DNA of 64,000 nucleotides from Caldilineales bacterium (lineage in GTDB: Bacteria; Chloroflexota; Anaerolineae; J102), in NCBI GenBank assembly GCA_019695115.1, contig JAIBAP010000018.1, positions 1 through 64,000 on the forward strand, given 5' to 3'. Below the pieces are notes generated by a model. It did not search any database and was not told the DNA's origin. It was given only the letters and a program-made list of their open reading frames with translations. How positions within the stretch are numbered: position 1 is the first letter of the stretch; each line of letters starts with the position of its first letter. This document shows, in pieces, positions 1 through 64,000 of this stretch. Made by a program: the position numbers and the translations under genes.

Positions 1-513
1 CTCCACATAGCCCGGCGGCGCAGAGGGCGGCGGCGCGACGGCGGGCAAGGCGGCAGCCGCCTGGGCGGGCGCGGCGGCGGGCGCTGGCGCGTCGAGGCGG
101 GCGCGCAAGAGGTAGAGGAAAGCGAAGCCGGAGATGATCAGCCCGACCCCCGCCGCCACGATGCGGCCAGAAGTCAGGGCCGCAAAGGCCGCCAGGAAGG
201 CAAGGGCGGCGATGAGGAGGAGGATGAAGAGAAAGCTGACCACCAGCGCGGCCACCCGCGCCCACGCCGTCGGGCGCCAAAGCCCACGGAAAACCATCCC
301 GGCCAGCGCAGCCGTGAGCAGCGGCGGCACGGCCAGGAGGCTGGAGAGGGCGGCGGGCCAGTCCAGGCGGTCGAACAAGGCGCCGTAGGCGGTGGCGCCG
401 GTGGGGCTGAGGAGCAGAAAGGCGGCCAGGCCGAGGGCGGTGACGGCCTCGAACAGGAAGAGCAGGGCGATCAGGGTGACGCCGAGGGGTCGGGGACGAT
501 GTGACAAGGTCAT
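1..513 (-). CDS. Integral membrane protein, 3' part beyond the window edge
   Basis: The minus strand is open from an ATG at 513 to base 1, giving 171 codons with no stop, so the C-terminus lies outside the window. The protein starts MTLSHRPRPLGVTLIALLFL and has about four hydrophobic helices (near residues 11-33, 48-68, 78-108 and 110-130), followed by an Ala/Pro-rich stretch (APAPAAAPAQAAAALPAV) that looks like a linker to a further domain. Both plus-strand ORFs over this span are Arg/Ala-rich shadows. A consensus promoter ends 7 nt upstream of the ATG, so the mRNA is probably leaderless. Function unknown; the shape (TM block, Ala/Pro linker, unseen C-terminal part) is all that can be said. 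Confidence 0.72.
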   Translation of the reverse strand, partial: MTLSHRPRPLGVTLIALLFLFEAVTALGLAAFLLLSPTGATAYGALFDRLDWPAALSSLLAVPPLLTAALAGMVFRGLWRPTAWARVAALVVSFLFILLLIAALAFLAAFAALTSGRIVAAGVGLIISGFAFLYLLRARLDAPAPAAAPAQAAAALPAVAPPPSAPPGYVE

Positions 514-520
514 GGCCGAG

Positions 521-549
521 ATTATCGCGTGGCCGTCGCGCGCTGTCAA
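521..549 (-). promoter_or_regulatory. Sigma70-type promoter for the leaderless membrane protein gene
   Basis: Read on the minus strand, TTGACA (549-544) is followed by a 17-nt spacer and GATAAT (526-521). The start codon ATG (513-511) begins 7 nt after the -10 box, so transcription should start at or next to the A of the ATG. Confidence 0.7.
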
Positions 550-626
550 AAGCTCTGACACCGGGTCTGGGGTGACGCGAGTTGTCTATCCGCCGCCGAC
601 CGGCTAACATGCGCCCCGCACCCCAC

Positions 627-716
627 ATTCCACTGCCCACTGATTACCGATTACTGATTACTGTCCACTGATTACTGCCCACTGATTACTGCCCACTGCC
701 CACTGATTACTGCCCC
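627..716. repeat. 7-bp-period tandem array
   Basis: Alternating degenerate heptamers CCACTGA and TTACTGC fill the space between the divergent genes at 513 and 722. The array stops a few bases before the start codon of the following gene. It belongs to the same class as the other 7-bp-period arrays in this window, but has its own sequence. Confidence 0.8.
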
Positions 717-721
717 CGCCC

Positions 722-1888
722 ATGCCCTTCAACTTCGACCACATCATCGACCGGCGCTGCACCGACTGCACGAAATGGACCCGCTACGGGCCTGAGGTGC
801 TGCCGGCCTGGATTGCCGACATGGACTTCGCCGCGCCGGAGCCGATCCTGCAAGCCCTGCACGAACGCATCGACCACGGCGTCTTTGGCTACGAAAACCC
901 CAGCCTGAGCCTGAAAGAGACCGTCGTCGACTGGCTCGCCCGCCGCCACGCCTGGGAGGTCACAACCGACGACATCGTCTTCCTCCCCGGCCTGGTCAGC
1001 GGCCTCAACCTCGTCTGCCGCGCCTACGGCTACACCGGCGATCGGGCGGCGATGCTCACACCCGTCTACTCGCCCTTCCTCAGCGCGCCGGTGCAGCAGG
1101 GCCTGGCCGCCGACATGGCGCCGCTGCGGTCATCGCTGCGTGAGGGCCGGCTGCACTACGAGATCGACTTCGACGCCCTGGCTGCTGCCATCACCCCACG
1201 CACCAGGCTCTTCTTGCTGTGCCACCCACACAACCCCATCGGCCGCGAGTTCACGCTTGCCGAGATGGAGCGACTGGCGGCGCTCTGTCTGGAGCGCGAT
1301 GTGCTGATCTGTTCGGATGAGATCCACTGCGACCTGATGCTGGATGGCCGCCGGCACAGGCCCTTCGCCAGTCTGGGGCCTGAGATCGCCGATCACACGG
1401 TCACGCTCATGGCCCCCAGCAAGACGTTCAACATCCCGGGCCTGGGGTGCAGTTTCGCGGTCGTAACCAATCCCCGGTTGCGGACGCGGCTGGAGCAGGC
1501 GGCGGCGGGCATCGTCCCCCACGTCAACGTCCTGGGGCTGGTGGCTGCTCAGGCTGCCTTCAGTCGTTGCGACGAGTGGTTGGCGGCGCTGCAAGCCTAT
1601 CTGACCGCCAACCGCGACGCTTTGTTGGCCTTCGTCGACGAACACCTACCCGGCGTGATCGCGACCGCCCCGTCCGCCACTTATCTCGCCTGGCTCGATT
1701 TTCGCCATGCCGGCCTGCCCACCGACCCCCACACCTTCTTCCTGGAGCGGGCGCGGGTGGCGCTGAACGACGGCCCCACGTTTGGACCGGGCGGCGAAGG
1801 CTGCGTGCGCTTCAACTTCGGTTGCCCGCGGGCGACGATGATGCAGGCGCTTGGGCAGATGCGGGAGGCGCTGACGGGTCTGGCCTGA
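722..1888 (+). CDS. MalY/PatB-family PLP-dependent C-S lyase / aminotransferase
   Basis: This 388-residue protein has the fold-type I aminotransferase pattern of the MalY/PatB subgroup: an N-terminal TKWTRYGPEVLPAWIADMDF region, SDEIHCDL with the PLP-ring Asp at about residue 199, and MAPSKTFNIPG with the PLP lysine at about residue 234. The length is normal for the family. Family members cleave cystathionine or cysteine conjugates (beta-lyase, giving pyruvate, ammonia and a thiol) in the cytosol, and some act as aminotransferases; the substrate cannot be read from sequence. The ATG directly follows a heptamer array and has no clear ribosome site. It is probably a single-gene unit. The family call is strong, the exact reaction is not. 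Confidence 0.9.
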   Translation: MPFNFDHIIDRRCTDCTKWTRYGPEVLPAWIADMDFAAPEPILQALHERIDHGVFGYENPSLSLKETVVDWLARRHAWEVTTDDIVFLPGLVSGLNLVCRAYGYTGDRAAMLTPVYSPFLSAPVQQGLAADMAPLRSSLREGRLHYEIDFDALAAAITPRTRLFLLCHPHNPIGREFTLAEMERLAALCLERDVLICSDEIHCDLMLDGRRHRPFASLGPEIADHTVTLMAPSKTFNIPGLGCSFAVVTNPRLRTRLEQAAAGIVPHVNVLGLVAAQAAFSRCDEWLAALQAYLTANRDALLAFVDEHLPGVIATAPSATYLAWLDFRHAGLPTDPHTFFLERARVALNDGPTFGPGGEGCVRFNFGCPRATMMQALGQMREALTGLA

Positions 1889-1984
1889 AGTCACTCGCCT
1901 GGCGGATGCCCAAATCCCCGCCCTATGCTATCATGCCCCCGTTTTGTCTCCACCCCCGCTCCTATCATTCATGAGGTTGCCCAC

Positions 1985-3529
1985 ATGGCCTTCACCATCC
2001 CCAGTCTATTGCTCAAACAGCTCTATACCTTCGATAGCCTGAAGAACACTCCGCAGGGAGTCAAGTTCTCGCTCAAGAACCGCCTGACTGATGTCACCGT
2101 CACCGGCCTGCACCATGTCACATTCGACGACGTCCAGGTTCCCCGTGACGCCGTCACCCTCGTCCTGGGCGACGGCACGGCCCTGACGCCCGACCAGCTG
2201 GCAGCCAACCCGGTCGCGTTCCCCCTGCGCCAGACGATGGACATCGTCTCCCGCATCCCGGCCCTGGCCGATGGCAAACACCGGATCGAGGTCAAGTTCG
2301 AGGCCAGCAGTTATGGCGCCCTCACGCTCAAGGTGGATGGCTCGGTGGCGAAAGAGGTGGAGCGAGGGGTGCATATCCCGCGCGATGCCAATGACGATTA
2401 CAGCGAGGCCATCATCGCCGCCCGGCAGCGTTTCGTCGAAGAATACACCGGGGTCAAGCTCCAGCACGTCCCGCACTATTCGTTCGATGCCCACAAGGTC
2501 AAGGGCAACGCCGAGCATTTCCTGGGCGTGGCGCAGATCCCGCTCGGCATCGCCGGCCCCATCACCATCCGCGGCGAACATGCCCAGGGCGATTTCCTCA
2601 TCCCCATGGCCACGTCCGAAGGCACGCTGATCGCCTCGTACAACCGGGGCATCAAGGTGCTCAACCTGTCGGGCGGGGTGCAGTGCACGGTGGTGGGCGA
2701 TTCGATGCAGCGGGCGCCGGTGTTCGTGTTCAAGGATGCCATCGCCGCCCGTGAGTTCATCAAATGGGTCAACGAGAATCTGGACGCCATCCGCGACGAA
2801 GCCGAGGCGACTTCGAGCGTGGCCAAGCTGGACTATATCGACCCCTATCTGGCCAGCAAGTTCGCCTATCTGCGCTTCAACTACACCACCGGCGACGCCG
2901 CCGGGCAGAACATGGTCGGGCGAGCCACCTTTGCCGCCTGTAGCTGGATTCTCGACCATTACCAGGGCGTCGAGCATTTCTATCTGGAATCCAATCTGGC
3001 TACGGACAAGAAGGCCTCGCAGGTGAACATCATGCGCACGCGCGGCAAACGGGTGACGGCCGAGATCACGATCCCGCGCGATGTCCTCATCCAGCACATG
3101 CGGGTCGAGCCGGAGGCCCTGGCCTATCATTACGGCATCGCCAATATCGGCGCCATCCTCTCCGGGGCCAACAACAACGGCGCCCATTCGGCCAACGGCA
3201 TCACGGCCATGTTCATCGCCACCGGGCAGGATGTGGCCAACGTTTCCGAGTCGTCGGCGGGCATCCTCTACGCCGACCTGACCCCCAATCGAGACCTCTA
3301 TATCTCGATGACCATCCCCTCGCTGATCATCGCCACCTATGGCGGCGGCACCGGGCTGGCCACGCAGCAGGAATGCCTGGCGATGTTGGGGTGTACGGGC
3401 AAGGGCAAGGTCAACAAGCTGGCCGAGATCATCGCCGGGGTGGTGCTGGCGGGTGAGATTTCGCTCGGTTCGGCGATTTCGTCATCCGACTGGGTCTCCA
3501 GCCACGAGAAGTACGGGCGGAATCGGTAA
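1985..3529 (+). CDS. hmgA: Hydroxymethylglutaryl-CoA reductase, class I type, with extra N-terminal domain
   Basis: It makes mevalonate from HMG-CoA and NADPH, the committed step of the mevalonate route to isoprenoids. The catalytic set is visible: Glu212 in ATSEGTLIAS, Lys342/343 in TDKKASQVN (the class I DKKP-like site), Asp304 in GDAAGQNM and His507 in SSHEKYG near the C-terminus. I chose the ATG at 1985 (514 aa) rather than one at 1925 because GAGG lies 8 nt before it. A weak extended -10 (TGC-TATCAT, 1926-1934) lies upstream. Residues 1 to about 130 are not part of the usual catalytic core and look like a beta-rich domain. Mevalonate-pathway enzymes are known from several Chloroflexota, which fits. 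No other pathway gene is in the window. Confidence 0.93.
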   Translation: MAFTIPSLLLKQLYTFDSLKNTPQGVKFSLKNRLTDVTVTGLHHVTFDDVQVPRDAVTLVLGDGTALTPDQLAANPVAFPLRQTMDIVSRIPALADGKHRIEVKFEASSYGALTLKVDGSVAKEVERGVHIPRDANDDYSEAIIAARQRFVEEYTGVKLQHVPHYSFDAHKVKGNAEHFLGVAQIPLGIAGPITIRGEHAQGDFLIPMATSEGTLIASYNRGIKVLNLSGGVQCTVVGDSMQRAPVFVFKDAIAAREFIKWVNENLDAIRDEAEATSSVAKLDYIDPYLASKFAYLRFNYTTGDAAGQNMVGRATFAACSWILDHYQGVEHFYLESNLATDKKASQVNIMRTRGKRVTAEITIPRDVLIQHMRVEPEALAYHYGIANIGAILSGANNNGAHSANGITAMFIATGQDVANVSESSAGILYADLTPNRDLYISMTIPSLIIATYGGGTGLATQQECLAMLGCTGKGKVNKLAEIIAGVVLAGEISLGSAISSSDWVSSHEKYGRNR

Positions 3530-3572
3530 GGTAGGGCGGGTTGCGTGTTGCGTGTTCCGTTGGCCCGATTAG

Positions 3573-3652
3573 AGGTGCGACGCGCTTCGCGAGCGATGAC
3601 CCTGGTTTCAGCACAATGCTGGTCATGAAGTCGCTCAAAGTGCGTCGCGCCT
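3573..3652. repeat. REP/MITE-like 80-bp imperfect palindrome
   Basis: The outer arms AGGTGCGACGCGC (3573-3585) and GTGCGTCGCGCCT (3640-3652) pair with two mismatches. Inner arms GAGCGA/TCGCTC, ATGAC/GTCAT and CAGCA/TGCTG continue the pairing, so almost the whole element folds into one long hairpin. It lies in the gap after the HMG-CoA reductase gene, and no coding function is apparent. Confidence 0.55.
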
Positions 3653-3776
3653 GAACTCATACCATCGGGCTTCGCCACCGCATCTAACACAGGCACGAAG
3701 AAGACATGAAGCCTTTCGATCAGCCAACGAGCAATCCCCAAGTCAGCAGTTCATCAACAGGATGGGGGGAGCGCAT

Positions 3777-4031
3777 TCACGCAATCAGCTTGTTGTAGTC
3801 AGCGTGACTGCCAATCCAGAACCATTGGATTCCACCAGGGGCGTCGATGCCCAAGGCTCGATAATGCTTTCCAACCCTGACCGACCATAATTCCTCGATT
3901 CGCTTCAGTTGAAGCGATGGGTGTCGCGGGTTTTCTTTTAACAACTCGTAGCTCTTGTCGGCAAGAGATCGAATTTCAGGAGGCAGCGCCCAGTACAGCA
4001 CCCAAAAGTCCGATGAGGTGTGGTGCCTCAC
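3777..4031 (-). CDS. RelE/ParE-family type II toxin
   Basis: This 84-aa protein has the short basic RelE/ParE layout: a helical pair (LPPEIRSLADKSYELLKENP) followed by beta strands (LWSVRVGKHYRALGIDAPGG, IQWFWIGSHADYNKLI). RelE-type toxins usually cleave mRNA at the ribosome, whereas ParE types inhibit gyrase; the sequence does not decide between them. It starts with GTG, and its start overlaps the stop of the upstream 66-aa gene by 4 nt, as expected for a translationally coupled toxin. The order is antitoxin then toxin. Together they follow the homocysteine methyltransferase gene closely and may be read through from it. Confidence 0.75.
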   Translation of the reverse strand: MRHHTSSDFWVLYWALPPEIRSLADKSYELLKENPRHPSLQLKRIEELWSVRVGKHYRALGIDAPGGIQWFWIGSHADYNKLIA

Positions 4032-4228
4032 AGTTCACGCGCCTTACCCTGTGCGAATTCGGTTTGCGCCCTCTCGATGAGACGGTTGAACTTCCCAGCC
4101 TTGAAATCCGCGCGGATTTGTTGATCCCACAGGTCGTCTTCAAGCTGAAGAAACCATTCTCGTAGCATCGCGAAATCGTTTGCTGACAGATCGCGAATAC
4201 GCATCTGAAGCTCTTCGACTTGATTCAT
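4028..4228 (-). CDS. Antitoxin partner of the RelE-type toxin
   Basis: This acidic 66-aa protein (MNQVEELQMRIRDLSANDFA..., ending AQTEFAQGKAREL) is mostly alpha-helical by composition. It resembles the small helical antitoxins that precede RelE-like toxins in many bacteria. AAGGAG lies 8 nt before its ATG, and its TGA overlaps the toxin's GTG. No DNA-binding domain is obvious, so it may neutralise the toxin without being a strong repressor. The assignment rests mainly on the coupled pair and size. Confidence 0.65.
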   Translation of the reverse strand: MNQVEELQMRIRDLSANDFAMLREWFLQLEDDLWDQQIRADFKAGKFNRLIERAQTEFAQGKAREL

Positions 4229-4243
4229 GGCTCTTACTCCTTA

Positions 4244-5230
4244 TCAAGCTGCGGCGGCCGCCCGCTGGCGGCGGTCGGAGCGGCGTTGGCTGCGACTGGG
4301 GTGGTCGCCGTTGCCATCGAGGCTGATGGCGGGGCTGTAGTCGGGGATGGGGCGGGTGGCCAGGGCATCGGCCATGGCCTGGATGTGGGCGGGGGTGCTG
4401 CCGCAGCAAGCGCCGATGTAGCTGACGCCCATCGCCGCCATGTCCAGGGCGTAGGCGGCCATCACTTCGGGCGTGCCGTCATAGTGGACGTGACCCTCGA
4501 CCCACTTCGGCAACCCGGCGTTGCTCTGGGCCATCAGAAAGACGCCCTCCGGCCGGGCCGCGGCCATCTCGCCGATCACCCGGCGGATTTCGTCCGGGCC
4601 GTTGCCACAGTTGGCGCCGATGATCCTGACGCCCAATTCGACCAGCCGGCGTAAAGCCTGGACGGGTGAGACGCCCATCATGGTGTGGAATTTGGTGTCG
4701 AAGGTAAGGGTGGCAGCGATGGGCAGGTCGCTGGCGCGGCGGATGCCGGTCACGGCGGCTTCGACCTCGGCCAGGTCGCTCATGGTCTCGATGACGAAGA
4801 AATCGACGCCGCCTACTGCCAGGGCGGCGGCCTGTTCGGCAAAGGCAGCGGCGGCGGTCTCAGGCGTCAGATTGCCCATCGGTTCCATCAGTTCACCGGT
4901 GGGGCCGATGGAGCCGGCCACCAACGCCCTTCCACCGGCGGCCGCGCGGGCCAGAGCGGCGGCGGCATGGTTCAGTTCGGCCACCCGGTTTTGCGCATCG
5001 TGCAGCTTCAGGCGGAAGGAGGTGCCGCCGAAGCTGTTGGTCTCGATGATTTGGGCGCCGGCATCGACATAAGCCTGATAGATGCCACGCACGATGTCGG
5101 GTTGCTCGACGTTCCACAGTTCCGGCGCGCCGCCGGTGGTCAGCCCGGCCTGTTGGAGCATGGTGCCCATGGCGCCATCGCCGACGAGGAAACGGTGGGA
5201 AGCAAGCAGTTCGTAGATGTTTCGGGACAT
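4244..5230 (-). CDS. Homocysteine S-methyltransferase family protein (BHMT/MetH N-terminal type)
   Basis: This 328-aa TIM-barrel methyltransferase has GDGAMGTMLQQAG at the N-terminus and the three zinc-ligand cysteines in GANCGNGP and GACCGSTPAHI. The family transfers a methyl group to homocysteine, giving methionine, from betaine, S-methylmethionine or methyl-folate. The protein is about the size of the single homocysteine-binding domain, with no folate or cobalamin domain attached, so the methyl donor is unknown. An in-frame ATG at 5245 exists, but GAGGTG 6 nt before the ATG at 5230 supports the shorter form. The C-terminus is a low-complexity basic/Ala tail (RRSDRRQRAAAAA). The toxin-antitoxin pair follows 15 nt downstream. 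Confidence 0.85.
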   Translation of the reverse strand: MSRNIYELLASHRFLVGDGAMGTMLQQAGLTTGGAPELWNVEQPDIVRGIYQAYVDAGAQIIETNSFGGTSFRLKLHDAQNRVAELNHAAAALARAAAGGRALVAGSIGPTGELMEPMGNLTPETAAAAFAEQAAALAVGGVDFFVIETMSDLAEVEAAVTGIRRASDLPIAATLTFDTKFHTMMGVSPVQALRRLVELGVRIIGANCGNGPDEIRRVIGEMAAARPEGVFLMAQSNAGLPKWVEGHVHYDGTPEVMAAYALDMAAMGVSYIGACCGSTPAHIQAMADALATRPIPDYSPAISLDGNGDHPSRSQRRSDRRQRAAAAA

Positions 5231-5358
5231 GGTATCACCTCGCAAAGCCGCTGGCTGAGCGCCATCGGTTGGGTCATTCTAAACCACAGTGGTCGGATCA
5301 TCAACTCGAAGCAGCGGGCGTTGGGCGTTCTCATCCGGGAACGCGACCGGCGACAAAG

Positions 5359-5389
5359 GAGAACCCGCCGGGAATGCCGGCGGGTTCTC
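5359..5389 (-). terminator. GC-rich hairpin after the first 5'-nucleotidase gene
   Basis: A perfect 13-bp stem (5359-5371 with 5377-5389, GAGAACCCGCCGG / CCGGCGGGTTCTC) with a 5-nt loop lies 27 nt after the stop at 5416, read on the minus strand. There is only a short T-rich tail, so it is a probable rather than certain intrinsic terminator. Confidence 0.6.
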
Positions 5390-5415
5390 GAACTACGAGC
5401 GGAGTGCCGGAAAGG

Positions 5416-8400
5416 TCAAGGCGCCTGGAAGACCAGCCGTCCCTCGACCGTGGGTGAAACGACCTCTGTGGCCTGGATGTAGTCGATGACCGAATCGCGC
5501 ACGTAGTACTGCGTGTCGGCTACGATCTGATCCAACGGCCAGATGGTCTGGCCGGCGTTGTTGAAGTTGCACGAGCCGGCGGCCAGGTAGTTTACGCTCG
5601 ACACCCGGTAGAAGGTGTCGGCATCGGCGAAATCGACCGCATTGCCATCGACGACCAGCGAGACGACGTTGTTGCCGTCGGGCGGGGTGGCGGGGTCATC
5701 GCGATAGGTGATAACGCCGCCGTGGTTGATGTCCAGCATGCAGGTCGTGTAGTAGGAATAGCCGCCGTGGTCGGGCGTGTACTTGTAGTACCAGTAGTTG
5801 CGGTAGCTGCGCTCCAGCACTGCTTTGATCTGCGGGCCGTTCATCGACATGACGAGCAAGGAGTTCTCGTAGGGCATCAGCGTGTACATGTCGTTGACGG
5901 TCAGCGTGACCGGGTTCTCGGCCGTGGCGGCGTCCGCCACCTTGCGGTTGCTCATGGCGCCAGAGAGATGGAAGTCGACGTCGATGTTGTTGGCTTCCAG
6001 CGCCTGCACTGCCGCATCCGCCTGCAGGTTGGCGCCGCTGGTTTCCTCGGTGTAGGCATTGACGGCGTCGATGGGGGTGGTGGTCTGGCCGATTTGACGA
6101 CCGGTGTAGGCGGCCAGGTCGGATAGGAAGGGCGCCAGGTAGGCCGTCATGGTCGGGTCGGGCGCGGCGCTGGCAGCCGGGATCAGATGCCCCTCGCGGT
6201 AGACGACCTGGTAGCCGCCGCCGGCTTTGGCCTGCAGGCCCACCGTCACCTTACCCAACCAGGTGGCGTTGTTTTGGGTCTGGGCAACCAGTGTGCCTCG
6301 CGGATTGACGTCCGAGGAGATGATGACGGCGGGGTCGATCTTGGTGTGGCTGTGGCCGCCGATGATCACGTCGATGCCGGCCACCTGCTCAGCCATGAGT
6401 TTGTCGCTGTCGATCTCGTCGCTGTACGGGGCATAGCCGATGTGGTTGACGGCGATGAAGAGGTCGGGATTCTCGGCCGCGATCACTTCGGGGACGCGGG
6501 TCGCCGCCACATCCAGAGCCGAGAGGAAGGTGAGGCCCGGGATGTTGGTGGGGAGTTCGTAGCGGTAGACGCGCGGGTTGGTGGTGCCCCAGATCGTGAC
6601 TTTGACGCCATCGACATCCAGGTTGATGTACTCCTTGACGTTATCGTTGATGAAGCCGTAGGAGCCGTCATCGATCAGGTTGGCCTTGCCCAGGATGGGG
6701 AAGTCGAGCTGGCCGAGCATGGTGGCAAAGGTCTGCGGGCCGAAGTTGAACTCGTGGTTGCCGAGCACCATGACATCGTAGTCGAGCAGGTTCATGCCGC
6801 CGGCAATGGGGTTGGGCGTGGCGTTGCGGAAGTATTGGGCGAAGGCGTTGCCCTGGAAGGTGTCGCCGGCGTCGAGGAGGAGGGCGTTGGGGTTCGCCGC
6901 CCGCTCCTGGGCAATGAGGGTGGAGAGATACTCGAAGCCCTGCAAGGTGCCGCGGTTGTTCGTGGCAGGCCAAACACCATGCGTATCGTTGGTGTGCAGG
7001 AGGGTGATGACCTTATCCACGCGGGTGATGCGGCCGCTGGGGATATCGGCCTCATCGACGGGCGAGAGCATGGCCATGTAACCGGCCAAGGCTTCATCCA
7101 ACGCTGGGCCGTAGTCGTAGGGGTCGATGGCGAAGTCGCGGAACATCGTATAGCCGTCGCCGCCCACGCGCATGAAGTTGTTGGTCACGACTTTGTAGAT
7201 GGCGTTGGGGTCGAGCGGGCTGTAGGAGCCGTCGGCGTTGCGTACTTCGACCGCCATCACGCGCTGCCCAACCGGGGCCGAGGAATTCCAGGTGAAGCGC
7301 AGCCCGGCCACCTGCGGGAAGCGACCGGTGCCGGAGGTGCCGCCATAGGCGCTGAGGCCGCTTTCGAGCGCGGCCAGGACGTGTTCACCCTTCAGTTCCA
7401 TGGTGGCGATGGTGTTGCCAAACGGCAGCGTCTCAAGAACCTGGCCGCGGCTGACATTGCCGACCACGATGGGGGCGCGCAGGCCGCCGCCATTCTGGAA
7501 GGCGATCTGATACTGGTCGGCCGGGTCGGGGATGATCGAGTTGACTTCCCACAGCATGGCATCGGCCACCAGGCTGCCCAGCGGACACTCGCCCTGCCGG
7601 CAGATCAACTGGCCGTCGCGGTTGATGGGCAGATCGACGTTGGTGGTGGCGATGATGGTGTTCTTGAGGTCATTGACTGGGCCGCGATAGGGGTCGAGCA
7701 GGGCCTCGACGGCGGCGTTCTTGGCAATGGTGTTGGCCAGATAGATGGGACTGCCGCCATACTGGGCAATGTCGCCGCGGGGGTCGAAGCGCACATCGAG
7801 ATCACCCAGGAAGTAGCCCCACTGGAAGGCTGTGACCACCAGCACCGGTTTGCCGTCGGGAGCAGTGGCCACAGTGGGGTAGGGGCCGGCAGGCGTGGCG
7901 GTGAAGGTCGGCGGGCTGAAGGTCTGCGATTGGGCCGGGGTGTAGATGAAGGTGTGGCTGTGTCCACCGACAATCACATCGAGGCCGGTGACACTCTTGG
8001 CCAGGGCCACATCCTCGTTGTAGCCCAGGTGGGTGAGGGCCACGATCTTGTTGATGCCCTGCGCCGTCAGCGCATCGACCGCCGCCTGGGCGCTAGCAAC
8101 GACATCATGCACGACCACATTGGGGCCGGGGCTGGAGATGTAGGTGACCTCTGGCGTGGTGAGGCCGATGATGCCGATTTTCTGGCCGCCGACATCGAGG
8201 ACGGTGGTGGGGGCCAGCTTCCCGGCCAGGGTCGGTTCGGCGCTGACATCAAGGTTGGAGCTGACGATGGGGAAGTTGACCGCATCGGCCAGGCGTCCCA
8301 GTTCGGCCGGCCCATCGTCGAATTCGTGGTTGCCGACGGTCATGGCGTCGTAGCCAAGCGCGTTCATCATCTTGGCGGTGACTGCCGATTTGAACAAGCC

Positions 8401-9123
8401 GTAGTACAAGGTGCCCTGGAACTGATCGCCGGCATCGAGCAACAGTACGTTGGCCTTGGCAGCGCGGATCTCATCGGCTTTGGTCTTGATGCGCGACGAG
8501 CCGCCCAGACAGGTGGCTGTGGCCGTGCACGAGGCGCCGCTGGACTGGTATTCTTCGACGCGTCCATGAAAGTCGTTGGTGTGCAGGATGGTCAGATCGT
8601 AGGCCTTGACGAGATAGAACTCGTTCAGGTGCACGTAGTCGAACGGGCCGCCGGGGTTGTGCCATTCGACATGGGTGTTATCGACGATGACGCCATCCTC
8701 GCTCCACGCGCCCACCGCCAGATAGCCCTGCGGCATCACCAGTTCCAACAGGTAGTAGTCCCACTGGTATTCGGGTACGGGCGGCAGGTAGACGTTGAAA
8801 AAGCCGGAGCCATCGCTGGTGCGCGTTTGGATCAGCCGTCCGGGGGCTTCCTGGCCCTCCATCCGGCCGTAGGTCTTGAGGACGACGCCGGCGATGCCTT
8901 TGCCGGGGGCGTCGGGATAGCCCTCACGCACGTAGCCGCGAAAACGGGTGGCGTCGCCGGGTGGTATCACGCTGGGGGATTGGTCGGGCGCAGAGCCGAT
9001 GGCCGGCTGCGCATTGGATGGGGGATTGCCCTGCGCGCCGACGGCGCCGCCAAGCGCGAGCAAGAGCAGGAGTGCAACACCAAATAGCAGAGCGAGGCGT
9101 AGGGGATGGTATGTTGGCCTCAT
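5416..9123 (-). CDS. Secreted two-module 5'-nucleotidase / 2',3'-cyclic phosphodiesterase (UshA type)
   Basis: This 1235-aa exported protein has a signal peptide at residues 1-30 (LALLFGVALLLLLALGG). A beta-rich N-terminal domain follows at about 55-170 and ends VEWHNPGGPFDYVHLNEFYL. Then come two complete metallophosphatase plus 5'-nucleotidase C-terminal modules. Module 1 carries ILHTNDFHG, GDQFQG, GNHEFDDG and GGHSHT. Module 2, from about residue 708, carries LLHTNDTHG, GDTFQG, GNHEFNFG and GGHSHTK. Metal ligands are intact in both, so both sites may hydrolyse extracellular nucleotides. GGAGG precedes the ATG. It shares its N-terminal domain with the protein encoded at 20745-24971. No Y-L-P-L tail is present. 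Confidence 0.9.
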   Translation of the reverse strand: MRPTYHPLRLALLFGVALLLLLALGGAVGAQGNPPSNAQPAIGSAPDQSPSVIPPGDATRFRGYVREGYPDAPGKGIAGVVLKTYGRMEGQEAPGRLIQTRTSDGSGFFNVYLPPVPEYQWDYYLLELVMPQGYLAVGAWSEDGVIVDNTHVEWHNPGGPFDYVHLNEFYLVKAYDLTILHTNDFHGRVEEYQSSGASCTATATCLGGSSRIKTKADEIRAAKANVLLLDAGDQFQGTLYYGLFKSAVTAKMMNALGYDAMTVGNHEFDDGPAELGRLADAVNFPIVSSNLDVSAEPTLAGKLAPTTVLDVGGQKIGIIGLTTPEVTYISSPGPNVVVHDVVASAQAAVDALTAQGINKIVALTHLGYNEDVALAKSVTGLDVIVGGHSHTFIYTPAQSQTFSPPTFTATPAGPYPTVATAPDGKPVLVVTAFQWGYFLGDLDVRFDPRGDIAQYGGSPIYLANTIAKNAAVEALLDPYRGPVNDLKNTIIATTNVDLPINRDGQLICRQGECPLGSLVADAMLWEVNSIIPDPADQYQIAFQNGGGLRAPIVVGNVSRGQVLETLPFGNTIATMELKGEHVLAALESGLSAYGGTSGTGRFPQVAGLRFTWNSSAPVGQRVMAVEVRNADGSYSPLDPNAIYKVVTNNFMRVGGDGYTMFRDFAIDPYDYGPALDEALAGYMAMLSPVDEADIPSGRITRVDKVITLLHTNDTHGVWPATNNRGTLQGFEYLSTLIAQERAANPNALLLDAGDTFQGNAFAQYFRNATPNPIAGGMNLLDYDVMVLGNHEFNFGPQTFATMLGQLDFPILGKANLIDDGSYGFINDNVKEYINLDVDGVKVTIWGTTNPRVYRYELPTNIPGLTFLSALDVAATRVPEVIAAENPDLFIAVNHIGYAPYSDEIDSDKLMAEQVAGIDVIIGGHSHTKIDPAVIISSDVNPRGTLVAQTQNNATWLGKVTVGLQAKAGGGYQVVYREGHLIPAASAAPDPTMTAYLAPFLSDLAAYTGRQIGQTTTPIDAVNAYTEETSGANLQADAAVQALEANNIDVDFHLSGAMSNRKVADAATAENPVTLTVNDMYTLMPYENSLLVMSMNGPQIKAVLERSYRNYWYYKYTPDHGGYSYYTTCMLDINHGGVITYRDDPATPPDGNNVVSLVVDGNAVDFADADTFYRVSSVNYLAAGSCNFNNAGQTIWPLDQIVADTQYYVRDSVIDYIQATEVVSPTVEGRLVFQAP

Positions 9124-9204
9124 TTTTTCGTTCCTCCGTTGGCGAAATGAGAGAGCCTTGTGGCAAAACCCAAAAAACGGTGACTGCCCACACTAACTTC
9201 GTCG

Positions 9205-9466
9205 TTAGAGGGCTTGCACTGGATGATACTGCTGATTAACTAGGACGGCAAATCCGGGGCCGAACGAAGCGCCATCGCTTTCATCCCAGGCTTCGAACTG
9301 CCAGACGGACGCCGGAGGAAAGTGCAGAGCCATGGGCAGCCAGAGCGAATGGGGGGCAGATGCAGGCGTTGGGGTACAGTTAGAGGTCAAGGTCAGAATC
9401 GCCGTTCTCTCCACCCGCTTCGGCGTTCTCGGCCTCAGCCGGCAAGAGATCATCGGCTTCTCCCCC
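9205..9466 (-). pseudogene. Decayed 3' tail of the sulfatase gene
   Basis: Relative to the paralogous tail of the subtilase gene (13039-13042), a C4 run has become C5 at 9462-9466, which shifts the sulfatase frame and ends it at 9450. Removing one base restores a tail ending GENGDSDLDL, the same as the subtilase, before a TAA near 9376. In the third frame the DNA continues with NCTPTPASAPH and LWLPMALH, a PT linker and a Y-L-P-L-like motif, and stays open to 9205. The region therefore looks like an eroded C-terminus rather than an independent gene. Confidence 0.5.
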
Positions 9467-12400
9467 TGCCCGTTTCCACCGGCGCAGAATCCGGGCCGAT
9501 GCTCTGGCCGATGTAGCCCGTCCGCCGCGACTCGAAGGCGTCGAAGTACATCACCCCGCGCGTGCCCGTGTCGATCCCCGCCAGCGGCCCCAACCGCGCT
9601 TCATCCACCCGCAGGGTGTCGTTGTCGATGCTCCCCTTCGTCTGCTTCGCCACGCCGTCGATCCACAGGCTGATGGCGCCGTTGTTCGCCCCCGCCGCCG
9701 TCGCCGCCTTCCACTCGATCTCGATCGCATGTGGCCCATCGCTGATCGTATACCAGCTCCCGCTCGTATATGTCGCCGCATCCGTGCGTATCTGCACCCG
9801 CACCTGGTAGCTGGTGGTGTAGCGCCGGAAGTTCACGCGGAACACATCGACTGTACCCACGCGTCCGGTGAAGATGTCGTGGAGATCGCCGGAGGTCATC
9901 ACGATCGAGTTCGGGTCGAAGTAGAAACGGGCGCGGTAGCGAGGTTCGTCGGCGGGACGGGTATCGCGAACATAGAGGGCGCTATTGTCATCGATGACGG
10001 CCTGCATGCCCCGGCTGCCTTTCATCGCCGCCGCAGCATTCACGCTCAGGTCGCCGCCATCCGTGACTGAGCTCGTCCAGGCTGAGAAGCTGCCGCTCTC
10101 GAAGCTATCGGCAAAGATGAGGTCGGCGCCAGAGCCGGGCGTCGGCGTGCGGGTGGGAGTCCGAGTTGGAGAGGGGGTGTAGGTGAGGGTCGGCGAGGGT
10201 GTGGAGGAAGATGTCGGGGAAGGAGTAGATGTGGGCGCCTCGGTGGGTGTTGAAGTGGGTGTATCGGTGGGCGTTGAAGTGGGTGTATCGGTGGGCGTTG
10301 AAGTGGGTGTATCGGTGGGCGTGGATGTGGGCGTATCGGTGGGGGTTGATGTGGGCGTATCGGTGGGTGTGGGTGTGAGCGCCTGGGTGGGCGTGGACGT
10401 GTGCGTTGGGGTCGCCGTTCTGGTGGGGGTGCGGGTGGGGGTGGCCGTCACTGCATTGGCGGCGATGGTGAACGACCACCACGCCGATGGCTGGCAGCCG
10501 GCGGCGTTGCACGCGCGCAACTGCCAGGCATAGGTCTGGCCGGCGGCGAGCGCTGCTGTGGTGAACTGTGATGCGGTCGTAGTCGTCAGCGGCGTTACTT
10601 GCGCGCCCGTGCTGCTGCCTAGGCGCACCTGCACCTTGTAGCTGGTGGCGCAGACCACATCGCTCCAGTCGAGTAGGACATTGCGAACTAAAACAGTCGC
10701 CCCATTGCCGGGCAAGAGCCGCTGTGGCGCCGAGGGTTTGGCCGAACAAGAGCCGGGCGTGGGGGTGAGGGTGGGCGTTGGCGTCGTGGTGGGGGTTTGG
10801 ATGGCGGTAGGAGTGTCGGTGGCGGTGGGGGTGAGGGTGAACGTCGGCGTCGTGGTGGAGGTTTGAGTGGGGGTGAGGGTGGGTGTCGGCGTCGTGGTGG
10901 GAGTCCCGGTGGCGGTGGGGGTGATGGTGACGGTGGGGGTCTTGGTGGCGGTGGGGGTGAGGGTGGGTGTCGGCGTCGTGGTGGGAGTCCCGGTGGCGGT
11001 AGGCGTTTGGGTGGCGGTGGGTGTCTTGGTGGCGGTGGGGGTGATGGTGGACGTCGGCGTCGTGGTGGGGGTTTGGGTGACGGTAGGCGTTTGGGTGGTA
11101 GTGGGGGTTTGGCTGGCAGTGGGGGTGGAGGAAGGGGTGGGCGAAGGCGTGAAGGTGGGGGGCAGGGGGGCGAGGGGTGTATCCTCCAACGGCCGGCAGG
11201 CAGCGCCGGTGCACGTGCTGAGCGCCGCCACCCTGGTGGCAAGAGTGCTCAGATAGGTTGGGTCGGTGCGAGTTATCTGGCTATCCAACTGGTAGGGGTC
11301 GGCGGCCAGGTCGTACAGCTCGCGCTCGCCGCCGGCATAGCCGGCATAGGTCAAAGCCAGCGTTCGCAGCCCGCGAAATTCGGTCACATTGAAATCGGAA
11401 GACGGCACAGGCGTGGCAGGGGTGGGGCCGGGCACGATGCCGTGCGCCAATAGCAGGTTTTGGCGCCAGGAACTGACGGCAGGGGGACTCACACTCAGGA
11501 GCGGGACCAACGAGCGACCGTCGACGAAGGAGGGGGGCGATACGCCGGCCAGTTGGGCGAAGGTAGGGGCCAGGTCGATGTTGGCGGTCAGATGGGCGCG
11601 GGTGGCGCCGGCGGGAAGGCCGGGGCCGATGACGAACAGGGGGACGTGGATGTTCTCTTCGTAGGGGGCGCGCTTGCCAACGACGAGACGATGCTGGCCG
11701 AGGCTGAAGCCGTTGTCAGAGGTGAAGAAGATATAGGTGTTGCCCGTTTGCCCGGTCTCGGACAAGACGTTCACTAGACTGGCGATCAGATCGTCGACGG
11801 CCTGCAAGGATTGGAGGCGGCGGCGTTGCCACAGGTCGGCGGTGGCGATTTTGTCGGCCGAAAGCGGGGGTGTGTTACGGACATAGCCCGGTTTGTCGCT
11901 GACATCGGCTTCGTCGAAATTGGGCAGGCGGGGAGCCTGGGCGCCGGGGAAGAGGTTGGCGTGGCGGGGCGCAGGCACGGGCGGGTCGGGATCGACCGAG
12001 CCATGCGGGGCGACGGGGGCGATGTACATGAAGAACGGCTCTCCTGCTGCCGCGGCCCTCTGGATGAAATCCACCGACTTGGCTGCCAGGACGTCGGTGC
12101 CGTAATCTGCGGTACTGCTGCCATAGTCACGGCGGACGCCGTTTTCGTTGAGGGTGTAGTTGAACTGGGCGTTGAAAGCGTTGGGGCTGTAGGTCCCGCT
12201 TGTAGGGACGTACCATTCGCTCCAGCCAGGGGGTATGTAGGTGGCGCCGGCCGATCCGGGGTAGCCGTTGAGGTATTTACCCATGAGGACGGTGCGATAG
12301 CCGGCCGCGCGCAACCAGGTGGCGACCGTCGAGCTTTCTTCGCCGCGGCTGTAGAAGGTCTGGAAGCCGCCTGCGGCCGGAAAGTTCTCGAATACCTTGG

Positions 12401-12671
12401 TATTGTCCGAGGTCTGGCCGCGCAGGATGGAGGCGCGCGATGGGCAACAGAGAGCGTCGTTGACAAAGAAATTGCTGAAGGCGACGCCCTGTTGGACGAT
12501 CAGCGATTGCAGCTGCGGCATGGTGGCCGCCGAATCGAGGTCCTGGTCGTCGGTGAGGATGAGGATGATGTTGGGGCGCGGATCGCTGCTTGTGGGTGTG
12601 GGGGAGGCAGCCGCCAGGAGGAGGCACACCAGCAGGAGGATGACCAGGTGCAAGGAAATGAATTTTCTCAT
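9450..12671 (-). CDS. Secreted sulfatase with PT linkers and C-terminal jelly-roll-like domain
   Basis: Residues 1-25 ([20 protein letters not shown]) form a signal peptide. I chose the ATG at 12671, since the longer GTG frame from 12743 adds a non-signal leader. The sulfatase domain (about 30-500) has ILTDDQD metal ligands and C-C-P-S-R at 75-79, where Cys75 would become formylglycine. A long Pro/Thr linker, a fibronectin-III-like domain ([20 protein letters not shown] onward), a second TDTPTSTP-repeat linker and a C-terminal domain of about 200 aa ([14 protein letters not shown]) follow. The last domain is nearly identical to that of the neighbouring subtilase. It probably removes sulfate esters from extracellular glycans. 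A 1-bp insertion truncates the natural tail. Confidence 0.85.
10225..10380. repeat. 24-bp coding tandem repeat (TDTPTSTP units)
   Basis: Five to six near-identical 24-bp units encode eight-residue TDTPTSTP blocks in the second linker of the sulfatase. Similar but less regular PT-coding repeats lie at 10750-11160. Confidence 0.8.
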
Positions 12672-12804
12672 CGAACGCGCTCTCGCTGTCTGCTTCCCGC
12701 CCCAATAGACATGGGAGCGGGAGGGATGCGGGAAATGTATCACGGGTTCAGGCGTGGTGGTAGTAAGTCGGCTTGCGATCAGGCAGAGGATAGCCCGCGA
12801 GCGA

Positions 12805-12840
12805 CTCCACCCGCTTGCCTGAGGAGGCGAGCGGGTGGAG
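12805..12840 (-). terminator. Hairpin between the sulfatase and subtilase genes
   Basis: A 16-bp stem, 12805-12820 with 12825-12840 (CTCCACCCGCTTGCCT / AGGCGAGCGGGTGGAG, one G-T wobble), has a 4-nt loop. It lies downstream of the subtilase stop on the minus strand and in front of the sulfatase gene. It is probably a second terminator. Confidence 0.5.
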
Positions 12841-12876
12841 GTTGGGCAGCCATGGCGGCGACCTGTGTGCCGGGCA

Positions 12877-12911
12877 TCCCACCCGCCGGGCGGAGAGGCA
12901 GGCGGGTGGGA
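12877..12911 (-). terminator. Hairpin terminator of the subtilase gene
   Basis: The arms TCCCACCCGCC (12877-12887) and GGCGGGTGGGA (12901-12911) form an 11-bp stem 22 nt after the stop at 12933. Almost the same arms occur at 17298-17334 after the next secreted-protein gene. Confidence 0.55.
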
Positions 12912-12932
12912 GGGAAGGCTGGTGAAGTTACA

Positions 12933-15900
12933 TCATCGCTGTTGCATGAGCGGCAGGTAGAGGTCAAGGTCAGAATCGCCGTTCTCTCCACCCGCCTCGT
13001 CGTTCTCGTCCTCAGCCCGCAAGAGCTCATCGGCTTCTCCCCTGCCCGTTTCCGCTGGCGCAGAATCCGGGCCGATGCTCTGGCCGATGTAGCCCGTCCG
13101 CCGCGACTCGAAGGCGTCGAAGTACAGGATGCCGCGCGTGCCCGTGTCGATCCCCGCCAGCGGCCCCAACCGCACTTCATCCACCCGCAGGGTGTCGTTG
13201 TCGATACTCCCCTTCGTTTGCTTCGCCACGCCATCGAGCCACAGGCTGATCGACCCGTTGTTCGCCCCCGCCGCCGTCGCCGCCTTCCACTCGATTTCGA
13301 TCGCATGTGGCCCATCCGTGATCGTGTACCAGCTCCCGCTCGTGTATGTCGCCGCATCGGTGCGGATCTGCACCCGCACCTGGTAGCTGGTGGTGTAGCG
13401 CCGGAACGCCACCCGCAGCACTTCCAGCGTCCCCACCCGCCCTGTGAAGAGGTTGAGCATGTCGCCAGAGGTCATCGTGATCGAGTTCGGGTCGAACCAG
13501 AAGCGGGCGTTGTAGCGAAGCTCGTTGACCGGGCGCAGATCCTTTACATACAGGGCGGTGTTGTCGTTGATGTTCGCCTGCATGCCCTTGCTGCTGCCTC
13601 GCATCGCCGCTGCCGCCGTCACGCTCAGGTCGCCCCCGCCTGTGGTTGCGCTCGACCAGGCCGAGAAGTTGCCACTCTCGAAGCTGTCGGCGAAGATCAC
13701 GCCGCCAGCAGGAACTGTAGGCGTTCTTGTGGGCGTGCGGGTTCGGGTAGGAGTTCGCGTGGGAGTATAGGTTGGCGTCGCTGTGTTGGTGGGAGTGGGC
13801 GTGTGAGTAGGCGTGGCCTCGGGCGCCTCGATCGCCCCAAGATCACACACCACCACGCCATCGCCGTTCCCGTCCGTGCGCGGATGATCGAGTTGGTCGT
13901 TTGTGACGCAACTGCTGTTGCTACCGGCGTCGATGACCGGACTGCCAGCCTGTGGCATGTAGTAGCCATCGCTATAAGGTCCCAGCTTCGGGTCGCCGCT
14001 GACCATGGGGCTACAGGTGCCGTCCTGGATCAGATTATGGTCGTTGACGGCGACCGGCCCGGCGCAATCTCCCTTGTAACCCGGATTGGCAAGGATCGTG
14101 TTGTAGAGTTTGGCGCTCGCCCGGCTGCCTTCCGTCCACACACCATCTCCAGAGCTAGTCGCACCATTATTTACCAACGTACTGTTGATGATCGTGAGGA
14201 CGCGCGTGTAATTGTGCACGGCGCCACCGGCAATGGAGGCATAGTTATTGGTGAGGGTGGTGTTCACCAGCGTGGTATAGCCGTTGGTCGAGATGCCGCC
14301 ACCGTTGTTGGAACTGCCATTCCGGATCGTCAGTCGCTCCAGTCGCACCGTGTTGTCGATCATGATGTGGAATACACGGTATTGCTGTCCGGCGTCGATC
14401 ACCACCGTGCCATCGCCGACACCGAGAATCGTGACGTCGCCCTTCAGATCGAGATCACCCACCATGGCATTCTCACCGCTCGGATCTTCACCACCCGCTG
14501 GAATCGTCAGATTGTAGATGCCAGCAGGGACGTGGATCACCTGCTGACCCGGCGTGCTGTTGGCCAACAGGATCGCCTCTCGCAGTGAACAGTCACCATC
14601 GGGTGGCTGCTGGCAGAGGCCGTTCAGATCCGCCGTCGTATTCACCTCGAGCCAGGCTGGCATCGGTGTCGGCGTCGGCGTCACGGTCGGGGTGGGTTGC
14701 TCACTCGGACCCTGATTCTCGATCGCCCCGATATCGCAGTCAGCGTTGCCGTCGTTGTCGCCGTCCACCGGTCGATCGAGCTTGCGCTGGTCGATGGTGG
14801 GACAGGTGGCATTGTTGGCCGCATCGATGGCCGGGCTGGTGCCTGGGAAGATGGGATAGTACTCGCCGGTGAAGGCACCCAGGCCAGGGTTGCCGCTCAG
14901 GTCGCCGGTGGCAGGCGTGTAGGGACAGCGCGCAGGATCGGCGATCAGGTTGTGTCCCAACGACCGCAGCGAGGTGTTGCAGCTGACGTCGGCGATGATG
15001 GTGTTCTCCACCGTCGCCGCGCCGTTGAGGTTGTTGCCATTCAGAGTCGAGTTGATCAGCGTCAACAGAGGCAGGCCTTGAGCCGGCGTCTGCCACGAGA
15101 TACCGCCAAGCGTGTTGAGGGCAATCGTGGAGTTCCGAATGGTGGCAGAAGGGTATTGACCCGAACCGGTGATGCCCCAGTTGAGGTTGCCAACGATGGC
15201 GCTCTCTTCGACCAGCAAGGGCGCTGTGTGGTCGAAGGTCTGCATGTGCACGCCCTCGCCGTTGTTATGAGCCACCTTGCTGCCACGCACCGCGCACTCA
15301 TTGCTGTAACCACCACAAGCGAAGCCGGCGCCGCCGTTGCTGATGATCTGGCTATCGATGATATAGCCATTGTAGTGGGCATCGGCGCCGCCGGTGGCGT
15401 TATTCTCAAGGATGCTGTTCTCGATGCGGATGTTGCCGCCATGTACGGCCACGCCGCTGTTATCCCTCACCACGCAGTTCTTCACCAGCAAGGAGCCGTA
15501 CCAGCTGGTGATGGCGTAGTTGGCGTTACGCACGGTCAGACCGTTGAATTCCGCCTCCCGGCCGTTGCTGAGCACCAGCCCATGACCGGCGCCGTTGCGG
15601 TCGATGATGGTGCTGGCCGCCCCGGCGCCCAGCAGTGTGGCGTTATCCGTGATGCTCAACTGGCCCGGATCGGTCAGAAGATAGGTGCCGGCCGGAATGA
15701 CAATCGTCTGGTGGCCCGGTGTGCTATTTGCCAGCGCGATGGCCTCGCGTAACGAACAGTCGCCGGCTGGCGGCTGCTGGCAGAGGCCGTTGCTGTCGGC
15801 AGTCGTGTTGACCTCGATGGTATCGGTCACGGGCGTGGGCGTGGCCGTCGGCGTCCCAGGCGTCGGCGTCGGCGTTCGCGTCCCGCCAACCAGAGCCGCT

Positions 15901-17213
15901 GCCACGTCGAGCACACCGCCGGTCAGGGTTCTGCCTGCCAGCGCTGGCACGAGACGGGCTGTGTCGAGGATGCGGTCGCGGATTTGGGTGTAGGTTTCGG
16001 ACGAGTGGTAGCCGTAGAGCAGCGCCGCCGCCCCGGCCACGTGCGGGGACGCCATCGACGTGCCGCTCCCCCAGCCGTAACCGCCAGGGAGTGTGCTGAT
16101 GATATCCACGCCGGGTGCGCCCAGATCGACGGTCGTGGCGCCATAGTTGGACCACCCGGCCAGGGCGTCGCTGCTATCGATGGCGGCCACGGCGATGATG
16201 TTGTCCAGGTTGTAGCTGGCGGGGTAGGAGGGCGTGATGTCGTTGTTGTTGCCGGCGTTCCCCGCCGCGGCGATGAAGAGATGGCCGACGGACTTCGAGG
16301 CATTGATGGCGTCGTACAGTGACTGCGAGTAGCCGCCTCCGCCCCAGCTGTTGTTGGAGACCTTGACCCCCATCATGGTGGCATACTGCACGCAACTGAC
16401 GGCGTCCGAAGTCCAACCCGATCCGCTGCTGTCGAGGAACTTCAGCGCCATCAACTTGACCTGCCAGTTGACGCCGGCCACGCCGATGCCGTTATCCCCC
16501 ACGGCGCCGATGGTGCCGGCCGTGTGGGTGCCGTGGCTGTGGTCATCCATGGGGTCATTGTCGTTGTTGACGAAGTCCCAGCCGTGGATGTCATCCACAT
16601 AGCCGTTGGCGTCATCATCGATGTTGTTTCCGGCGATCTCGTTCGGGTTGGTCCAGATGTTGGCTGCCAGATCGGGGTGAGTGTAGTCGATGCCGGTGTC
16701 GATACCGGCGACGACGAAATTCGGGTTGCCAGTGGTCGTATTCCAGGCCTCAGGCGCCCGGATGGTTCTCATCCCCCAGAGATACTGCCAGTGTTCATCA
16801 TTGGGGTCGCGCGCGATGCTGACCTGGTAATCCGGCTCGGCATAGGCGACATAGGGCAGCGCCGAGAGCATCGTCACCGCTTCCATGACGCCGGGGCCAT
16901 CGCCCGGCAACCGCAACTCGACCAGGCCGGGGACCAGGGTGAAGGTGTGAACCACGACGGCGTTCAGGGCCAAGCGAGCTGCCTCCGTCTGGACGGAGGT
17001 GGCGCCGACTTTGTAGCGCACCAGGACGGTGTCGGGGGCGTACACGGCAGGGGTCAGCGCCGACGGGATAGGGCCCAGGCGAACAGCATCATCTGGGATC
17101 GGCGGGTCGAGGATGCCTGTTGGCAGCGCCGGGCGCCCGCTCAGGGCCGCTGTTCCCCCTACAACTGCCAGCAGCGCCAGACACAGGATGACGAAAATGG
17201 TTGTAGTTTTCAT
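12933..17213 (-). CDS. Secreted subtilase (S8) with two CSLREA/beta-helix regions and jelly-roll-like C-terminus
   Basis: I chose the ATG at 17213 (1426 aa) because GGAGG precedes it and the protein then starts with a signal peptide (MKTTTIFVILCLALLAVVGG); the frame open to 17402 is not needed. The S8 catalytic triad is Asp172 (VVAGIDTGIDY), His227 (HSHGTHTAG) and Ser386 (GTSMASPHVAG). Two copies of a CSLREA module (CSLREAIALANSTPG and CSLREAILLANSTPG) each start a right-handed beta-helix-like repeat stretch. A PT linker and a C-terminal domain ([14 protein letters not shown]) nearly identical to the sulfatase's follow, then an acidic run and a tail ending LDLYLPLMQQR. It is an extracellular protease, and the beta-helix parts may bind polysaccharide. 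Confidence 0.9.
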   Translation of the reverse strand: MKTTTIFVILCLALLAVVGGTAALSGRPALPTGILDPPIPDDAVRLGPIPSALTPAVYAPDTVLVRYKVGATSVQTEAARLALNAVVVHTFTLVPGLVELRLPGDGPGVMEAVTMLSALPYVAYAEPDYQVSIARDPNDEHWQYLWGMRTIRAPEAWNTTTGNPNFVVAGIDTGIDYTHPDLAANIWTNPNEIAGNNIDDDANGYVDDIHGWDFVNNDNDPMDDHSHGTHTAGTIGAVGDNGIGVAGVNWQVKLMALKFLDSSGSGWTSDAVSCVQYATMMGVKVSNNSWGGGGYSQSLYDAINASKSVGHLFIAAAGNAGNNNDITPSYPASYNLDNIIAVAAIDSSDALAGWSNYGATTVDLGAPGVDIISTLPGGYGWGSGTSMASPHVAGAAALLYGYHSSETYTQIRDRILDTARLVPALAGRTLTGGVLDVAAALVGGTRTPTPTPGTPTATPTPVTDTIEVNTTADSNGLCQQPPAGDCSLREAIALANSTPGHQTIVIPAGTYLLTDPGQLSITDNATLLGAGAASTIIDRNGAGHGLVLSNGREAEFNGLTVRNANYAITSWYGSLLVKNCVVRDNSGVAVHGGNIRIENSILENNATGGADAHYNGYIIDSQIISNGGAGFACGGYSNECAVRGSKVAHNNGEGVHMQTFDHTAPLLVEESAIVGNLNWGITGSGQYPSATIRNSTIALNTLGGISWQTPAQGLPLLTLINSTLNGNNLNGAATVENTIIADVSCNTSLRSLGHNLIADPARCPYTPATGDLSGNPGLGAFTGEYYPIFPGTSPAIDAANNATCPTIDQRKLDRPVDGDNDGNADCDIGAIENQGPSEQPTPTVTPTPTPMPAWLEVNTTADLNGLCQQPPDGDCSLREAILLANSTPGQQVIHVPAGIYNLTIPAGGEDPSGENAMVGDLDLKGDVTILGVGDGTVVIDAGQQYRVFHIMIDNTVRLERLTIRNGSSNNGGGISTNGYTTLVNTTLTNNYASIAGGAVHNYTRVLTIINSTLVNNGATSSGDGVWTEGSRASAKLYNTILANPGYKGDCAGPVAVNDHNLIQDGTCSPMVSGDPKLGPYSDGYYMPQAGSPVIDAGSNSSCVTNDQLDHPRTDGNGDGVVVCDLGAIEAPEATPTHTPTPTNTATPTYTPTRTPTRTRTPTRTPTVPAGGVIFADSFESGNFSAWSSATTGGGDLSVTAAAAMRGSSKGMQANINDNTALYVKDLRPVNELRYNARFWFDPNSITMTSGDMLNLFTGRVGTLEVLRVAFRRYTTSYQVRVQIRTDAATYTSGSWYTITDGPHAIEIEWKAATAAGANNGSISLWLDGVAKQTKGSIDNDTLRVDEVRLGPLAGIDTGTRGILYFDAFESRRTGYIGQSIGPDSAPAETGRGEADELLRAEDENDEAGGENGDSDLDLYLPLMQQR

Positions 17214-17297
17214 TTGCTTTGCCTCCGACGACCTTGTGTCGTCGTATTCCTGCCTGCGAATGAGCGCAGGCGGCCGCTGCATGATTGTATTGTGGGC

Positions 17298-17334
17298 GTC
17301 CCACCCGCCGGTTAGGGAGGCAGGCGGGTGGGAC
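17298..17334 (-). terminator. Hairpin terminator of the SBBP-protein gene
   Basis: The perfect 12-bp arms GTCCCACCCGCC (17298-17309) and GGCGGGTGGGAC (17323-17334) lie 16 nt after the stop at 17350 on the minus strand. The arms match those at 12877-12911. Confidence 0.6.
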
Positions 17335-17349
17335 AGAAGAAAGGAAGAG

Positions 17350-20121
17350 TTAGCGATTGACCAGCGGCATCCACAAGAGCGGCCACCCGGCCTCCGGCGC
17401 ACCCTCGTCGGTCAGTGGCTCGTCGGCCGGGGCCGAGGTCGTCACCGCCGGGTGCACCCACTGCACCGTCAGCTTCGGCCGGTTGGCCGCCGTCGCAGCC
17501 TCGCTGGAGTCGAAGTCGAAGCCGTCGGTGTTGTTGGGGTCACAAATCCAAAAGCCGTAGTTCGTCGCCGGTTTGTCGATCCAGCCCTGCACCACCGACT
17601 TGCCGGTCGTGTTCAGGTTGATCGTGTACAGACCCAGCGCGTTCATCCCCACCGTCCCCAGCACCTTGGTGTCATGGGTTGGCTGGTTGTTCCAGGTCGC
17701 CGTCATCTCGTCCCAGTTCTGCGTGACCTTGTACAGTTCGTACACCTGCCCGGTCGAGTGGTTGGTGACGTTGATGACGATGCTGGCCGAGCTGAGGGTG
17801 GCGCATGATGGGATCGTCGTCACGTCCCACTTGATCAGCGTGCAGATGTCCTTGCCGCTGCCATTGGGGTCATCGCCGTCGACGTTGAGCGTGGCCACGG
17901 CGCCGAAGTTGACCGCCGCGCTGTTCTGCGAGACGTAGGTATCGCGCGTGCCGGCATAGGCGGTTGTGGGCAGAACGCCGTCCTGGAAGGAGGTGGTCTT
18001 CAGCGGCGCCAGAGCCAGTTTGGTCACAAAAGCATCCTGGACTCCGTTGAAGCTGTTATCGGCCGCATTCACCCGCGGGAAGTTGTTGGACTGGGTTGCT
18101 CCCACCAACAGGATATATCCAGACGCATCCACATGAGTCTCATACGCGGCATCCCAACCGGTTCCGCCCAGGTAAGTGCCGTAGAGCAAGACCCCGCCTC
18201 CCGTCGATGCCACTTTGGACAGGAAGGCATCCCGGTTGCCGCTTTTCGCAGCCTGATAGGGATCCTTGGTGGGCAGATTGTTCGAATCGGTATATCCCCC
18301 GATGTAGCTGTTGGGCGTGCTATCCAAGGCAACGCCTTCCGCCCCATCGGTGTTTGCACCACCGTAGAAGGTGCTGTAGACCAGCGCGTTGCCGGCCGCG
18401 TTCAGAACCGTGAGCACAGCGTCTTGCCCGCCGCCCAGATTGGGCTGCAAGGCGTTGGCGGTCTTGGGATAGTTGGCGCTGGTTGTGTTGCCAACGGCGT
18501 GGGCGCGACCGGCGCTATCGACGGCAACATCCGTCAACCAATCATCGCTGGTCGAACCCACAAACGTGCTGTAGCTGAGGCCGCCATTGCCATTCAGCTT
18601 TGTGATAAAGCCATCACGGGCGCCATTGTGGGTCTGATCGAAGGCGCCGGCCGTCTTTGGGAAGTTATTGGACTCGGTATCGCCAGCCACATAGACTCCC
18701 CCACTGCGTTCGTCAACACCCCCGCCAGTATCGTTGTTCCCTCCGCCCAGATACGTCGCCCACGTGCGAGCGCTGAGAGCGTTGTTCATCTTGGCAACGA
18801 AGGCGTCACGCCCACCGCCGAACACCGGTTGCGCCGTGCCCGCCGTGGTCGGGAACCCGCCCTCGGAGTGCCCAACGACATAGACATTGTTGTTGCTGTC
18901 GACGTCGATCGCATAGCCGACGTCCTCACCCGCCCCGCCCAGATAGGTGCTGGCTACCAACGCCTTGAGGGTGGTGGCAAGGATGGCTGCGTAGGCATCA
19001 CCACCACCGTTATAACTTGCGTCGAAGGCGCCAGCAGGCATCGGCAAAGCGCTCGACTCGGTATAGCCGGTGAAGTAGACCTTGCTACCGCTCAGTACCA
19101 GACTGTTACAGTTGTCATGGGCAGCGCCGCCAAAGAAAGTGCTTGCCGTCAGCTTACCGGTCAGGTCGTACTTAGAGACAAAGGCATCACGGCTTCCGTT
19201 TTGGGTGGTGTCATAGTTGCCGGTCTTCGTGGGGAAGTTCGCTGAGTCAGTACCGCCGCAGACATAGGTGACTTTGGCGCTGTCCGCCACCACGGAGGCG
19301 GCATAGTCAGTCTGGTTGCCGCCCAGGTAGGTGCTGAAGATGATCGTCGTCGCCACCGCCGCTGTCCCTTCCTCCGCCAGCGGCCCCACCTCATCCGCCA
19401 GCACAACCTCCGGCGCCGCAAACGGCGCCGCCAGCTCAAACGCACCGTCAGCAGCCGCTACCTCCGGCAGCGCAGCCGCCGTCACCCCCTCCACCGCCAA
19501 CAGCGGCAAGGCCACCTGGCCCAGGGCCGTCTCCACCACCATCTGCCCGCCCATCGCGCTCACCGCAGCGCCCCCCTCCACCCGCATCCGCACCTGCCCC
19601 AACGCCGCCTCATCGCGCACCACCAAGCGCGGCGCCAACTGCCCGCCCACCCCGCTCAACTCCAGGTCGATGCCGGGGTACAGGTCCACATAGCGCACCC
19701 CCGCCCACACCGGCGCCCCCGGCACCCACTTCGCCGGGTCGTCCCCCAGGAAGTACGACATCTCCGTCTCCAACAACTCGAACGGCTCCACCCTCTGCGG
19801 CGTCGCCCCCGCAAAGCTCAACTTCAATGCCACACCCCCTCCCTGCGTCCCTGCGTCTCCCACTCCCTGCGTCCCCCCCTCTCCCCCTCCCTGCGTCTCC
19901 ACCATTGTCACCCACAAGCCATCGTCCGTCACCCAGAGTGCATTGCCGCTGCCCTGGGCCTGGAAACGAACCTGCGGGTCGAACTGGCCGACGTTCTCGA
20001 CGAACATCAGCCCGCCATCCTGCGGCTCACTGATGGTCTGGCTGGACGCCGCTCTCACGCCGCCCGCCATCGCCAGCAATGCCAGCAGGGTCAATGCCAC
20101 AAGCAAGTATCTGGTTTTCAT
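17350..20121 (-). CDS. Secreted SBBP beta-propeller protein with C-terminal DNRLRE-like domain
   Basis: Starting at the ATG at 20121 (923 aa), which follows GAGG and opens a signal peptide (MKTRYLLVALTLLALLAMAG), the protein has an N-terminal SBBP-associated domain (FVENVGQFDPQVRFQAQG). About eight SBBP propeller repeats of roughly 55 aa follow, each with a Y-x-T-Y-L-G-G-like core, then a DNRLRE-type domain (DTYVSQNSAAVNFGAVATL, WDEMTATWNNQP) that in other proteins binds carbohydrate. It ends LLWMPLVNR, a variant of the Y-L-P-L tail. Residues near 75-100 (TQGGGEGGTQGVGDAGTQGG) come from a simple-repeat insertion absent from the family pattern. It is likely a cell-surface or matrix protein with no catalytic residues seen. 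Confidence 0.85.
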   Translation of the reverse strand: MKTRYLLVALTLLALLAMAGGVRAASSQTISEPQDGGLMFVENVGQFDPQVRFQAQGSGNALWVTDDGLWVTMVETQGGGEGGTQGVGDAGTQGGGVALKLSFAGATPQRVEPFELLETEMSYFLGDDPAKWVPGAPVWAGVRYVDLYPGIDLELSGVGGQLAPRLVVRDEAALGQVRMRVEGGAAVSAMGGQMVVETALGQVALPLLAVEGVTAAALPEVAAADGAFELAAPFAAPEVVLADEVGPLAEEGTAAVATTIIFSTYLGGNQTDYAASVVADSAKVTYVCGGTDSANFPTKTGNYDTTQNGSRDAFVSKYDLTGKLTASTFFGGAAHDNCNSLVLSGSKVYFTGYTESSALPMPAGAFDASYNGGGDAYAAILATTLKALVASTYLGGAGEDVGYAIDVDSNNNVYVVGHSEGGFPTTAGTAQPVFGGGRDAFVAKMNNALSARTWATYLGGGNNDTGGGVDERSGGVYVAGDTESNNFPKTAGAFDQTHNGARDGFITKLNGNGGLSYSTFVGSTSDDWLTDVAVDSAGRAHAVGNTTSANYPKTANALQPNLGGGQDAVLTVLNAAGNALVYSTFYGGANTDGAEGVALDSTPNSYIGGYTDSNNLPTKDPYQAAKSGNRDAFLSKVASTGGGVLLYGTYLGGTGWDAAYETHVDASGYILLVGATQSNNFPRVNAADNSFNGVQDAFVTKLALAPLKTTSFQDGVLPTTAYAGTRDTYVSQNSAAVNFGAVATLNVDGDDPNGSGKDICTLIKWDVTTIPSCATLSSASIVINVTNHSTGQVYELYKVTQNWDEMTATWNNQPTHDTKVLGTVGMNALGLYTINLNTTGKSVVQGWIDKPATNYGFWICDPNNTDGFDFDSSEAATAANRPKLTVQWVHPAVTTSAPADEPLTDEGAPEAGWPLLWMPLVNR
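19840..19905. repeat. CCCTGCGT-type simple repeat inside a coding region
   Basis: Short units of the form CCCTGCGTC/CCCCTCC, also found in the intergenic array at 43733-43850, are inserted in frame in the SBBP gene and encode a Gly/Gln/Thr-rich segment. Confidence 0.75.
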
Positions 20122-20619
20122 TTTTTGCCTCGGTTTTGCGATTGAAAAGGCTCCGGCAGCACAGGCGCCGCCGGCTGATGCCAAAACCCGTCCCGCACAT
20201 CTTTCGCGCGCAGGATAGAGCCAGTGGCCGCACCCAGTATTGGCAGAGCCTGCACACCCCACAGGTGCACAAGGCCGCCCCGAGCGCGACGACCGGCCTG
20301 GACTCTGTGACCCGAACCAACGAAGGAAGATGCCGACCGCTGGGGAGCAGATGAAACGCTCAGGTCAAACGACATCCAGACCGGCGAGAAGTTCGGCGCC
20401 GCCCCTCGGATTCATCGATGCCCCCATCGCCCCGCATCCCCTCCGGGTCACAGCCCGCTACCGTATCGTCGATGAAAGTGCGGCGTCGAGGCTTGGCAAA
20501 GAACTATGATTTCAGTAAGTATTCTACCACTTTTCGGGGTTGGCGTCAATGGGTTTGCGCAGAGTTTCACAGAACTGTAAGGTTCGTAAGCATCCGCCGC
20601 CAGCCGGGAGACAACGAAA
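20122..20619. other. Intergenic stretch upstream of the SBBP gene
   Basis: About 500 bases separate the SBBP gene start from the hairpin at 20620. No supported gene was found; the ORFs here are short, overlap on both strands and lack ribosome sites. The part next to 20121 must hold the promoter of the SBBP gene, but no clear -35/-10 pair was found. Confidence 0.4.
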
Positions 20620-20646
20620 GGCCCGCCGGTGTTCAACCGGCGGGCC
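20620..20646 (-). terminator. Hairpin downstream of the second nucleotidase-like gene
   Basis: A perfect 11-bp stem (GGCCCGCCGGT 20620-20630 with ACCGGCGGGCC 20636-20646) has a 5-nt loop, followed on the minus strand by TTTCGTTGT. It lies about 100 nt after the stop at 20745, beyond a heptamer array. Confidence 0.6.
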
Positions 20647-20675
20647 ACGAAACCACCTCTGCGCCCCCTACACCT

Positions 20676-20750
20676 CACGTTTCACGCTTCACGCTTCACG
20701 CCTCACGCTTCACGTTTCACGGAACACGCAACACGCAACGCGCCTCACGG
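20676..20750. repeat. 7-bp-period tandem array (TTCACGC / AACACGC type)
   Basis: Heptamers CTCACGT, TTCACGC, CTCACGC, TTCACGG and AACACGC run in register from about 20676. They end at or just inside the last codons of the nucleotidase-like gene. The same family forms the long array at 56037-56370 and part of that at 46431-46478. Confidence 0.85.
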
Positions 20751-23700
20751 CAAATACCTGATCCTCCCCTCCCCGCCTTCGGGATACTTGGCGGCGGTGA
20801 TCTGGCCACTCAGCCCGATCTTGATGTAGTCGCGCAAGGCCTGTTGGTAGGTGGCGCCCAGGCGATGCCAGGTGGCGGGCCAGAAGATGTACTGATCACC
20901 CTTCTGCGCCACCAGGAAGTCGATGGTGGCCAGGTTGACATTGCGTGCGGTGGCGGCGATCTGGCCGTCTTCGATGATCACGGTGCCGTCGTCCAGCGTG
21001 ATCTTGCGCACGCGTTCGCCCGGCATGGTCACGTTGCCGTTGACATCGATCACCAGCCCCTGTCGGGTGAGATCGACCTCGACCTTCATGCCGGCGATGT
21101 GGGCGAAGCGGCCATCGGCGATCTCGACGCGGGCATAGCCATTCTCCAGGGTGTCCTTCAGCTGCTGCGGCGTCATCGCCTCGACGATGGAGACGAAATT
21201 GAGGAAGGCGGCGATCTGGAAGGTGGTCAGCTCAGTGATATCGCCGGCCGCGATCAGGCTGTTGTTGCGGATGCCGCCGCCGTTCTGCAAGGCCACCTCC
21301 GGCATCGGCGCGCCGAACTGGGCCGCCTGCGCCCGCGCCTGCCAGAGGATGGCGTCGGCGAAGAGGTTGCCTTCGTTGGTCTCCTGGTTGCGGATCTGCG
21401 GTCGCCGGCCCTCCAGCGCCACCTCGCTGTGCCCGATCACCGTCTGCGCCAGGCTGGATGTGTAGGCCGTCACCGGGTCGGTCACGTTCGCCTGCACGAA
21501 TGGGTCAGGCTGCACCGCATCGGGCAAAGCGCCGCCCGCCACCCGCACCATCTTCGAGGCAGCGTCGTCCACCATCACCACCCGGCCATTGGCGTCGAAG
21601 TCCGCCACCAACTGGCCCACGTAGCGATAGTCGCCGGTCGTGCTCACGATCGGCACCAGCGAGCCGTCCTTCTGCGGCGCCCACCACGGATACGGCCCGT
21701 GGATGTTCGTCTCGTCGCCCGGCACATAGAGGTCGCCGGGACTGCCCAACGTGTCATCGCCCCCACCCGACACGATCACATCCAGCCCGTGCACCTGCTT
21801 CGCCAGGGCAATGTCATTGAGGATCGTCTGCAACTGCGTCGACAGCACGATGATCTTCGCCCCCGCCACGGTCAGCTTGTCGATCTCCATCTGCACCACG
21901 TCGGCGGTGTCGGGGAGGATGGTGACATCGCGCAGGCTGGTGATGAAGGCCGACTCCGGCGGCATCAGCCCGATGACGCCGATCTTGCGCCCGGCCTTCT
22001 CGATGATGACGCTCTTCGCCAGCCGGCCATCGTCCACGAAGGCCTGCATGACCGCCTCCTGGCTGAAGTCGGCGTTGGCAGCCAAGAAGACCTCGCCGCC
22101 AGGCTGGAAGCTGTTGATGAAGTTGGCGGTGATGTCGGGGCCAAAGTCGAAATCGTGATTGCCCAGGCTGATGACATCGTAGCCGATGGCGTCCTGGCCG
22201 ATGGCGTCGTAGTAGGGCGCGCCCTTATCCAGGCTGGCGTTCCACTCCGCCCCGGCCAGGAAGTTGTCGCCTGCCTCCACCTTCAGCACCGTGGTGGATA
22301 TGATAGCCGATGGCGCCAGCGCCGCCTGTTCCAGGTTCTTCATCAGGGCGGTGAAACGGGCGATGCCGCCATAGTCGACCAACGGCCCCGCGCCCGCGTT
22401 CAACAACTTCGATTCGGCGTCGTTGTTGTGGAGCACGGTCAATTGCAGGTTGGCGGTGGGGTTGATGATGATCCGTCCCGCCCCACCTTCCGGGTACTGC
22501 GCCGCCGTGATCGCCCCGCCCAGCCCGCTGACAATGTAGTTCCGCAACGCCTGCTGGTACGTCGCCCCCAGCCGAATGTAGTTGTACGGCTTCGAGAACG
22601 GGTACTGATCCCCCCCACGGGCCAGAAAGTCGATCGTGGCTACGTTCACATTCTTCGCCGTCGGCGCTATCTGCCCATCCGCCACCATCACCGTCCCATC
22701 GGCCAGGATCACCGACCGCACCCGCTCGCCCGGCGCCGTGATGTTCCCATTCACGTCGATCACCATCCCAGGCTTGCTTGTGTCCACCACCACCCGCAGC
22801 CCTGCCACATGCGCAAAGCGACCGTCCGCAGCCTCGACGCGCGAATAGCCGTTTTCCAATAGATTCTTCAGGTCTTGCGGCGTCACGTTGGGCACAATGG
22901 CGGTGAAGTTCAAGAACGGCGCCACATCGAAGGTCGTCAACTCGGTCACGTCGCCAGCCGCGATCAAGGTGTTGTTGCGGATGCCGCCGCCGTTCTGGAG
23001 GGCGATGTCGGGCATCGGCGCACCAAAGCTGGCCGCCTGCTGTTTGGCCGACCACAGCAACGAATCGACCATCAGGTTGCCTTCGTTGGTCTCCTGGTTG
23101 CGGATCTGCGGTCGCCGGCCCTCCAGCGCCACCTCGCTGTGCCCGATCACCGTCTGCGCCAGGCTGGATGTGTAGGCCGTCACCGGGTCGGTCACGTTCG
23201 CCTGCACGAATGGGTCAGGCTGCACCGCATCGGGCAAAGCGCCGCCCGCCACCCGCACCATCTTCGAAGCGGCGTCGTCGATCCTGGTCAAACGGCCCTG
23301 AGCATCGAAACCAGCCTGCAAACGCCCGACGTAGCGGTAGTCGCCAGAGGTGGTGATGATGGGCACCAAAACACCATCGCTGGCCTGCGCCCACATGGGG
23401 TACGGGCCGACGATGTTCTTCTCGTCGCCAGGGACGTAGAGATCGCCGGGGTCGCCCAAGACATCATCACCGCCGCCAGAGACGACGATGTCCAGGCCGT
23501 GCAGCTTGGGCACCAGGGCAAGATCGTTCTTGATAGTTTGGAGTTGCGTCGACAGGACGATGATGTTCACGCTCTGGGCCGTCAGCCGGTCGATCTCGGC
23601 CTGGGTCACGCCCACGGTGTCAGGGTCGACGGTGACATCCCGCAGGCTGGTGATGAAGGCCGATTCGGGCGGGGCCAGGCCGATGACGCCGATCTTGTAG

Positions 23701-24971
23701 CCTCCCTTCTCGATGACAGCGCTGGCGGCCAGTCTCCCGGCATCTACCAGCGCCTGCAGGCGCGGTTCAGCGCCAAAGTTGAGGTTGGCGGCGGTGAAGG
23801 TCTCGCCGCCAGGCTGGAAGCTCTCGATGAAGTTGGCGGTGATGTCGGGGCCAAAGTCGAAATCGTGATTGCCCAGGCTGATGACATCGTAGCCGATGGC
23901 GTCCTGGCCGATGGCGTCGTAGTAGGGCGTGCCCTTGCTCAGGCTGGCGTTCCATTCCGGCCCGGCCAGGAAGTTGTCACCTGCCTCCACCTTCAGCACA
24001 GGGCCGGGTGCGGACTGCTCCAGATTCTTCATCAAAGCGGCGAAACGTGCGATGCCGCCGTAATCCTCCAACCCACGACCAGCATTCACCAGTTGCGACT
24101 CGGCGTCGTTGTTGTGGAGGATGGTCAGTTCCAGGACGGTGTCATCCGTCAGCTGCGCCCCTTGTAGGATGATCGGCATATAGACGCGATAGACGATGGG
24201 CGTGGCCGTCGGTGTCGGCGTCCAGGTGGGGGTGTCGGTGGGCGTCGGCGTGTCGGTGGAGGTAGGCGTATCGGTCGGTGTCCAGGTGGGGGTGGGAGTG
24301 TCGGTCGGCGTGGCCGTGGGCGTCTCTGTCGGCGTGGCCGTGGGGGTGGCAGTCGGGGTAGGGGTGGGGGTGTCGGTGGGCGTCGGCGTCAAGGTGGGGG
24401 TGTCCGTCGGCGTCGGCGTGGGTGTGGGGGCGTTGAAGTAGAAGGCGTTGAGGTGCACCTCCGGCTTGGGCTGGAACCACTCGATGGTGGTGTCGTTGAG
24501 GATGACGCCATCCTCCGATTCCACGCCCGTCACCACCTGCCCAGCCGGGACTTCGACCACCAGGCGAAAGTAGTCGTCGATGCGGTCGGGCGTGACATAG
24601 AAATTGAAGAAACCGGCGGCGTCGCTGACCACAGTTTGTAGCAAACGGCCCGGTGCGGTCTCGTTGACGTCGCGCACATATAGCCTTAGCACCACATCGG
24701 GGAAGCCGACTCTACTGCCCGAAGGGCTGCCACGATAGGTGGTGCCACGAAAGCGCCAAATGTCGGTGGCGAGCGAAAGGTCCGATGCCGTCGAATAGTT
24801 GGCCGCCAAATAGTTGGCCGCCAGAGCATCGCTGGCGCCCGAATGAGCCAGGTCATGTCTGGCGACCGGAGCAGCGGCGTGCGCCAAGGCTGCGCCGGCC
24901 ACGCTCAGAACCAGGACGACGACAAGAACGATAACAAACAAGAATCGCCGTTGGGGGGACTGCTTCCTCAT
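20745..24971 (-). CDS. Secreted two-module metallophosphatase / 5'-nucleotidase-like protein
   Basis: From the ATG at 24971 (GGAGG 9-10 nt before it; 1408 aa) the protein starts with a signal anchor ([19 protein letters not shown]). Next is a domain homologous to the N-terminal domain of the nucleotidase at 5416-9123 ([21 protein letters not shown]), a PT linker and [12 protein letters not shown], then two similar metallophosphatase plus 5'-nucleotidase C-terminal modules. Each starts [11 protein letters not shown] rather than ILHTNDxHG, so the usual histidine ligand is Glu. The other sites ([26 protein letters not shown]) are present. Part of the two modules is identical at the DNA level. 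The protein ends GRIRYLP. Substrate unknown; hydrolysis of a phosphate ester outside the cell is likely. Confidence 0.82.
21364..21557. repeat. Copy 1 of an internal 194-bp identical repeat
   Basis: This part of the C-terminal module is identical by eye, base for base, to 23074-23267 in the other module, while flanking sequence has diverged. It encodes the segment around [11 protein letters not shown] and [13 protein letters not shown]. Confidence 0.75.
23074..23267. repeat. Copy 2 of the internal 194-bp identical repeat
   Basis: This is the partner of 21364-21557, offset by 1710 bp. The sharp edges of identity suggest recent gene conversion between modules. Confidence 0.75.
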
Positions 24972-25133
24972 TTGTACATTCCTCCATGGAATCAAAGAGC
25001 CGTATGTAACCCATGTTTCCCGCCCGGCGGCCCGGCTCGAGTGGCCGCAAGGCTTTGTTTGCAGTAGAGCGAGAAGGATACTCGCGACCGCCCCCGCGCG
25101 CAAACTGAGGCCCGGCCACCGTTTCGCCCGCTG

Positions 25134-26690
25134 TCAGCGCCCCACCGCAGATGCTGGCGCTTGCGCCGCCAACCACAGCGGCAAATAGAGGCTGCGGGCC
25201 GGGGTGGGGGTGACGGTCGGCGTCTCGGTGGTGGTGGCGGTGGGGGTGACGGTCGGCGTCTCGGTGGCGGTGGTGGTGGGGGTGACGGTCGGCGTCTCGG
25301 TGGGCGTCGACGTGGGCGTGGCTGTGGCAGCCGCCGCCGAGAGGGCGGCCAGGGCGTCGGCGATCTGCACCAGGCCATAGCCGGTGTCGTTGTCTTTGCC
25401 GGGCGCGCCCAGATCGAGGGCTGTGTCTTGCAGGGCCTGGCGGATTTGCTGGCGGTCGGCCTGCGGGACGTATGACCACAGCAGCGCTACTATGCCCGAA
25501 ACCTGTGCCGCTGCCATCGAAGTGCCGTGTTTGTACTTGTACTCCCAAACGCCGCGTTCGTAGGTCTGCTGGAGAATGCCGTCGGGGAAACCGTCAGCGT
25601 TCAGATCGGCGTTGATGTTGCCGCCCGGCGCGCTGAGGCTGAGCGCTGCGCCCCGGTTGGAGTACGGCGCCCGGTTGAGGGCGTAATCCACCCCGGCCAC
25701 GGCGATGACCTCCGGGTGATTGGCGGGGAACATGACCGTCTGCTGGTTGCTGTTGCCGCCGGCCGCCACGATGACGATGCCCGACGCCGCCGTCTGGCTG
25801 ATGGCCTCGTTGAGGATGCTGTTCGAGCAGGCCGGCCAGGTCAGCGAGCCGCAAGGCCCGCCCAGTGAGAGATTGACGATGTCGGCGCCGTGCTGGCGCG
25901 CCCAGTCCACCCCCTTGGCCACATTGCCGAAGCTGCCGTTCCCTGAGGCATCGAGGACTTTGACCGGCATGATCTCGGCCTCGAAGGCGACGCCGGCCAC
26001 GCCCATGTCATTATCGGTGCACTGGGCGATGCTGCCGGCCACATGGGTGCCGTGGCCGAAGTTGTCGGCAGCCGTACCGGGGCCGCTCTGGTCGGTGAGG
26101 ACATTGTACTCGTCCACGAAGGTGCGGCAGGCCAGGTCGCTGCCCTGGCTGACGCCCGAATCCACCACTGCCACCACCACGCCCGACCCTCTGGACGTCT
26201 CCCAGGCCGCCGGCGCCTGGATGGGGGCGAAGTTCCACTGGCGGGGGTAGAGGGGGTCGTTGGGGGTGAAGGAGGGGCGGAGGGGGGTGAGTGCAGACTG
26301 GGGAGTGGTGATTGGGGATTGGAAATTGGAGGTTGGAGATGGGAGATCGGAGATGGGGTCGGCTGCGAACAGGTAGTCCAGTTCGGCCAGGAGGACGCCG
26401 GGGGTGGCGGCCCAGCGGTGGACGGCGGCGATGGCCGTCTCTCCCGCCCCCACCGGCGCCCTGTACCAGGCCCCGAACACACTCTGGCCGAGCCCCGCCG
26501 GCCTGGCGGCGCCAGCTGCCAGCCTGACCAGTACATAGCCGGTCGCATGGGGACGGGTGGGATCGACGGCATAGCCCAGACGGCCGGGCGCGGGCGGCAG
26601 GGCCAGGGCAAAGGCATGGAAGTGCGAGGCCAGGAGGAGGCAGAGACTGCCGATCAGGATGAACAAAACGCTGGTGGCAAAGCGACGCAT
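25134..26690 (-). CDS. Secreted subtilase (S8 family)
   Basis: This 518-aa protein has an N-terminal signal (MRRFATSVLFILIGSLCLLL), a short propeptide-like region, and a catalytic domain with Asp177 (VVAVVDSGVSQG), His213 (FGHGTHVAG) and Ser391 (HGTSMAAAQVSG). A PT linker follows, with a tail LYLPLWLAAQAP before the C-terminus. Between propeptide and catalytic domain is a Ser/Pro/Thr segment (ISDLPSPTSNFQSPITTPQS) encoded by a heptamer array at 26308-26358. It is probably an extracellular serine protease. It starts divergently from the branched-chain amino-acid operon and ends about 160 nt before the nucleotidase-like gene on the same strand. Confidence 0.9.
   Translation of the reverse strand: MRRFATSVLFILIGSLCLLLASHFHAFALALPPAPGRLGYAVDPTRPHATGYVLVRLAAGAARPAGLGQSVFGAWYRAPVGAGETAIAAVHRWAATPGVLLAELDYLFAADPISDLPSPTSNFQSPITTPQSALTPLRPSFTPNDPLYPRQWNFAPIQAPAAWETSRGSGVVVAVVDSGVSQGSDLACRTFVDEYNVLTDQSGPGTAADNFGHGTHVAGSIAQCTDNDMGVAGVAFEAEIMPVKVLDASGNGSFGNVAKGVDWARQHGADIVNLSLGGPCGSLTWPACSNSILNEAISQTAASGIVIVAAGGNSNQQTVMFPANHPEVIAVAGVDYALNRAPYSNRGAALSLSAPGGNINADLNADGFPDGILQQTYERGVWEYKYKHGTSMAAAQVSGIVALLWSYVPQADRQQIRQALQDTALDLGAPGKDNDTGYGLVQIADALAALSAAAATATPTSTPTETPTVTPTTTATETPTVTPTATTTETPTVTPTPARSLYLPLWLAAQAPASAVGR
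26308..26358. repeat. Heptamer array inside the subtilase gene
   Basis: Units GATTGGG, GATTGGA, AATTGGA, GGTTGGA, GATGGGA and GATCGGA have a 7-bp period. They match (as reverse complement) the CCCAATC/TCCAATC array just before leuC, yet here they are translated. Confidence 0.8.
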
Positions 26691-26738
26691 GGGCGAAGTG
26701 GCTCCCGTGCAAGAGGATGGTCTAGCCTACACCGAAAG

Positions 26739-26768
26739 TTGACAAGGCTCCAACTCTGGTCGTATACT
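26739..26768 (+). promoter_or_regulatory. Promoter of the branched-chain amino-acid operon
   Basis: A perfect -35 box TTGACA (26739-26744), an 18-nt spacer and TATACT (26763-26768) predict a start near 26775, about 33 nt before the leader peptide ATG. Confidence 0.8.
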
Positions 26769-26807
26769 CCCGCCCATCCTCAGACAAGTCATCGTCTTGG
26801 CGCCGAA

Positions 26808-26915
26808 ATGCCTTCTGCCACTGCCTCCACCCTGATCCTCGTTAGCGTTAAGCTCCTCGTCCTTATTAGCGGCCAGGAGCCGTCACCGGTTGGAAGGCAA
26901 GCGCCAGGCAACTAG
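26808..26915 (+). CDS. Branched-chain leader peptide (attenuation sensor)
   Basis: This 35-codon ORF starts MPSATAST and then has LILVSVKLLVLI, in which ten of twelve codons (26832-26867) are Leu, Ile or Val. It ends in TAG at 26913. Such a run is the hallmark of leader peptides that sense charged branched-chain tRNAs in ilv/leu operons. It starts about 33 nt after the predicted transcription start and is followed directly by the attenuator hairpins and ilvB. No purine-rich ribosome site precedes the ATG, the one weak point. The codons after the run form one arm of the antiterminator, so stalling at the Leu/Ile/Val codons would leave that arm free. Confidence 0.85.
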   Translation: MPSATASTLILVSVKLLVLISGQEPSPVGRQAPGN

Positions 26916-26958
26916 ACCACAGCGCACACCCAGGCGAAATCAGCCCCCTTCCAACCGG
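26886..26958 (+). promoter_or_regulatory. Antiterminator of the ilv attenuator
   Basis: CCGGTTGGAAGG (26886-26897), inside the leader ORF, is a perfect 12-nt complement of CCTTCCAACCGG (26947-26958). The second arm is also the left part and loop of the terminator hairpin, so the two structures exclude each other. The first arm starts 18 nt after the last Ile codon, just beyond a ribosome stalled there. Confidence 0.85.
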
Positions 26959-26971
26959 AAGGGGGTTTTTT
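26944..26971 (+). terminator. Attenuator terminator before ilvB
   Basis: The 9-bp stem CCCCCTTCC (26944-26952) / GGAAGGGGG (26957-26965) with loop AACC is followed by six T residues (26966-26971): a complete intrinsic terminator between the leader peptide and ilvB. Confidence 0.9.
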
Positions 26972-27004
26972 GTTCCTTCCCACAACCCAAAACCCAGGCA
27001 ATGT

Positions 27005-27047
27005 CGCCCTCATTTCTCGTTCGTAGACGTGGTTTGAGGGCGTTTTT
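27005..27047 (+). terminator. Second intrinsic terminator in the ilv leader
   Basis: CGCCCTCA (27005-27012) and TGAGGGCG (27035-27042) form an 8-bp stem followed by TTTTT. It lies 34 nt after the attenuator terminator and before ilvB. It may be a backup or a second control point; no matching antiterminator arm was seen. Confidence 0.65.
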
Positions 27048-27049
27048 GT

Positions 27050-27131
27050 TTGTTATTGGTTATTTGTTATTGGATACTATCGGTCAACAACCAATAACCA
27101 ATAACCAATAACCAATCGCCAATAACCAATC
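27050..27131. repeat. 7-bp-period array (TTATTGG ... CCAATAA)
   Basis: GGTTATTTGTTATTGG is followed after a short spacer by repeated CCAATAA heptamers, so the array is also an inverted repeat. It ends a few bases before the ilvB ribosome site. Confidence 0.8.
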
Positions 27132-27153
27132 TCCACTCACAGGAGTCACACGT

Positions 27154-28872
27154 ATGAAGTTGACAGGTTCGAAGATCATTTGGGAAGCACTGATCAAGGA
27201 AGGCGTCACCACCGTCTTCGGTTATCCGGGCGGGGCCATCCTCCCTGCTTACGATGCCCTCGTCGATTATCCGCAGATCCATCATGTCCTGACCCGACAC
27301 GAGCAAGGCGCCGCCCACATGGCCGAAGGCTATGCCCGCGTCGGCGGTGATGTGGGGGTGTGCGCGGCCACCTCGGGGCCGGGCGCCACCAACCTGGTCA
27401 CGGGCCTGGCCGATGCCATGATGGACTCGATCCCCATCATCGCCATCACCGGCCAGGTGCCGACGAATCTGCTGGGCAACGACGCCTTCCAAGAAACCGA
27501 CGTGACCGGGATCACGCAGCCGATCACCAAGCACAACTACCTGGTGACCGATGTGCACGAGCTGCCACATGTGATGAAAGAGGCGTTCTACGTCGCCCGC
27601 ACCGGCAGGCCGGGGCCGGTGCTGATCGACATCTGCAAGGATGTGCAGAACGCCAGCACCGAATTCGATTACGAGGCCATCGAGGTGAAGCTGCCGGGGT
27701 TCAATCCTTTCTTCGGCATCGACGAGGACAAGGTGCGGAAGGCGGCAGAACTGATCAACAACAGCCGCAAACCGTTGATCATCGCTGGGCATGGGGTGCA
27801 GATGGGGAACGCGACCCAGGAGTTGCGGGCGCTGGCCGAGAAAGCCGAGATACCGATCACGACCACGCTTCTGGGGCTGGGGGACATCCCCGAAGGCCAC
27901 CCCCTGGCTCTGGGGATGTGCGGGATGCATGGCGAGGCCCACACCAATATGGCTGTGCAAGCCTGCGATCTGCTGATCGGCATCGGCATGCGCTTCGACG
28001 ACCGCGTGACCGGCCGACTCGATTCCTTCGCCCGCCACGCCAAGATCATCCACATGGAACTGGACCCCGCCGAAGTGAGCAAGAATGTGCGCCCCGACGT
28101 GGCCCTGGTCGGCGACTGCAAAGAGGGATTGCAGGCGCTGCTGCCCCTGGTCCATCCGGCCCGGCATCAGGGGTGGCTGAACGAGATCCGCGGCTGGCAG
28201 GCGGATGGACAGGAGCGCGACATCCTGGGGGCGGAGGTCGATGAACTGATCCCGCCCTATGTCATGCGCCAACTTTGGCACGCCACGCAGGGCCGGTGCA
28301 TTATGGCGACGGATGTGGGCCAACACCAGATGTGGGAGGCGCAGTATTTTCTGCACGACCGCCCGCGTCAGTTGATCACCTCCGGCGGGCTGGGGACGAT
28401 GGGCTTTGCCCTGCCGGCGGCCATCGGCGCCCAGATGGCTGCTCCCGAAGCGTTGGTGTGGGCCGTAGCCGGGGATGGCGGTTTCCAGATGACGATGCAG
28501 GAATTGGCCGTCATCGTCCAGGAGAAGCTGCCGCTGAAGATCGCTATCATCAATAATGGCTTCCTGGGCATGGTGCGGCAGTGGCAACAGCTGTTTTATG
28601 ACAAGCGCTACAGCGGCACCCCCATGCTCAGCCCCGATTTCGTCAAGATCGCCGACGCCTACGACATCCCCGGTTGCCGCGTGAACCGGCGCGAGGATGT
28701 CGCCGCGGCTTTCGAACAGGCCCACAACACCGACGGCCCCTTCTTGATCGAATTCCGGGTCAAGGAAGAGGTGAATGTCTACCCGATGGTGGCGCCAGGC
28801 GCAGGCGTGAGCGATCTGATCCGTCGCCCGAAGGTCGTGCAAGGCCCCAGCGGCGTGGCTCCGGCCTGGTGA
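27154..28872 (+). CDS. ilvB: Acetolactate synthase, large (catalytic) subunit
   Basis: It condenses two pyruvates to 2-acetolactate, or pyruvate and 2-oxobutanoate to 2-aceto-2-hydroxybutanoate, using thiamine diphosphate. The 572-aa protein has the ThDP-enzyme order: N-terminal domain with the conserved [28 protein letters not shown] and [15 protein letters not shown], a central FAD-associated domain ([11 protein letters not shown]), and a C-terminal ThDP domain ([26 protein letters not shown]). The length is standard. AGGAG lies 8 nt before the ATG. It is the first structural gene after the attenuator, with ilvN and ilvC following on the same strand. Confidence 0.97.
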
Positions 28873-28950
28873 TGGAGACGCAGAGATGCGGAGACGCAGA
28901 GACATTGAGACGCAGAGATGGGGCGACGCAGAGACGCAGAGATTGAAGCG
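28873..28950. repeat. Short-period repeat array (GAGACGC / AGAGATG)
   Basis: Degenerate units of GAGACGCAGAGA fill most of the ilvB-ilvN gap in roughly 7-bp register. Nothing else is seen in the gap. Confidence 0.75.
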
Positions 28951-28976
28951 ACGCCTGCTCATCAGACGAGGAAACG

Positions 28977-29531
28977 ATGAACGGAACTGATTCAAGCAGC
29001 AAAGGTTATTCCAAGCATACCGTCGTGGCCTGGCTGGAGGACAAGCCGGGCGTGCTGAACCGGGTGGTGGGGCTGTTTCGCCGCCGCGGGTTCAATATCG
29101 AGAGTCTGTCGGTCGGGCATAGCGAGACGCCCGGCATCAGCCGCCTGACTTTTGTCGTCAACGGCGATGATCGCATGGTCGATCAGGCGGTCAAGCAGCT
29201 GTATAAGCTGGTGAATGTCACCCGCGTCGAAGATCTGACCGACCACCCGGCCGTGATCCGCGAGATGGCGTTGATCCGGGTCAAGGTGGATGGGCAGACG
29301 CGGTCGGAGGTGATGCAGATCGTGGACATCTACCGCCAGCAGATCGTGGACGTGAGCATGGATGCGCTGGTGATCCAGGCGGTGGGGGCCGAAGACAGGG
29401 TGAACAGCCTGATCGAGTTGCTGAGCAACTATCCCATCCTGGAGATGGTGCGCACCGGCTCGGTGGCAATGACGCGCGGCCATGCCGGACGCAATGGCAG
29501 TTCGGCGCCGTTGCGACGAGCAGCGCTGTAA
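28977..29531 (+). CDS. ilvN: Acetolactate synthase, small (regulatory) subunit
   Basis: This 184-aa subunit has an N-terminal ACT domain ([32 protein letters not shown]) and a C-terminal ALS_ss domain. It activates IlvB and gives valine feedback inhibition in characterised enzymes. The size fits the longer bacterial IlvH/IlvN type. A purine-rich GAGGAAACG precedes the ATG. It is in the operon order ilvB-ilvN-ilvC, separated from ilvB only by a repeat array. Confidence 0.96.
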
Positions 29532-29535
29532 TCAC

Positions 29536-29626
29536 CTGGTTATTGGTTATTGGTTATTAGGAGCAGTAATCTCCAATAACCAATCTCCAACAACCAATCT
29601 CCAACAACCAATCTCCCCTTCATTCC
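29536..29626. repeat. 7-bp-period array (TTATTGG / CCAATAA / CCAATCT)
   Basis: Inverted and direct heptamers of the family seen at 27050-27131 fill the ilvN-ilvC gap. Confidence 0.8.
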
Positions 29627-29641
29627 AAAGGACTACTTTTC

Positions 29642-30643
29642 ATGGCAACTATCTACTACGACAAGGATGCCGATCTTTCTCGGCTGGCAGGACGCAAGAT
29701 CGCCGTACTGGGCTACGGCAGCCAGGGCCATGCCCATAGCCTCAATCTGCGCGACAGCGGCATGGACGTGCGCGTGGGTCTGTACAAAGGCTCGGGTTCG
29801 TGGGCGAAGGCCGAGGCCGAGGGTCTGCGCGTGGTCTCGACCGATCAGGCCTGCGCCGAAGCTGACGTGATCATGATCCTGGCGCCCGACACCTCGCAAG
29901 CGAAGATCTATAAGGAGAGTATCGAACCGCACCTGAAGCCCGGCAAGACGCTGATGTTCGGGCACGGCTTCAACATCCGTTTCGGCCAGATCGTGCCGCC
30001 GGGCTTCGTGGATGTGAGTATGGTGGCGCCGAAAGCGCCGGGGCACCGTGTGCGCGAGGTGTTCAGCGAGGGGGTCGGCACGCCGGGGCTGGTGGCGGTC
30101 TATCAGGATGCCAGCGGCAATGCCTGGGCCGACGCACTGGCCTACGCCAAGGGCATCGGCTGCACCCGGGCTGGAGCCATCGTCACCACCTTCAAGGAAG
30201 AAACCGAGACCGATCTCTTTGGTGAACAGGCGGTGTTGTGCGGCGGCGTCAGCGCCCTGGTCAAGGCCGGGTTCGAGACGCTGGTCAAGGCCGGGTATCA
30301 GCCGGAAGTGGCCTATTTCGAGTGTATGCACGAGCTGAAACTGATCGTCGATCTGTTCTACCAGGGGGGGCTGAATTATATGCGCTATTCAGTTAGCGAT
30401 ACGGCCGAGCATGGCGATTATCATGCCGGCGACATGCTCATCACCGACGAAACCAAAGCCACCATGGGTAAGATCCTCGATGACATCCAGTCCGGCGCCT
30501 ATGCCGAGGAGTGGATCGAGGAGAACGCCAACGGCCGCCCCAACTTCAACGCCCGCCGCGCTGCCGAGCGGGAGCATCAGATCGAGCAGGTCGGGCGCGA
30601 CTTGCGGCGGATGATGCCGTGGTTGAAGGCGAAGGAGGTGTAG
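29642..30643 (+). CDS. ilvC: Ketol-acid reductoisomerase, class I
   Basis: It isomerises and reduces acetolactate with NADPH to 2,3-dihydroxyisovalerate (and the isoleucine counterpart). This is the short class I form (333 aa) with a Rossmann motif [13 protein letters not shown] near residue 24, the Mg-binding [13 protein letters not shown] and the knotted C-terminal helical domain ([14 protein letters not shown]). AAAGGA lies a few bases before the ATG. It is the third gene of the operon, and the next 230 nt hold a repeat array and then a non-pathway gene. Confidence 0.97.
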
Positions 30644-30860
30644 GTGGCAGGTCGCAGGTGGCAGGTCGCAGGTGGCAGGTCGCAGGTGGCAGGTGGCAGG
30701 TGGCAGGTCGCAGGCGGCAGGCGGCAGGCGGCAGGCGGCAGGCGGCAGGTCGCAGGTGGCAGGTCGCAGGTCGCAGAGCTTGTCCTGAGTGGAACGAAGG
30801 ATCGCAGGTCGCAGGTCGCAGAGCTTGTCCTGAGTGAAACGAAGGATCGCAGGTGCTGCG
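30644..30860. repeat. 7-bp-period array (GCAGGTG / GCAGGTC / GCAGGCG) plus two 40-bp direct repeats
   Basis: Heptamers run for about 130 bases directly after the ilvC stop. Two copies of a unit containing AGAGCTTGTCCTGAGTG and GAACGAAGGATCGCAGG follow. The array ends just before the ribosome site of the IVP gene. Confidence 0.85.
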
Positions 30861-30874
30861 AGTAGGAGGCAAGG

Positions 30875-31291
30875 ATGGCAGCAACTTTCAAGAATTATGA
30901 TGAATGGCAGCAGCAGGTTCCTGAGAGTCTGAAGCGCGATCAGTTGTGGCAATTCGAGACCTACCGCAAGGCGTTGTTCCTGTCGGACCTGGCCTGGTTC
31001 GATGCTGAGAAGTTGCTTGCCGACCCGCGTGGCCGGGCAACTGCCTGGCAACTGGTGGATGCCGCCGGTTCGGTTTCTGCCAACATCGAGGAAGGTTACG
31101 GCCGCGGGTTTGGCAAGGATTATGCCCGCTTTCTGCGGATTGCCGCCGGTTCTGCGAAAGAAACTCGAGGCTGGTACTTTCGTGGCCGCCATGTGTTCGA
31201 CGCTGCCCTGGTGAGCCACCGCCTGGCCTTGGCTGACGAAATCATTGGCGGCCTTGTCACCACCTCCAACCAACAAAGAGGGCGCGACTGA
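30875..31291 (+). CDS. Four-helix-bundle protein of the 23S rRNA IVP family
   Basis: This 138-aa helical protein has the IVP-family core [19 protein letters not shown] followed by [20 protein letters not shown]. Members were first found in intervening sequences of 23S rRNA genes but are common as free-standing genes, often in variable regions; the molecular function is unknown. There is no 23S rRNA gene here. It sits between ilvC and leuA directly after a large repeat array, so it is best seen as an accessory insertion in the operon. Confidence 0.8.
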
Positions 31292-31385
31292 CCTCATTCC
31301 CATTTCTCTGGCTTGGTCCAACTGTCTGCAGAAGACACTTGCCACCTGCCACTTGCGACTTGCGACCCCCCAAAGGAGACCCCCC

Positions 31386-33047
31386 ATGTCTAGTTCACTG
31401 ATTTCCGGCCCCGACAAAGTCCTGATCTTCGATACCACGCTGCGCGATGGCGAGCAGTCGCCGGGGGCGACGCTGAATGCGCAAGAGAAGCTGGAGATCG
31501 CCCGGCAGCTGGCCCGGCTGGGCGTGGATATCATCGAAGCTGGCTTCCCGGCCGCCTCGCCCGGCGACCTGGAGGCGGTCAAACGCATCGCCGAGACGGT
31601 GGGACGAGAGCCGCGCCTGGATAAGCACGGCCGGCCGGCCGAGCCGCCGGTCATCGCCGGGCTGGCGCGGGCGAACAAGAATGATATCGACGCCGCCTGG
31701 GAGGCGGTGCGCCCGGCCAGTCACCCGCGCATCCACACCTTTCTGGCCACCTCACCGGTGCACATGGAGCACAAGCTTAAGATGACGCCGGACGAGGTGG
31801 TGGCGCGGGTGGCCGAGCAGGTGGCCTACGCCCGATCGTTGTGCGAGGATGTGGAGTTCAGCCCCGAAGACGCCGGGCGCAGCGACCCGCGCTTCCTCTA
31901 CCGGGTGCTGGGGACAGCCATCCAGGCCGGGGCCACCACCCTCAACATCCCCGACACCGTGGGTTACATCACGCCCGATGAGTTTGGCCGCCTGATCCGC
32001 GACATCCGTGAGCACACCCCCGGCGCCAAAGACGTGGTCATCTCGGTGCACTGCCACAACGACCTGGGCCTGGCCACGGCCAACACCCTGGCCGGGGTGC
32101 AGAACGGCGCCCGGCAGATGGAAGTGACCATCAACGGCATCGGCGAGCGGGCCGGCAACACCAGCCTGGAAGAGGTGGTGATGGCGCTGTATGTGCGCGG
32201 GCAGGTGTTCGAGACCGAGACGAACATCGTCACCCAAGAAATCCACCGCACCTCGGACATGGTCAGCCGCTACACCGGCATGGTCATCCAGCCGAACAAG
32301 GCCATTGTCGGCGCCAACGCCTTTGCGCACGAGGCCGGCATCCATCAGGACGGGATGCTGAAGCACAAGCGCACCTACGAGATCATGGACGCCGAGACCA
32401 TCGGCCTCAGCCACAGCCAGTTGGTGCTGGGCAAGCATTCGGGCCGGCACGCCTTCCGGGTGCATCTAGAAAAGATGGGCTATCATCTGGACGACGAGGC
32501 CCTGACCAAGGCGTTCAAGCGCTTCAAAGAAGTGGCGGACAAAAAGAAGGTCGTGACCGACGCCGACATCGAGGCGCTGGTGGGCGATGAGGTCTACCAG
32601 CCCAAGGAGACGTGGGAATTGGTGCGGCTACAGGTGCAGTGTGGCAATAACGTCATCCCCACCGCTGTCGTCACCCTGCGCAATAGCGAGACGGGTGAGT
32701 CGAAAACCGCGGCGGGGTTTGGCACCGGGCCGGTGGATGCCGTGTGCAAGGGGATCGATAGCATTGTTCAGGCCCCGAACGAACTGACCGAGTTCCTGGT
32801 GCAGGCCGTGACCGAGGGCATCGACGCCAACGGCGATGTGACCATTCGCGTGGCTGTGCCCCAAAGCCGGGGTTACAGCCACACCGCCCAGGGCCGCGCC
32901 CGCCGGCGGTTGTTCTCGGGCCGGGGCATCGACACCGACATCATCGTCGCCAGTGCCAAAGCCTATCTGCAGGCGCTGAACAAGCTGATCGATGCCGGCA
33001 GCGAGGACAGCGCCACGGTGAGGATGGGGAATGGGGGAAAAGTGTGA
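31386..33047 (+). CDS. leuA: 2-isopropylmalate synthase
   Basis: It condenses acetyl-CoA with 2-oxoisovalerate, the first step of leucine synthesis. The 553-aa protein has [15 protein letters not shown], the metal site [21 protein letters not shown], and the C-terminal LeuA allosteric domain (from about residue 400; [16 protein letters not shown]) that binds leucine. The open frame begins at 31245, but AAGGAG 9-10 nt before the ATG at 31386 fixes the start. The TGA is followed after 9 nt by the restriction endonuclease gene, so those genes are probably co-transcribed. Confidence 0.96.
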
Positions 33048-33056
33048 GGTATTGAC

Positions 33057-33722
33057 ATGCTGGCCCTGACCATCACCACCCTGCGCGAAGAAGCCGCTCG
33101 CTTTTCCGCCGCCGAATCTGGCTATGCCGAGCAATCGCTTTTCGGCATTACTGACGGCAAGGCCATCGGCACCTACCTTGAGCACAAATTCCGGGCCTTT
33201 CTGCGGGCGCGCTTTGAATTCGAGGAAGGCAGTTCGGCCAGTGGCATTGATTTTCCCGGTCTCGCTGTGGATTTGAAAGTCACGAGCATTCAGGAACCAC
33301 AATCCTATTGCACTTTCAAATCTGCTTGGCAGAAGGTCTACGGTCTGGGTTACGCCCTACTGGTCTTCATCTATGAAAAATGCGATGATGAAACTAATCA
33401 TACGAGCAAACTGAATATCGTGCACACGCTTTTCATCGAAGCTGAGCGTACGGCTGATTACTTGACGACGCGTGGCGTTCGCAATATCTTGGCCAGCAGC
33501 GGGAGCCGTGACGATCTCATCGATTTCATGTTCGAACGCAATCTTCCTATCGATGACATCCAGGCGAGCGACCTGGCGGATGAGATTCTGCTGAATATAC
33601 CCAAACAGGGCTTTCTCACCCTCTCGACTGTACTGCAATGGCGATTGCACTACAGCCGAGCGATCGAGCGTGCAGGAATGGAAGAAGGCGTCACTAATTT
33701 GTATACTGCACGTGACTGTTAA
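33057..33722 (+). CDS. Probable type II restriction endonuclease
   Basis: This 221-aa protein has a PD-(D/E)XK-like site, SGIDFPGLAVDLKVTS, in which the Asp and the D-L-K are spaced as in type II restriction nucleases. SYCTFKSAWQKVYGLGYALL follows, as in a family of short endonucleases. It lies 20 nt upstream of a DNA methyltransferase, which strongly supports a restriction-modification pair. GAGG lies 8 nt before the ATG, itself only 9 nt after leuA. Recognition sequence unknown. Confidence 0.7.
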   Translation: MLALTITTLREEAARFSAAESGYAEQSLFGITDGKAIGTYLEHKFRAFLRARFEFEEGSSASGIDFPGLAVDLKVTSIQEPQSYCTFKSAWQKVYGLGYALLVFIYEKCDDETNHTSKLNIVHTLFIEAERTADYLTTRGVRNILASSGSRDDLIDFMFERNLPIDDIQASDLADEILLNIPKQGFLTLSTVLQWRLHYSRAIERAGMEEGVTNLYTARDC

Positions 33723-33742
33723 ACAGCCGTCCGCTGACAGGA

Positions 33743-35068
33743 ATGAACAATCTCTTGGATCCAAACTACAAAACCGTCGCCGAACAACGTAAATACAGCG
33801 TCCTCGATGTCAAGGCAGCCAAACAGGTGAGTTTGGTCTGGCTGGAACGCGCACAGTTGGATCAGGCGATCGATTTTGGCTTGCCGGAGATCGATGATCG
33901 CTATCACATCTGGCGCGTGCCTTTGCTCGGCCGGGCGAGCCAACAACCAGTCGGCGAGGTGGTCATCGATGCCAGAACTTCGCTCATCCTCGAAAACAAA
34001 TCGACCGATCCGGCGGTTCTGGAATCGCGATTGTTGGGCAGGAGCGAACGCCAGGCGAAGACAGGGACAAACTCACGGAATGGGGTATACCAGCTTTCCA
34101 CCCTGCGCAACACAATAGCGCAGGGCGATTCCGAAGAGATTTTGCAGGACTTGCCGGCAGGAAGCGTGGATCTTATCTTCACCTCGCCGCCTTACTACAA
34201 TGCCCGACCAGAATACCAGGACTACATCACTTACGAAGAATATCTGCTCAAAGTTCGCAAGATCAGTCAGAACGTGCATCGTGTGCTGGCCGAAGGGCGC
34301 TTCTTTGTGATGAATGTGTCGCCGGTGTTGATCCGGCGATCGAATCGCACCGAGGCGTCGAAACGCATCGCTGTACCCTTTGATATGCACCGGCTGTTCG
34401 TCGAAGAAGGCTATGATTTCATCGATGACATCATCTGGGTGAAGCCAGAGGGCGCGGGCTGGGCGACGGGGCGGGGCCGTCGCTTTGCCGCTGACCGCAA
34501 TCCGCTGCAATACAAGCCGGTTCCCGTGACCGAGTATGTGCTCGTCTATCGCAAGCAGACCGAGAAGCTGATCGATTGGAACATTCGCGCCCATCCGCAG
34601 CCGCAGAAGGTAGAAGCATCTCGCATCGACGACGACTACGAACGGACAAATGTTTGGCGCCTCACACCTACGTACGACAGGCGTCACCCGGCCATCTTCC
34701 CGCTCGAACTGGCCAAGAAGGTCATCCAATACTATTCTTTTCAGGATGATGTCGTCCTCGACCCCTTTGCCGGGATCGGCACCACGGGCAAAGCTGCCGC
34801 TATTCTCGGACGACGCTTTGTTTTGATCGAACAGAACCCCGAATATGTTCAGATCATACGTGAAGAAGCAATGGGTTGGCTGGGCGAAGAAGCGAAGCAG
34901 ATACTCACGATCAATTGCCAGCCAATTGAGGAGACAGGCCGATTGAACCGCGCACTTGGCTTCCAGCACGAATTGGTCAGCATGGACCGAAGCCAGATCG
35001 ACGCCTTTCTGAGGCAAAAACTGAACGAAGTCCCGCTCGAACAATTCATCGGCGCCCACGCCGTCTGA
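33743..35068 (+). CDS. Site-specific DNA methyltransferase, beta class (N4-cytosine or N6-adenine)
   Basis: This 441-aa protein has the catalytic motif [15 protein letters not shown] (about residues 150-164) before the SAM-binding motif [14 protein letters not shown], the order of the beta class. S-P-P-Y rather than D-P-P-Y favours N4-cytosine but does not exclude adenine. The first 130 residues are a family-specific N-terminal part. It should protect host DNA against the adjacent nuclease. The pair splits leuA from leuC on the same strand. Confidence 0.85.
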
Positions 35069-35087
35069 GAACCTCAACCATCCGCAG

Positions 35088-35130
35088 CAAACCCAATCCC
35101 CAATCTCCAATCCCCAATCTCCCAATCTCC
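35088..35130. repeat. 7-bp-period array (CCCAATC / TCCAATC) before leuC
   Basis: About six heptamers run right up to the leuC start codon, leaving no visible ribosome site. The same family is translated within the subtilase gene at 26308-26358. Confidence 0.8.
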
Positions 35131-36534
35131 ATGCCCCCACAAACCCTCTTCGCCAAAGTCTGGGACCGCCACGTGGTCAAACAAGACCCCGGCGCGCCCG
35201 CCGTGCTGTACATCGACGCCCACCTGGTGCACGAAGTCACCTCGCCGCAAGCCTTCGCCACCCTGCGCGAGCGCGGACTGAAGGTGCGCAGGCCAGACAA
35301 GACCTTCGCCACCATGGACCACGCCATCCCCACACGGCCGGTCGGGATCGAACTCTGGCCGAGCGACGCCGCCAACCAGGTGCGCACCCTGCGCCAGAAC
35401 GCCCACGACTTCGGCATCACCCTGTGGGATATCGAGGGCGAGGTGCAGGGCATCGTCCATGTCGTCGGCCCGGAGATGGGCGTGACCCAACCGGGCATGA
35501 CCATCGTCTGCGGCGACAGCCACACCAGCACGCATGGCGCCTTTGGCGCCCTGGCCTTCGGCATCGGCACCAGCGAGGTCGGGCATGTGCTGGCCACGCA
35601 ATGCCTGCTGCAATCGCGGCCCAGGACCTTCGCCATCGATGTCGAAGGTGAACTGGGCTTCGGCGTTACGGCCAAAGACATCATCCTGGCCATCATCGCC
35701 AAGAACGGCGCCGGCGGCGGCGCGGGCTACGTGTTCGAGTACCGCGGCAGCGCCATCCGCAAGCTGAGCATGGCCAACCGCATGACGATCTGCAACATGA
35801 GCATCGAGGGCGGCGCTCGCGCCGGCATGATTGCCCCGGATGAGACCACCTTCGCCTACATCAAGGGCCGGCCGTTCGCGCCGCAGGGGGCGGAGTGGGA
35901 CGAGGCCGTGGCCTCCTGGCGCACACTGCCCAGCGATGAAGGCGCCACCTTCGACCGCGAACTATTCCTCGATGCCAACGCCCTGCAACCGATGGTCACG
36001 TACGGCACCAATCCCGGCCAGGGCGTAGCCGTGACCAGCCGCATCCCCACCCCTGACGAACTCGCTGACCCCGCCGAGCGCCGCAGCCTGCTCAGCGCCA
36101 TGGACTACATGGGCCTGAAACCCGGCCAGCCCATCGCCGGCCAGCCGATCGACATCGTCTTCATCGGCTCGTGCACCAACAGCCGCATCGAGGACCTGCG
36201 CGAGGCCGCCGCCATCGTCCGGGGCAGAAAAGTGGCCGGGGATGTGTGGGCCATCGTCGTGCCCGGCTCGAAGGCGGTGAAAGCGCAGGCCGAAGCCGAA
36301 GGGCTGGACCGCGTGTTCAGCGAAGCCGGTTTCGAGTGGCGCGGGGCCGGGTGCAGCATGTGCCTGGCCATGAACGACGACAAGGCCGGCGCCGGCAAGT
36401 ATGTGGCCAGCACCAGCAACCGCAACTTCCAGGGCCGGCAAGGCCCCGGCGCCCGCACGCTGCTGATGAGCCCGATCATGGCGGCGGCGGCGGCAGTGCA
36501 GGGCCGCGTGGTGGACGTGCGCGAAATGATGTAA
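35131..36534 (+). CDS. leuC: 3-isopropylmalate dehydratase, large subunit
   Basis: With LeuD it isomerises 2-isopropylmalate to 3-isopropylmalate, and citramalate to methylmalate in the CimA route. The 467-aa aconitase-type protein has the cluster ligands in [10 protein letters not shown] and GCSMCLAMN plus [13 protein letters not shown], and the length is typical of bacterial LeuC. The ATG directly follows a heptamer array. Its partner leuD is 1.4 kb downstream, separated by two minus-strand gene pairs; normally leuC and leuD are adjacent. Confidence 0.96.
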
Positions 36535-36672
36535 GCGGTGGACGGGGAAACCCATAGACCAGGAGAGGAGGAAGTTTTCCCCGGTTTCCTGGTTTTCTGG
36601 CCTAACCGATTACGCTTACCGTTGCACCACACCCATCTTCTTGTCCCCCCCATTGCCCCAAGGCAGATTGAC

Positions 36673-36918
36673 TCAATAGCTCAACACAGTTTCTGCTCGA
36701 TGCGATTCTGGAATGCGCGAGATCTGGATGACCAGACGAAGGGCCTCATTGACAGCCTCATCGGTCGGAAATGCTTGCGCCACATCCGAATCAAGGACAA
36801 TCAGATTCCTACCCAAACGTCTCTCAGGAGCGTATCTGCCTTTAGCGACAATCGTCATTTTCGACAGATCATACTCGTCATTTAGTTCGTAATCGTTTGG
36901 ATCATTCTGCTTGTGCAT
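36673..36918 (-). CDS. BrnT-associated antitoxin (BrnA/CopG-like)
   Basis: This 81-aa protein contains DEYDLSKMTIVAKGRYAPER and LIVLDSDVAQAFPTDEAVNEAL, the layout of small ribbon-helix-helix antitoxins paired with BrnT. AAGGAGGAG precedes the ATG. It overlaps the end of the BrnT gene by 17 nt and lies downstream of it, the usual toxin-then-antitoxin order for this family. Confidence 0.7.
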   Translation of the reverse strand: MHKQNDPNDYELNDEYDLSKMTIVAKGRYAPERRLGRNLIVLDSDVAQAFPTDEAVNEALRLVIQISRIPESHRAETVLSY

Positions 36919-37177
36919 AGAAGTTCTCCTCCTTCTTGGTTGCTCTACGGGCGCTGATGATGCGGATCAGGCCGTTTCGGTCAGTATGCGCTACCATGAG
37001 TAGCCGAGATGCGTTCGACAGGCCAACGGTGATGTACCGTTCCTCATCCTCCGAATGTTCATCATCCATCACCGTGATAAACATGGGATCGTTGAACACT
37101 GTCACTGCCTCGTCGAATGAGATGCTGTGCTTGCTGAGATTGCTGGCAGCCTTCCTGGGATCCCATTCGAAGTGCAT
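36902..37177 (-). CDS. brnT: BrnT-family ribonuclease toxin
   Basis: This 91-aa protein has the BrnT pattern FEWDPRKAASNLSKHSISFDEA, then RYITVGLSNASRLLMVAHTD and the C-terminal RIISARRATKKEENFY. BrnT toxins cleave RNA and are held in check by BrnA, which also represses the operon. The gene lies antisense to the leu genes, between leuC and leuD. Confidence 0.85.
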   Translation of the reverse strand: MHFEWDPRKAASNLSKHSISFDEAVTVFNDPMFITVMDDEHSEDEERYITVGLSNASRLLMVAHTDRNGLIRIISARRATKKEENFYAQAE

Positions 37178-37209
37178 GGCCGCGTCGTAGATGTGCGAGA
37201 GACGATGTA

Positions 37210-37257
37210 GACCGGTAGACCAGGATGTTTCTCCCGGTTTCCCGGTCTACTGGTCTA
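37210..37257. repeat. Inverted repeat between two minus-strand gene pairs
   Basis: TAGACCGGTAGACC and GGTCTACTGGTCTA pair with one mismatch around a pyrimidine-rich loop. It lies just after the 124-aa gene on the minus strand and could end its transcription. Confidence 0.45.
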
Positions 37258-37621
37258 CCAGATTACGCTTGTCGATGAACTCCACCGGCTCTTTCTCCGC
37301 CCCGTTATCCCAAGAGAGGGAATAGAACCAGACGCCACTCTCCCCCAACATGAACGCTGCCGGAGACCAGAATGGCCCCATGACGGTATGGGCATTGCCA
37401 TTCTGATCGTATTCTTCGATTTCTGCAGAAGCAAGATTGATCTCTGGCTGATATTCCGCCGGCCAGCCAAAAGCCTCTCCCTGCCACACCTTCCCTTCTG
37501 CATGGAGTCTCCAAGCCAAAGAACGCACCTTTGTCAGACTCGGAATCAGTACAGGAATCTTCGCGACTGACTTCTGCGAAGGTCGAAAGTGCGGTTCCAC
37601 CAAAACCTGAACAGCGTTCAT
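37247..37621 (-). CDS. Unknown 124-aa partner of the DUF4160 protein
   Basis: I do not recognise this 124-aa protein. It contains FGWPAEYQPEINLASAEIEE and GPFWSPAAFMLGESGVWFYS with many aromatic residues and no TM segment. Its ATG overlaps the stop of the DUF4160 gene by 4 nt, so the two are translated together. DUF4160 genes usually pair with a short DUF2442 gene; this partner is longer and does not clearly look like one. Confidence 0.6.
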   Translation of the reverse strand: MNAVQVLVEPHFRPSQKSVAKIPVLIPSLTKVRSLAWRLHAEGKVWQGEAFGWPAEYQPEINLASAEIEEYDQNGNAHTVMGPFWSPAAFMLGESGVWFYSLSWDNGAEKEPVEFIDKRNLVDQ

Positions 37622-37860
37622 TGCTTATCCTTTTCTTCACGCCAACACTGGCGCAGGTAGTCGTGATAGTCCCGCACAAGGCGTTCGATCACGGCTAAGT
37701 CATGTGGACGAAAGCCGATGTTGCGAGCAGGTCGCACAGGATCGAGCCAGAACTTCGACTCACGTTCTCCTTTGCGTACGTGTACGTGCGGAGGTTCGTT
37801 CGCCAAATCGTATGGATAGAAGAAAAAGCGGTATCCTTCTTTGCGCAGTCCGGTCGGCAT
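37618..37860 (-). CDS. DUF4160-family protein, possible toxin-antitoxin component
   Basis: This 80-aa protein has the DUF4160 pattern YRFFFYPYDLANEPPHVHVR and a C-terminal helical part (IERLVRDYHDYLRQCWREEK). The family is usually encoded in two-gene cassettes suspected to be toxin-antitoxin systems. A promoter-like TTGTCA-N16-TAGAAT lies upstream on the minus strand. It is the second antisense cassette between leuC and leuD. Confidence 0.7.
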   Translation of the reverse strand: MPTGLRKEGYRFFFYPYDLANEPPHVHVRKGERESKFWLDPVRPARNIGFRPHDLAVIERLVRDYHDYLRQCWREEKDKQ

Positions 37861-37898
37861 GACGGTCTGACACTATTGGTTGAGATGACGTATCTTTT

Positions 37899-37926
37899 AT
37901 TCTACACCATGCCGGTCGCCTGACAA
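37899..37926 (-). promoter_or_regulatory. Candidate promoter of the DUF4160 cassette
   Basis: On the minus strand TTGTCA (37926-37921), a 16-nt spacer and TAGAAT (37904-37899) lie about 39 nt before the DUF4160 start codon. Confidence 0.45.
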
Positions 37927-37954
37927 ACTCCCTCCCATCCTCCTCTCATACCCC

Positions 37955-38566
37955 ATGCACCCCTTCACCACCCTCACCGCCACCGCCGCGCCGCTGCGCG
38001 CCGAAAACGTCGACACCGACCAGATCATCCCCGCCCGCTACCTCACCGCCGTCACCAAGGCGGGTATGGGCGATGGCCTCTTCGCCGCCTGGCGCTACGA
38101 CGCCAACGACCAGCCCAAACCCGACTTCATCCTCAACCAGCCGCAGTTCGGCAGGGCGCAGGTGCTCATCGCCGGGCGCAACTTCGGCAGCGGCTCCTCG
38201 CGCGAGCACGCCGTCTGGGCGCTGACCGAGTACGGCTTCCGGGCCGTGATCTCGCCCGGCTTCGCCGATATCTTTTACAATAACTCGCTCAAGAACGGCC
38301 TGCTGCCGATCACCCTGCCCGAAGCCGCCGTCAACATGCTGCTCGACCTGGTGGAAGAACAGCCCGACACCCGCATCGCCATCGACCTGGCCGCCCAAAC
38401 CGTGACCCTGCCCGATGGCCAGCAAGCTGACTTTGCCATTGACCCCTATCGCAAGCTCTGCCTGCTGGACGGGCTGGATGATCTCGGCTATCTCCTGGCG
38501 CAGGACGCGGCCATCGCCGCCTACGAGGGGCGATCAGCAGCATCGATGGCCGCAGCGCCCGTCTGA
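37955..38566 (+). CDS. leuD: 3-isopropylmalate dehydratase, small subunit
   Basis: This 203-aa swivelling-domain subunit works with LeuC. It has the N-terminal LRAENVDTDQIIPARYL, then GRNFGSGSSREHAVWAL and ISPGFADIFYNNSLKNG, all diagnostic for LeuD. No ribosome site is obvious before the ATG. It is followed at 43 nt by a 67-aa gene and then leuB. The gap from leuC, filled by antisense cassettes, raises the question of how LeuC and LeuD are kept in balance. Confidence 0.95.
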   Translation: MHPFTTLTATAAPLRAENVDTDQIIPARYLTAVTKAGMGDGLFAAWRYDANDQPKPDFILNQPQFGRAQVLIAGRNFGSGSSREHAVWALTEYGFRAVISPGFADIFYNNSLKNGLLPITLPEAAVNMLLDLVEEQPDTRIAIDLAAQTVTLPDGQQADFAIDPYRKLCLLDGLDDLGYLLAQDAAIAAYEGRSAASMAAAPV

Positions 38567-38608
38567 ATCCCCTACCCACCCACACCCATCATTTGCGGAG
38601 GCCCGAAC

Positions 38609-38812
38609 ATGGATTCCCGTCCCACCCCCACCACCCCCGAGACCATCGAGGAAGCCGAACCCTACTTCCCCGCTGAACTCCCTGTGCAACTGGACGACGC
38701 CGACAGCATCGCCCGCTACCCGGCCCGCGTGGTACGCGACGCCATCGACAGACAGGAACGGCTGTGGAGCCGCGACGCCCTGCTAAAAGAATCCGAAGCC
38801 GGCCAGGACTAA
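38609..38812 (+). CDS. Small acidic protein of unknown function between leuD and leuB
   Basis: This 67-aa acidic protein ([20 protein letters not shown]..., ending [13 protein letters not shown]) has a good ribosome site (CGGAGG, 9 nt spacing), and its stop lies 7 nt before the leuB start codon, so it is almost certainly translated with leuB. I recognise no domain. It has a Pro/Thr-rich, probably disordered start and one likely helix ([20 protein letters not shown]). It might be a small accessory subunit of the dehydratase or unrelated. Confidence 0.65.
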
Positions 38813-38819
38813 ACCAGCG

Positions 38820-39914
38820 ATGACACACTACCGCATCGTCCTCCTCCCCGGCGATGGCATCGGCCCGGAAGTCGTGGGCGAGGCCCAGGCCGTGCTGCAA
38901 GATCTCGCCCCGGCCTTCGGCTTCAGCCTGGACTTCGAGACCCACCTGATGGGCGGGTGCGCCATCGACGCTTTCGGCGCCTCTCTGCCCGACTCCACCC
39001 TGGCCGCCTGCCGGCAAGCCGATGCCGTCCTGCTCGGCGCCGTCGGTGGCCCGAAATGGGACAACCCCAACGCCGCCGACCGTCCCGAACGCGGCCTGCT
39101 GGCCCTGCGCAAGGGCCTGAACCTGTACGCCAACCTGCGCCCGGTCAAAATCTTCCCCCAACTGCTGGATGCCTCCAGCCTGAAAGCCGATGTCCTCGCA
39201 GGCGTGGATATGCTCGTCATCCGCGAGCTGACCGGCGGCGCCTACTTCGGCCCGCGCCAGGAAGGCGACCAGGAAGCCTACGACACCATGCTCTACACTC
39301 GCCCTGAGATCGAACGCGTGGTGCGGGTGGCGGCGCGGGCGGCGCGCGGCCGGCGGGGCAAGCTCACGTCGGTGGACAAGGCCAACGTCCTCGCCTCGTC
39401 CCGGCTCTGGCGCAAAGTCACGACCCAGGTCATGGCGGCCGAGTTCCCCGATGTGAAACTGGAGCACCAACTGGTCGATTCGATGGCCATGCACCTCATC
39501 CGCTGGCCCTCGGCTTACGATGTGATCGTGGCCGAGAACCTGTTCGGCGACATCCTGACCGACGAGGCGGCGATGCTGGCCGGGTCCATGGGCATGTTGC
39601 CCTCGGCCAGCCTGGGCGATACGACCCTCGGCCTCTACGAACCCATCCACGGCTCCGCCCCCGACATTGCCGGCAAAGGCATCGCCAACCCCCTCGCCAC
39701 CATCCTCTCTGCTGCCATGCTACTGCGGCACTCGCTCGGTCAGGAGGGGGCGGCGCAGGCCATCGAGGGCGCCGTCGCCCAGGCCCTGGCCGCCGGCTAC
39801 CGCACCCCCGACCTGGCCGGCGTCGCCGCACCCGACCAGACGGTGGAGGTGGTGGGCACACAGGCGATGGGAGCGGTGGTGCGGCAGTTTTTGGCGGAAG
39901 CCAGGCGGAGCTGA
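38820..39914 (+). CDS. leuB: 3-isopropylmalate dehydrogenase
   Basis: This 364-aa enzyme carries out NAD-dependent oxidative decarboxylation of 3-isopropylmalate (and of methylmalate in the CimA route). It has [11 protein letters not shown] at the N-terminus, [27 protein letters not shown], the metal-binding [15 protein letters not shown] and [15 protein letters not shown]. Length and motif order are standard. It is closely spaced after the 67-aa gene and followed by hicA at 20 nt. Confidence 0.96.
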
Positions 39915-39934
39915 TTCTTGATCGGAGGCTCACG

Positions 39935-40183
39935 ATGTCGCGAAGAGACAAAATCCTCGATCAACTACTACGCGGCGTGTCCGACACGAACATCGCCTTC
40001 GATGATCTACGCTATCTGTTGCTGGAACTCGGATTTGACGAACGCATTCGAGGCAGTCATCATATTTTCAGCAAGAGTGGCGTGCTCGAGATTATGAATT
40101 TGCAGCCAAAGGGGGCAAAAGCAAAGCCCTATCAGGTGAAACAAGTGCGCACCATCATCCTGAAGTACAAACTCGGAGGTTGA
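39935..40183 (+). CDS. hicA: HicA-family mRNA interferase toxin
   Basis: This 82-aa double-stranded-RNA-binding-fold toxin has RGSHHIFSKSG, where the central His is the catalytic residue in HicA, and the C-terminal PYQVKQVRTIILKYKLGG. It cleaves mRNA independently of the ribosome in characterised members. It is in the same orientation as leuB and cimA and 1 nt upstream of hicB, so the pair could be read within the biosynthetic operon. Confidence 0.88.
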   Translation: MSRRDKILDQLLRGVSDTNIAFDDLRYLLLELGFDERIRGSHHIFSKSGVLEIMNLQPKGAKAKPYQVKQVRTIILKYKLGG

Positions 40184-40184
40184 A

Positions 40185-40394
40185 ATGTCCAGATACGAGG
40201 TTATTCTGTTCTGGAGCGATGAGGATGAGGCATTCGTCGCCGAAGTCCCGGAGCTTCCCGGCTGTATGGCCGATGGCGTCACCTATCAGGAGGCGCTCAA
40301 GAATGTCGAAATCATCATTCGCGAATGGTTGGAAACAGCCAGAGAATTGGGTCGCCCCATCCCGGAACCGCGCGGCCGCCTGGTCTACGCCTGA
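40185..40394 (+). CDS. hicB: HicB-family antitoxin, short form
   Basis: This 69-aa protein has the HicB partial-RNase-H pattern YEVILFWSDEDEAFVAEVPE, LPGCMADGVTYQEAL and a following helix. It lacks a C-terminal DNA-binding domain, so autoregulation by this protein alone is unlikely. GGAGG precedes the ATG, located inside the end of hicA. Confidence 0.88.
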   Translation: MSRYEVILFWSDEDEAFVAEVPELPGCMADGVTYQEALKNVEIIIREWLETARELGRPIPEPRGRLVYA

Positions 40395-40448
40395 GCACAG
40401 TGCGCATCGCAATCTCCACTTACCAATCTCCAGTTACCAGTTCCACCC

Positions 40449-42029
40449 ATGACCATCCAACTCTACGACACCACCCTCCGCGACGGCACCCAGGGCGAAG
40501 GCGTCAACTTTTCGTCCGGCGATAAACTGCGCATCGCTCGCAAGCTGGACGAGCTAGGCGTCCACTTTATCGAAGGCGGCTGGCCCGGCTCCAACCCTAA
40601 GGACATGGATTTCTTCCAGCGCGCCCGCACCGAGTTGAACCTGAAACACGCCCGCGTCGCCGCCTTTGGCTCGACCCGCAAGGCCAACACCCCGGTCGAG
40701 ACCGATGCCCAGGTGCAGATGCTGCTCGATTGCGACACGCCGGTCGTCACCATCTTCGGCAAGACCTGGACGCTGCACGTGCATGATGTGCTGCGCACGA
40801 CCCTGAAAGAGAACGTCGCCATGATCTTCGACAGCGTGTCGTACCTCAAGGAGGCGGGCAAAGAGGTGATCTACGACGCCGAGCACTTCTTCGACGGCTA
40901 TCGGGCCGACCCAACCTATGCCGTGCGCACGCTCAAGGCGGCGGAGGAGGCCGGAGCCGACCTGATCGTGCTCTGCGACACCAATGGCGGCACCATGCCC
41001 TGGGACATCGAGCGCATCATCGGCGAGTTACGGGCGGCCGGGATCGGCAGGCCGCTGGGCATCCACACCCACAACGACGGCGAACTGGGTGTGGCCAACG
41101 CTCTGGCGGCCGTGCGGGCGGGCTGTGTGCAGGTGCAGGGCACGATCAACGGCTATGGCGAGCGCTGCGGCAACAGCAACCTGGTCAGTATCATCGCCAA
41201 CCTGAACCTGAAGATGGGTTTGCAGGCGGTCTCGCCCGAACAATTGCACCGCCTCACCGAGGTCTCGATCTTCGTCAGCGAGCTGGCCAATCTAAACCCC
41301 GACACCCACGCCGCCTATGTTGGCATGAGCGCCTTCGCCCACAAGGGCGGGGTGCACGTCAACGCCGTGGTCAAAAATGTGGATTCGTACCAGCACATCG
41401 ACCCGGCGCTGGTGGGAAACCGGATGCGGGTGGTGGTTTCCGACCTTGCAGGCAAAGACAACATCGCCGTCAAGACGCTGGAATTCGGGATCGAAGGTGT
41501 GACGCGCGAGCAGGAGAAGGAAGTCCTGGCCCAGATCAAGAAGATGGAGCATGAGGGCTACGCCTTCGAGGCGGCCGAAGCCTCGGTCGAGCTGATGTTG
41601 CGGCGGATGCAGCCAGGCTATAGCTCGCCGTTCGAGATGATGGATTTCACCACCAATGTCGAACACCGCCGCGGGCGGGGGCTGTTCTCAGAGGCGACGG
41701 TGAAGGTGCGGATCTGCAACGAGATTTTTCATGAGGTGGCCGAGGGCAATGGCCCGGTCAATGCCCTCAACCTGGCGCTGCGCAAGGCCCTGCACCGCTT
41801 CTATCCCCAACTGGAAGACGTCCACCTGACCGACTATAAGGTGCGCATCCTGGACACACACATGGCCACCGCCGCCACCACACGGGTTCTGATCGATTTC
41901 ACCGACGGCCAGCGGAACTGGAGCACGGTGGGGGCCAGCGCCAATATCATCGAAGCCAGCTGGCTGGCGCTGGCGGATGGGCTGGAGTATGCGCTATTGA
42001 CCGCTTCGCCGCCAGCGAACGGCCACTGA
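40449..42029 (+). CDS. cimA: (R)-citramalate synthase
   Basis: It makes citramalate from pyruvate and acetyl-CoA, giving a threonine-independent route to 2-oxobutanoate and isoleucine through LeuCD and LeuB. The 526-aa LeuA-like protein starts LYDTTLRDGTQGEGVNFSSG (Thr and Gly in place of the LeuA Glu/Ser-Pro) and has HIHNDGELGVANALA-type metal site residues (THNDGE), INGYGERCGN and a C-terminal allosteric domain. The first domain matches the CimA group rather than homocitrate or isopropylmalate synthases. A short heptamer-like array (40408-40446) lies before the ATG. It is the last gene of the locus. Confidence 0.92.
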   Translation: MTIQLYDTTLRDGTQGEGVNFSSGDKLRIARKLDELGVHFIEGGWPGSNPKDMDFFQRARTELNLKHARVAAFGSTRKANTPVETDAQVQMLLDCDTPVVTIFGKTWTLHVHDVLRTTLKENVAMIFDSVSYLKEAGKEVIYDAEHFFDGYRADPTYAVRTLKAAEEAGADLIVLCDTNGGTMPWDIERIIGELRAAGIGRPLGIHTHNDGELGVANALAAVRAGCVQVQGTINGYGERCGNSNLVSIIANLNLKMGLQAVSPEQLHRLTEVSIFVSELANLNPDTHAAYVGMSAFAHKGGVHVNAVVKNVDSYQHIDPALVGNRMRVVVSDLAGKDNIAVKTLEFGIEGVTREQEKEVLAQIKKMEHEGYAFEAAEASVELMLRRMQPGYSSPFEMMDFTTNVEHRRGRGLFSEATVKVRICNEIFHEVAEGNGPVNALNLALRKALHRFYPQLEDVHLTDYKVRILDTHMATAATTRVLIDFTDGQRNWSTVGASANIIEASWLALADGLEYALLTASPPANGH

Positions 42030-42050
42030 GGGGGCGATACTCGCTATCAC

Positions 42051-42167
42051 GCTCGTAGTAACGACTTCAGTCGTTATCGTCGCCCGCTCGTAGTAACGAC
42101 TTCAGTCGTTCCCACCCGATTGAACGAACGAAGTCGTCGCCCGCTCGTAGTAACGACTTCAGTCGTT
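42051..42167. repeat. Three REP-like palindromic units
   Basis: Three copies of a 25-bp unit lie at 42051-42075, 42086-42110 and 42143-42167. Each contains GTAGTAACGACTTCAGTCGTT, with internal arms AACGACT/AGTCGTT. A partial inverted piece, AACGAAGTCGTCG, lies between copies 2 and 3. The block follows cimA and may also act in transcription termination. Confidence 0.85.
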
Positions 42168-42240
42168 CCCACCGGCTCGAACTCGTCGCGCCCTCACCCA
42201 CCGCTTGCTCGCTAACTCATTGCCCTCAAGGATTCTTCTC

Positions 42241-43668
42241 GTGCCAGGCCCAACCAACCGCAACCGCATCCTCATTCTGCTCTTCTTCGGCGTGCTGATG
42301 GGCGCGCTCGATATCGCCATCATCGCCCCGGCGCTGCCCGCCATCCAAAAACACTTCGGCATCGACGACCGCGCCAAAGCCTGGGTGTTTGGCGCTTACG
42401 TGCTGTTCAACCTGATCGGCACGCCCTTGATGGCCAAACTCTCGGATGCCCGCGGGCGCCGCGCTATCTACATCCTGGATGTGAGTCTGTTTGCCCTGGG
42501 TTCGCTGGTGGCTGCGGTTTCGCCTGCGTTTGGCATCCTCATGCTGGGGCGGGCGCTGCAAGGGTTGGGCGCCGGCGGCATCTTCCCGGTTGCCAGCGCC
42601 GTTATTGGCGACACCTTCCCGCCCGAAAAGCGCGGCAGCGCCCTGGGTCTGATCGGGGCGGTGTTCGGTCTCGCCTTTCTCCTCGGCCCCATCCTCGGCG
42701 GCGTCATCCTCTCTCTGGCCGACTGGCGCTGGCTGTTCATCATCAACCTGCCCATCGCCGCCGGCCTCATCCTCGCCAGCCTGCGGCTGCTGCCCAGGGC
42801 CCGGCCGGCGGTGCGCAAGCCCTTCGACCTGGTCGGCATGGCGTTGCTGGCGCTCGGTCTGGCCAGCTTTGCCTACGGCATCAACCAGATCGACACCAAC
42901 CAGTTCTTTGCCAGCCTGACCTCGACCGCCGTCTGGCCGTTCCTGGTCGCGGCCGTCCTCCTGTTTCTCGCCTTCTGGCGGGTGGAACTGCGCGCCGCCG
43001 ACCCCATCCTGCGCCTGCGGCTGTTCGCCTCGCGGCAGATCGCTGTCGTCAGCGGCGTGGCCCTGGGAGCAGGCGTGGGCGAATCGGCAGTCGTGTTCGT
43101 GCCCTCGCTGCTGGTGGCTGCTTTCAGCATCTCGGCGGCGCAATCAAGTTGGTGGCTGCTGCCGCCCGTGCTGGCGATGGCCGTCGGCTCGCCCTTCGCC
43201 GGGCGGATGCTGGATCGAGCCGGCTCGCGGGCCGTGGTGGCGACCGGTTCCGCTCTGCTGGCCGCAGGCATGCTGGTGGTCGGCCTGAGCACGGTGACAA
43301 CGGGCGTCTACCTCATCACCGCCTTGTTGGTGGGGTTGGGGTTGGGCATGTTGCTGGGGGCGCCGTTGCGCTACATCGTCCTCAACGAAGCCCCGCTCAG
43401 CGACCGCGCCTCGGCCCAGGGCGGCCTCACCCTGTTCACGGCCAGCGGCCAGCTGATCGGCAGCGCCGTAGTGGGAGCGGTGGCGGCGTCGGGCGGGGGT
43501 GGCGTCGCAGGCTACCAGTCCGCTTTCCTGGCCGTGGGCGGTCTCAGCATTTTGCTTTTCCTGTTGGCGCTCCGCCTCAAATCGCAGACCGCTGAACGTG
43601 AGACCGTCCGTCGTAATGAACTGGTGGGGGTAGGGAGTAGGGAGGAGGGAGTAGGGAGTAGGGAGTAG
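42241..43668 (+). CDS. MFS drug/solute exporter (DHA2/EmrB-like)
   Basis: This membrane protein of about 475 aa has 12-14 predicted helices. It shows the MFS motif A LSDARGRRAIY after helix 2, GALDIAIIAPALPAI in helix 1 and ALQGLGAGGIFPVASAVIGD, typical of the DHA2 drug:proton antiporters. The substrate is unknown. The frame opens at a TTG at 42205, but AAGGA 8 nt before the GTG at 42241 supports that start. The last 18 residues (GVGSREEGVGSRE) are encoded by a simple-repeat array, so the original C-terminus seems to have been replaced. Confidence 0.85.
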   Translation: MPGPTNRNRILILLFFGVLMGALDIAIIAPALPAIQKHFGIDDRAKAWVFGAYVLFNLIGTPLMAKLSDARGRRAIYILDVSLFALGSLVAAVSPAFGILMLGRALQGLGAGGIFPVASAVIGDTFPPEKRGSALGLIGAVFGLAFLLGPILGGVILSLADWRWLFIINLPIAAGLILASLRLLPRARPAVRKPFDLVGMALLALGLASFAYGINQIDTNQFFASLTSTAVWPFLVAAVLLFLAFWRVELRAADPILRLRLFASRQIAVVSGVALGAGVGESAVVFVPSLLVAAFSISAAQSSWWLLPPVLAMAVGSPFAGRMLDRAGSRAVVATGSALLAAGMLVVGLSTVTTGVYLITALLVGLGLGMLLGAPLRYIVLNEAPLSDRASAQGGLTLFTASGQLIGSAVVGAVAASGGGGVAGYQSAFLAVGGLSILLFLLALRLKSQTAERETVRRNELVGVGSREEGVGSRE

Positions 43669-43850
43669 GGAGTAGGGAGGAGGAAGGAGGAAGGAGGAAG
43701 TAAGAACCAGGGGCAGCACCCCGTCCTCTCTCCATCCCCCAGTCTCCCCCTCCCTGCGTCTCTCCCTGCGTCCCCCCCCTCCCTGCGTCCCTGCGTCTCT
43801 CCCTGCGTCCCCCCCCCTCCCTGCGTCCCTGCGTCTCCCCTCCCCCCCAC
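43620..43850. repeat. Two 7-bp-class arrays: GGGAGTA type, then CCCTGCGTC type
   Basis: GGGAGTA/GGGAGGA heptamers run from inside the transporter gene to about 43700. CCCTGCGT units with C-rich spacers follow at 43733-43850. The first type recurs at 46318-46400 and the second inside the SBBP gene. Confidence 0.85.
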
Positions 43851-43862
43851 TCAAGGTTCCGA

Positions 43863-44324
43863 ATGTACGACTTCCTCCTCACTCTCCACAGTCTCCTCCG
43901 TTGGGTCGTTGTCATCGCCGCCGTGTTGGCCGTCGTCCGGGGCTTCCTCGGCTGGTCGGGCAAGCGTCCCTGGTCGGGGCTTGACGACCGCCTGGGCCTG
44001 ATCTTCACCATCAGCCTGGATGTGCAGGTGCTGCTGGGGCTGCTACTGTATTTCGTCCTCAGCCCCATCACCCGCGCCGCCCTGAGCAACCTGAGCGCGG
44101 CAATGTCCAATGACGTCACCCGCTTCTTCCTGGCCGAGCACTTCCCCCTGATGCTCATTGCCGTCGTCCTCGCTCACATCGGCCGTTCGCGGGCCCGCAA
44201 AGCCGCCGACAACCAGAAGAAATTCCGGCAAACGGCAATCTGGTTCGGCATCGCCCTTCTGCTCATCCTGGCCGCCATCCCCTGGCCGTTCCTCGCCTCT
44301 GGCGCCGGACGCGGCCTGCTCTAG
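43863..44324 (+). CDS. Small four-helix integral membrane protein
   Basis: This 153-aa protein has four hydrophobic segments (about 14-30, 47-68, 93-110 and 125-145). Conserved-looking histidines appear in LLTLHSLLRW, AEHFPLMLI and LAHIGRSR, which could be haem or metal ligands but may not be. I know similar unnamed membrane proteins from several phyla but no function. A clear terminator follows, so it is the end of its unit; the upstream gap is filled with repeats. Confidence 0.7.
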   Translation: MYDFLLTLHSLLRWVVVIAAVLAVVRGFLGWSGKRPWSGLDDRLGLIFTISLDVQVLLGLLLYFVLSPITRAALSNLSAAMSNDVTRFFLAEHFPLMLIAVVLAHIGRSRARKAADNQKKFRQTAIWFGIALLLILAAIPWPFLASGAGRGLL

Positions 44325-44333
44325 CCAATCACA

Positions 44334-44369
44334 CAGCGGGCAAGTTCTGCAATACTTGCCCGCTGTTGT
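44334..44369 (+). terminator. Intrinsic terminator after the small membrane protein gene
   Basis: A perfect 12-bp stem (CAGCGGGCAAGT 44334-44345 / ACTTGCCCGCTG 44354-44365) with an 8-nt loop is followed by TTGTTT. Confidence 0.8.
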
Positions 44370-44400
44370 TTGACATTTTCCAGCTCTCGACTTTAGACTT

Positions 44401-44455
44401 TTGCGTAGTTTCCCATAATTTTACTGAGGTTTCGCTCCCTTATGAAACTACGCAA
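44401..44455 (+). promoter_or_regulatory. 5' hairpin enclosing the ribosome site of the PucC-like gene
   Basis: TTGCGTAGTTTC (44401-44412) is a perfect 12-bp inverted repeat of GAAACTACGCAA (44444-44455). The 31-nt loop contains GAGG and the first bases of the start codon, whose G opens the right arm. As RNA this would bury the start region at the foot of a stem; as DNA it could be an operator. Confidence 0.6.
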
Positions 44456-45803
44456 GACATCACCAACCGCCGCCCCGCCTGGTTTCAGCGTCTGGCATTC
44501 GCTCAAGCTAGGGCTGTTCCAGGTCGGCTCTTCGCTTGTCGATCTGCTGACAACCGGCGTCATCAACCGCCTGCTGATCGTCGAGATGGGCGTGGCCGCC
44601 TGGCCTGTCACCCTGCTCACCGGCCTGCGCTATCTGATCGCCCCGCTCAGCCTCTGGGCCGGCCACCGCTCCGACACCCGCCCGCTGCTCGGCAGCCGCC
44701 GGACGAGCTACATCTGGCTGGGGCGGCTGCTGATCCTCCTCTCGCTGCCCCTGCTGCCCCTGGCGCTGGCCGCCATCGGCCACGATTCCGGCTCGGCCAC
44801 CGGCTGGCTGCTGCTCGTCACCGCCTTTCTGCTCTACAGCATCGGCGCTTCGGCCTCAGGCGCGCCCTATCTGGCGCTGGTGCACGATAGCGCCCCCTAC
44901 GAGCGCCGGGGCCAGGTCAACGCCATCGTCTACACCCTGCTGGCCGCCAGCAGCGCCTTTGTCGGCTTCCTCTATGGCCGCCTGCTGCCCACCTGGGACC
45001 TGGCCCTGTTCTGGCGGCTGGTGATGGTGGCGATGGTCGGGGCCGCCTTCTTCTGGTTTATCTCGGTCTGGCGCGAGGAACGGCGGGCGGCCCCACCGGC
45101 CGTGGTCGAGAACGCACCTTCGCTGCGCACGACCGTCGCCGGCCTCTGGGCCGACCCGCGGGCGCGGCGCTATGCGCTTTTTCTGGGTGCTTCGGCCTTC
45201 TTCGCCTTCATGCAGGATGGCGTGCTAGAGCCGTTTGGCGGCGATGTCTTCGGGCTGTCGGTGGGCGAGACCACCCGCTTCAACGCCTACTGGGGGATGG
45301 GCGTGCTGCTGGCGATGGTGATCGGCGCTTATCTCACGCGGCGGCGCGCGCCCGACCGCCAGGTGAGCACCACCGCCTGGGGTCTGGCGATCCTGGCCGG
45401 GCCGCTGTTTCTGCTCGCCCTCAGCTCGGTCATGCAGATTCAGTCGCTCCTGCGGCCCTTGCTGTTCGTCTTCGGCGCTGGCCTGGGCATCTTCTCGGTC
45501 GGCGGCGTGGCCTTGCTGATGGCCATGAGCCGCGAACAACAGGCGGGCGCCTATCTGGCCCTGTGGAGCATGATCCAGCTCATCACCCGTGGGGCCGGCA
45601 TCGCCGCCGGCGGCCTGCTGCGTGACCTGGGCCTTGCCGTCACCGGCTCGTTGAGCCTGGCCTACGGCTTTGTCTTCGCCTTCGAGGCGGTGGGCCTCCT
45701 GGTCTGCATCCTCTTGCTGCGCCGGGTCGATGTGCCGGGCTTCGTCAGCTTGTCAACCCGGGCCGAAGCAGTCGCCCTGCCCACGCCCGCCGTCTTCGAC
45801 TGA
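44442..45803 (+). CDS. PucC/BCD-family major facilitator
   Basis: This 453-aa protein has 12 helices and the PucC-family signature LKLGLFQVGSSLVDLLTTGV, NRLLIVEMGVAAW and RYLIAPLSLWAGHRSDTRP near the N-terminus. Characterised relatives (PucC, LhaA, BCH2-type) help light-harvesting complexes assemble in phototrophs, probably by delivering pigment. No pigment, reaction-centre or antenna gene lies in the window, so the role here is open. A 12-bp inverted repeat surrounds its start codon. Confidence 0.85.
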   Translation: MKLRKTSPTAAPPGFSVWHSLKLGLFQVGSSLVDLLTTGVINRLLIVEMGVAAWPVTLLTGLRYLIAPLSLWAGHRSDTRPLLGSRRTSYIWLGRLLILLSLPLLPLALAAIGHDSGSATGWLLLVTAFLLYSIGASASGAPYLALVHDSAPYERRGQVNAIVYTLLAASSAFVGFLYGRLLPTWDLALFWRLVMVAMVGAAFFWFISVWREERRAAPPAVVENAPSLRTTVAGLWADPRARRYALFLGASAFFAFMQDGVLEPFGGDVFGLSVGETTRFNAYWGMGVLLAMVIGAYLTRRRAPDRQVSTTAWGLAILAGPLFLLALSSVMQIQSLLRPLLFVFGAGLGIFSVGGVALLMAMSREQQAGAYLALWSMIQLITRGAGIAAGGLLRDLGLAVTGSLSLAYGFVFAFEAVGLLVCILLLRRVDVPGFVSLSTRAEAVALPTPAVFD

Positions 45804-45820
45804 TCTGATCCGCGTCACCA

Positions 45821-46309
45821 TCATGAATCCGCTGACGCGTCCGGCGTCAGGATTTCGCCGCCCTGCTCGCGCAAGAAGGCGGCCACGGGCGAGCGGTCGG
45901 CCTCCGCGGTTGTTACCACCACCGCGGCGTGACCCGGCTCCAGCAGGGCGCCAATAGCCGCCAGATCCATATCGGGGATGCCGCCGTCCACCGTCCCGGC
46001 CGCCAGCCCACCAAACCAGGCCCCCAGCGCGCCCCCCGCCACCACCCCGGCCGGCCCGGCCAGCAGCCCGATGGCGGCGCCAATGGCGCCGCCAATCACT
46101 GCGCCTTTGCCGACGCCCAACTCGCCCGTGTCGTGGATGCGCAGCTTGCCATCGGTCTCGCGGCTGACGGTGGCGCTATCGTCGAAGCTGAGATGCCCGG
46201 TTTCCGATCCTTCGGTCTTGCGAGCGGCGTCGAGCGCTTCTTGGGTGGCGCGGGCGGCGGCTTCATCAGGGAAATGGGCAACGGTGAGGTGCAGGTTTGG
46301 GGTGGTCAT
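45821..46309 (-). CDS. DUF1269-like protein with glycine-zipper hydrophobic segment
   Basis: This 162-aa protein (from the ATG at 46309) has a ferredoxin-like N-terminal part (LHLTVAHFPDEAAARATQEA), then a Gly/Ala-rich membrane-type segment (GAVIGGAIGAAIGLLAGPAG) and a C-terminal part with AVVVTTAEADRSPVAAFLRE. This matches small DUF1269-type proteins of unknown function. The longer frame to 46441 only adds residues from a heptamer array. It converges with the PucC-like gene (17 nt between stops). Confidence 0.7.
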   Translation of the reverse strand: MTTPNLHLTVAHFPDEAAARATQEALDAARKTEGSETGHLSFDDSATVSRETDGKLRIHDTGELGVGKGAVIGGAIGAAIGLLAGPAGVVAGGALGAWFGGLAAGTVDGGIPDMDLAAIGALLEPGHAAVVVTTAEADRSPVAAFLREQGGEILTPDASADS

Positions 46310-46317
46310 CGGGGTTC

Positions 46318-46478
46318 CGGGAGTAGGGAGTAGGGAGTAGGGAGTAAGGAGTAAGGAGTAAGAAGTAAGAAGTAAGAAGTAAGAAGTAAGGAGTAGAGAG
46401 TGCGGAGTGAGCACGCCCACGTGCGAACGTACACGCATCACGCATCACGCCTCACGTTTCACGCCTCACGTTTCGACA
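46318..46478. repeat. Two adjacent 7-bp-period arrays (GGGAGTA then CACGCCT types)
   Basis: GGGAGTA/AGGAGTA/AGAAGTA heptamers run from 46318 to 46400, and CATCACG/CCTCACG/TTTCACG units from 46431 to 46478. Together they fill the space between two divergent genes. Confidence 0.85.
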
Positions 46479-46547
46479 TAGTATGCCCCCCGACGCCATT
46501 TCCGGCAACCTGGGCGACCCAATGCGATCAGAGCCTGCCGCCCGCTG

Positions 46548-46556
46548 TGCTATACT
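46548..46556 (+). promoter_or_regulatory. Extended -10 promoter of the glycosyltransferase gene
   Basis: TGC-TATACT (46548-46556) ends 6 nt before the ATG at 46563, which implies a leaderless mRNA. No good -35 box is seen, as usual with an extended -10. Confidence 0.65.
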
Positions 46557-46562
46557 CCCGGC

Positions 46563-47729
46563 ATGAGCCGCCCCCCCACCGTCCTCTTCTACGAAGCCAA
46601 CGACTTCCGCTTTTACGGCGCCGCCCAGGTCTTGCTGTGGCTGATGCAGAACCTGCGCGAGATCCGGCCGATCTTCGTGGCTCCCGGCGATGGCGTGCTC
46701 ACCCAGCGCGTGCGCAAGGCTGGGATCGAGACCGCCGTCCTCCCCCTGCCGGCCGCCTGGCGCCGGCTCGACCAAACGCGCGGCCTGCCGGGACGCCTGG
46801 GCCGCGCCGCCCTCTCACCCGTCCTCCTGGCCCACACCGCCGCCCTCGCCCGCCTCATCCGCACCACCGGGGCGGGCGGCGTCTATGCCAACAGCACCCG
46901 CGCCGCCCTCTATGCCGGGCTGGCAGCGCGGCGGGCGGGCGTCCCCCTGTGGTGGGCCTTGCGTATCCAGCGGCCGCCCGGCATGGGCGAACGCGCCGCC
47001 TACGCGCTCAGCGACCGGGTGCTGTGCGTGGCCGAGGCCGTGCGCCGCGGCCTGGGCGCGCCGCCCAAGGCCATCACCCTGCTCGATGGCGTGCCGCTCG
47101 ACCGGCTCGACCCGGCTGCTTCCGGCGCCCGGCTGCGGGCCTCGCTCGGCTGGCCGGAGGATGCCCTGGTGGTGGGCAATGTCGCCTCGTTGGCCCCGCG
47201 CAAGCGTCATGATCTCTTCATCCACATGGCTGAACGGCTGCTCGTTGACTTCCCGCAGGCGCGCTTTCTCATCCGCGGCGACCGTGCGCCCGGCGTCACC
47301 GCCAGCTTCGAGGCCGAGCTGCGTGCTCAAGCCCAACCCTTGATCGACGCCGGCCGGTTGGCCATCCTCGACTGGGTGGAAAGCCTGTCGGAGGTCTACG
47401 CCGCCATGGATGTGTTCTGCTTCCCCTCCGAAAACGAGGGCTTTGGGCTGGTGGTGGTGGAGGCGATGCTGATGGGGCTGCCGGTGGTGCGCACCAACAC
47501 CGCCGGCGGCGAGGACATGATCCATGAAGGCGAAAACGGCTTCCTGACATCGATCAACGATCTCGACGCCCTCACCGCACGCGTGGCCCGGCTGCTGGCC
47601 GACCCCGACCTGCGCGCCCGCATGGGCGCTTCTGGCAAGACCCTGGCCCGCGCCCAATTTTCGGCCGCGCGCATGGCCGGCCAGGCGGAGGCGCTGATGT
47701 TGGAGCGGATGAAGGCAGGGCGCAGGTGA
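46563..47729 (+). CDS. Glycosyltransferase family 4
   Basis: This 388-aa GT-B-fold enzyme has an N-terminal acceptor domain (FYGAAQVLLWLMQNLREI) and a C-terminal nucleotide-sugar domain with NVASLAPRKRHDLFIHMAER and the GT4 E-x7-E site in PSENEGFGLVVVEAMLMGLP. Such enzymes add sugars to lipids or growing polysaccharides at the inner membrane face. Its ATG follows a -10 box by 6 nt (leaderless). Its stop overlaps the start of the kinase gene by 4 nt (ATGA), so the two form a coupled pair, perhaps in surface glycan or lipid-glycan modification. Confidence 0.88.
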   Translation: MSRPPTVLFYEANDFRFYGAAQVLLWLMQNLREIRPIFVAPGDGVLTQRVRKAGIETAVLPLPAAWRRLDQTRGLPGRLGRAALSPVLLAHTAALARLIRTTGAGGVYANSTRAALYAGLAARRAGVPLWWALRIQRPPGMGERAAYALSDRVLCVAEAVRRGLGAPPKAITLLDGVPLDRLDPAASGARLRASLGWPEDALVVGNVASLAPRKRHDLFIHMAERLLVDFPQARFLIRGDRAPGVTASFEAELRAQAQPLIDAGRLAILDWVESLSEVYAAMDVFCFPSENEGFGLVVVEAMLMGLPVVRTNTAGGEDMIHEGENGFLTSINDLDALTARVARLLADPDLRARMGASGKTLARAQFSAARMAGQAEALMLERMKAGRR

Positions 47730-48802
47730 CCGCGCACGATTGGGAGGCGATCCTGCTGCCCGAGCTACGCCAGGCGCTGCCACAATACGCCAGCAAGAGG
47801 TTGACACTCAGCCTTGCGCGTCCCTCTTTTGACTACACGAACTCGCGCCTCCACTTCTTCGACCTGCTGGCCGAAGGACGTCCGGTGCAAGAATTGGCGA
47901 TTAAAGAGGTGCGCGAGGCCGCCCAAAGTGAGGTGTGGCTTGAATTCCAAGGGATGAATCGGCTCTGGGCGCATCTGGCCGGCCACCCGCACATCCGGGC
48001 GCCGCGCCCGCTGTTCTGGCTGGCCCGCCCGCCTGCCCTGGCGATGGAAGCGGCCCGGGGCGAGCGACTGCACCGGGTGCTGGCCGCCTGCCGGCGCCCG
48101 CAACGACCCGCCCGATACAGCCAGGCGCTCGCTTGCGTCCATCTGGCGGGCCAGGCTTTGTCCCTCCTCCACCAAATCGCTCCCGCGCCGAATGCCACCC
48201 TCCTGCCCGCCCCGGCCGCACGCGCCGAAGCCGCTTTCCACCGTCTGCTTGGGGTTGGCGTCCCGGCCGGGCAGATCGATGACCTCCACCGCCGGCTCGA
48301 ACCCGTTCTAGCGTCCCAGCCGCCGTCCGGCCCGCTTGTGGCCCTGCACGGCGACTACACGCTGCGCAACCTGCTGTGCGCGGCCGATGGCGCGCTCACC
48401 ATCCTGGACACCTCGCTGGACACCGCCGGCCCACCTTCACACGATGTTGGCTATTTCCTGGCATCGCTGGCGTTTATCGACCGCTGGCAGCTGCTGGCCG
48501 GGCGGTTGGCGTGGCCGCCGGCCAACATCGCGGCCATGCGGGAGGCTTTCCTCGCTGGCTACGGCGACGGCGATGGTTGGGGTCGCGGCCTCACCCACGG
48601 CCCCGACCCCGACGCCGGCCTAGATGCCGGCCAGTTACAGCTTTTCACCGCCCTACGGCTGTTGGAGCGGTGGGGGCAGTATGCCGAGACCTGGCAGGCG
48701 AGTCGGTCGCGGGTGGCGCGATGGGTTTTGGGGGCGCGGGGGCAGAGGTATTTTGCAGGGGCGGTGGCTGAGGCAATGGTTGAAAGGGACAGCAATCGAT
48801 GA
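47726..48802 (+). CDS. Aminoglycoside-phosphotransferase-fold kinase
   Basis: This 358-aa protein has the APH/choline-kinase catalytic loop LVALHGDYTLRNLLCAADG and the downstream metal Asp in ILDTSLDTAGPPSHDVGYF. The N-terminal lobe is less clear but has PALAMEAARGERLHRVLAAC. The phosphate acceptor is unknown; the coupling to a glycosyltransferase suggests a sugar or lipid-linked sugar, not an antibiotic. Good family call, weak substrate call. Confidence 0.78.
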   Translation: MTAHDWEAILLPELRQALPQYASKRLTLSLARPSFDYTNSRLHFFDLLAEGRPVQELAIKEVREAAQSEVWLEFQGMNRLWAHLAGHPHIRAPRPLFWLARPPALAMEAARGERLHRVLAACRRPQRPARYSQALACVHLAGQALSLLHQIAPAPNATLLPAPAARAEAAFHRLLGVGVPAGQIDDLHRRLEPVLASQPPSGPLVALHGDYTLRNLLCAADGALTILDTSLDTAGPPSHDVGYFLASLAFIDRWQLLAGRLAWPPANIAAMREAFLAGYGDGDGWGRGLTHGPDPDAGLDAGQLQLFTALRLLERWGQYAETWQASRSRVARWVLGARGQRYFAGAVAEAMVERDSNR

Positions 48803-48896
48803 TGTTATCGATTCGATGAGACGATATGAATTGCGGCCCGCCCACACCATCAGCTGCCCGTCAGAAGGTCATTTCCCCACCCTCCACCATTTCTCG

Positions 48897-48925
48897 TTGA
48901 CCGCACCGGGCATTCGTGCTACGAT
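48897..48925 (+). promoter_or_regulatory. Sigma70-type promoter before small ORFs
   Basis: TTGACC (48897-48902), a 17-nt spacer and TACGAT (48920-48925) predict a start near 48932. Confidence 0.65.
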
Positions 48926-48961
48926 CACCCCCAGCCAACCTCGAACAAGAGGAAACGAACG

Positions 48962-49075
48962 ATGCTGGTCGAAAAGACAATCAAGCAGATAATGTGCGGG
49001 CATTACAGCCAAGATCACATCCAAACCAGGAGTACTGCGAATGACAACCCTGACCACACCAAACAACAGTGCTGA
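48962..49075 (+). CDS. Possible 37-aa small protein or upstream ORF
   Basis: This short ORF (MLVEKTIKQIMCGHYSQDHI...) is the first one after the promoter at 48897 and has GAGGAAAC before its ATG. It overlaps the next ORF by 35 nt in another frame, so it could act as an upstream ORF that controls that gene's translation. No domain is recognised. Confidence 0.35.
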   Translation: MLVEKTIKQIMCGHYSQDHIQTRSTANDNPDHTKQQC

Positions 49076-49328
49076 GGTGCGCCAGGAATACAGGGGCATC
49101 GGATACGATGAAGCGCGGGCTATGCCATCGCATTTGGTTCGAGACCGATTGGCGCACGATTACGACATATTAGCGTCAATGTATGCGGAATTGGCAGATG
49201 AACTGGCGGACGAGGTTTGGGTACCAGTCGAAAATGCTGCCTTGCTGCAAACCGAAGGGTTGGGGCAAAGTGCGAGCTTGCCATCCGCACTACGGGGGGA
49301 GAACAACGAGATGCCAAGAGCAGAGTAG
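49041..49328 (+). CDS. Small hypothetical protein, possibly truncated
   Basis: This 95-aa ORF has a strong ribosome site (AGGAG, 8-nt spacing). Its N-terminal two thirds look like a real, acidic helical protein (RLAHDYDILASMYAELADEL, ADEVW). The last 25 residues are less convincing and may follow a frameshift. It lies behind a good promoter and has no recognised family. Confidence 0.42.
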   Translation: MTTLTTPNNSAEVRQEYRGIGYDEARAMPSHLVRDRLAHDYDILASMYAELADELADEVWVPVENAALLQTEGLGQSASLPSALRGENNEMPRAE

Positions 49329-49518
49329 CGAAATCGCTCGCGGCAACCACACCCTCGACGATCACAACCCTCTTCCGGCGCCTCACACTATCCGCGCCCA
49401 TCCGCGTTCATCCGCGTACCCTAACCCCCGCCGCGACGCGCACAGCCCACAAACCGGCGGGGACAGGGGATGAGGGGATGTCACAAGCGAGACCATCCCC
49501 CCATCCCCGTTTCTGCTG
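49329..49518. other. Intergenic stretch between convergent genes
   Basis: The only notable sequence is a CATCCGCGTTCATCCGCGT repeat near 49395-49420, related (as reverse complement) to the ACACGGATGA-type repeats at 55861-56010. No gene or terminator hairpin was found. Confidence 0.4.
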
Positions 49519-51708
<2,190 letters not shown>

Positions 51709-51854
51709 GCTTGACTCCAAGATCACCCGGCTGAGAGGCCGGATGGGAACGGTCGAAGGATCAGCCGGTCTCGCGACCGGACGGCAGTGCTTTGCCCCCA
51801 CTATCGCGCCGTCTGCACCCTCGCGCTATGATGCAGGTCAGGATCGAAACAGAA

Positions 51855-51883
51855 TTGACAGGCTTTTCGGCCCCGCCTATACT
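51855..51883 (+). promoter_or_regulatory. Consensus promoter for the leaderless GH3 gene
   Basis: TTGACA (51855-51860), a 17-nt spacer and TATACT (51878-51883), then only 6 nt to the ATG at 51890. Confidence 0.8.
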
Positions 51884-51889
51884 CGCGCC

Positions 51890-54829
51890 ATGCGTCGCCG
51901 GTCCCGCATCATCACCCTGTTCCTCCTGGCCGCCCTTTGCTTGGGGCTGGCGGCCCCGGCTGTGCGGGCGCAGGAAACCACACCGACGCCGGTTGCCACG
52001 GCGCCGGTGGTGCGCTCGGCGGCCGAGACCGACGCCCTGGTGCAGGCCATCCTGGCCCGCCTGACGCCAGAACAGCGCGTGGGCCAGCTGTTCCTGGTCA
52101 CCTTTGTCGGCGCCGACACCGGCCCCAACAGCGACATCGCCCGCCTGGTGCGCGACTGGCAGGTGGGCGGTGTCGTCCTGACCCCGTTCAACGCAAACTT
52201 CAGCAACGAGGGCGAGGCCGGCGCCGCCGTCACCAGGCTGACCAACGACCTGCAGACCTATGCCCTGGGCGACACCGGCGCCCAAATCGTGCTGCCAGAT
52301 GGGACGCTGAACCCGGCCCTGGGCGAAGGAGGCATCCCGGGGCTGCCGCTGCTGGTGGCAATCAACCAGGAAGGCAATGACCTGCCCTACAGCAGTCTGA
52401 CCGGCGGCTTCACGCCCATCCCCAACAATCTGGCCATCGGCGCCACCTGGAAGCCCGAACACGCTCGCGGCATCGGGCAGGTGGTGGGGCGCGAGTTGGC
52501 GGCGGTGGGGATCAATCTGCTCTTGGGGCCATCGCTGGACGTGCTCGATAACCCGCGCCCCGAGCTCAAAGGCTATCCCGGCTCGCGCACCTTCGGCGGC
52601 GACGCCTATTGGGTGGCGCAGATGGGCAAAGCCTTCATCAGCGGCGTCCACGAAGGATCGAACGGCCAGGTGGCCACGGTGGCCAAACACTTCCCCGGCC
52701 AGGGGGCCAGCGACCGGCGGCCGGATGTGGAGGTGGCCACGGTGCAGAAGCCGCTGGTATCGTTGCAGCAGACGGAATTGGTGCCCTTTGCGGCTGTGAC
52801 CGAGGCCGCCGACGTGATCACAGGCACGACCGATGCCCTGATGACCTCGCATGTGCGCTACAAAGGCTTTCAGGAGAACCCCCGCCAGCTGACCCCGCCC
52901 ATCTCGCTGGCGCCCGAATTGCAGACGATCATGGGCGGCTTCAGCAGCTGGCGCGAGCGCGGCGGGCTGCTGGTCTCGGACAGCCTGGGGGTGCGGGCGC
53001 TCAAACGCTACTACCAGGCCTACGAACCCGACCGCTTCCCCAGTCGCCGCGTGGCTCAGGAGGCCTTCGTCGCCGGCAATGACCTCCTCTTCCTGGCCCA
53101 GTTCGACCGTGATGGCGTCTGGGAGCAGCAGTTGGCCAACATGGAGGATGCCATCGGCTACTTCCGCCAGAAATACGCCGAAGACCCCGCTTTTCGGGCC
53201 AGGGTGGATGCCTCGGTGGCCCGCATCCTGCGGCTCAAGCTCAAGCTCTACCCCGGCCTGGCCTGGGCCGAAACGCAGCGGCCGCCGGCGGGCTTGTCGT
53301 CGGCGTTGAACCAGGGCAACGACCTGGTGACGGCGGTTGCGCGCGACGCCATCACGCTCATCTATCCCGGCGCCACCGAGCTGGCCGACCGCCTGCCCAG
53401 CGCCCCGCTGGCTGTGGACCGCATCCTCATCTTCACCGACGACCGGCCGGTGGCCGACTGCGCCGCCTGCCCCTCCCGGCCCTCGATCCCAACCGACGCC
53501 CTGGAACAGATCGTCCTGCGGCTGTATGGCCCCGAAGCCAGCGACCAGGTGCGCCCCGACCTGATCGACAGCGCCGGTTTCGGCGAGCTGGACACACTTC
53601 TGCGGCAGGGGGCCGACCCTGAAAGCGTCCCGCCCGAACAACGCCTCGGCCAGGAGCGTTTCACCGAGTTGAACGGGCTGATCAACGGCGCCACCTGGAT
53701 CATCTTCGCCATGCAGGACGTGGATCAGGAGACGCTGCCCAGTTCGGGGGCGCTGCGGCGGTTTTTGGACCAGCGGGCCGACATCCTGCGCGACAAGAAG
53801 TTCATCGTCTTCGCCTTCGACGCCCCCTACTTCCTCTCCGACACCGAGATCGGCAAGCTGACGGCCTACTACGGGCTGTACAGCAAGGTCGGCCCCTTCC
53901 TGGAGACGGCCGTGCGCGCCCTTTTCCGCGAGCTGTCACCGGCGGGCAAGCTGCCCGTGAGCGTGACCGGCGTCAACTACGACCTCAGCCGGCAGCTGGA
54001 GCCGGACCCCGCCCGCCGTTTTCCGCTGGCGCTGCTCGATCCGTCGGTCGATAGCACCGGCGCCGTCGAGATCGACACCAGCACCGGCAGCCTTGATCTC
54101 GCCGTCGGCGACAGCATCATCCTGCGGGCCGGGCCGGTGCGCGACCGCAACGGCAATATCGTCCCCGACGGCACCCAGGTCGAGTTCCGCTTTCAGGATC
54201 AACAGGCCGGCATCGAATTGCCTCGGCGCCAGGCATCGACGGTGGGCGGGCTGGCGACGGCTCCCCTCGTCATCGAACGGCCGGGCAGCCTGGTGCTTTC
54301 GGTCACAGCCGGCGACGGCGCCCCCTCGGATGTGCTGCTGCTGACGGTGGGCGGCGAGACCGGCGCCCTGGTGGCCACGGCGACGCCGACCATCACCCCC
54401 ACCTTCACCCCCACGCCCGCCGCCACCGCCACCCCCACCCTCACCGCCACCCCCCTCCCCACCGCCACCCCCACCCCCGTCGGGGCATCGACGCCGCCCG
54501 CCCCAGCCAGGCCGCCGGGTTTGTTCGGCGCCGGGCTGCGCGTCGATGCCTGGGCCTTTCTCCTGGCCCTCGTCGCCACCATCCTCGCCGCCGCCGCCCA
54601 CTATCTGTTTGGCAGCGGCGACCGCCAGCCACGACCGGCGTTGTTGCGCGACGCCCTGTTGTCGGTGATCGGCGCCCAGTTGCTCTATGTGCTCTATGCC
54701 ACCGCTTGGCTGCCGGGCGCGGAGGCCCTGCATGGCTGGCTGGGGGCAACGGCGGCGCTGGTGGTTGCCTTCATCGGCGGGCTGCTGCCCTTCCTGGCCG
54801 ACCGTCTCCGCAGCGAAGCCGTGGCCTGA
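51890..54829 (+). CDS. Exported, membrane-anchored GH3-family glycosidase
   Basis: From the ATG at 51890 (979 aa; the frame open from 51689 crosses the promoter) the protein has a signal peptide (RIITLFLLAALCLGLAAP) and a GH3 domain of the NagZ-like type with VATVAKHFPGQGASDRRPDV and LLVSDSLGVRAL, where Asp364 is the likely nucleophile. A further GH3-C-like domain, an Ig-like segment and a PT linker (TPTITPTFTPTPAATATPTL) follow, then three TM helices at the C-terminus. It probably cleaves N-acetylhexosamine or other beta-glycosides outside the membrane, perhaps in wall turnover. A Ser/Thr kinase gene starts 3 nt after its stop. Confidence 0.85.
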   Translation: MRRRSRIITLFLLAALCLGLAAPAVRAQETTPTPVATAPVVRSAAETDALVQAILARLTPEQRVGQLFLVTFVGADTGPNSDIARLVRDWQVGGVVLTPFNANFSNEGEAGAAVTRLTNDLQTYALGDTGAQIVLPDGTLNPALGEGGIPGLPLLVAINQEGNDLPYSSLTGGFTPIPNNLAIGATWKPEHARGIGQVVGRELAAVGINLLLGPSLDVLDNPRPELKGYPGSRTFGGDAYWVAQMGKAFISGVHEGSNGQVATVAKHFPGQGASDRRPDVEVATVQKPLVSLQQTELVPFAAVTEAADVITGTTDALMTSHVRYKGFQENPRQLTPPISLAPELQTIMGGFSSWRERGGLLVSDSLGVRALKRYYQAYEPDRFPSRRVAQEAFVAGNDLLFLAQFDRDGVWEQQLANMEDAIGYFRQKYAEDPAFRARVDASVARILRLKLKLYPGLAWAETQRPPAGLSSALNQGNDLVTAVARDAITLIYPGATELADRLPSAPLAVDRILIFTDDRPVADCAACPSRPSIPTDALEQIVLRLYGPEASDQVRPDLIDSAGFGELDTLLRQGADPESVPPEQRLGQERFTELNGLINGATWIIFAMQDVDQETLPSSGALRRFLDQRADILRDKKFIVFAFDAPYFLSDTEIGKLTAYYGLYSKVGPFLETAVRALFRELSPAGKLPVSVTGVNYDLSRQLEPDPARRFPLALLDPSVDSTGAVEIDTSTGSLDLAVGDSIILRAGPVRDRNGNIVPDGTQVEFRFQDQQAGIELPRRQASTVGGLATAPLVIERPGSLVLSVTAGDGAPSDVLLLTVGGETGALVATATPTITPTFTPTPAATATPTLTATPLPTATPTPVGASTPPAPARPPGLFGAGLRVDAWAFLLALVATILAAAAHYLFGSGDRQPRPALLRDALLSVIGAQLLYVLYATAWLPGAEALHGWLGATAALVVAFIGGLLPFLADRLRSEAVA

Positions 54830-54832
54830 ACC

Positions 54833-55852
54833 ATGTCGCCTGCCTCCGCCCCCCACCTGGTCACCCGGCCCGGCCTCTCCTCCGGCCTCCTTCTGCGCGA
54901 CCGCTATGAGATCATCGAACTGATCGGCCAGGGTGGGATGGGCGCCGTCTACAAGGCGACCGACATGCGGCTGACTGGGCGGCTGTGCGCTGTCAAGGAG
55001 ATTCTGCCGGGCCTGGCCGGAGACGAGGACGGCCTCAGCTCGTACCAGGAGCAGTTCTATCAAGAGGCGAGCACGCTCGCCCAACTCGACCACCCCAGCC
55101 TGCCCAAAGTCAGCGACTATTTCTCGCAGGATGGCCGCGAGTATCTGCTGATGGATTATGTGCCCGGCCGTGACCTCAAGGAGATCATGGACGAGGCGCG
55201 CGAGCGGGGCGAGTTCCTGCCCGAGGAACAGGTGTTGGGCTGGGCCAGGCAACTGTGCGACGCCCTGGCCTATCTTCACAGCCGCACACCGGCCGTCGTC
55301 CATCGCGACATCAAGCCGGCCAACATCAAACTGACCCCCAGTGGCCACATCAAGCTGGTGGATTTTGGCCTGGTCAAGCTCCTGGTCAGCGACGAGAACC
55401 GGACGGTGACGGTGGTGCAGGGCCGCGGCACCGTGGCCTATACGCCACTGGAACAGTACGGCGGCGACACCGGGCACACCGACGCCCGCTCCGACATCTA
55501 CGCCCTCGGCGCCACCCTCTACCATTTGTTGACGCTGCGCGCCCCCGCCGACGCCCGCCAGCGCTTCCTCCACCCTGGCAGCCTGCCCCTGCCCCGCACC
55601 ATCAACCCCGCCCTGGCTGCCAACACCGAACGGGCGATCATGGCCGCCATGGCCATGCACCCCGATGACCGCCCGGCTGTGATCGAAGATTTCAGCGACC
55701 TGCTCTTCAGCACGCACGAAACCGTCACCACCGGCAAGATCTACGCCGTTCCCGACCCCACCTGGCGCGACGCCCTGGCTGCCAACAAACTGCTGTTCAC
55801 TTTAGCCACCCTCCTCCTCCTCGCCGCCCTCGTCATCAGCCTGAGCACTTGA
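54833..55852 (+). CDS. Membrane-anchored Hanks-type Ser/Thr protein kinase
   Basis: This 339-aa protein has a kinase domain (about 25-290) with the Gly loop [12 protein letters not shown], Lys55 in LCAVKEI, catalytic Asp159 in [13 protein letters not shown] and Asp177 in [20 protein letters not shown] activation segment and a C-terminal TM helix ([20 protein letters not shown]) follow with nothing beyond it, so there is no external sensor domain. The start lies 3 nt after the GH3 gene, so both are made from one leaderless transcript. The downstream FHA protein is a likely phospho-target. Confidence 0.92.
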
Positions 55853-55860
55853 ACTCAACC

Positions 55861-56370
55861 CCAGCCTCGTTTTTTGGACACGGATGATTTCTTTTTTAGG
55901 ACACGGATGAACACGGATTGACACGGATTCTTTTTGGTTGCCAGTACAGTTTGGACACGATGGCTTCTTTTTTTGGACACGGATGAACACGGATTGACAC
56001 GGATTTTTCTGATCGATATCGAGTGCACACCCACCGGCCCTCCACGCCTCACGTTTCACGCCTCACGGAACACGGAACACGGAACACGGAACCCGCACCA
56101 CGCCTCACGCCTCACGTTTCACGCCTCACGGAACACGAAACACGAAACACGGAACCCGCACCACGCCTCACGTTTCACGGAACACGGAATACGAAACACG
56201 AAACACGGAACACGGAACCCGCACCACGCCTCACATTTCACGCCTCACGGAACACGGAACACGGAACCCGCACCACGCCTCACGTTTCACGCCTCACGGA
56301 ACACGGAACACGAAACACGGAACCCGCACCACGCCTCACGCCTCACGAAACACGAAACACGAAACACGCA
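55861..56370. repeat. Long repeat block: ACACGGATGA units, then the largest 7-bp-period array
   Basis: From 55874 to about 56010, two copies of a unit built of ACACGGATGA/ACACGGATTG alternate with T-runs. From 56037 to 56370, more than 40 heptamers (AACACGG, AACACGA, CTCACGC, TTCACGC, AACCCGC, ACCACGC) run in unbroken 7-bp register up to the start of the FHA gene. No gene is supported in this 500-base gap. Confidence 0.88.
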
Positions 56371-56380
56371 CCACTGACCT

Positions 56381-57040
56381 ATGCAACAAGAAGTCGCCAT
56401 GCTCATCCTCCAGCGCGCGGAAGGCGGCGCCGCCCGCTGGCCGCTCGACCGCAACCGCTTGCTCATCGGCCGCGACCCCGATTGCGATGTCATCCTGCCA
56501 GAGCGAGTGGTATCGCGGCATCACGCCAGCATCGAACGCCGCCACGATGGCTACTACCTGGCCGACAACGGCAGCAAGAATGGCACCTTTGTCAACGGCG
56601 AGCCGGTGGGCGAGGGCGTCTTACTGCGCGATGGCGACGACATCCAGATCGCCCTCCGCTTCCGTCTGACCTTTGTCGATGCCGGGGCCACCGCCCCCCT
56701 CACCGCCGACCTGGGGCGCTCGCAGCCGGCCGTGGGCCTGCGGCTGGATGACACCCGCCGGGCGGTGGAAATCCACGGCCGGCTGCTGGACCCGCCCCTT
56801 TCGGCCGCCCAATACCGGCTGCTGGCCACCCTGGTGACCGCGCAGGGTGCGGTCATCAACCGCGACGAGGTGGTGCGGGCGGTCTGGCCCGATTCCGAAA
56901 GCTCCGGCGTGACCGAACAGGCCATCGACGCCCTGGTTCGCCGCCTGCGCGAGCGCCTGGCCGAACTGGAGCCGGAGCACCAGTACATCGTCACTGTGCG
57001 CGGGCATGGCTTCCGCTTTGAGAATCCGGTGGAGGGGTAG
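56381..57040 (+). CDS. FHA domain fused to an OmpR/PhoB-type winged-helix DNA-binding domain
   Basis: Residues about 10-100 form an FHA phosphothreonine-binding domain (LLIGRDPDCDVILPERVVSR, HHASIERR, NGSKNGTFVNGEPV). Residues about 120-215 form a winged helix of the OmpR/PhoB type (SAAQYRLLATLVTAQGAVIN, REEVV-like RDEVVRAVWPDSES, VTEQAIDALVRRLRERL, YIVTVRGHGFRFE). There is no receiver domain; the FHA takes its place, so DNA binding would be controlled by binding to a phosphothreonine, plausibly on the neighbouring kinase or its substrate. The gene follows a long repeat array with no clear promoter. Confidence 0.88.
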   Translation: MQQEVAMLILQRAEGGAARWPLDRNRLLIGRDPDCDVILPERVVSRHHASIERRHDGYYLADNGSKNGTFVNGEPVGEGVLLRDGDDIQIALRFRLTFVDAGATAPLTADLGRSQPAVGLRLDDTRRAVEIHGRLLDPPLSAAQYRLLATLVTAQGAVINRDEVVRAVWPDSESSGVTEQAIDALVRRLRERLAELEPEHQYIVTVRGHGFRFENPVEG

Positions 57041-57041
57041 A

Positions 57042-57192
57042 GGGGTAGACAAGTAGACAAGGCAACAGTCAACAGTCAACAATCAACAGTCAACAACCAA
57101 CGAGCCACCTGCCACCTGCGACCTGCCACCTGCCACCTGCCACCTGCCACCTGCCACCTGCCCCCTGCCCCCTGCCCCCCGCCCCCTGCCAC
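57042..57192. repeat. Array changing type along its length (GTAGACAA, CAACAGT, CCACCTG, CCCCCTG)
   Basis: Short GTAGACAA octamers are followed by CAACAGT, then CCACCTG and finally CCCCCTG heptamers in continuous 7-bp register, from the stop of the FHA gene to the start of the HemW-like gene. Confidence 0.85.
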
Positions 57193-58362
57193 TTGCCCCC
57201 CCTCTCCCTCTACCTCCACATCCCTTTCTGCCAGCGCAAGTGCCCGTATTGCGATTTCAATACCTATGCCGGGCGCGAGGGGCGATACGAGGCCTATGCG
57301 CGGGCGCTGGCGGCGGATTTGCGGCGCGCGGGGCTGGCGATGGGCCGGCCGGAGGTTCCCACCGTCTTTTTGGGCGGCGGCACGCCCACGGTGCTGGAGT
57401 CAGAGCAGTTGCAGACGATCTTCGCCGGGCTGCGCGACGGCTTCCGCCCCCTGCCCCTGGCCGAGATCACCAGCGAGGCCAACCCCGGAGCGGTCGATCA
57501 GAGCCGCTTCGAGAGGCTGCGGCGGCTTGGCGTCAACCGGCTGAGCATGGGGGTGCAGTCGTTTGCGGGGGATGAGTTGCGCTTCCTGGGGCGCATCCAC
57601 AGCGCCGGGGAGGCAGAAGAGGCGTTCGGGCTGGCCAGGCGGGCCGGGTTCGACAATATCAACCTGGATTTCATGTTCGGGCTGCCCGGCCAGCGCCCCG
57701 AAACCTGGCGGCGCACGCTCGATCAGGCCCTCGACCTCGGCCCCGAGCACCTTTCGCTCTACAGCCTGATCGTCGAGCCGGAGACGCCGCTGGCCGATTG
57801 GGTGGCGAGCGGCCGAGTGCCCGACCCCGACCCCGACCTGGCTGCCGACCTCTATGAGCTGGCCTGCGAACGGCTCCAAGCGGCCGGCTACGAGCACTAC
57901 GAAATCTCGAACTGGGCGCGGGGGCCGCTGCTGGCAGATGGCTTGCCGGCCTACGCCTGCCGCCACAATCTGGTCTATTGGCGCAACCAGCCGTATCTGG
58001 GCTTTGGGCCGGGCGCGCATAGCTGGTGGGGCGGCAAACGCTGGTCGGTGGGGCGCAGTGTCGAGCACTACATCCGGGCGGCGGCCGTCCACACCCCGCC
58101 GCATGATTACGAAGAAGACATCTCCCCCGCCCTGGCCATGGGCGAGACGATGATGGTGGGACTGCGGTTACTGGGCGTGGGCGTGGAACGGGAGCCGTTC
58201 CGGCAGCGTTTTGGCCGCGAGGTGGCCGAGGTTTGGCCGGCGGAGTTGGCGGAGTTGGCAGCACGGGGGCTGATCGAGATCAGCGATGAGCGGGTGCGAC
58301 TGACGCAGCGGGGGTGGCTGTTGGGGAATCAGGTGTTTGGGGCGTTTCTGCCGGAGGTTTGA
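57193..58362 (+). CDS. hemW: HemW-like radical SAM protein (coproporphyrinogen dehydrogenase family)
   Basis: This 389-aa radical SAM protein has LYLHIPFCQRKCPYCDFN, the C-x3-C-x2-C cluster site of the HemN/HemW family, then FLGGGTPTVL, ITSEANPGAV, LSMGVQSFAGDELRFLGR and a HemN C-terminal domain. The length and lack of an N-terminal extension fit HemW, a haem chaperone, better than HemN oxidase. The likely start is TTG within the end of a heptamer array; no ATG or ribosome site is in place, so the real start is uncertain by a few codons. Confidence 0.88.
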   Translation: MPPLSLYLHIPFCQRKCPYCDFNTYAGREGRYEAYARALAADLRRAGLAMGRPEVPTVFLGGGTPTVLESEQLQTIFAGLRDGFRPLPLAEITSEANPGAVDQSRFERLRRLGVNRLSMGVQSFAGDELRFLGRIHSAGEAEEAFGLARRAGFDNINLDFMFGLPGQRPETWRRTLDQALDLGPEHLSLYSLIVEPETPLADWVASGRVPDPDPDLAADLYELACERLQAAGYEHYEISNWARGPLLADGLPAYACRHNLVYWRNQPYLGFGPGAHSWWGGKRWSVGRSVEHYIRAAAVHTPPHDYEEDISPALAMGETMMVGLRLLGVGVEREPFRQRFGREVAEVWPAELAELAARGLIEISDERVRLTQRGWLLGNQVFGAFLPEV

Positions 58363-58369
58363 AGGCTGT

Positions 58370-58399
58370 TTGACGGTAACTACCATTCTATGGTATCTT
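58370..58399 (+). promoter_or_regulatory. Promoter of the leaderless DNA methylase gene
   Basis: TTGACG (58370-58375), an 18-nt spacer and TATCTT (58394-58399), then 7 nt to the ATG at 58407. Confidence 0.65.
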
Positions 58400-58406
58400 C
58401 TTCGCC

Positions 58407-61100
58407 ATGAGCCAACGATTCAAGACCGTTTACTTCTCCGATTACCCGGCGGAATCGGCGCGCCGGAAGAATCTGACGCTGGCTTTCGGCGAAAAGGATG
58501 GTGATGTCTACGAGTTGGTGCAGGGGATGTCGAGCCACGAATTGCGAGAATTGATCGCTCATCCTAGCTTTACCTCGCTTCAACAGGCGGCTGCGGATGA
58601 GGAGCTTCCCATCAACACCTACTGCCTGCGCCTTTTGCGCCAAAAGCATCGCGCCCTACGCGAGACGTCGATCCAGCACCCTCTCCCCGGTCTTGCAGAG
58701 GCAGATTTCGTTTTCGAACCGATCCAGACGACGTTCAAGGGTAGCCAAACCGAACCGCTCCATCGTTGGTACCCTTTCCTGGAAGGTTATTCCCCCCGTT
58801 TCGTCGAGGAAATCCTTCGCCAACTTGCCCCTGATGCCATCCGCATCCTTGATCCTTTTGCAGGCGCGGGCACGACGCCGCTAACAGTTGCAAACCTGGG
58901 TCGTGAAGGATTCTATTGTGAGATCAATCCTTTGCTACAGTACCTGACCGGTGTCAAGCTGACTGCCTTGACCTTGACAGAAGCGGAACGAATCCGGATG
59001 GCCGGTCGGCTGCGCCAACAGGCTACTGAATTCGAGACTCATTTGGCGGCAGTCGACCGCGACGCGGCTTTGGAGCGCGCCTATAAGAAAACCTTCCGTG
59101 ATAGCGTTTTCTTCGAAGATACGACCTATGATCAAATTTTGCGGGCGCGTACGCTCATCGATCGGCTTGCCTGCACCGAACCACAGATAGCGGGATTCCT
59201 GACAGTCGCAATACTTGCCAGTCTGCTTCCCGCCTCTCATCTCATTCGACGCGGGGATATAAGATACAAAACCAAAGAGGAAAGCAGAAAACATCATGCA
59301 GAGTTTACCTCGACAGTGAGGAGGCAGTTAGCTCTGTTAGCAGACGATTTGGAACATCTGAAGCCTGTTCCATACCGCCCGACGCTGATATGCGAAAATG
59401 CGCGCAATCTGGAGCATTTGCCAGGTCTCGAACTCGATGCCGTGATCACGAGTCCACCCTATCTCAACGGCACAAACTACTTCCGCAACACGAAAATCGA
59501 ATTGTGGTTCCTCCGCTGCCTACAGTCAGCTGATGACCTGGCCGGTTTTCGAAACAAGGCCATCACCGCCGGCATCAACGATGTCACGGTGGGGAAAAGC
59601 AATGACATCGACGATGTGGCCGTGAGCGAACTTGTGGCGCGGCTGCAAGCCACGGCCTACGATTCGCGCATCCCGCGCATGGTTGCCAGCTATTTCGCCG
59701 ACATGAAAGCCGTGTTTGCAGGGGTCAAGAAACACCTGAAAGCGGGCGCGATAGTAGCCGTGGATATCGGCGACTCGCAATATAGCGATATCCATGTACC
59801 GACCGATAGGCTACTGGCCGGCCTCTTGCAGGCACAGGGCTTTTTACTTGAGCGTGAGATCACCCTACGCAAACGAATTTCACGCAGCGGTCTGCCTCTG
59901 CGACAGGTTCTTCTTGTCTTTCGCTTCACTGAACCCGTGTCAATTGCCGTTCGCGAGAGGCAGCTCCGTCTCTTTCCCAGTTGGACTGAGGCTTGGGACA
60001 GGTTCAAGGAACGGCTTCCCCACCAGCAAGGTGATTTTGCCAAACGCAATTGGGGTCATCCACTGCATTCTTTGTGCTCCTACCAAGGTAAGATGAAACC
60101 TTCGCTGGCGGCCCACCTGGTGAAAACCTTCGCTCCAGCAGAGGGGACCATCCTCGACCCATTTGCCGGCGTTGGCACCATCCCCTTCGAGGCGGCCTTG
60201 CAAGGAGTCAGGTCGTGGGCGTTCGATATCAGCCCGACTGCCCTGCACATCACAGCTGCCAAACTCGGTCGATCGGATAGCGTGGCCTGCGAACAACTGT
60301 TGAAATCACTGGCAGGATTCCTGAGCAGCGAAGAAGTCACCGCTAAAGAAATAATGGCGGCGCAGGCAATTCACTTCAATGGTCCCCTGCCTTCTTACTT
60401 CGAGCAAGAGACATTTCGTGAGATTTTGCTGGCCCGACGCTATTTCCTGCAGCATCCACCTACGACGCCTTCCGCATCTCTGGTTCTGGCCGCCCTACTT
60501 CATATTCTGCACGGCAATCGGCCCTATGCCCTTAGCCGACGCTCGCATCCTATCACGCCTTTTGCGCCAACGGGCGATTTCGAGTATCGCCCGCTGATGT
60601 CGCGATTGCAGGATAAGGTCGCCAGGAGTCTGGCAGTGACGTATCCACAGGAGTTCACACCCGGCCAGGCTATCTTTCAGGATGCCACAACGTGGTGGCC
60701 ACAGCCGGTGGATCGACTGGATGCCATCATCACCTCGCCGCCATTTTTCGATAGCACGCGTTTTTACCTTGCCAATTGGATGCGCCTCTGGTTCTGCGGT
60801 TGGGAGGCAGCCGATTTTCGTATTCGGCCACTTGCCTTTGTGGACGAGCGGCAGAAGACCAGCTTTGAGATCTACACACCGATCTTCCGACAGGCGCGAG
60901 AGCGGCTGAAAGATGATGGCGTGATGGTGCTTCACCTGGGGAAGAGTCACAAATGCGACATGGCCCAGGCGCTTGCACGTGTCGCCAGGCGATGGTTTGG
61001 TGTGGCCGATACTTTCTCAGAGAATGTCGAGCATTGCGAGTCGCACGGCATTCGTGACAAGGGCACAGTCGGGGAACACCAGTACCTGGTGCTCTACTGA
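58407..61100 (+). CDS. Double-module DNA methyltransferase
   Basis: This 897-aa protein has two complete methyltransferase modules in tandem. Module 1 has DPFAGAGTTPLTVANLGREG (about 150) and VITSPPYLNGTNYFRNTKIE (about 350). Module 2 has DPFAGVGTIPFEAALQG (about 580) and IITSPPFFDSTRFYLANWMR (about 775). In both the SAM motif precedes S-P-P-Y/F, unlike the beta-class enzyme at 33743. Two modules could modify the two strands of an asymmetric site. The mRNA is probably leaderless. The gene ends 2 nt from the convergent end of an HNH endonuclease gene, a likely partner. Confidence 0.82.
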   Translation: MSQRFKTVYFSDYPAESARRKNLTLAFGEKDGDVYELVQGMSSHELRELIAHPSFTSLQQAAADEELPINTYCLRLLRQKHRALRETSIQHPLPGLAEADFVFEPIQTTFKGSQTEPLHRWYPFLEGYSPRFVEEILRQLAPDAIRILDPFAGAGTTPLTVANLGREGFYCEINPLLQYLTGVKLTALTLTEAERIRMAGRLRQQATEFETHLAAVDRDAALERAYKKTFRDSVFFEDTTYDQILRARTLIDRLACTEPQIAGFLTVAILASLLPASHLIRRGDIRYKTKEESRKHHAEFTSTVRRQLALLADDLEHLKPVPYRPTLICENARNLEHLPGLELDAVITSPPYLNGTNYFRNTKIELWFLRCLQSADDLAGFRNKAITAGINDVTVGKSNDIDDVAVSELVARLQATAYDSRIPRMVASYFADMKAVFAGVKKHLKAGAIVAVDIGDSQYSDIHVPTDRLLAGLLQAQGFLLEREITLRKRISRSGLPLRQVLLVFRFTEPVSIAVRERQLRLFPSWTEAWDRFKERLPHQQGDFAKRNWGHPLHSLCSYQGKMKPSLAAHLVKTFAPAEGTILDPFAGVGTIPFEAALQGVRSWAFDISPTALHITAAKLGRSDSVACEQLLKSLAGFLSSEEVTAKEIMAAQAIHFNGPLPSYFEQETFREILLARRYFLQHPPTTPSASLVLAALLHILHGNRPYALSRRSHPITPFAPTGDFEYRPLMSRLQDKVARSLAVTYPQEFTPGQAIFQDATTWWPQPVDRLDAIITSPPFFDSTRFYLANWMRLWFCGWEAADFRIRPLAFVDERQKTSFEIYTPIFRQARERLKDDGVMVLHLGKSHKCDMAQALARVARRWFGVADTFSENVEHCESHGIRDKGTVGEHQYLVLY

Positions 61101-61102
61101 CC

Positions 61103-62002
61103 TCACTTCGTCAAGAAGTCGGGGACAGTGCTGGCATGCGCAAAGATGTCCGCCCCGGTCGTTTCCTGGATGAGTTGGCGTAGCTTTTTGATGTCATCGG
61201 GATAGGCAATCCACTGCTCGATAAAGCGGTCAACGTTCGCCAGGATGGACTCGATGGCTTTTGGATTCAACTGCGGCGGCCCGTCAAGCAGGTCATAATC
61301 AATGCTGGTCAGTCGAGCCAACGCCCTGAGTTGCTCTGGTTTGTAGAATTCCGAAGGCCACTTGTCGTGTTTGGCATTATTGCATTCGCTACACAAGAGT
61401 GTGGCGCTGGTCGTGTTCAGGGGCCATAGGTACTTCGCCGGCAAGGTGTGATCGAGATCGAAGCCCTTCGTACCGCGCGACCTGTAGACAAGCGGTTTTC
61501 TGCAGTTGAAGCACTGTCCGCCAAACCTCTCGAACACAGCATGGCTGCTAATCCTGCCTTCCTCGCCAGCGATCAAGTTGTACAGGCGCCGCCGCTGTGC
61601 TGCTTCGCGATGCTGATCACTCGTGCGCTTGGGATTCAGATCTGGGTTGATCAATGTGTTCTTGCAGACGCGACATTCAAGTTGACGCCCCGATCGGAAT
61701 GATCGGCCGCCAGGCTTGTGCTTATGGAAGTTCTCCAACGGCTGAAGCCATTCACAGATTCGGCAATACTTCCAGCGCGCAGCCCGTTCGATCACATTCC
61801 CGCCGTTCTCCAAACCACATGTTGGACAAACGATAGCAATGGGCGTGTTGGCGGCGCGCTGTTCCTCAATCCAGTCCTCTGAAACTTTCAGCAACTGGTC
61901 GCAACCTGGTTGGAAGCACTCGAACACCCGCCAGACTTCGCTGGCGTTGACAACACCTGTTCCACGGATGCCGGTAATGTTGTGCGTTTCACGTCTGGGC
62001 AT
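61103..62002 (-). CDS. HNH endonuclease with N-terminal Cys-rich region
   Basis: This 299-aa protein has several CxxC pairs in the first half (CPTCGLENG, YCRICEWLQPLENFHKH, CRVCKN) that suggest zinc ribbons, then an HNH nuclease core: CFNCRKPL, FDLDHTLPAKYLWPL and LLCSECNNAKHDKWP. AGGA lies 10 nt before the ATG. The tail-to-tail position with the double methylase suggests a type II restriction system; on its own it could be another nuclease. Confidence 0.78.
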   Translation of the reverse strand: MPRRETHNITGIRGTGVVNASEVWRVFECFQPGCDQLLKVSEDWIEEQRAANTPIAIVCPTCGLENGGNVIERAARWKYCRICEWLQPLENFHKHKPGGRSFRSGRQLECRVCKNTLINPDLNPKRTSDQHREAAQRRRLYNLIAGEEGRISSHAVFERFGGQCFNCRKPLVYRSRGTKGFDLDHTLPAKYLWPLNTTSATLLCSECNNAKHDKWPSEFYKPEQLRALARLTSIDYDLLDGPPQLNPKAIESILANVDRFIEQWIAYPDDIKKLRQLIQETTGADIFAHASTVPDFLTK

Positions 62003-62091
62003 AGGTAATTCGTCCTGTTTGTTGGCTCCCGTCGAGTATACCTCCTATCGGCAAGGTTCCGGAAACGCAACGGGCCAGGTTGATCCGGTCA

Positions 62092-62188
62092 AATTCGGTC
62101 ACGCCCATCTCTTGACAAGCGCAGTTGCTTGCCCTACTATCGCAGCATCGGTTACAAGCCCACAAAAGCAGGCGAATTCGGTCATACC
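62092..62188 (+). promoter_or_regulatory. Promoter and candidate operators of the DeoR-family gene
   Basis: The promoter is TTGACA (62112-62117), a 17-nt spacer and TACTAT (62135-62140). A direct repeat, AATTCGGTCA, lies at 62092-62101 (just upstream of -35) and at 62175-62184 (downstream of the start), 83 bp apart or about eight helical turns, as expected for a looped operator pair. Confidence 0.6.
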
Positions 62189-62214
62189 CTTTTTGCAGTC
62201 AGCCGGCGTCAACC

Positions 62215-63939
62215 GTGATACCCAGCCAGCGCGAAGCGCTCATCCTCGGTCTTCTCAAGCAGAACGGCGTCGTCAGTGTCGCCGAAGTTTGCTCGCACTG
62301 CAATTGCTCGCCCGAGACGGCGCGGCGGGACTTGCGCCGCCTGGAGGAGCGGGGCGCGGCGGCGCGGACGCACGGCGGGGCGGTGTTGACGCGAGGGGGG
62401 ATGCAGGTGCAGGCCAGGGGCAATGGTTCCGGCATCGCCGAAGCGCGCACGGCCTTGGTCGACCGCGCCGATGTCCTGGTCGTCACCGCCAAAGAGAGCA
62501 GGGCCATCCACCTGCTGGTCGAGCGCGGCCGCCGGGCGGGTCTGCCCATCATCGCCGAAGCGACCGGCTATCCGGGCGCCAAGAGTATCGTCGCCGTAGA
62601 CAACTACCGCGCCGGCTTCGAGTTGGGACAGTGGGTGGCCGATCGCGGGCGCCAATGCCTGGGCGACGTCATCACAGCCCTGATCGTCGGCTATCACCAG
62701 CCCAACACCGAGGCGCGCACGCGCGGCTTCGAGGATGGCCTGCGCCATCTGCCTGCGCGCCAGCGCCGCTTGCTGCGCGTCGATGGCCAGGGGTTGCGCC
62801 AGGCATCGCGACAGATCACGGCCGATGCGCTCAGGCTGGACCCCGAAATCAATGTCATCTTCGGCATCAATGATGATTCGACCCTGGGTGCGCTGGATGC
62901 CTGGCGCGAGGCGGGCCTGCCCCTCGACCGACTGATCGTGGCCACGTTTGGCCTGGAGGGGAACAGCGCCCGCGAGTTGCTGGAGCAGGAGCGTCCGTAC
63001 ACCGTTGGCGTCGCCATGTTCCCCGAATTGGTGGGACGCACGTGCATCGATGCCGCCGTCTGCGCCTACCACAACTGCCCGCTGCCCGAACGCATCCTCA
63101 CACCCTTCGCCATCGTCACGCCCGACAGCCTGGGCCGCTTTTATGAACGCGATGCCAGGACGGGTGATTGGCGGTTGAACTGGCAGGCGGCCGAGCAATT
63201 GCCCTCGGCCAGCGCCGGCTTCACCCTGACCAGCCAGTGTCAGGGCCGGCCCAAACCCCGTCGCATCGGCTATGTCCAGGTCTTCAGCTCGCACGAATGG
63301 TATCAGAACATGCGCCGGGCGATGGAGGAACACAGCCGGGGCCAGGGCATCACGCTCGAGGTTATCGACACCAGCCAGGATCTGGCGCAAGAGGTGGAGG
63401 CGCTGAAACAGGCCATCGGCCAGTCGGCGGCGCACTTCGTCCACGATGGCGATACGATTATCCTCGACGCCGGCAAGACGGCCGCCTATCTGGCCCGCTC
63501 GCTGCGTGGGCGCAACGGCCTTACCGTGATCACCAGTTCGCTGGCCGTGGCGGACGAACTGCGCGAGGAGCCGGGGATCACGCTGGTGCTGTCGGGAGGG
63601 GTGGCGCGGCGAGAGACGCAGGCGCTGGTCGGCCCCAATGCCGAGACGGCGTTTCACGGTCTGCGCGCCGACAAGGTCTTCCTGGCCGTCACCGGGGTCA
63701 GCCTGGGTTTTGGCCTCTCCAACACCAACATCGCCGAAGCCACCGTCAAGCAGCAGATGCTTGCGGCGGCGCGCGAGGTCATCGTCCTGGCCGATTACAG
63801 CAAGATCGGCGTCGAATCGCTGGTCAAGGTGGCGCCCATCGACGCCGTCCACCGCCTCATCACCGACAGCAACATCAGCGCCCACGACCGCCTGACCTTC
63901 ACCCAGCGCGGGATAGAGGTGTCGATTGCGGAGGTTTGA
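62215..63939 (+). CDS. DeoR-family regulator with an inserted periplasmic-binding-protein-like domain
   Basis: From the GTG at 62215 (574 aa) the order is a DeoR winged helix (about 5-60; VSVAEVCSHCNCSPETARRD), a type 1 periplasmic-binding/LacI-like sugar domain (about 75-345; IIAEATGYPGAKSIVAVDNY, GINDDSTLGALDAWREAG), and the normal DeoR sensor domain (about 385-570; DGDTIILDAGKTAAYLARSL, ITSSLAVADEL). DeoR sensors bind phosphorylated sugars, and the extra domain suggests a second, free-sugar ligand. The frame is open from 62125, but that TTG lies inside the promoter, so the GTG is preferred. The regulated genes are not in the window. Confidence 0.83.
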   Translation: MIPSQREALILGLLKQNGVVSVAEVCSHCNCSPETARRDLRRLEERGAAARTHGGAVLTRGGMQVQARGNGSGIAEARTALVDRADVLVVTAKESRAIHLLVERGRRAGLPIIAEATGYPGAKSIVAVDNYRAGFELGQWVADRGRQCLGDVITALIVGYHQPNTEARTRGFEDGLRHLPARQRRLLRVDGQGLRQASRQITADALRLDPEINVIFGINDDSTLGALDAWREAGLPLDRLIVATFGLEGNSARELLEQERPYTVGVAMFPELVGRTCIDAAVCAYHNCPLPERILTPFAIVTPDSLGRFYERDARTGDWRLNWQAAEQLPSASAGFTLTSQCQGRPKPRRIGYVQVFSSHEWYQNMRRAMEEHSRGQGITLEVIDTSQDLAQEVEALKQAIGQSAAHFVHDGDTIILDAGKTAAYLARSLRGRNGLTVITSSLAVADELREEPGITLVLSGGVARRETQALVGPNAETAFHGLRADKVFLAVTGVSLGFGLSNTNIAEATVKQQMLAAAREVIVLADYSKIGVESLVKVAPIDAVHRLITDSNISAHDRLTFTQRGIEVSIAEV

Positions 63940-63943
63940 GGAG

Positions 63944-64000
63944 GTAGGGGGACAAGTAGATAAGTAGACAAGTAGACAAGTAGACAGGTAGACAAGGAAA
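63944..64000. repeat. 8-bp-period array (GTAGACAA) at the window edge
   Basis: Octamers of ACAAGTAG/ATAAGTAG follow the stop of the DeoR-family gene and continue to the last base. A short piece of the same family lies at 57042-57060. Confidence 0.85.

Follow-up and report, generated by a model that had tools for sequence, protein, structure and literature searches.

We find that ilvB in a 64,000-nucleotide stretch of DNA from a Caldilineales bacterium (contig JAIBAP010000018.1, hereafter the window) is preceded by a promoter, a leader ORF, an antiterminator and a terminator. This element is far beyond chance because the same leader precedes ilvB in 14 same-family genomes (G000, G001, G003, G005-G012, G023, G024 and G026) and a covariance model finds it in the window's own genome with E = 2.4e-23, as the sole significant copy there. 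We interpret the element as a ribosome-mediated transcription attenuator that would sense charged Leu/Ile/Val tRNA and control the ilv-leu-cimA genes, and from the sequence evidence we give this interpretation a probability of about 0.92. An earlier note on this DNA had proposed an attenuator before an ilv-leu-cimA locus, and the proposal is supported by conservation of the leader reading frame and covariation of the antiterminator arms, with ribosome stalling and termination as its probable steps.

Anatomy of the leader upstream of ilvB

All features described here lie on the forward strand. A motif scan identified a sigma-70-type promoter at 26739-26768, with TTGACA at 26739-26744, an 18 nt spacer and TATACT at 26763-26768. 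The promoter matches 11 of 12 consensus positions, was observed once compared with 0.3 times expected in shuffles, and is kept as TTGACA/TATA(C/A)T in same-family relatives. Downstream is a leader ORF of 35 codons followed by TAG (26808-26915), which encodes MPSATASTLILVSVKLLVLISGQEPSPVGRQAPGN and was assigned from the ORF together with frame-specific conservation in 88 leaders. Codons 9-20, encoding LILVSVKLLVLI, include 10 Leu, Ile or Val codons out of 12. The ORF is short, looks translated and carries a run of pathway codons, as an attenuator leader should.

Segment A (GCUCCUCG, 26852-26859), which lies on Leu-Leu-Val control codons, forms the 5′ side of a hairpin with segment B (CCAGGAGC, 26873-26880); both were assigned by covariation and a swap test. 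The resulting A:B hairpin spans 26852-26880, embraces the Leu-Leu control codons and corresponds to the 1:2 pause hairpin of the attenuator class. Segment C (CCGGTTGGAAGG, 26886-26897) is the 5′ arm of the antiterminator and lies within the leader ORF on Pro-Val-Gly-Arg codons, exactly 18 nt after the last Ile codon (26865-26867). The leader stop UAG is 15 nt past C. Segment D (CCTTCCAACCGG, 26947-26958), the 3′ arm, is a perfect 12-nt complement of C, covaries with it, and overlaps the 5′ side of an intrinsic terminator, D:E (26944-26971). The terminator stands before the first gene, where attenuators carry one, and consists of CCCCCTTCC-AACC-GGAAGGGGG at 26944-26965, with 9 bp and an AACC loop, followed by T6. 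The conserved antiterminator helix C:D and the terminator are mutually exclusive.

The promoter, the 35-codon ORF with its 10 of 12 Leu/Ile/Val codons, the perfect 12-nt arms, the 9-bp terminator that uses the second arm and the 18 nt spacing had all been described in the earlier note, and each was recovered here. Its account needs one correction in anatomy: the leader has five segments, with an additional hairpin, A:B, on the control codons that also covaries. The note mentioned neither this hairpin (26852-26880) nor another terminator-like element at 26996-27047.

Distribution of the leader and the genes that follow it

The leader lies close upstream at loci L006, L008 and L009 and further upstream at L007; in G002 and G004, ilvB is broken by the contig end. 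A model consisting of A:B and D:E, from which C:D was left out on purpose (R1), matched 98 of 298 class genomes (covariance model, E ≤ 0.01). At E ≤ 0.001, a second model (R2), built on an alignment of 75 of the R1 matches (A5), had matches in 68 of the 400 genomes from the phylum, including 36 outside the class, and a few of the weakest matches are without a leader. The 42 non-Chloroflexota genomes serving as an outgroup gave no match at E ≤ 0.001, and three weaker ones with E of 0.005-0.01. When short ilvB flanks were scanned, weak Verrucomicrobiota matches with Leu/Ile/Val leaders were recovered (L184, L178 and L172), and these are probably independent attenuators. We discounted weak covariance-model matches that have no convincing leader (L130, L139, L271, L275, L279-L281, L283 and L285), and a search pattern of GGCCAGGAGC..CGGTTGG with three mismatches was too permissive for counting. 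The suggestion that such a leader would be notable in this phylum is borne out as to its presence in Chloroflexota and understates its extent, because the element recurs phylum-wide. One copy is in a named strain, Bellilinea caldifistulae GOMI-1 (L196, 606-742), so the prediction is testable there. Two attenuators in series before one operon occur at L121 (G016), L123 (G203) and, in family f89, at L253, L255, L259 and L263.

The first structural gene in the window is ilvB (27154-28872, TIGR00118), followed at 28977-42029 by ilvN, ilvC, leuA, a type II restriction-modification pair, leuC, leuD, leuB and cimA, in that order and in a presumed transcription unit. The pair, a type II restriction endonuclease and an N6/N4 DNA methylase, occupies 33057-35068 between leuA and leuC, and a 138-residue ORF in the ilvC/leuA interval (30875-31291) matches PF05635 (23S rRNA-intervening sequence protein). 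Of 90 loci, 72 have ilvB as the first gene that was recognised, and in about 13 of these it lies 1.2-2.0 kb away, mostly past ilvD; ilvD was counted as first where the retrieved stretch stops short of ilvB. Other first genes were leuA (L124), leuS (L084 and L276), ilvE (L246) and a liv-type transporter (L266 and L272). At four loci from families f16 and f32 (L065, L067, L078 and L081), a strong Leu/Ile/Val attenuator is followed by a conserved ORF of about 60 residues (MAEKTFWMEE...GYAPPDW...RRRY), which had no Pfam match. The leader at L282 (G454), MKNNFAPKYYYYYYFGRIKVRLGESL, contains six Tyr residues and precedes DAHP synthase and further shikimate-pathway ORFs, and is apparently a Tyr/Phe-sensing version of the same architecture. 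For a deep-branching and mostly uncultured phylum, sequence alone thus predicts a regulon that would respond to amino-acid starvation (ilv, leu, leuS, liv and aro).

Two leader helices co-evolve

In the family alignment (A3, 14 sequences), C:D is 93.5% paired and its covariation was reached by 0 of 500 shuffles. On A5, an alignment that is not fitted to C:D as this helix is outside model R1, we counted 62 cells changed on both sides compared with 19 in shuffles, and again 0 of 500 shuffles reached the observed covariation. The A:B helix gave 64 such cells compared with 20 in shuffles, and every one of its 8 pairs showed two-sided changes; this count leans towards A:B because A:B belongs to the model. 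Within the family A:B is almost invariant and therefore uninformative. Many of the sequences are related, so these covariation counts are not independent events. We also performed a partner-swap test that is alignment-free, using 88 leaders from 24 families and 5000 permutations. Segment C paired with its own D at -24.4 kcal/mol, compared with -18.9 kcal/mol with the D of another family, and A:B paired at -16.1 kcal/mol compared with -12.8 kcal/mol when swapped; none of the 5000 permutations reached either observed value. The check on relatives that the earlier note had called for thus came out in its favour, with the Leu/Ile/Val run kept in frame over 24 families and arms C and D covarying.

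A small B:C hairpin was considered as an anti-antiterminator and rejected: it is 90% paired, yet has zero covariation and is broken in G010 and G012. No conserved anti-antiterminator was found in the alignments, because the control-codon hairpin A:B and arm C do not overlap, B ending at 26880 and C beginning at 26886, and A:B does not share the antiterminator arm. A shared-arm anti-antiterminator characterises the enteric form with its four segments, not the mechanism class, and our results suggest that attenuation via the ribosome can be built without such a hairpin.

Leader translation and a proposed mechanism

In the 88 leaders from 24 families, Leu, Ile and Val account for 80-93% at most positions between 15 and 5 codons upstream of C when read in frame, and for much less in either other frame. 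This run stops a median of 11 nt short of C, roughly the position at which a stalled ribosome would leave C just exposed. Leaders start with ATG in 84 of 88 cases. The median distance from ATG to C is 74.5 nt (IQR 68-80) and the stop follows the end of C by 2-11 nt (interquartile), both with C taken with extended pairing, and the stop is a median of 31 nt from D (IQR 28-35). In G016, G185 and G116 the stop is just upstream of C, so a terminating ribosome would still sit on C. Class-wide, 22 of 88 leaders have a Shine-Dalgarno-like site in front of the start, compared with 4 of 88 when a control window was scanned; none of the 14 leaders in the window's family, the window included, has one before its ATG, which agrees with the weak point acknowledged in the earlier note.

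We then folded the leaders conditionally, masking a ribosome footprint that is an E. coli-like assumption. Placing a ribosome in the middle of the run gave C:D a predicted probability above 0.8 in 78 of 88 leaders, and with a ribosome at the stop C:D was blocked (P < 0.2) in 54 of 88. Without a ribosome the outcome for C:D was mixed over leaders, and C:D formed in the window leader. With a ribosome at the stop of the window leader, most of C falls outside the assumed footprint and C:D has a probability of about 0.8; C is not fully masked by this ribosome, so the exclusion needed must be steric or kinetic. From these folds, too, we find no conserved anti-antiterminator, and an untranslated window leader is predicted to be ON and to read through.

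Based on this geometry we propose that RNA polymerase would initiate near 26775 and that A:B, set on the control codons, probably pauses the polymerase until a ribosome arrives. A ribosome stalled at the Leu/Ile/Val codons (codons 9-20) would expose arm C, which could catch D as it emerges and prevent the D:E terminator, allowing transcription to enter ilvB. A ribosome that passes the run would instead cross C and halt at the UAG 15 nt further, where it may keep C off D, such that D would pair with E and the transcript would end near 26971.

We considered whether the leader could be a metabolite-binding riboswitch or a protein-bound leader, with the ORF present by chance and its Leu/Ile/Val run incidental. 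The nucleotides of B and C are strongly conserved within the family (GGCCAGGAGC and CGGTTGGA), but this conservation relaxes outside the family while the pairing is maintained. Actinobacterial leuA LEU elements provide a precedent for leader peptides whose mechanism is unclear (PMC1262725). Against such a reading, the Leu/Ile/Val run is frame-specific and fixed in position, an aromatic operon is preceded by the same architecture with Tyr codons in the leader, and there is no Rfam aptamer match, and we consider it very improbable. We give slightly less credence still to a nascent-chain arrest peptide, in which the conserved GQEPxPVGR tail would halt the ribosome in response to leucine and not to uncharged tRNA. 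The tail is kept in the family, but it is encoded by RNA arms B and C and its residues shift with the arms outside the family (for example EDQRPFR, KEPARVG and REELAAG), and G016, G185 and G116 do without the PVGR part, their stop preceding C. It is scarcely credible that two tandem constitutive terminators with a chance Leu-rich ORF shield ilvB from upstream transcription, since two terminator-like hairpins do precede ilvB but phylum-wide recurrence, antiterminator covariation, the codon run and the element's own upstream promoter all speak against it. Ribosome-mediated attenuation is therefore the interpretation we retain.

Relation to known attenuators

The enteric attenuators (trp, ilvGMEDA, ivbL-ilvBN and leu) share with the Chloroflexota leader an ORF of pathway codons, a control-codon hairpin, mutually exclusive antiterminator and terminator, and a short distance to the operon. 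They have four segments, whereas the Chloroflexota leader has five, in which B and C are separate neighbours, so A:B is no anti-antiterminator. In enteric leaders arm 2 follows or meets the leader stop, whereas arm C is part of the ORF and the stop usually comes a few to 15 nt after it. Leader attenuators in the ilvB region are known from enterics and Actinobacteria (PMC1262725, PMC10272879, PMC11857589). The Actinobacterial ilvB leaders, which include the Corynebacterium ilvB-II motif and the ilvBNC three-hairpin attenuator, likewise have a leader peptide with branched-chain amino acid codons and a terminator (PMC10272879, PMC11857589, PMC1262725), but the C. glutamicum model has an explicit anti-antiterminator hairpin (PMC11857589), and none is conserved in the Chloroflexota leader. 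The ilvB-OMG motif, which has been re-read as a uORF attenuator rich in branched-chain amino acids and found in several phyla (PMC10272879), shares the association with ilvB and the branched-chain-rich uORF, and the one difference observed is that our element has no Rfam 15 match. T-box leaders also sense tRNA charging and govern a terminator, but bind the tRNA directly; they have been reported for Chloroflexi, at Dehalococcoides ileS and trpE (PMC2494555; see also PMC3766115).

Searches of Rfam 15 at gathering thresholds and at E ≤ 10 returned only chance matches, mainly to the AATAACC repeats downstream of the leader. Leu_leader (RF00512), Trp_leader (RF00513) and other Rfam families did not reach the gathering threshold, and the T-box or specifier structure (RF00230) had no match at the leader. 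The element can be aligned as an RNA family, and Rfam has no entry for it. Attenuation by the ribosome is classical, but in the open literature we found no description of an attenuator in Chloroflexota, where this co-evolving structure recurs throughout the phylum.

A second element between the leader and ilvB

The region at 26996-27047 contains a mini-hairpin, GGC-AATGTC-GCC (26997-27008), and another terminator, in which 27005-27012 pairs with 27035-27042 ahead of T5; the mini-hairpin overlaps the terminator's 5′ arm. The mini-hairpin and this terminator are mutually exclusive, and the consensus is RGGC-AAYGNN-GCCY over 17 copies, 13 of them in the family and the others in f32, f26, f33 and f31. 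Positions A1 and G4 of the hexaloop are invariant in 17 of 17 copies, which together with the overlapping terminator agrees with the P2 loop rule for ANTAR targets (PMC3369931). No consistent AxxGxx hairpin, as expected for P1, was found within 70 nt upstream, and with P1 missing we rejected a canonical ANTAR target. Each of 11 tested genomes encodes an ANTAR protein, and one genome encodes two; the only one in G000 is at C44:11328-11489. We also rejected a genome-wide terminator habit: other matches in the window fall in coding sequence, and a model of the element (R3) has a single strong match in each family genome. Like elements stand ahead of two genes that were named by eye from translation, a probable thrC (L325) and a probable alanine dehydrogenase gene (L340).

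A wider proposal, which we offer tentatively and regard as rather unlikely to hold as a whole, is that the five-segment attenuator uses the moving ribosome as its anti-antiterminator and is ON when untranslated, reversing the enteric rule; that in Chloroflexota the principal branched-chain regulon would be under its control, with re-tuning to Tyr/Phe in some lineages; and that the second element, as an ANTAR-like antiterminator with a single hairpin, would give the leader at ilvB two checkpoints.

AATAACC-type repeats at 27040-27130, past the second terminator and ahead of the ribosome site of ilvB, form a long inverted repeat, and short repeats of a similar kind occupy the same place in other genomes of the family (G007, G011 and G026).
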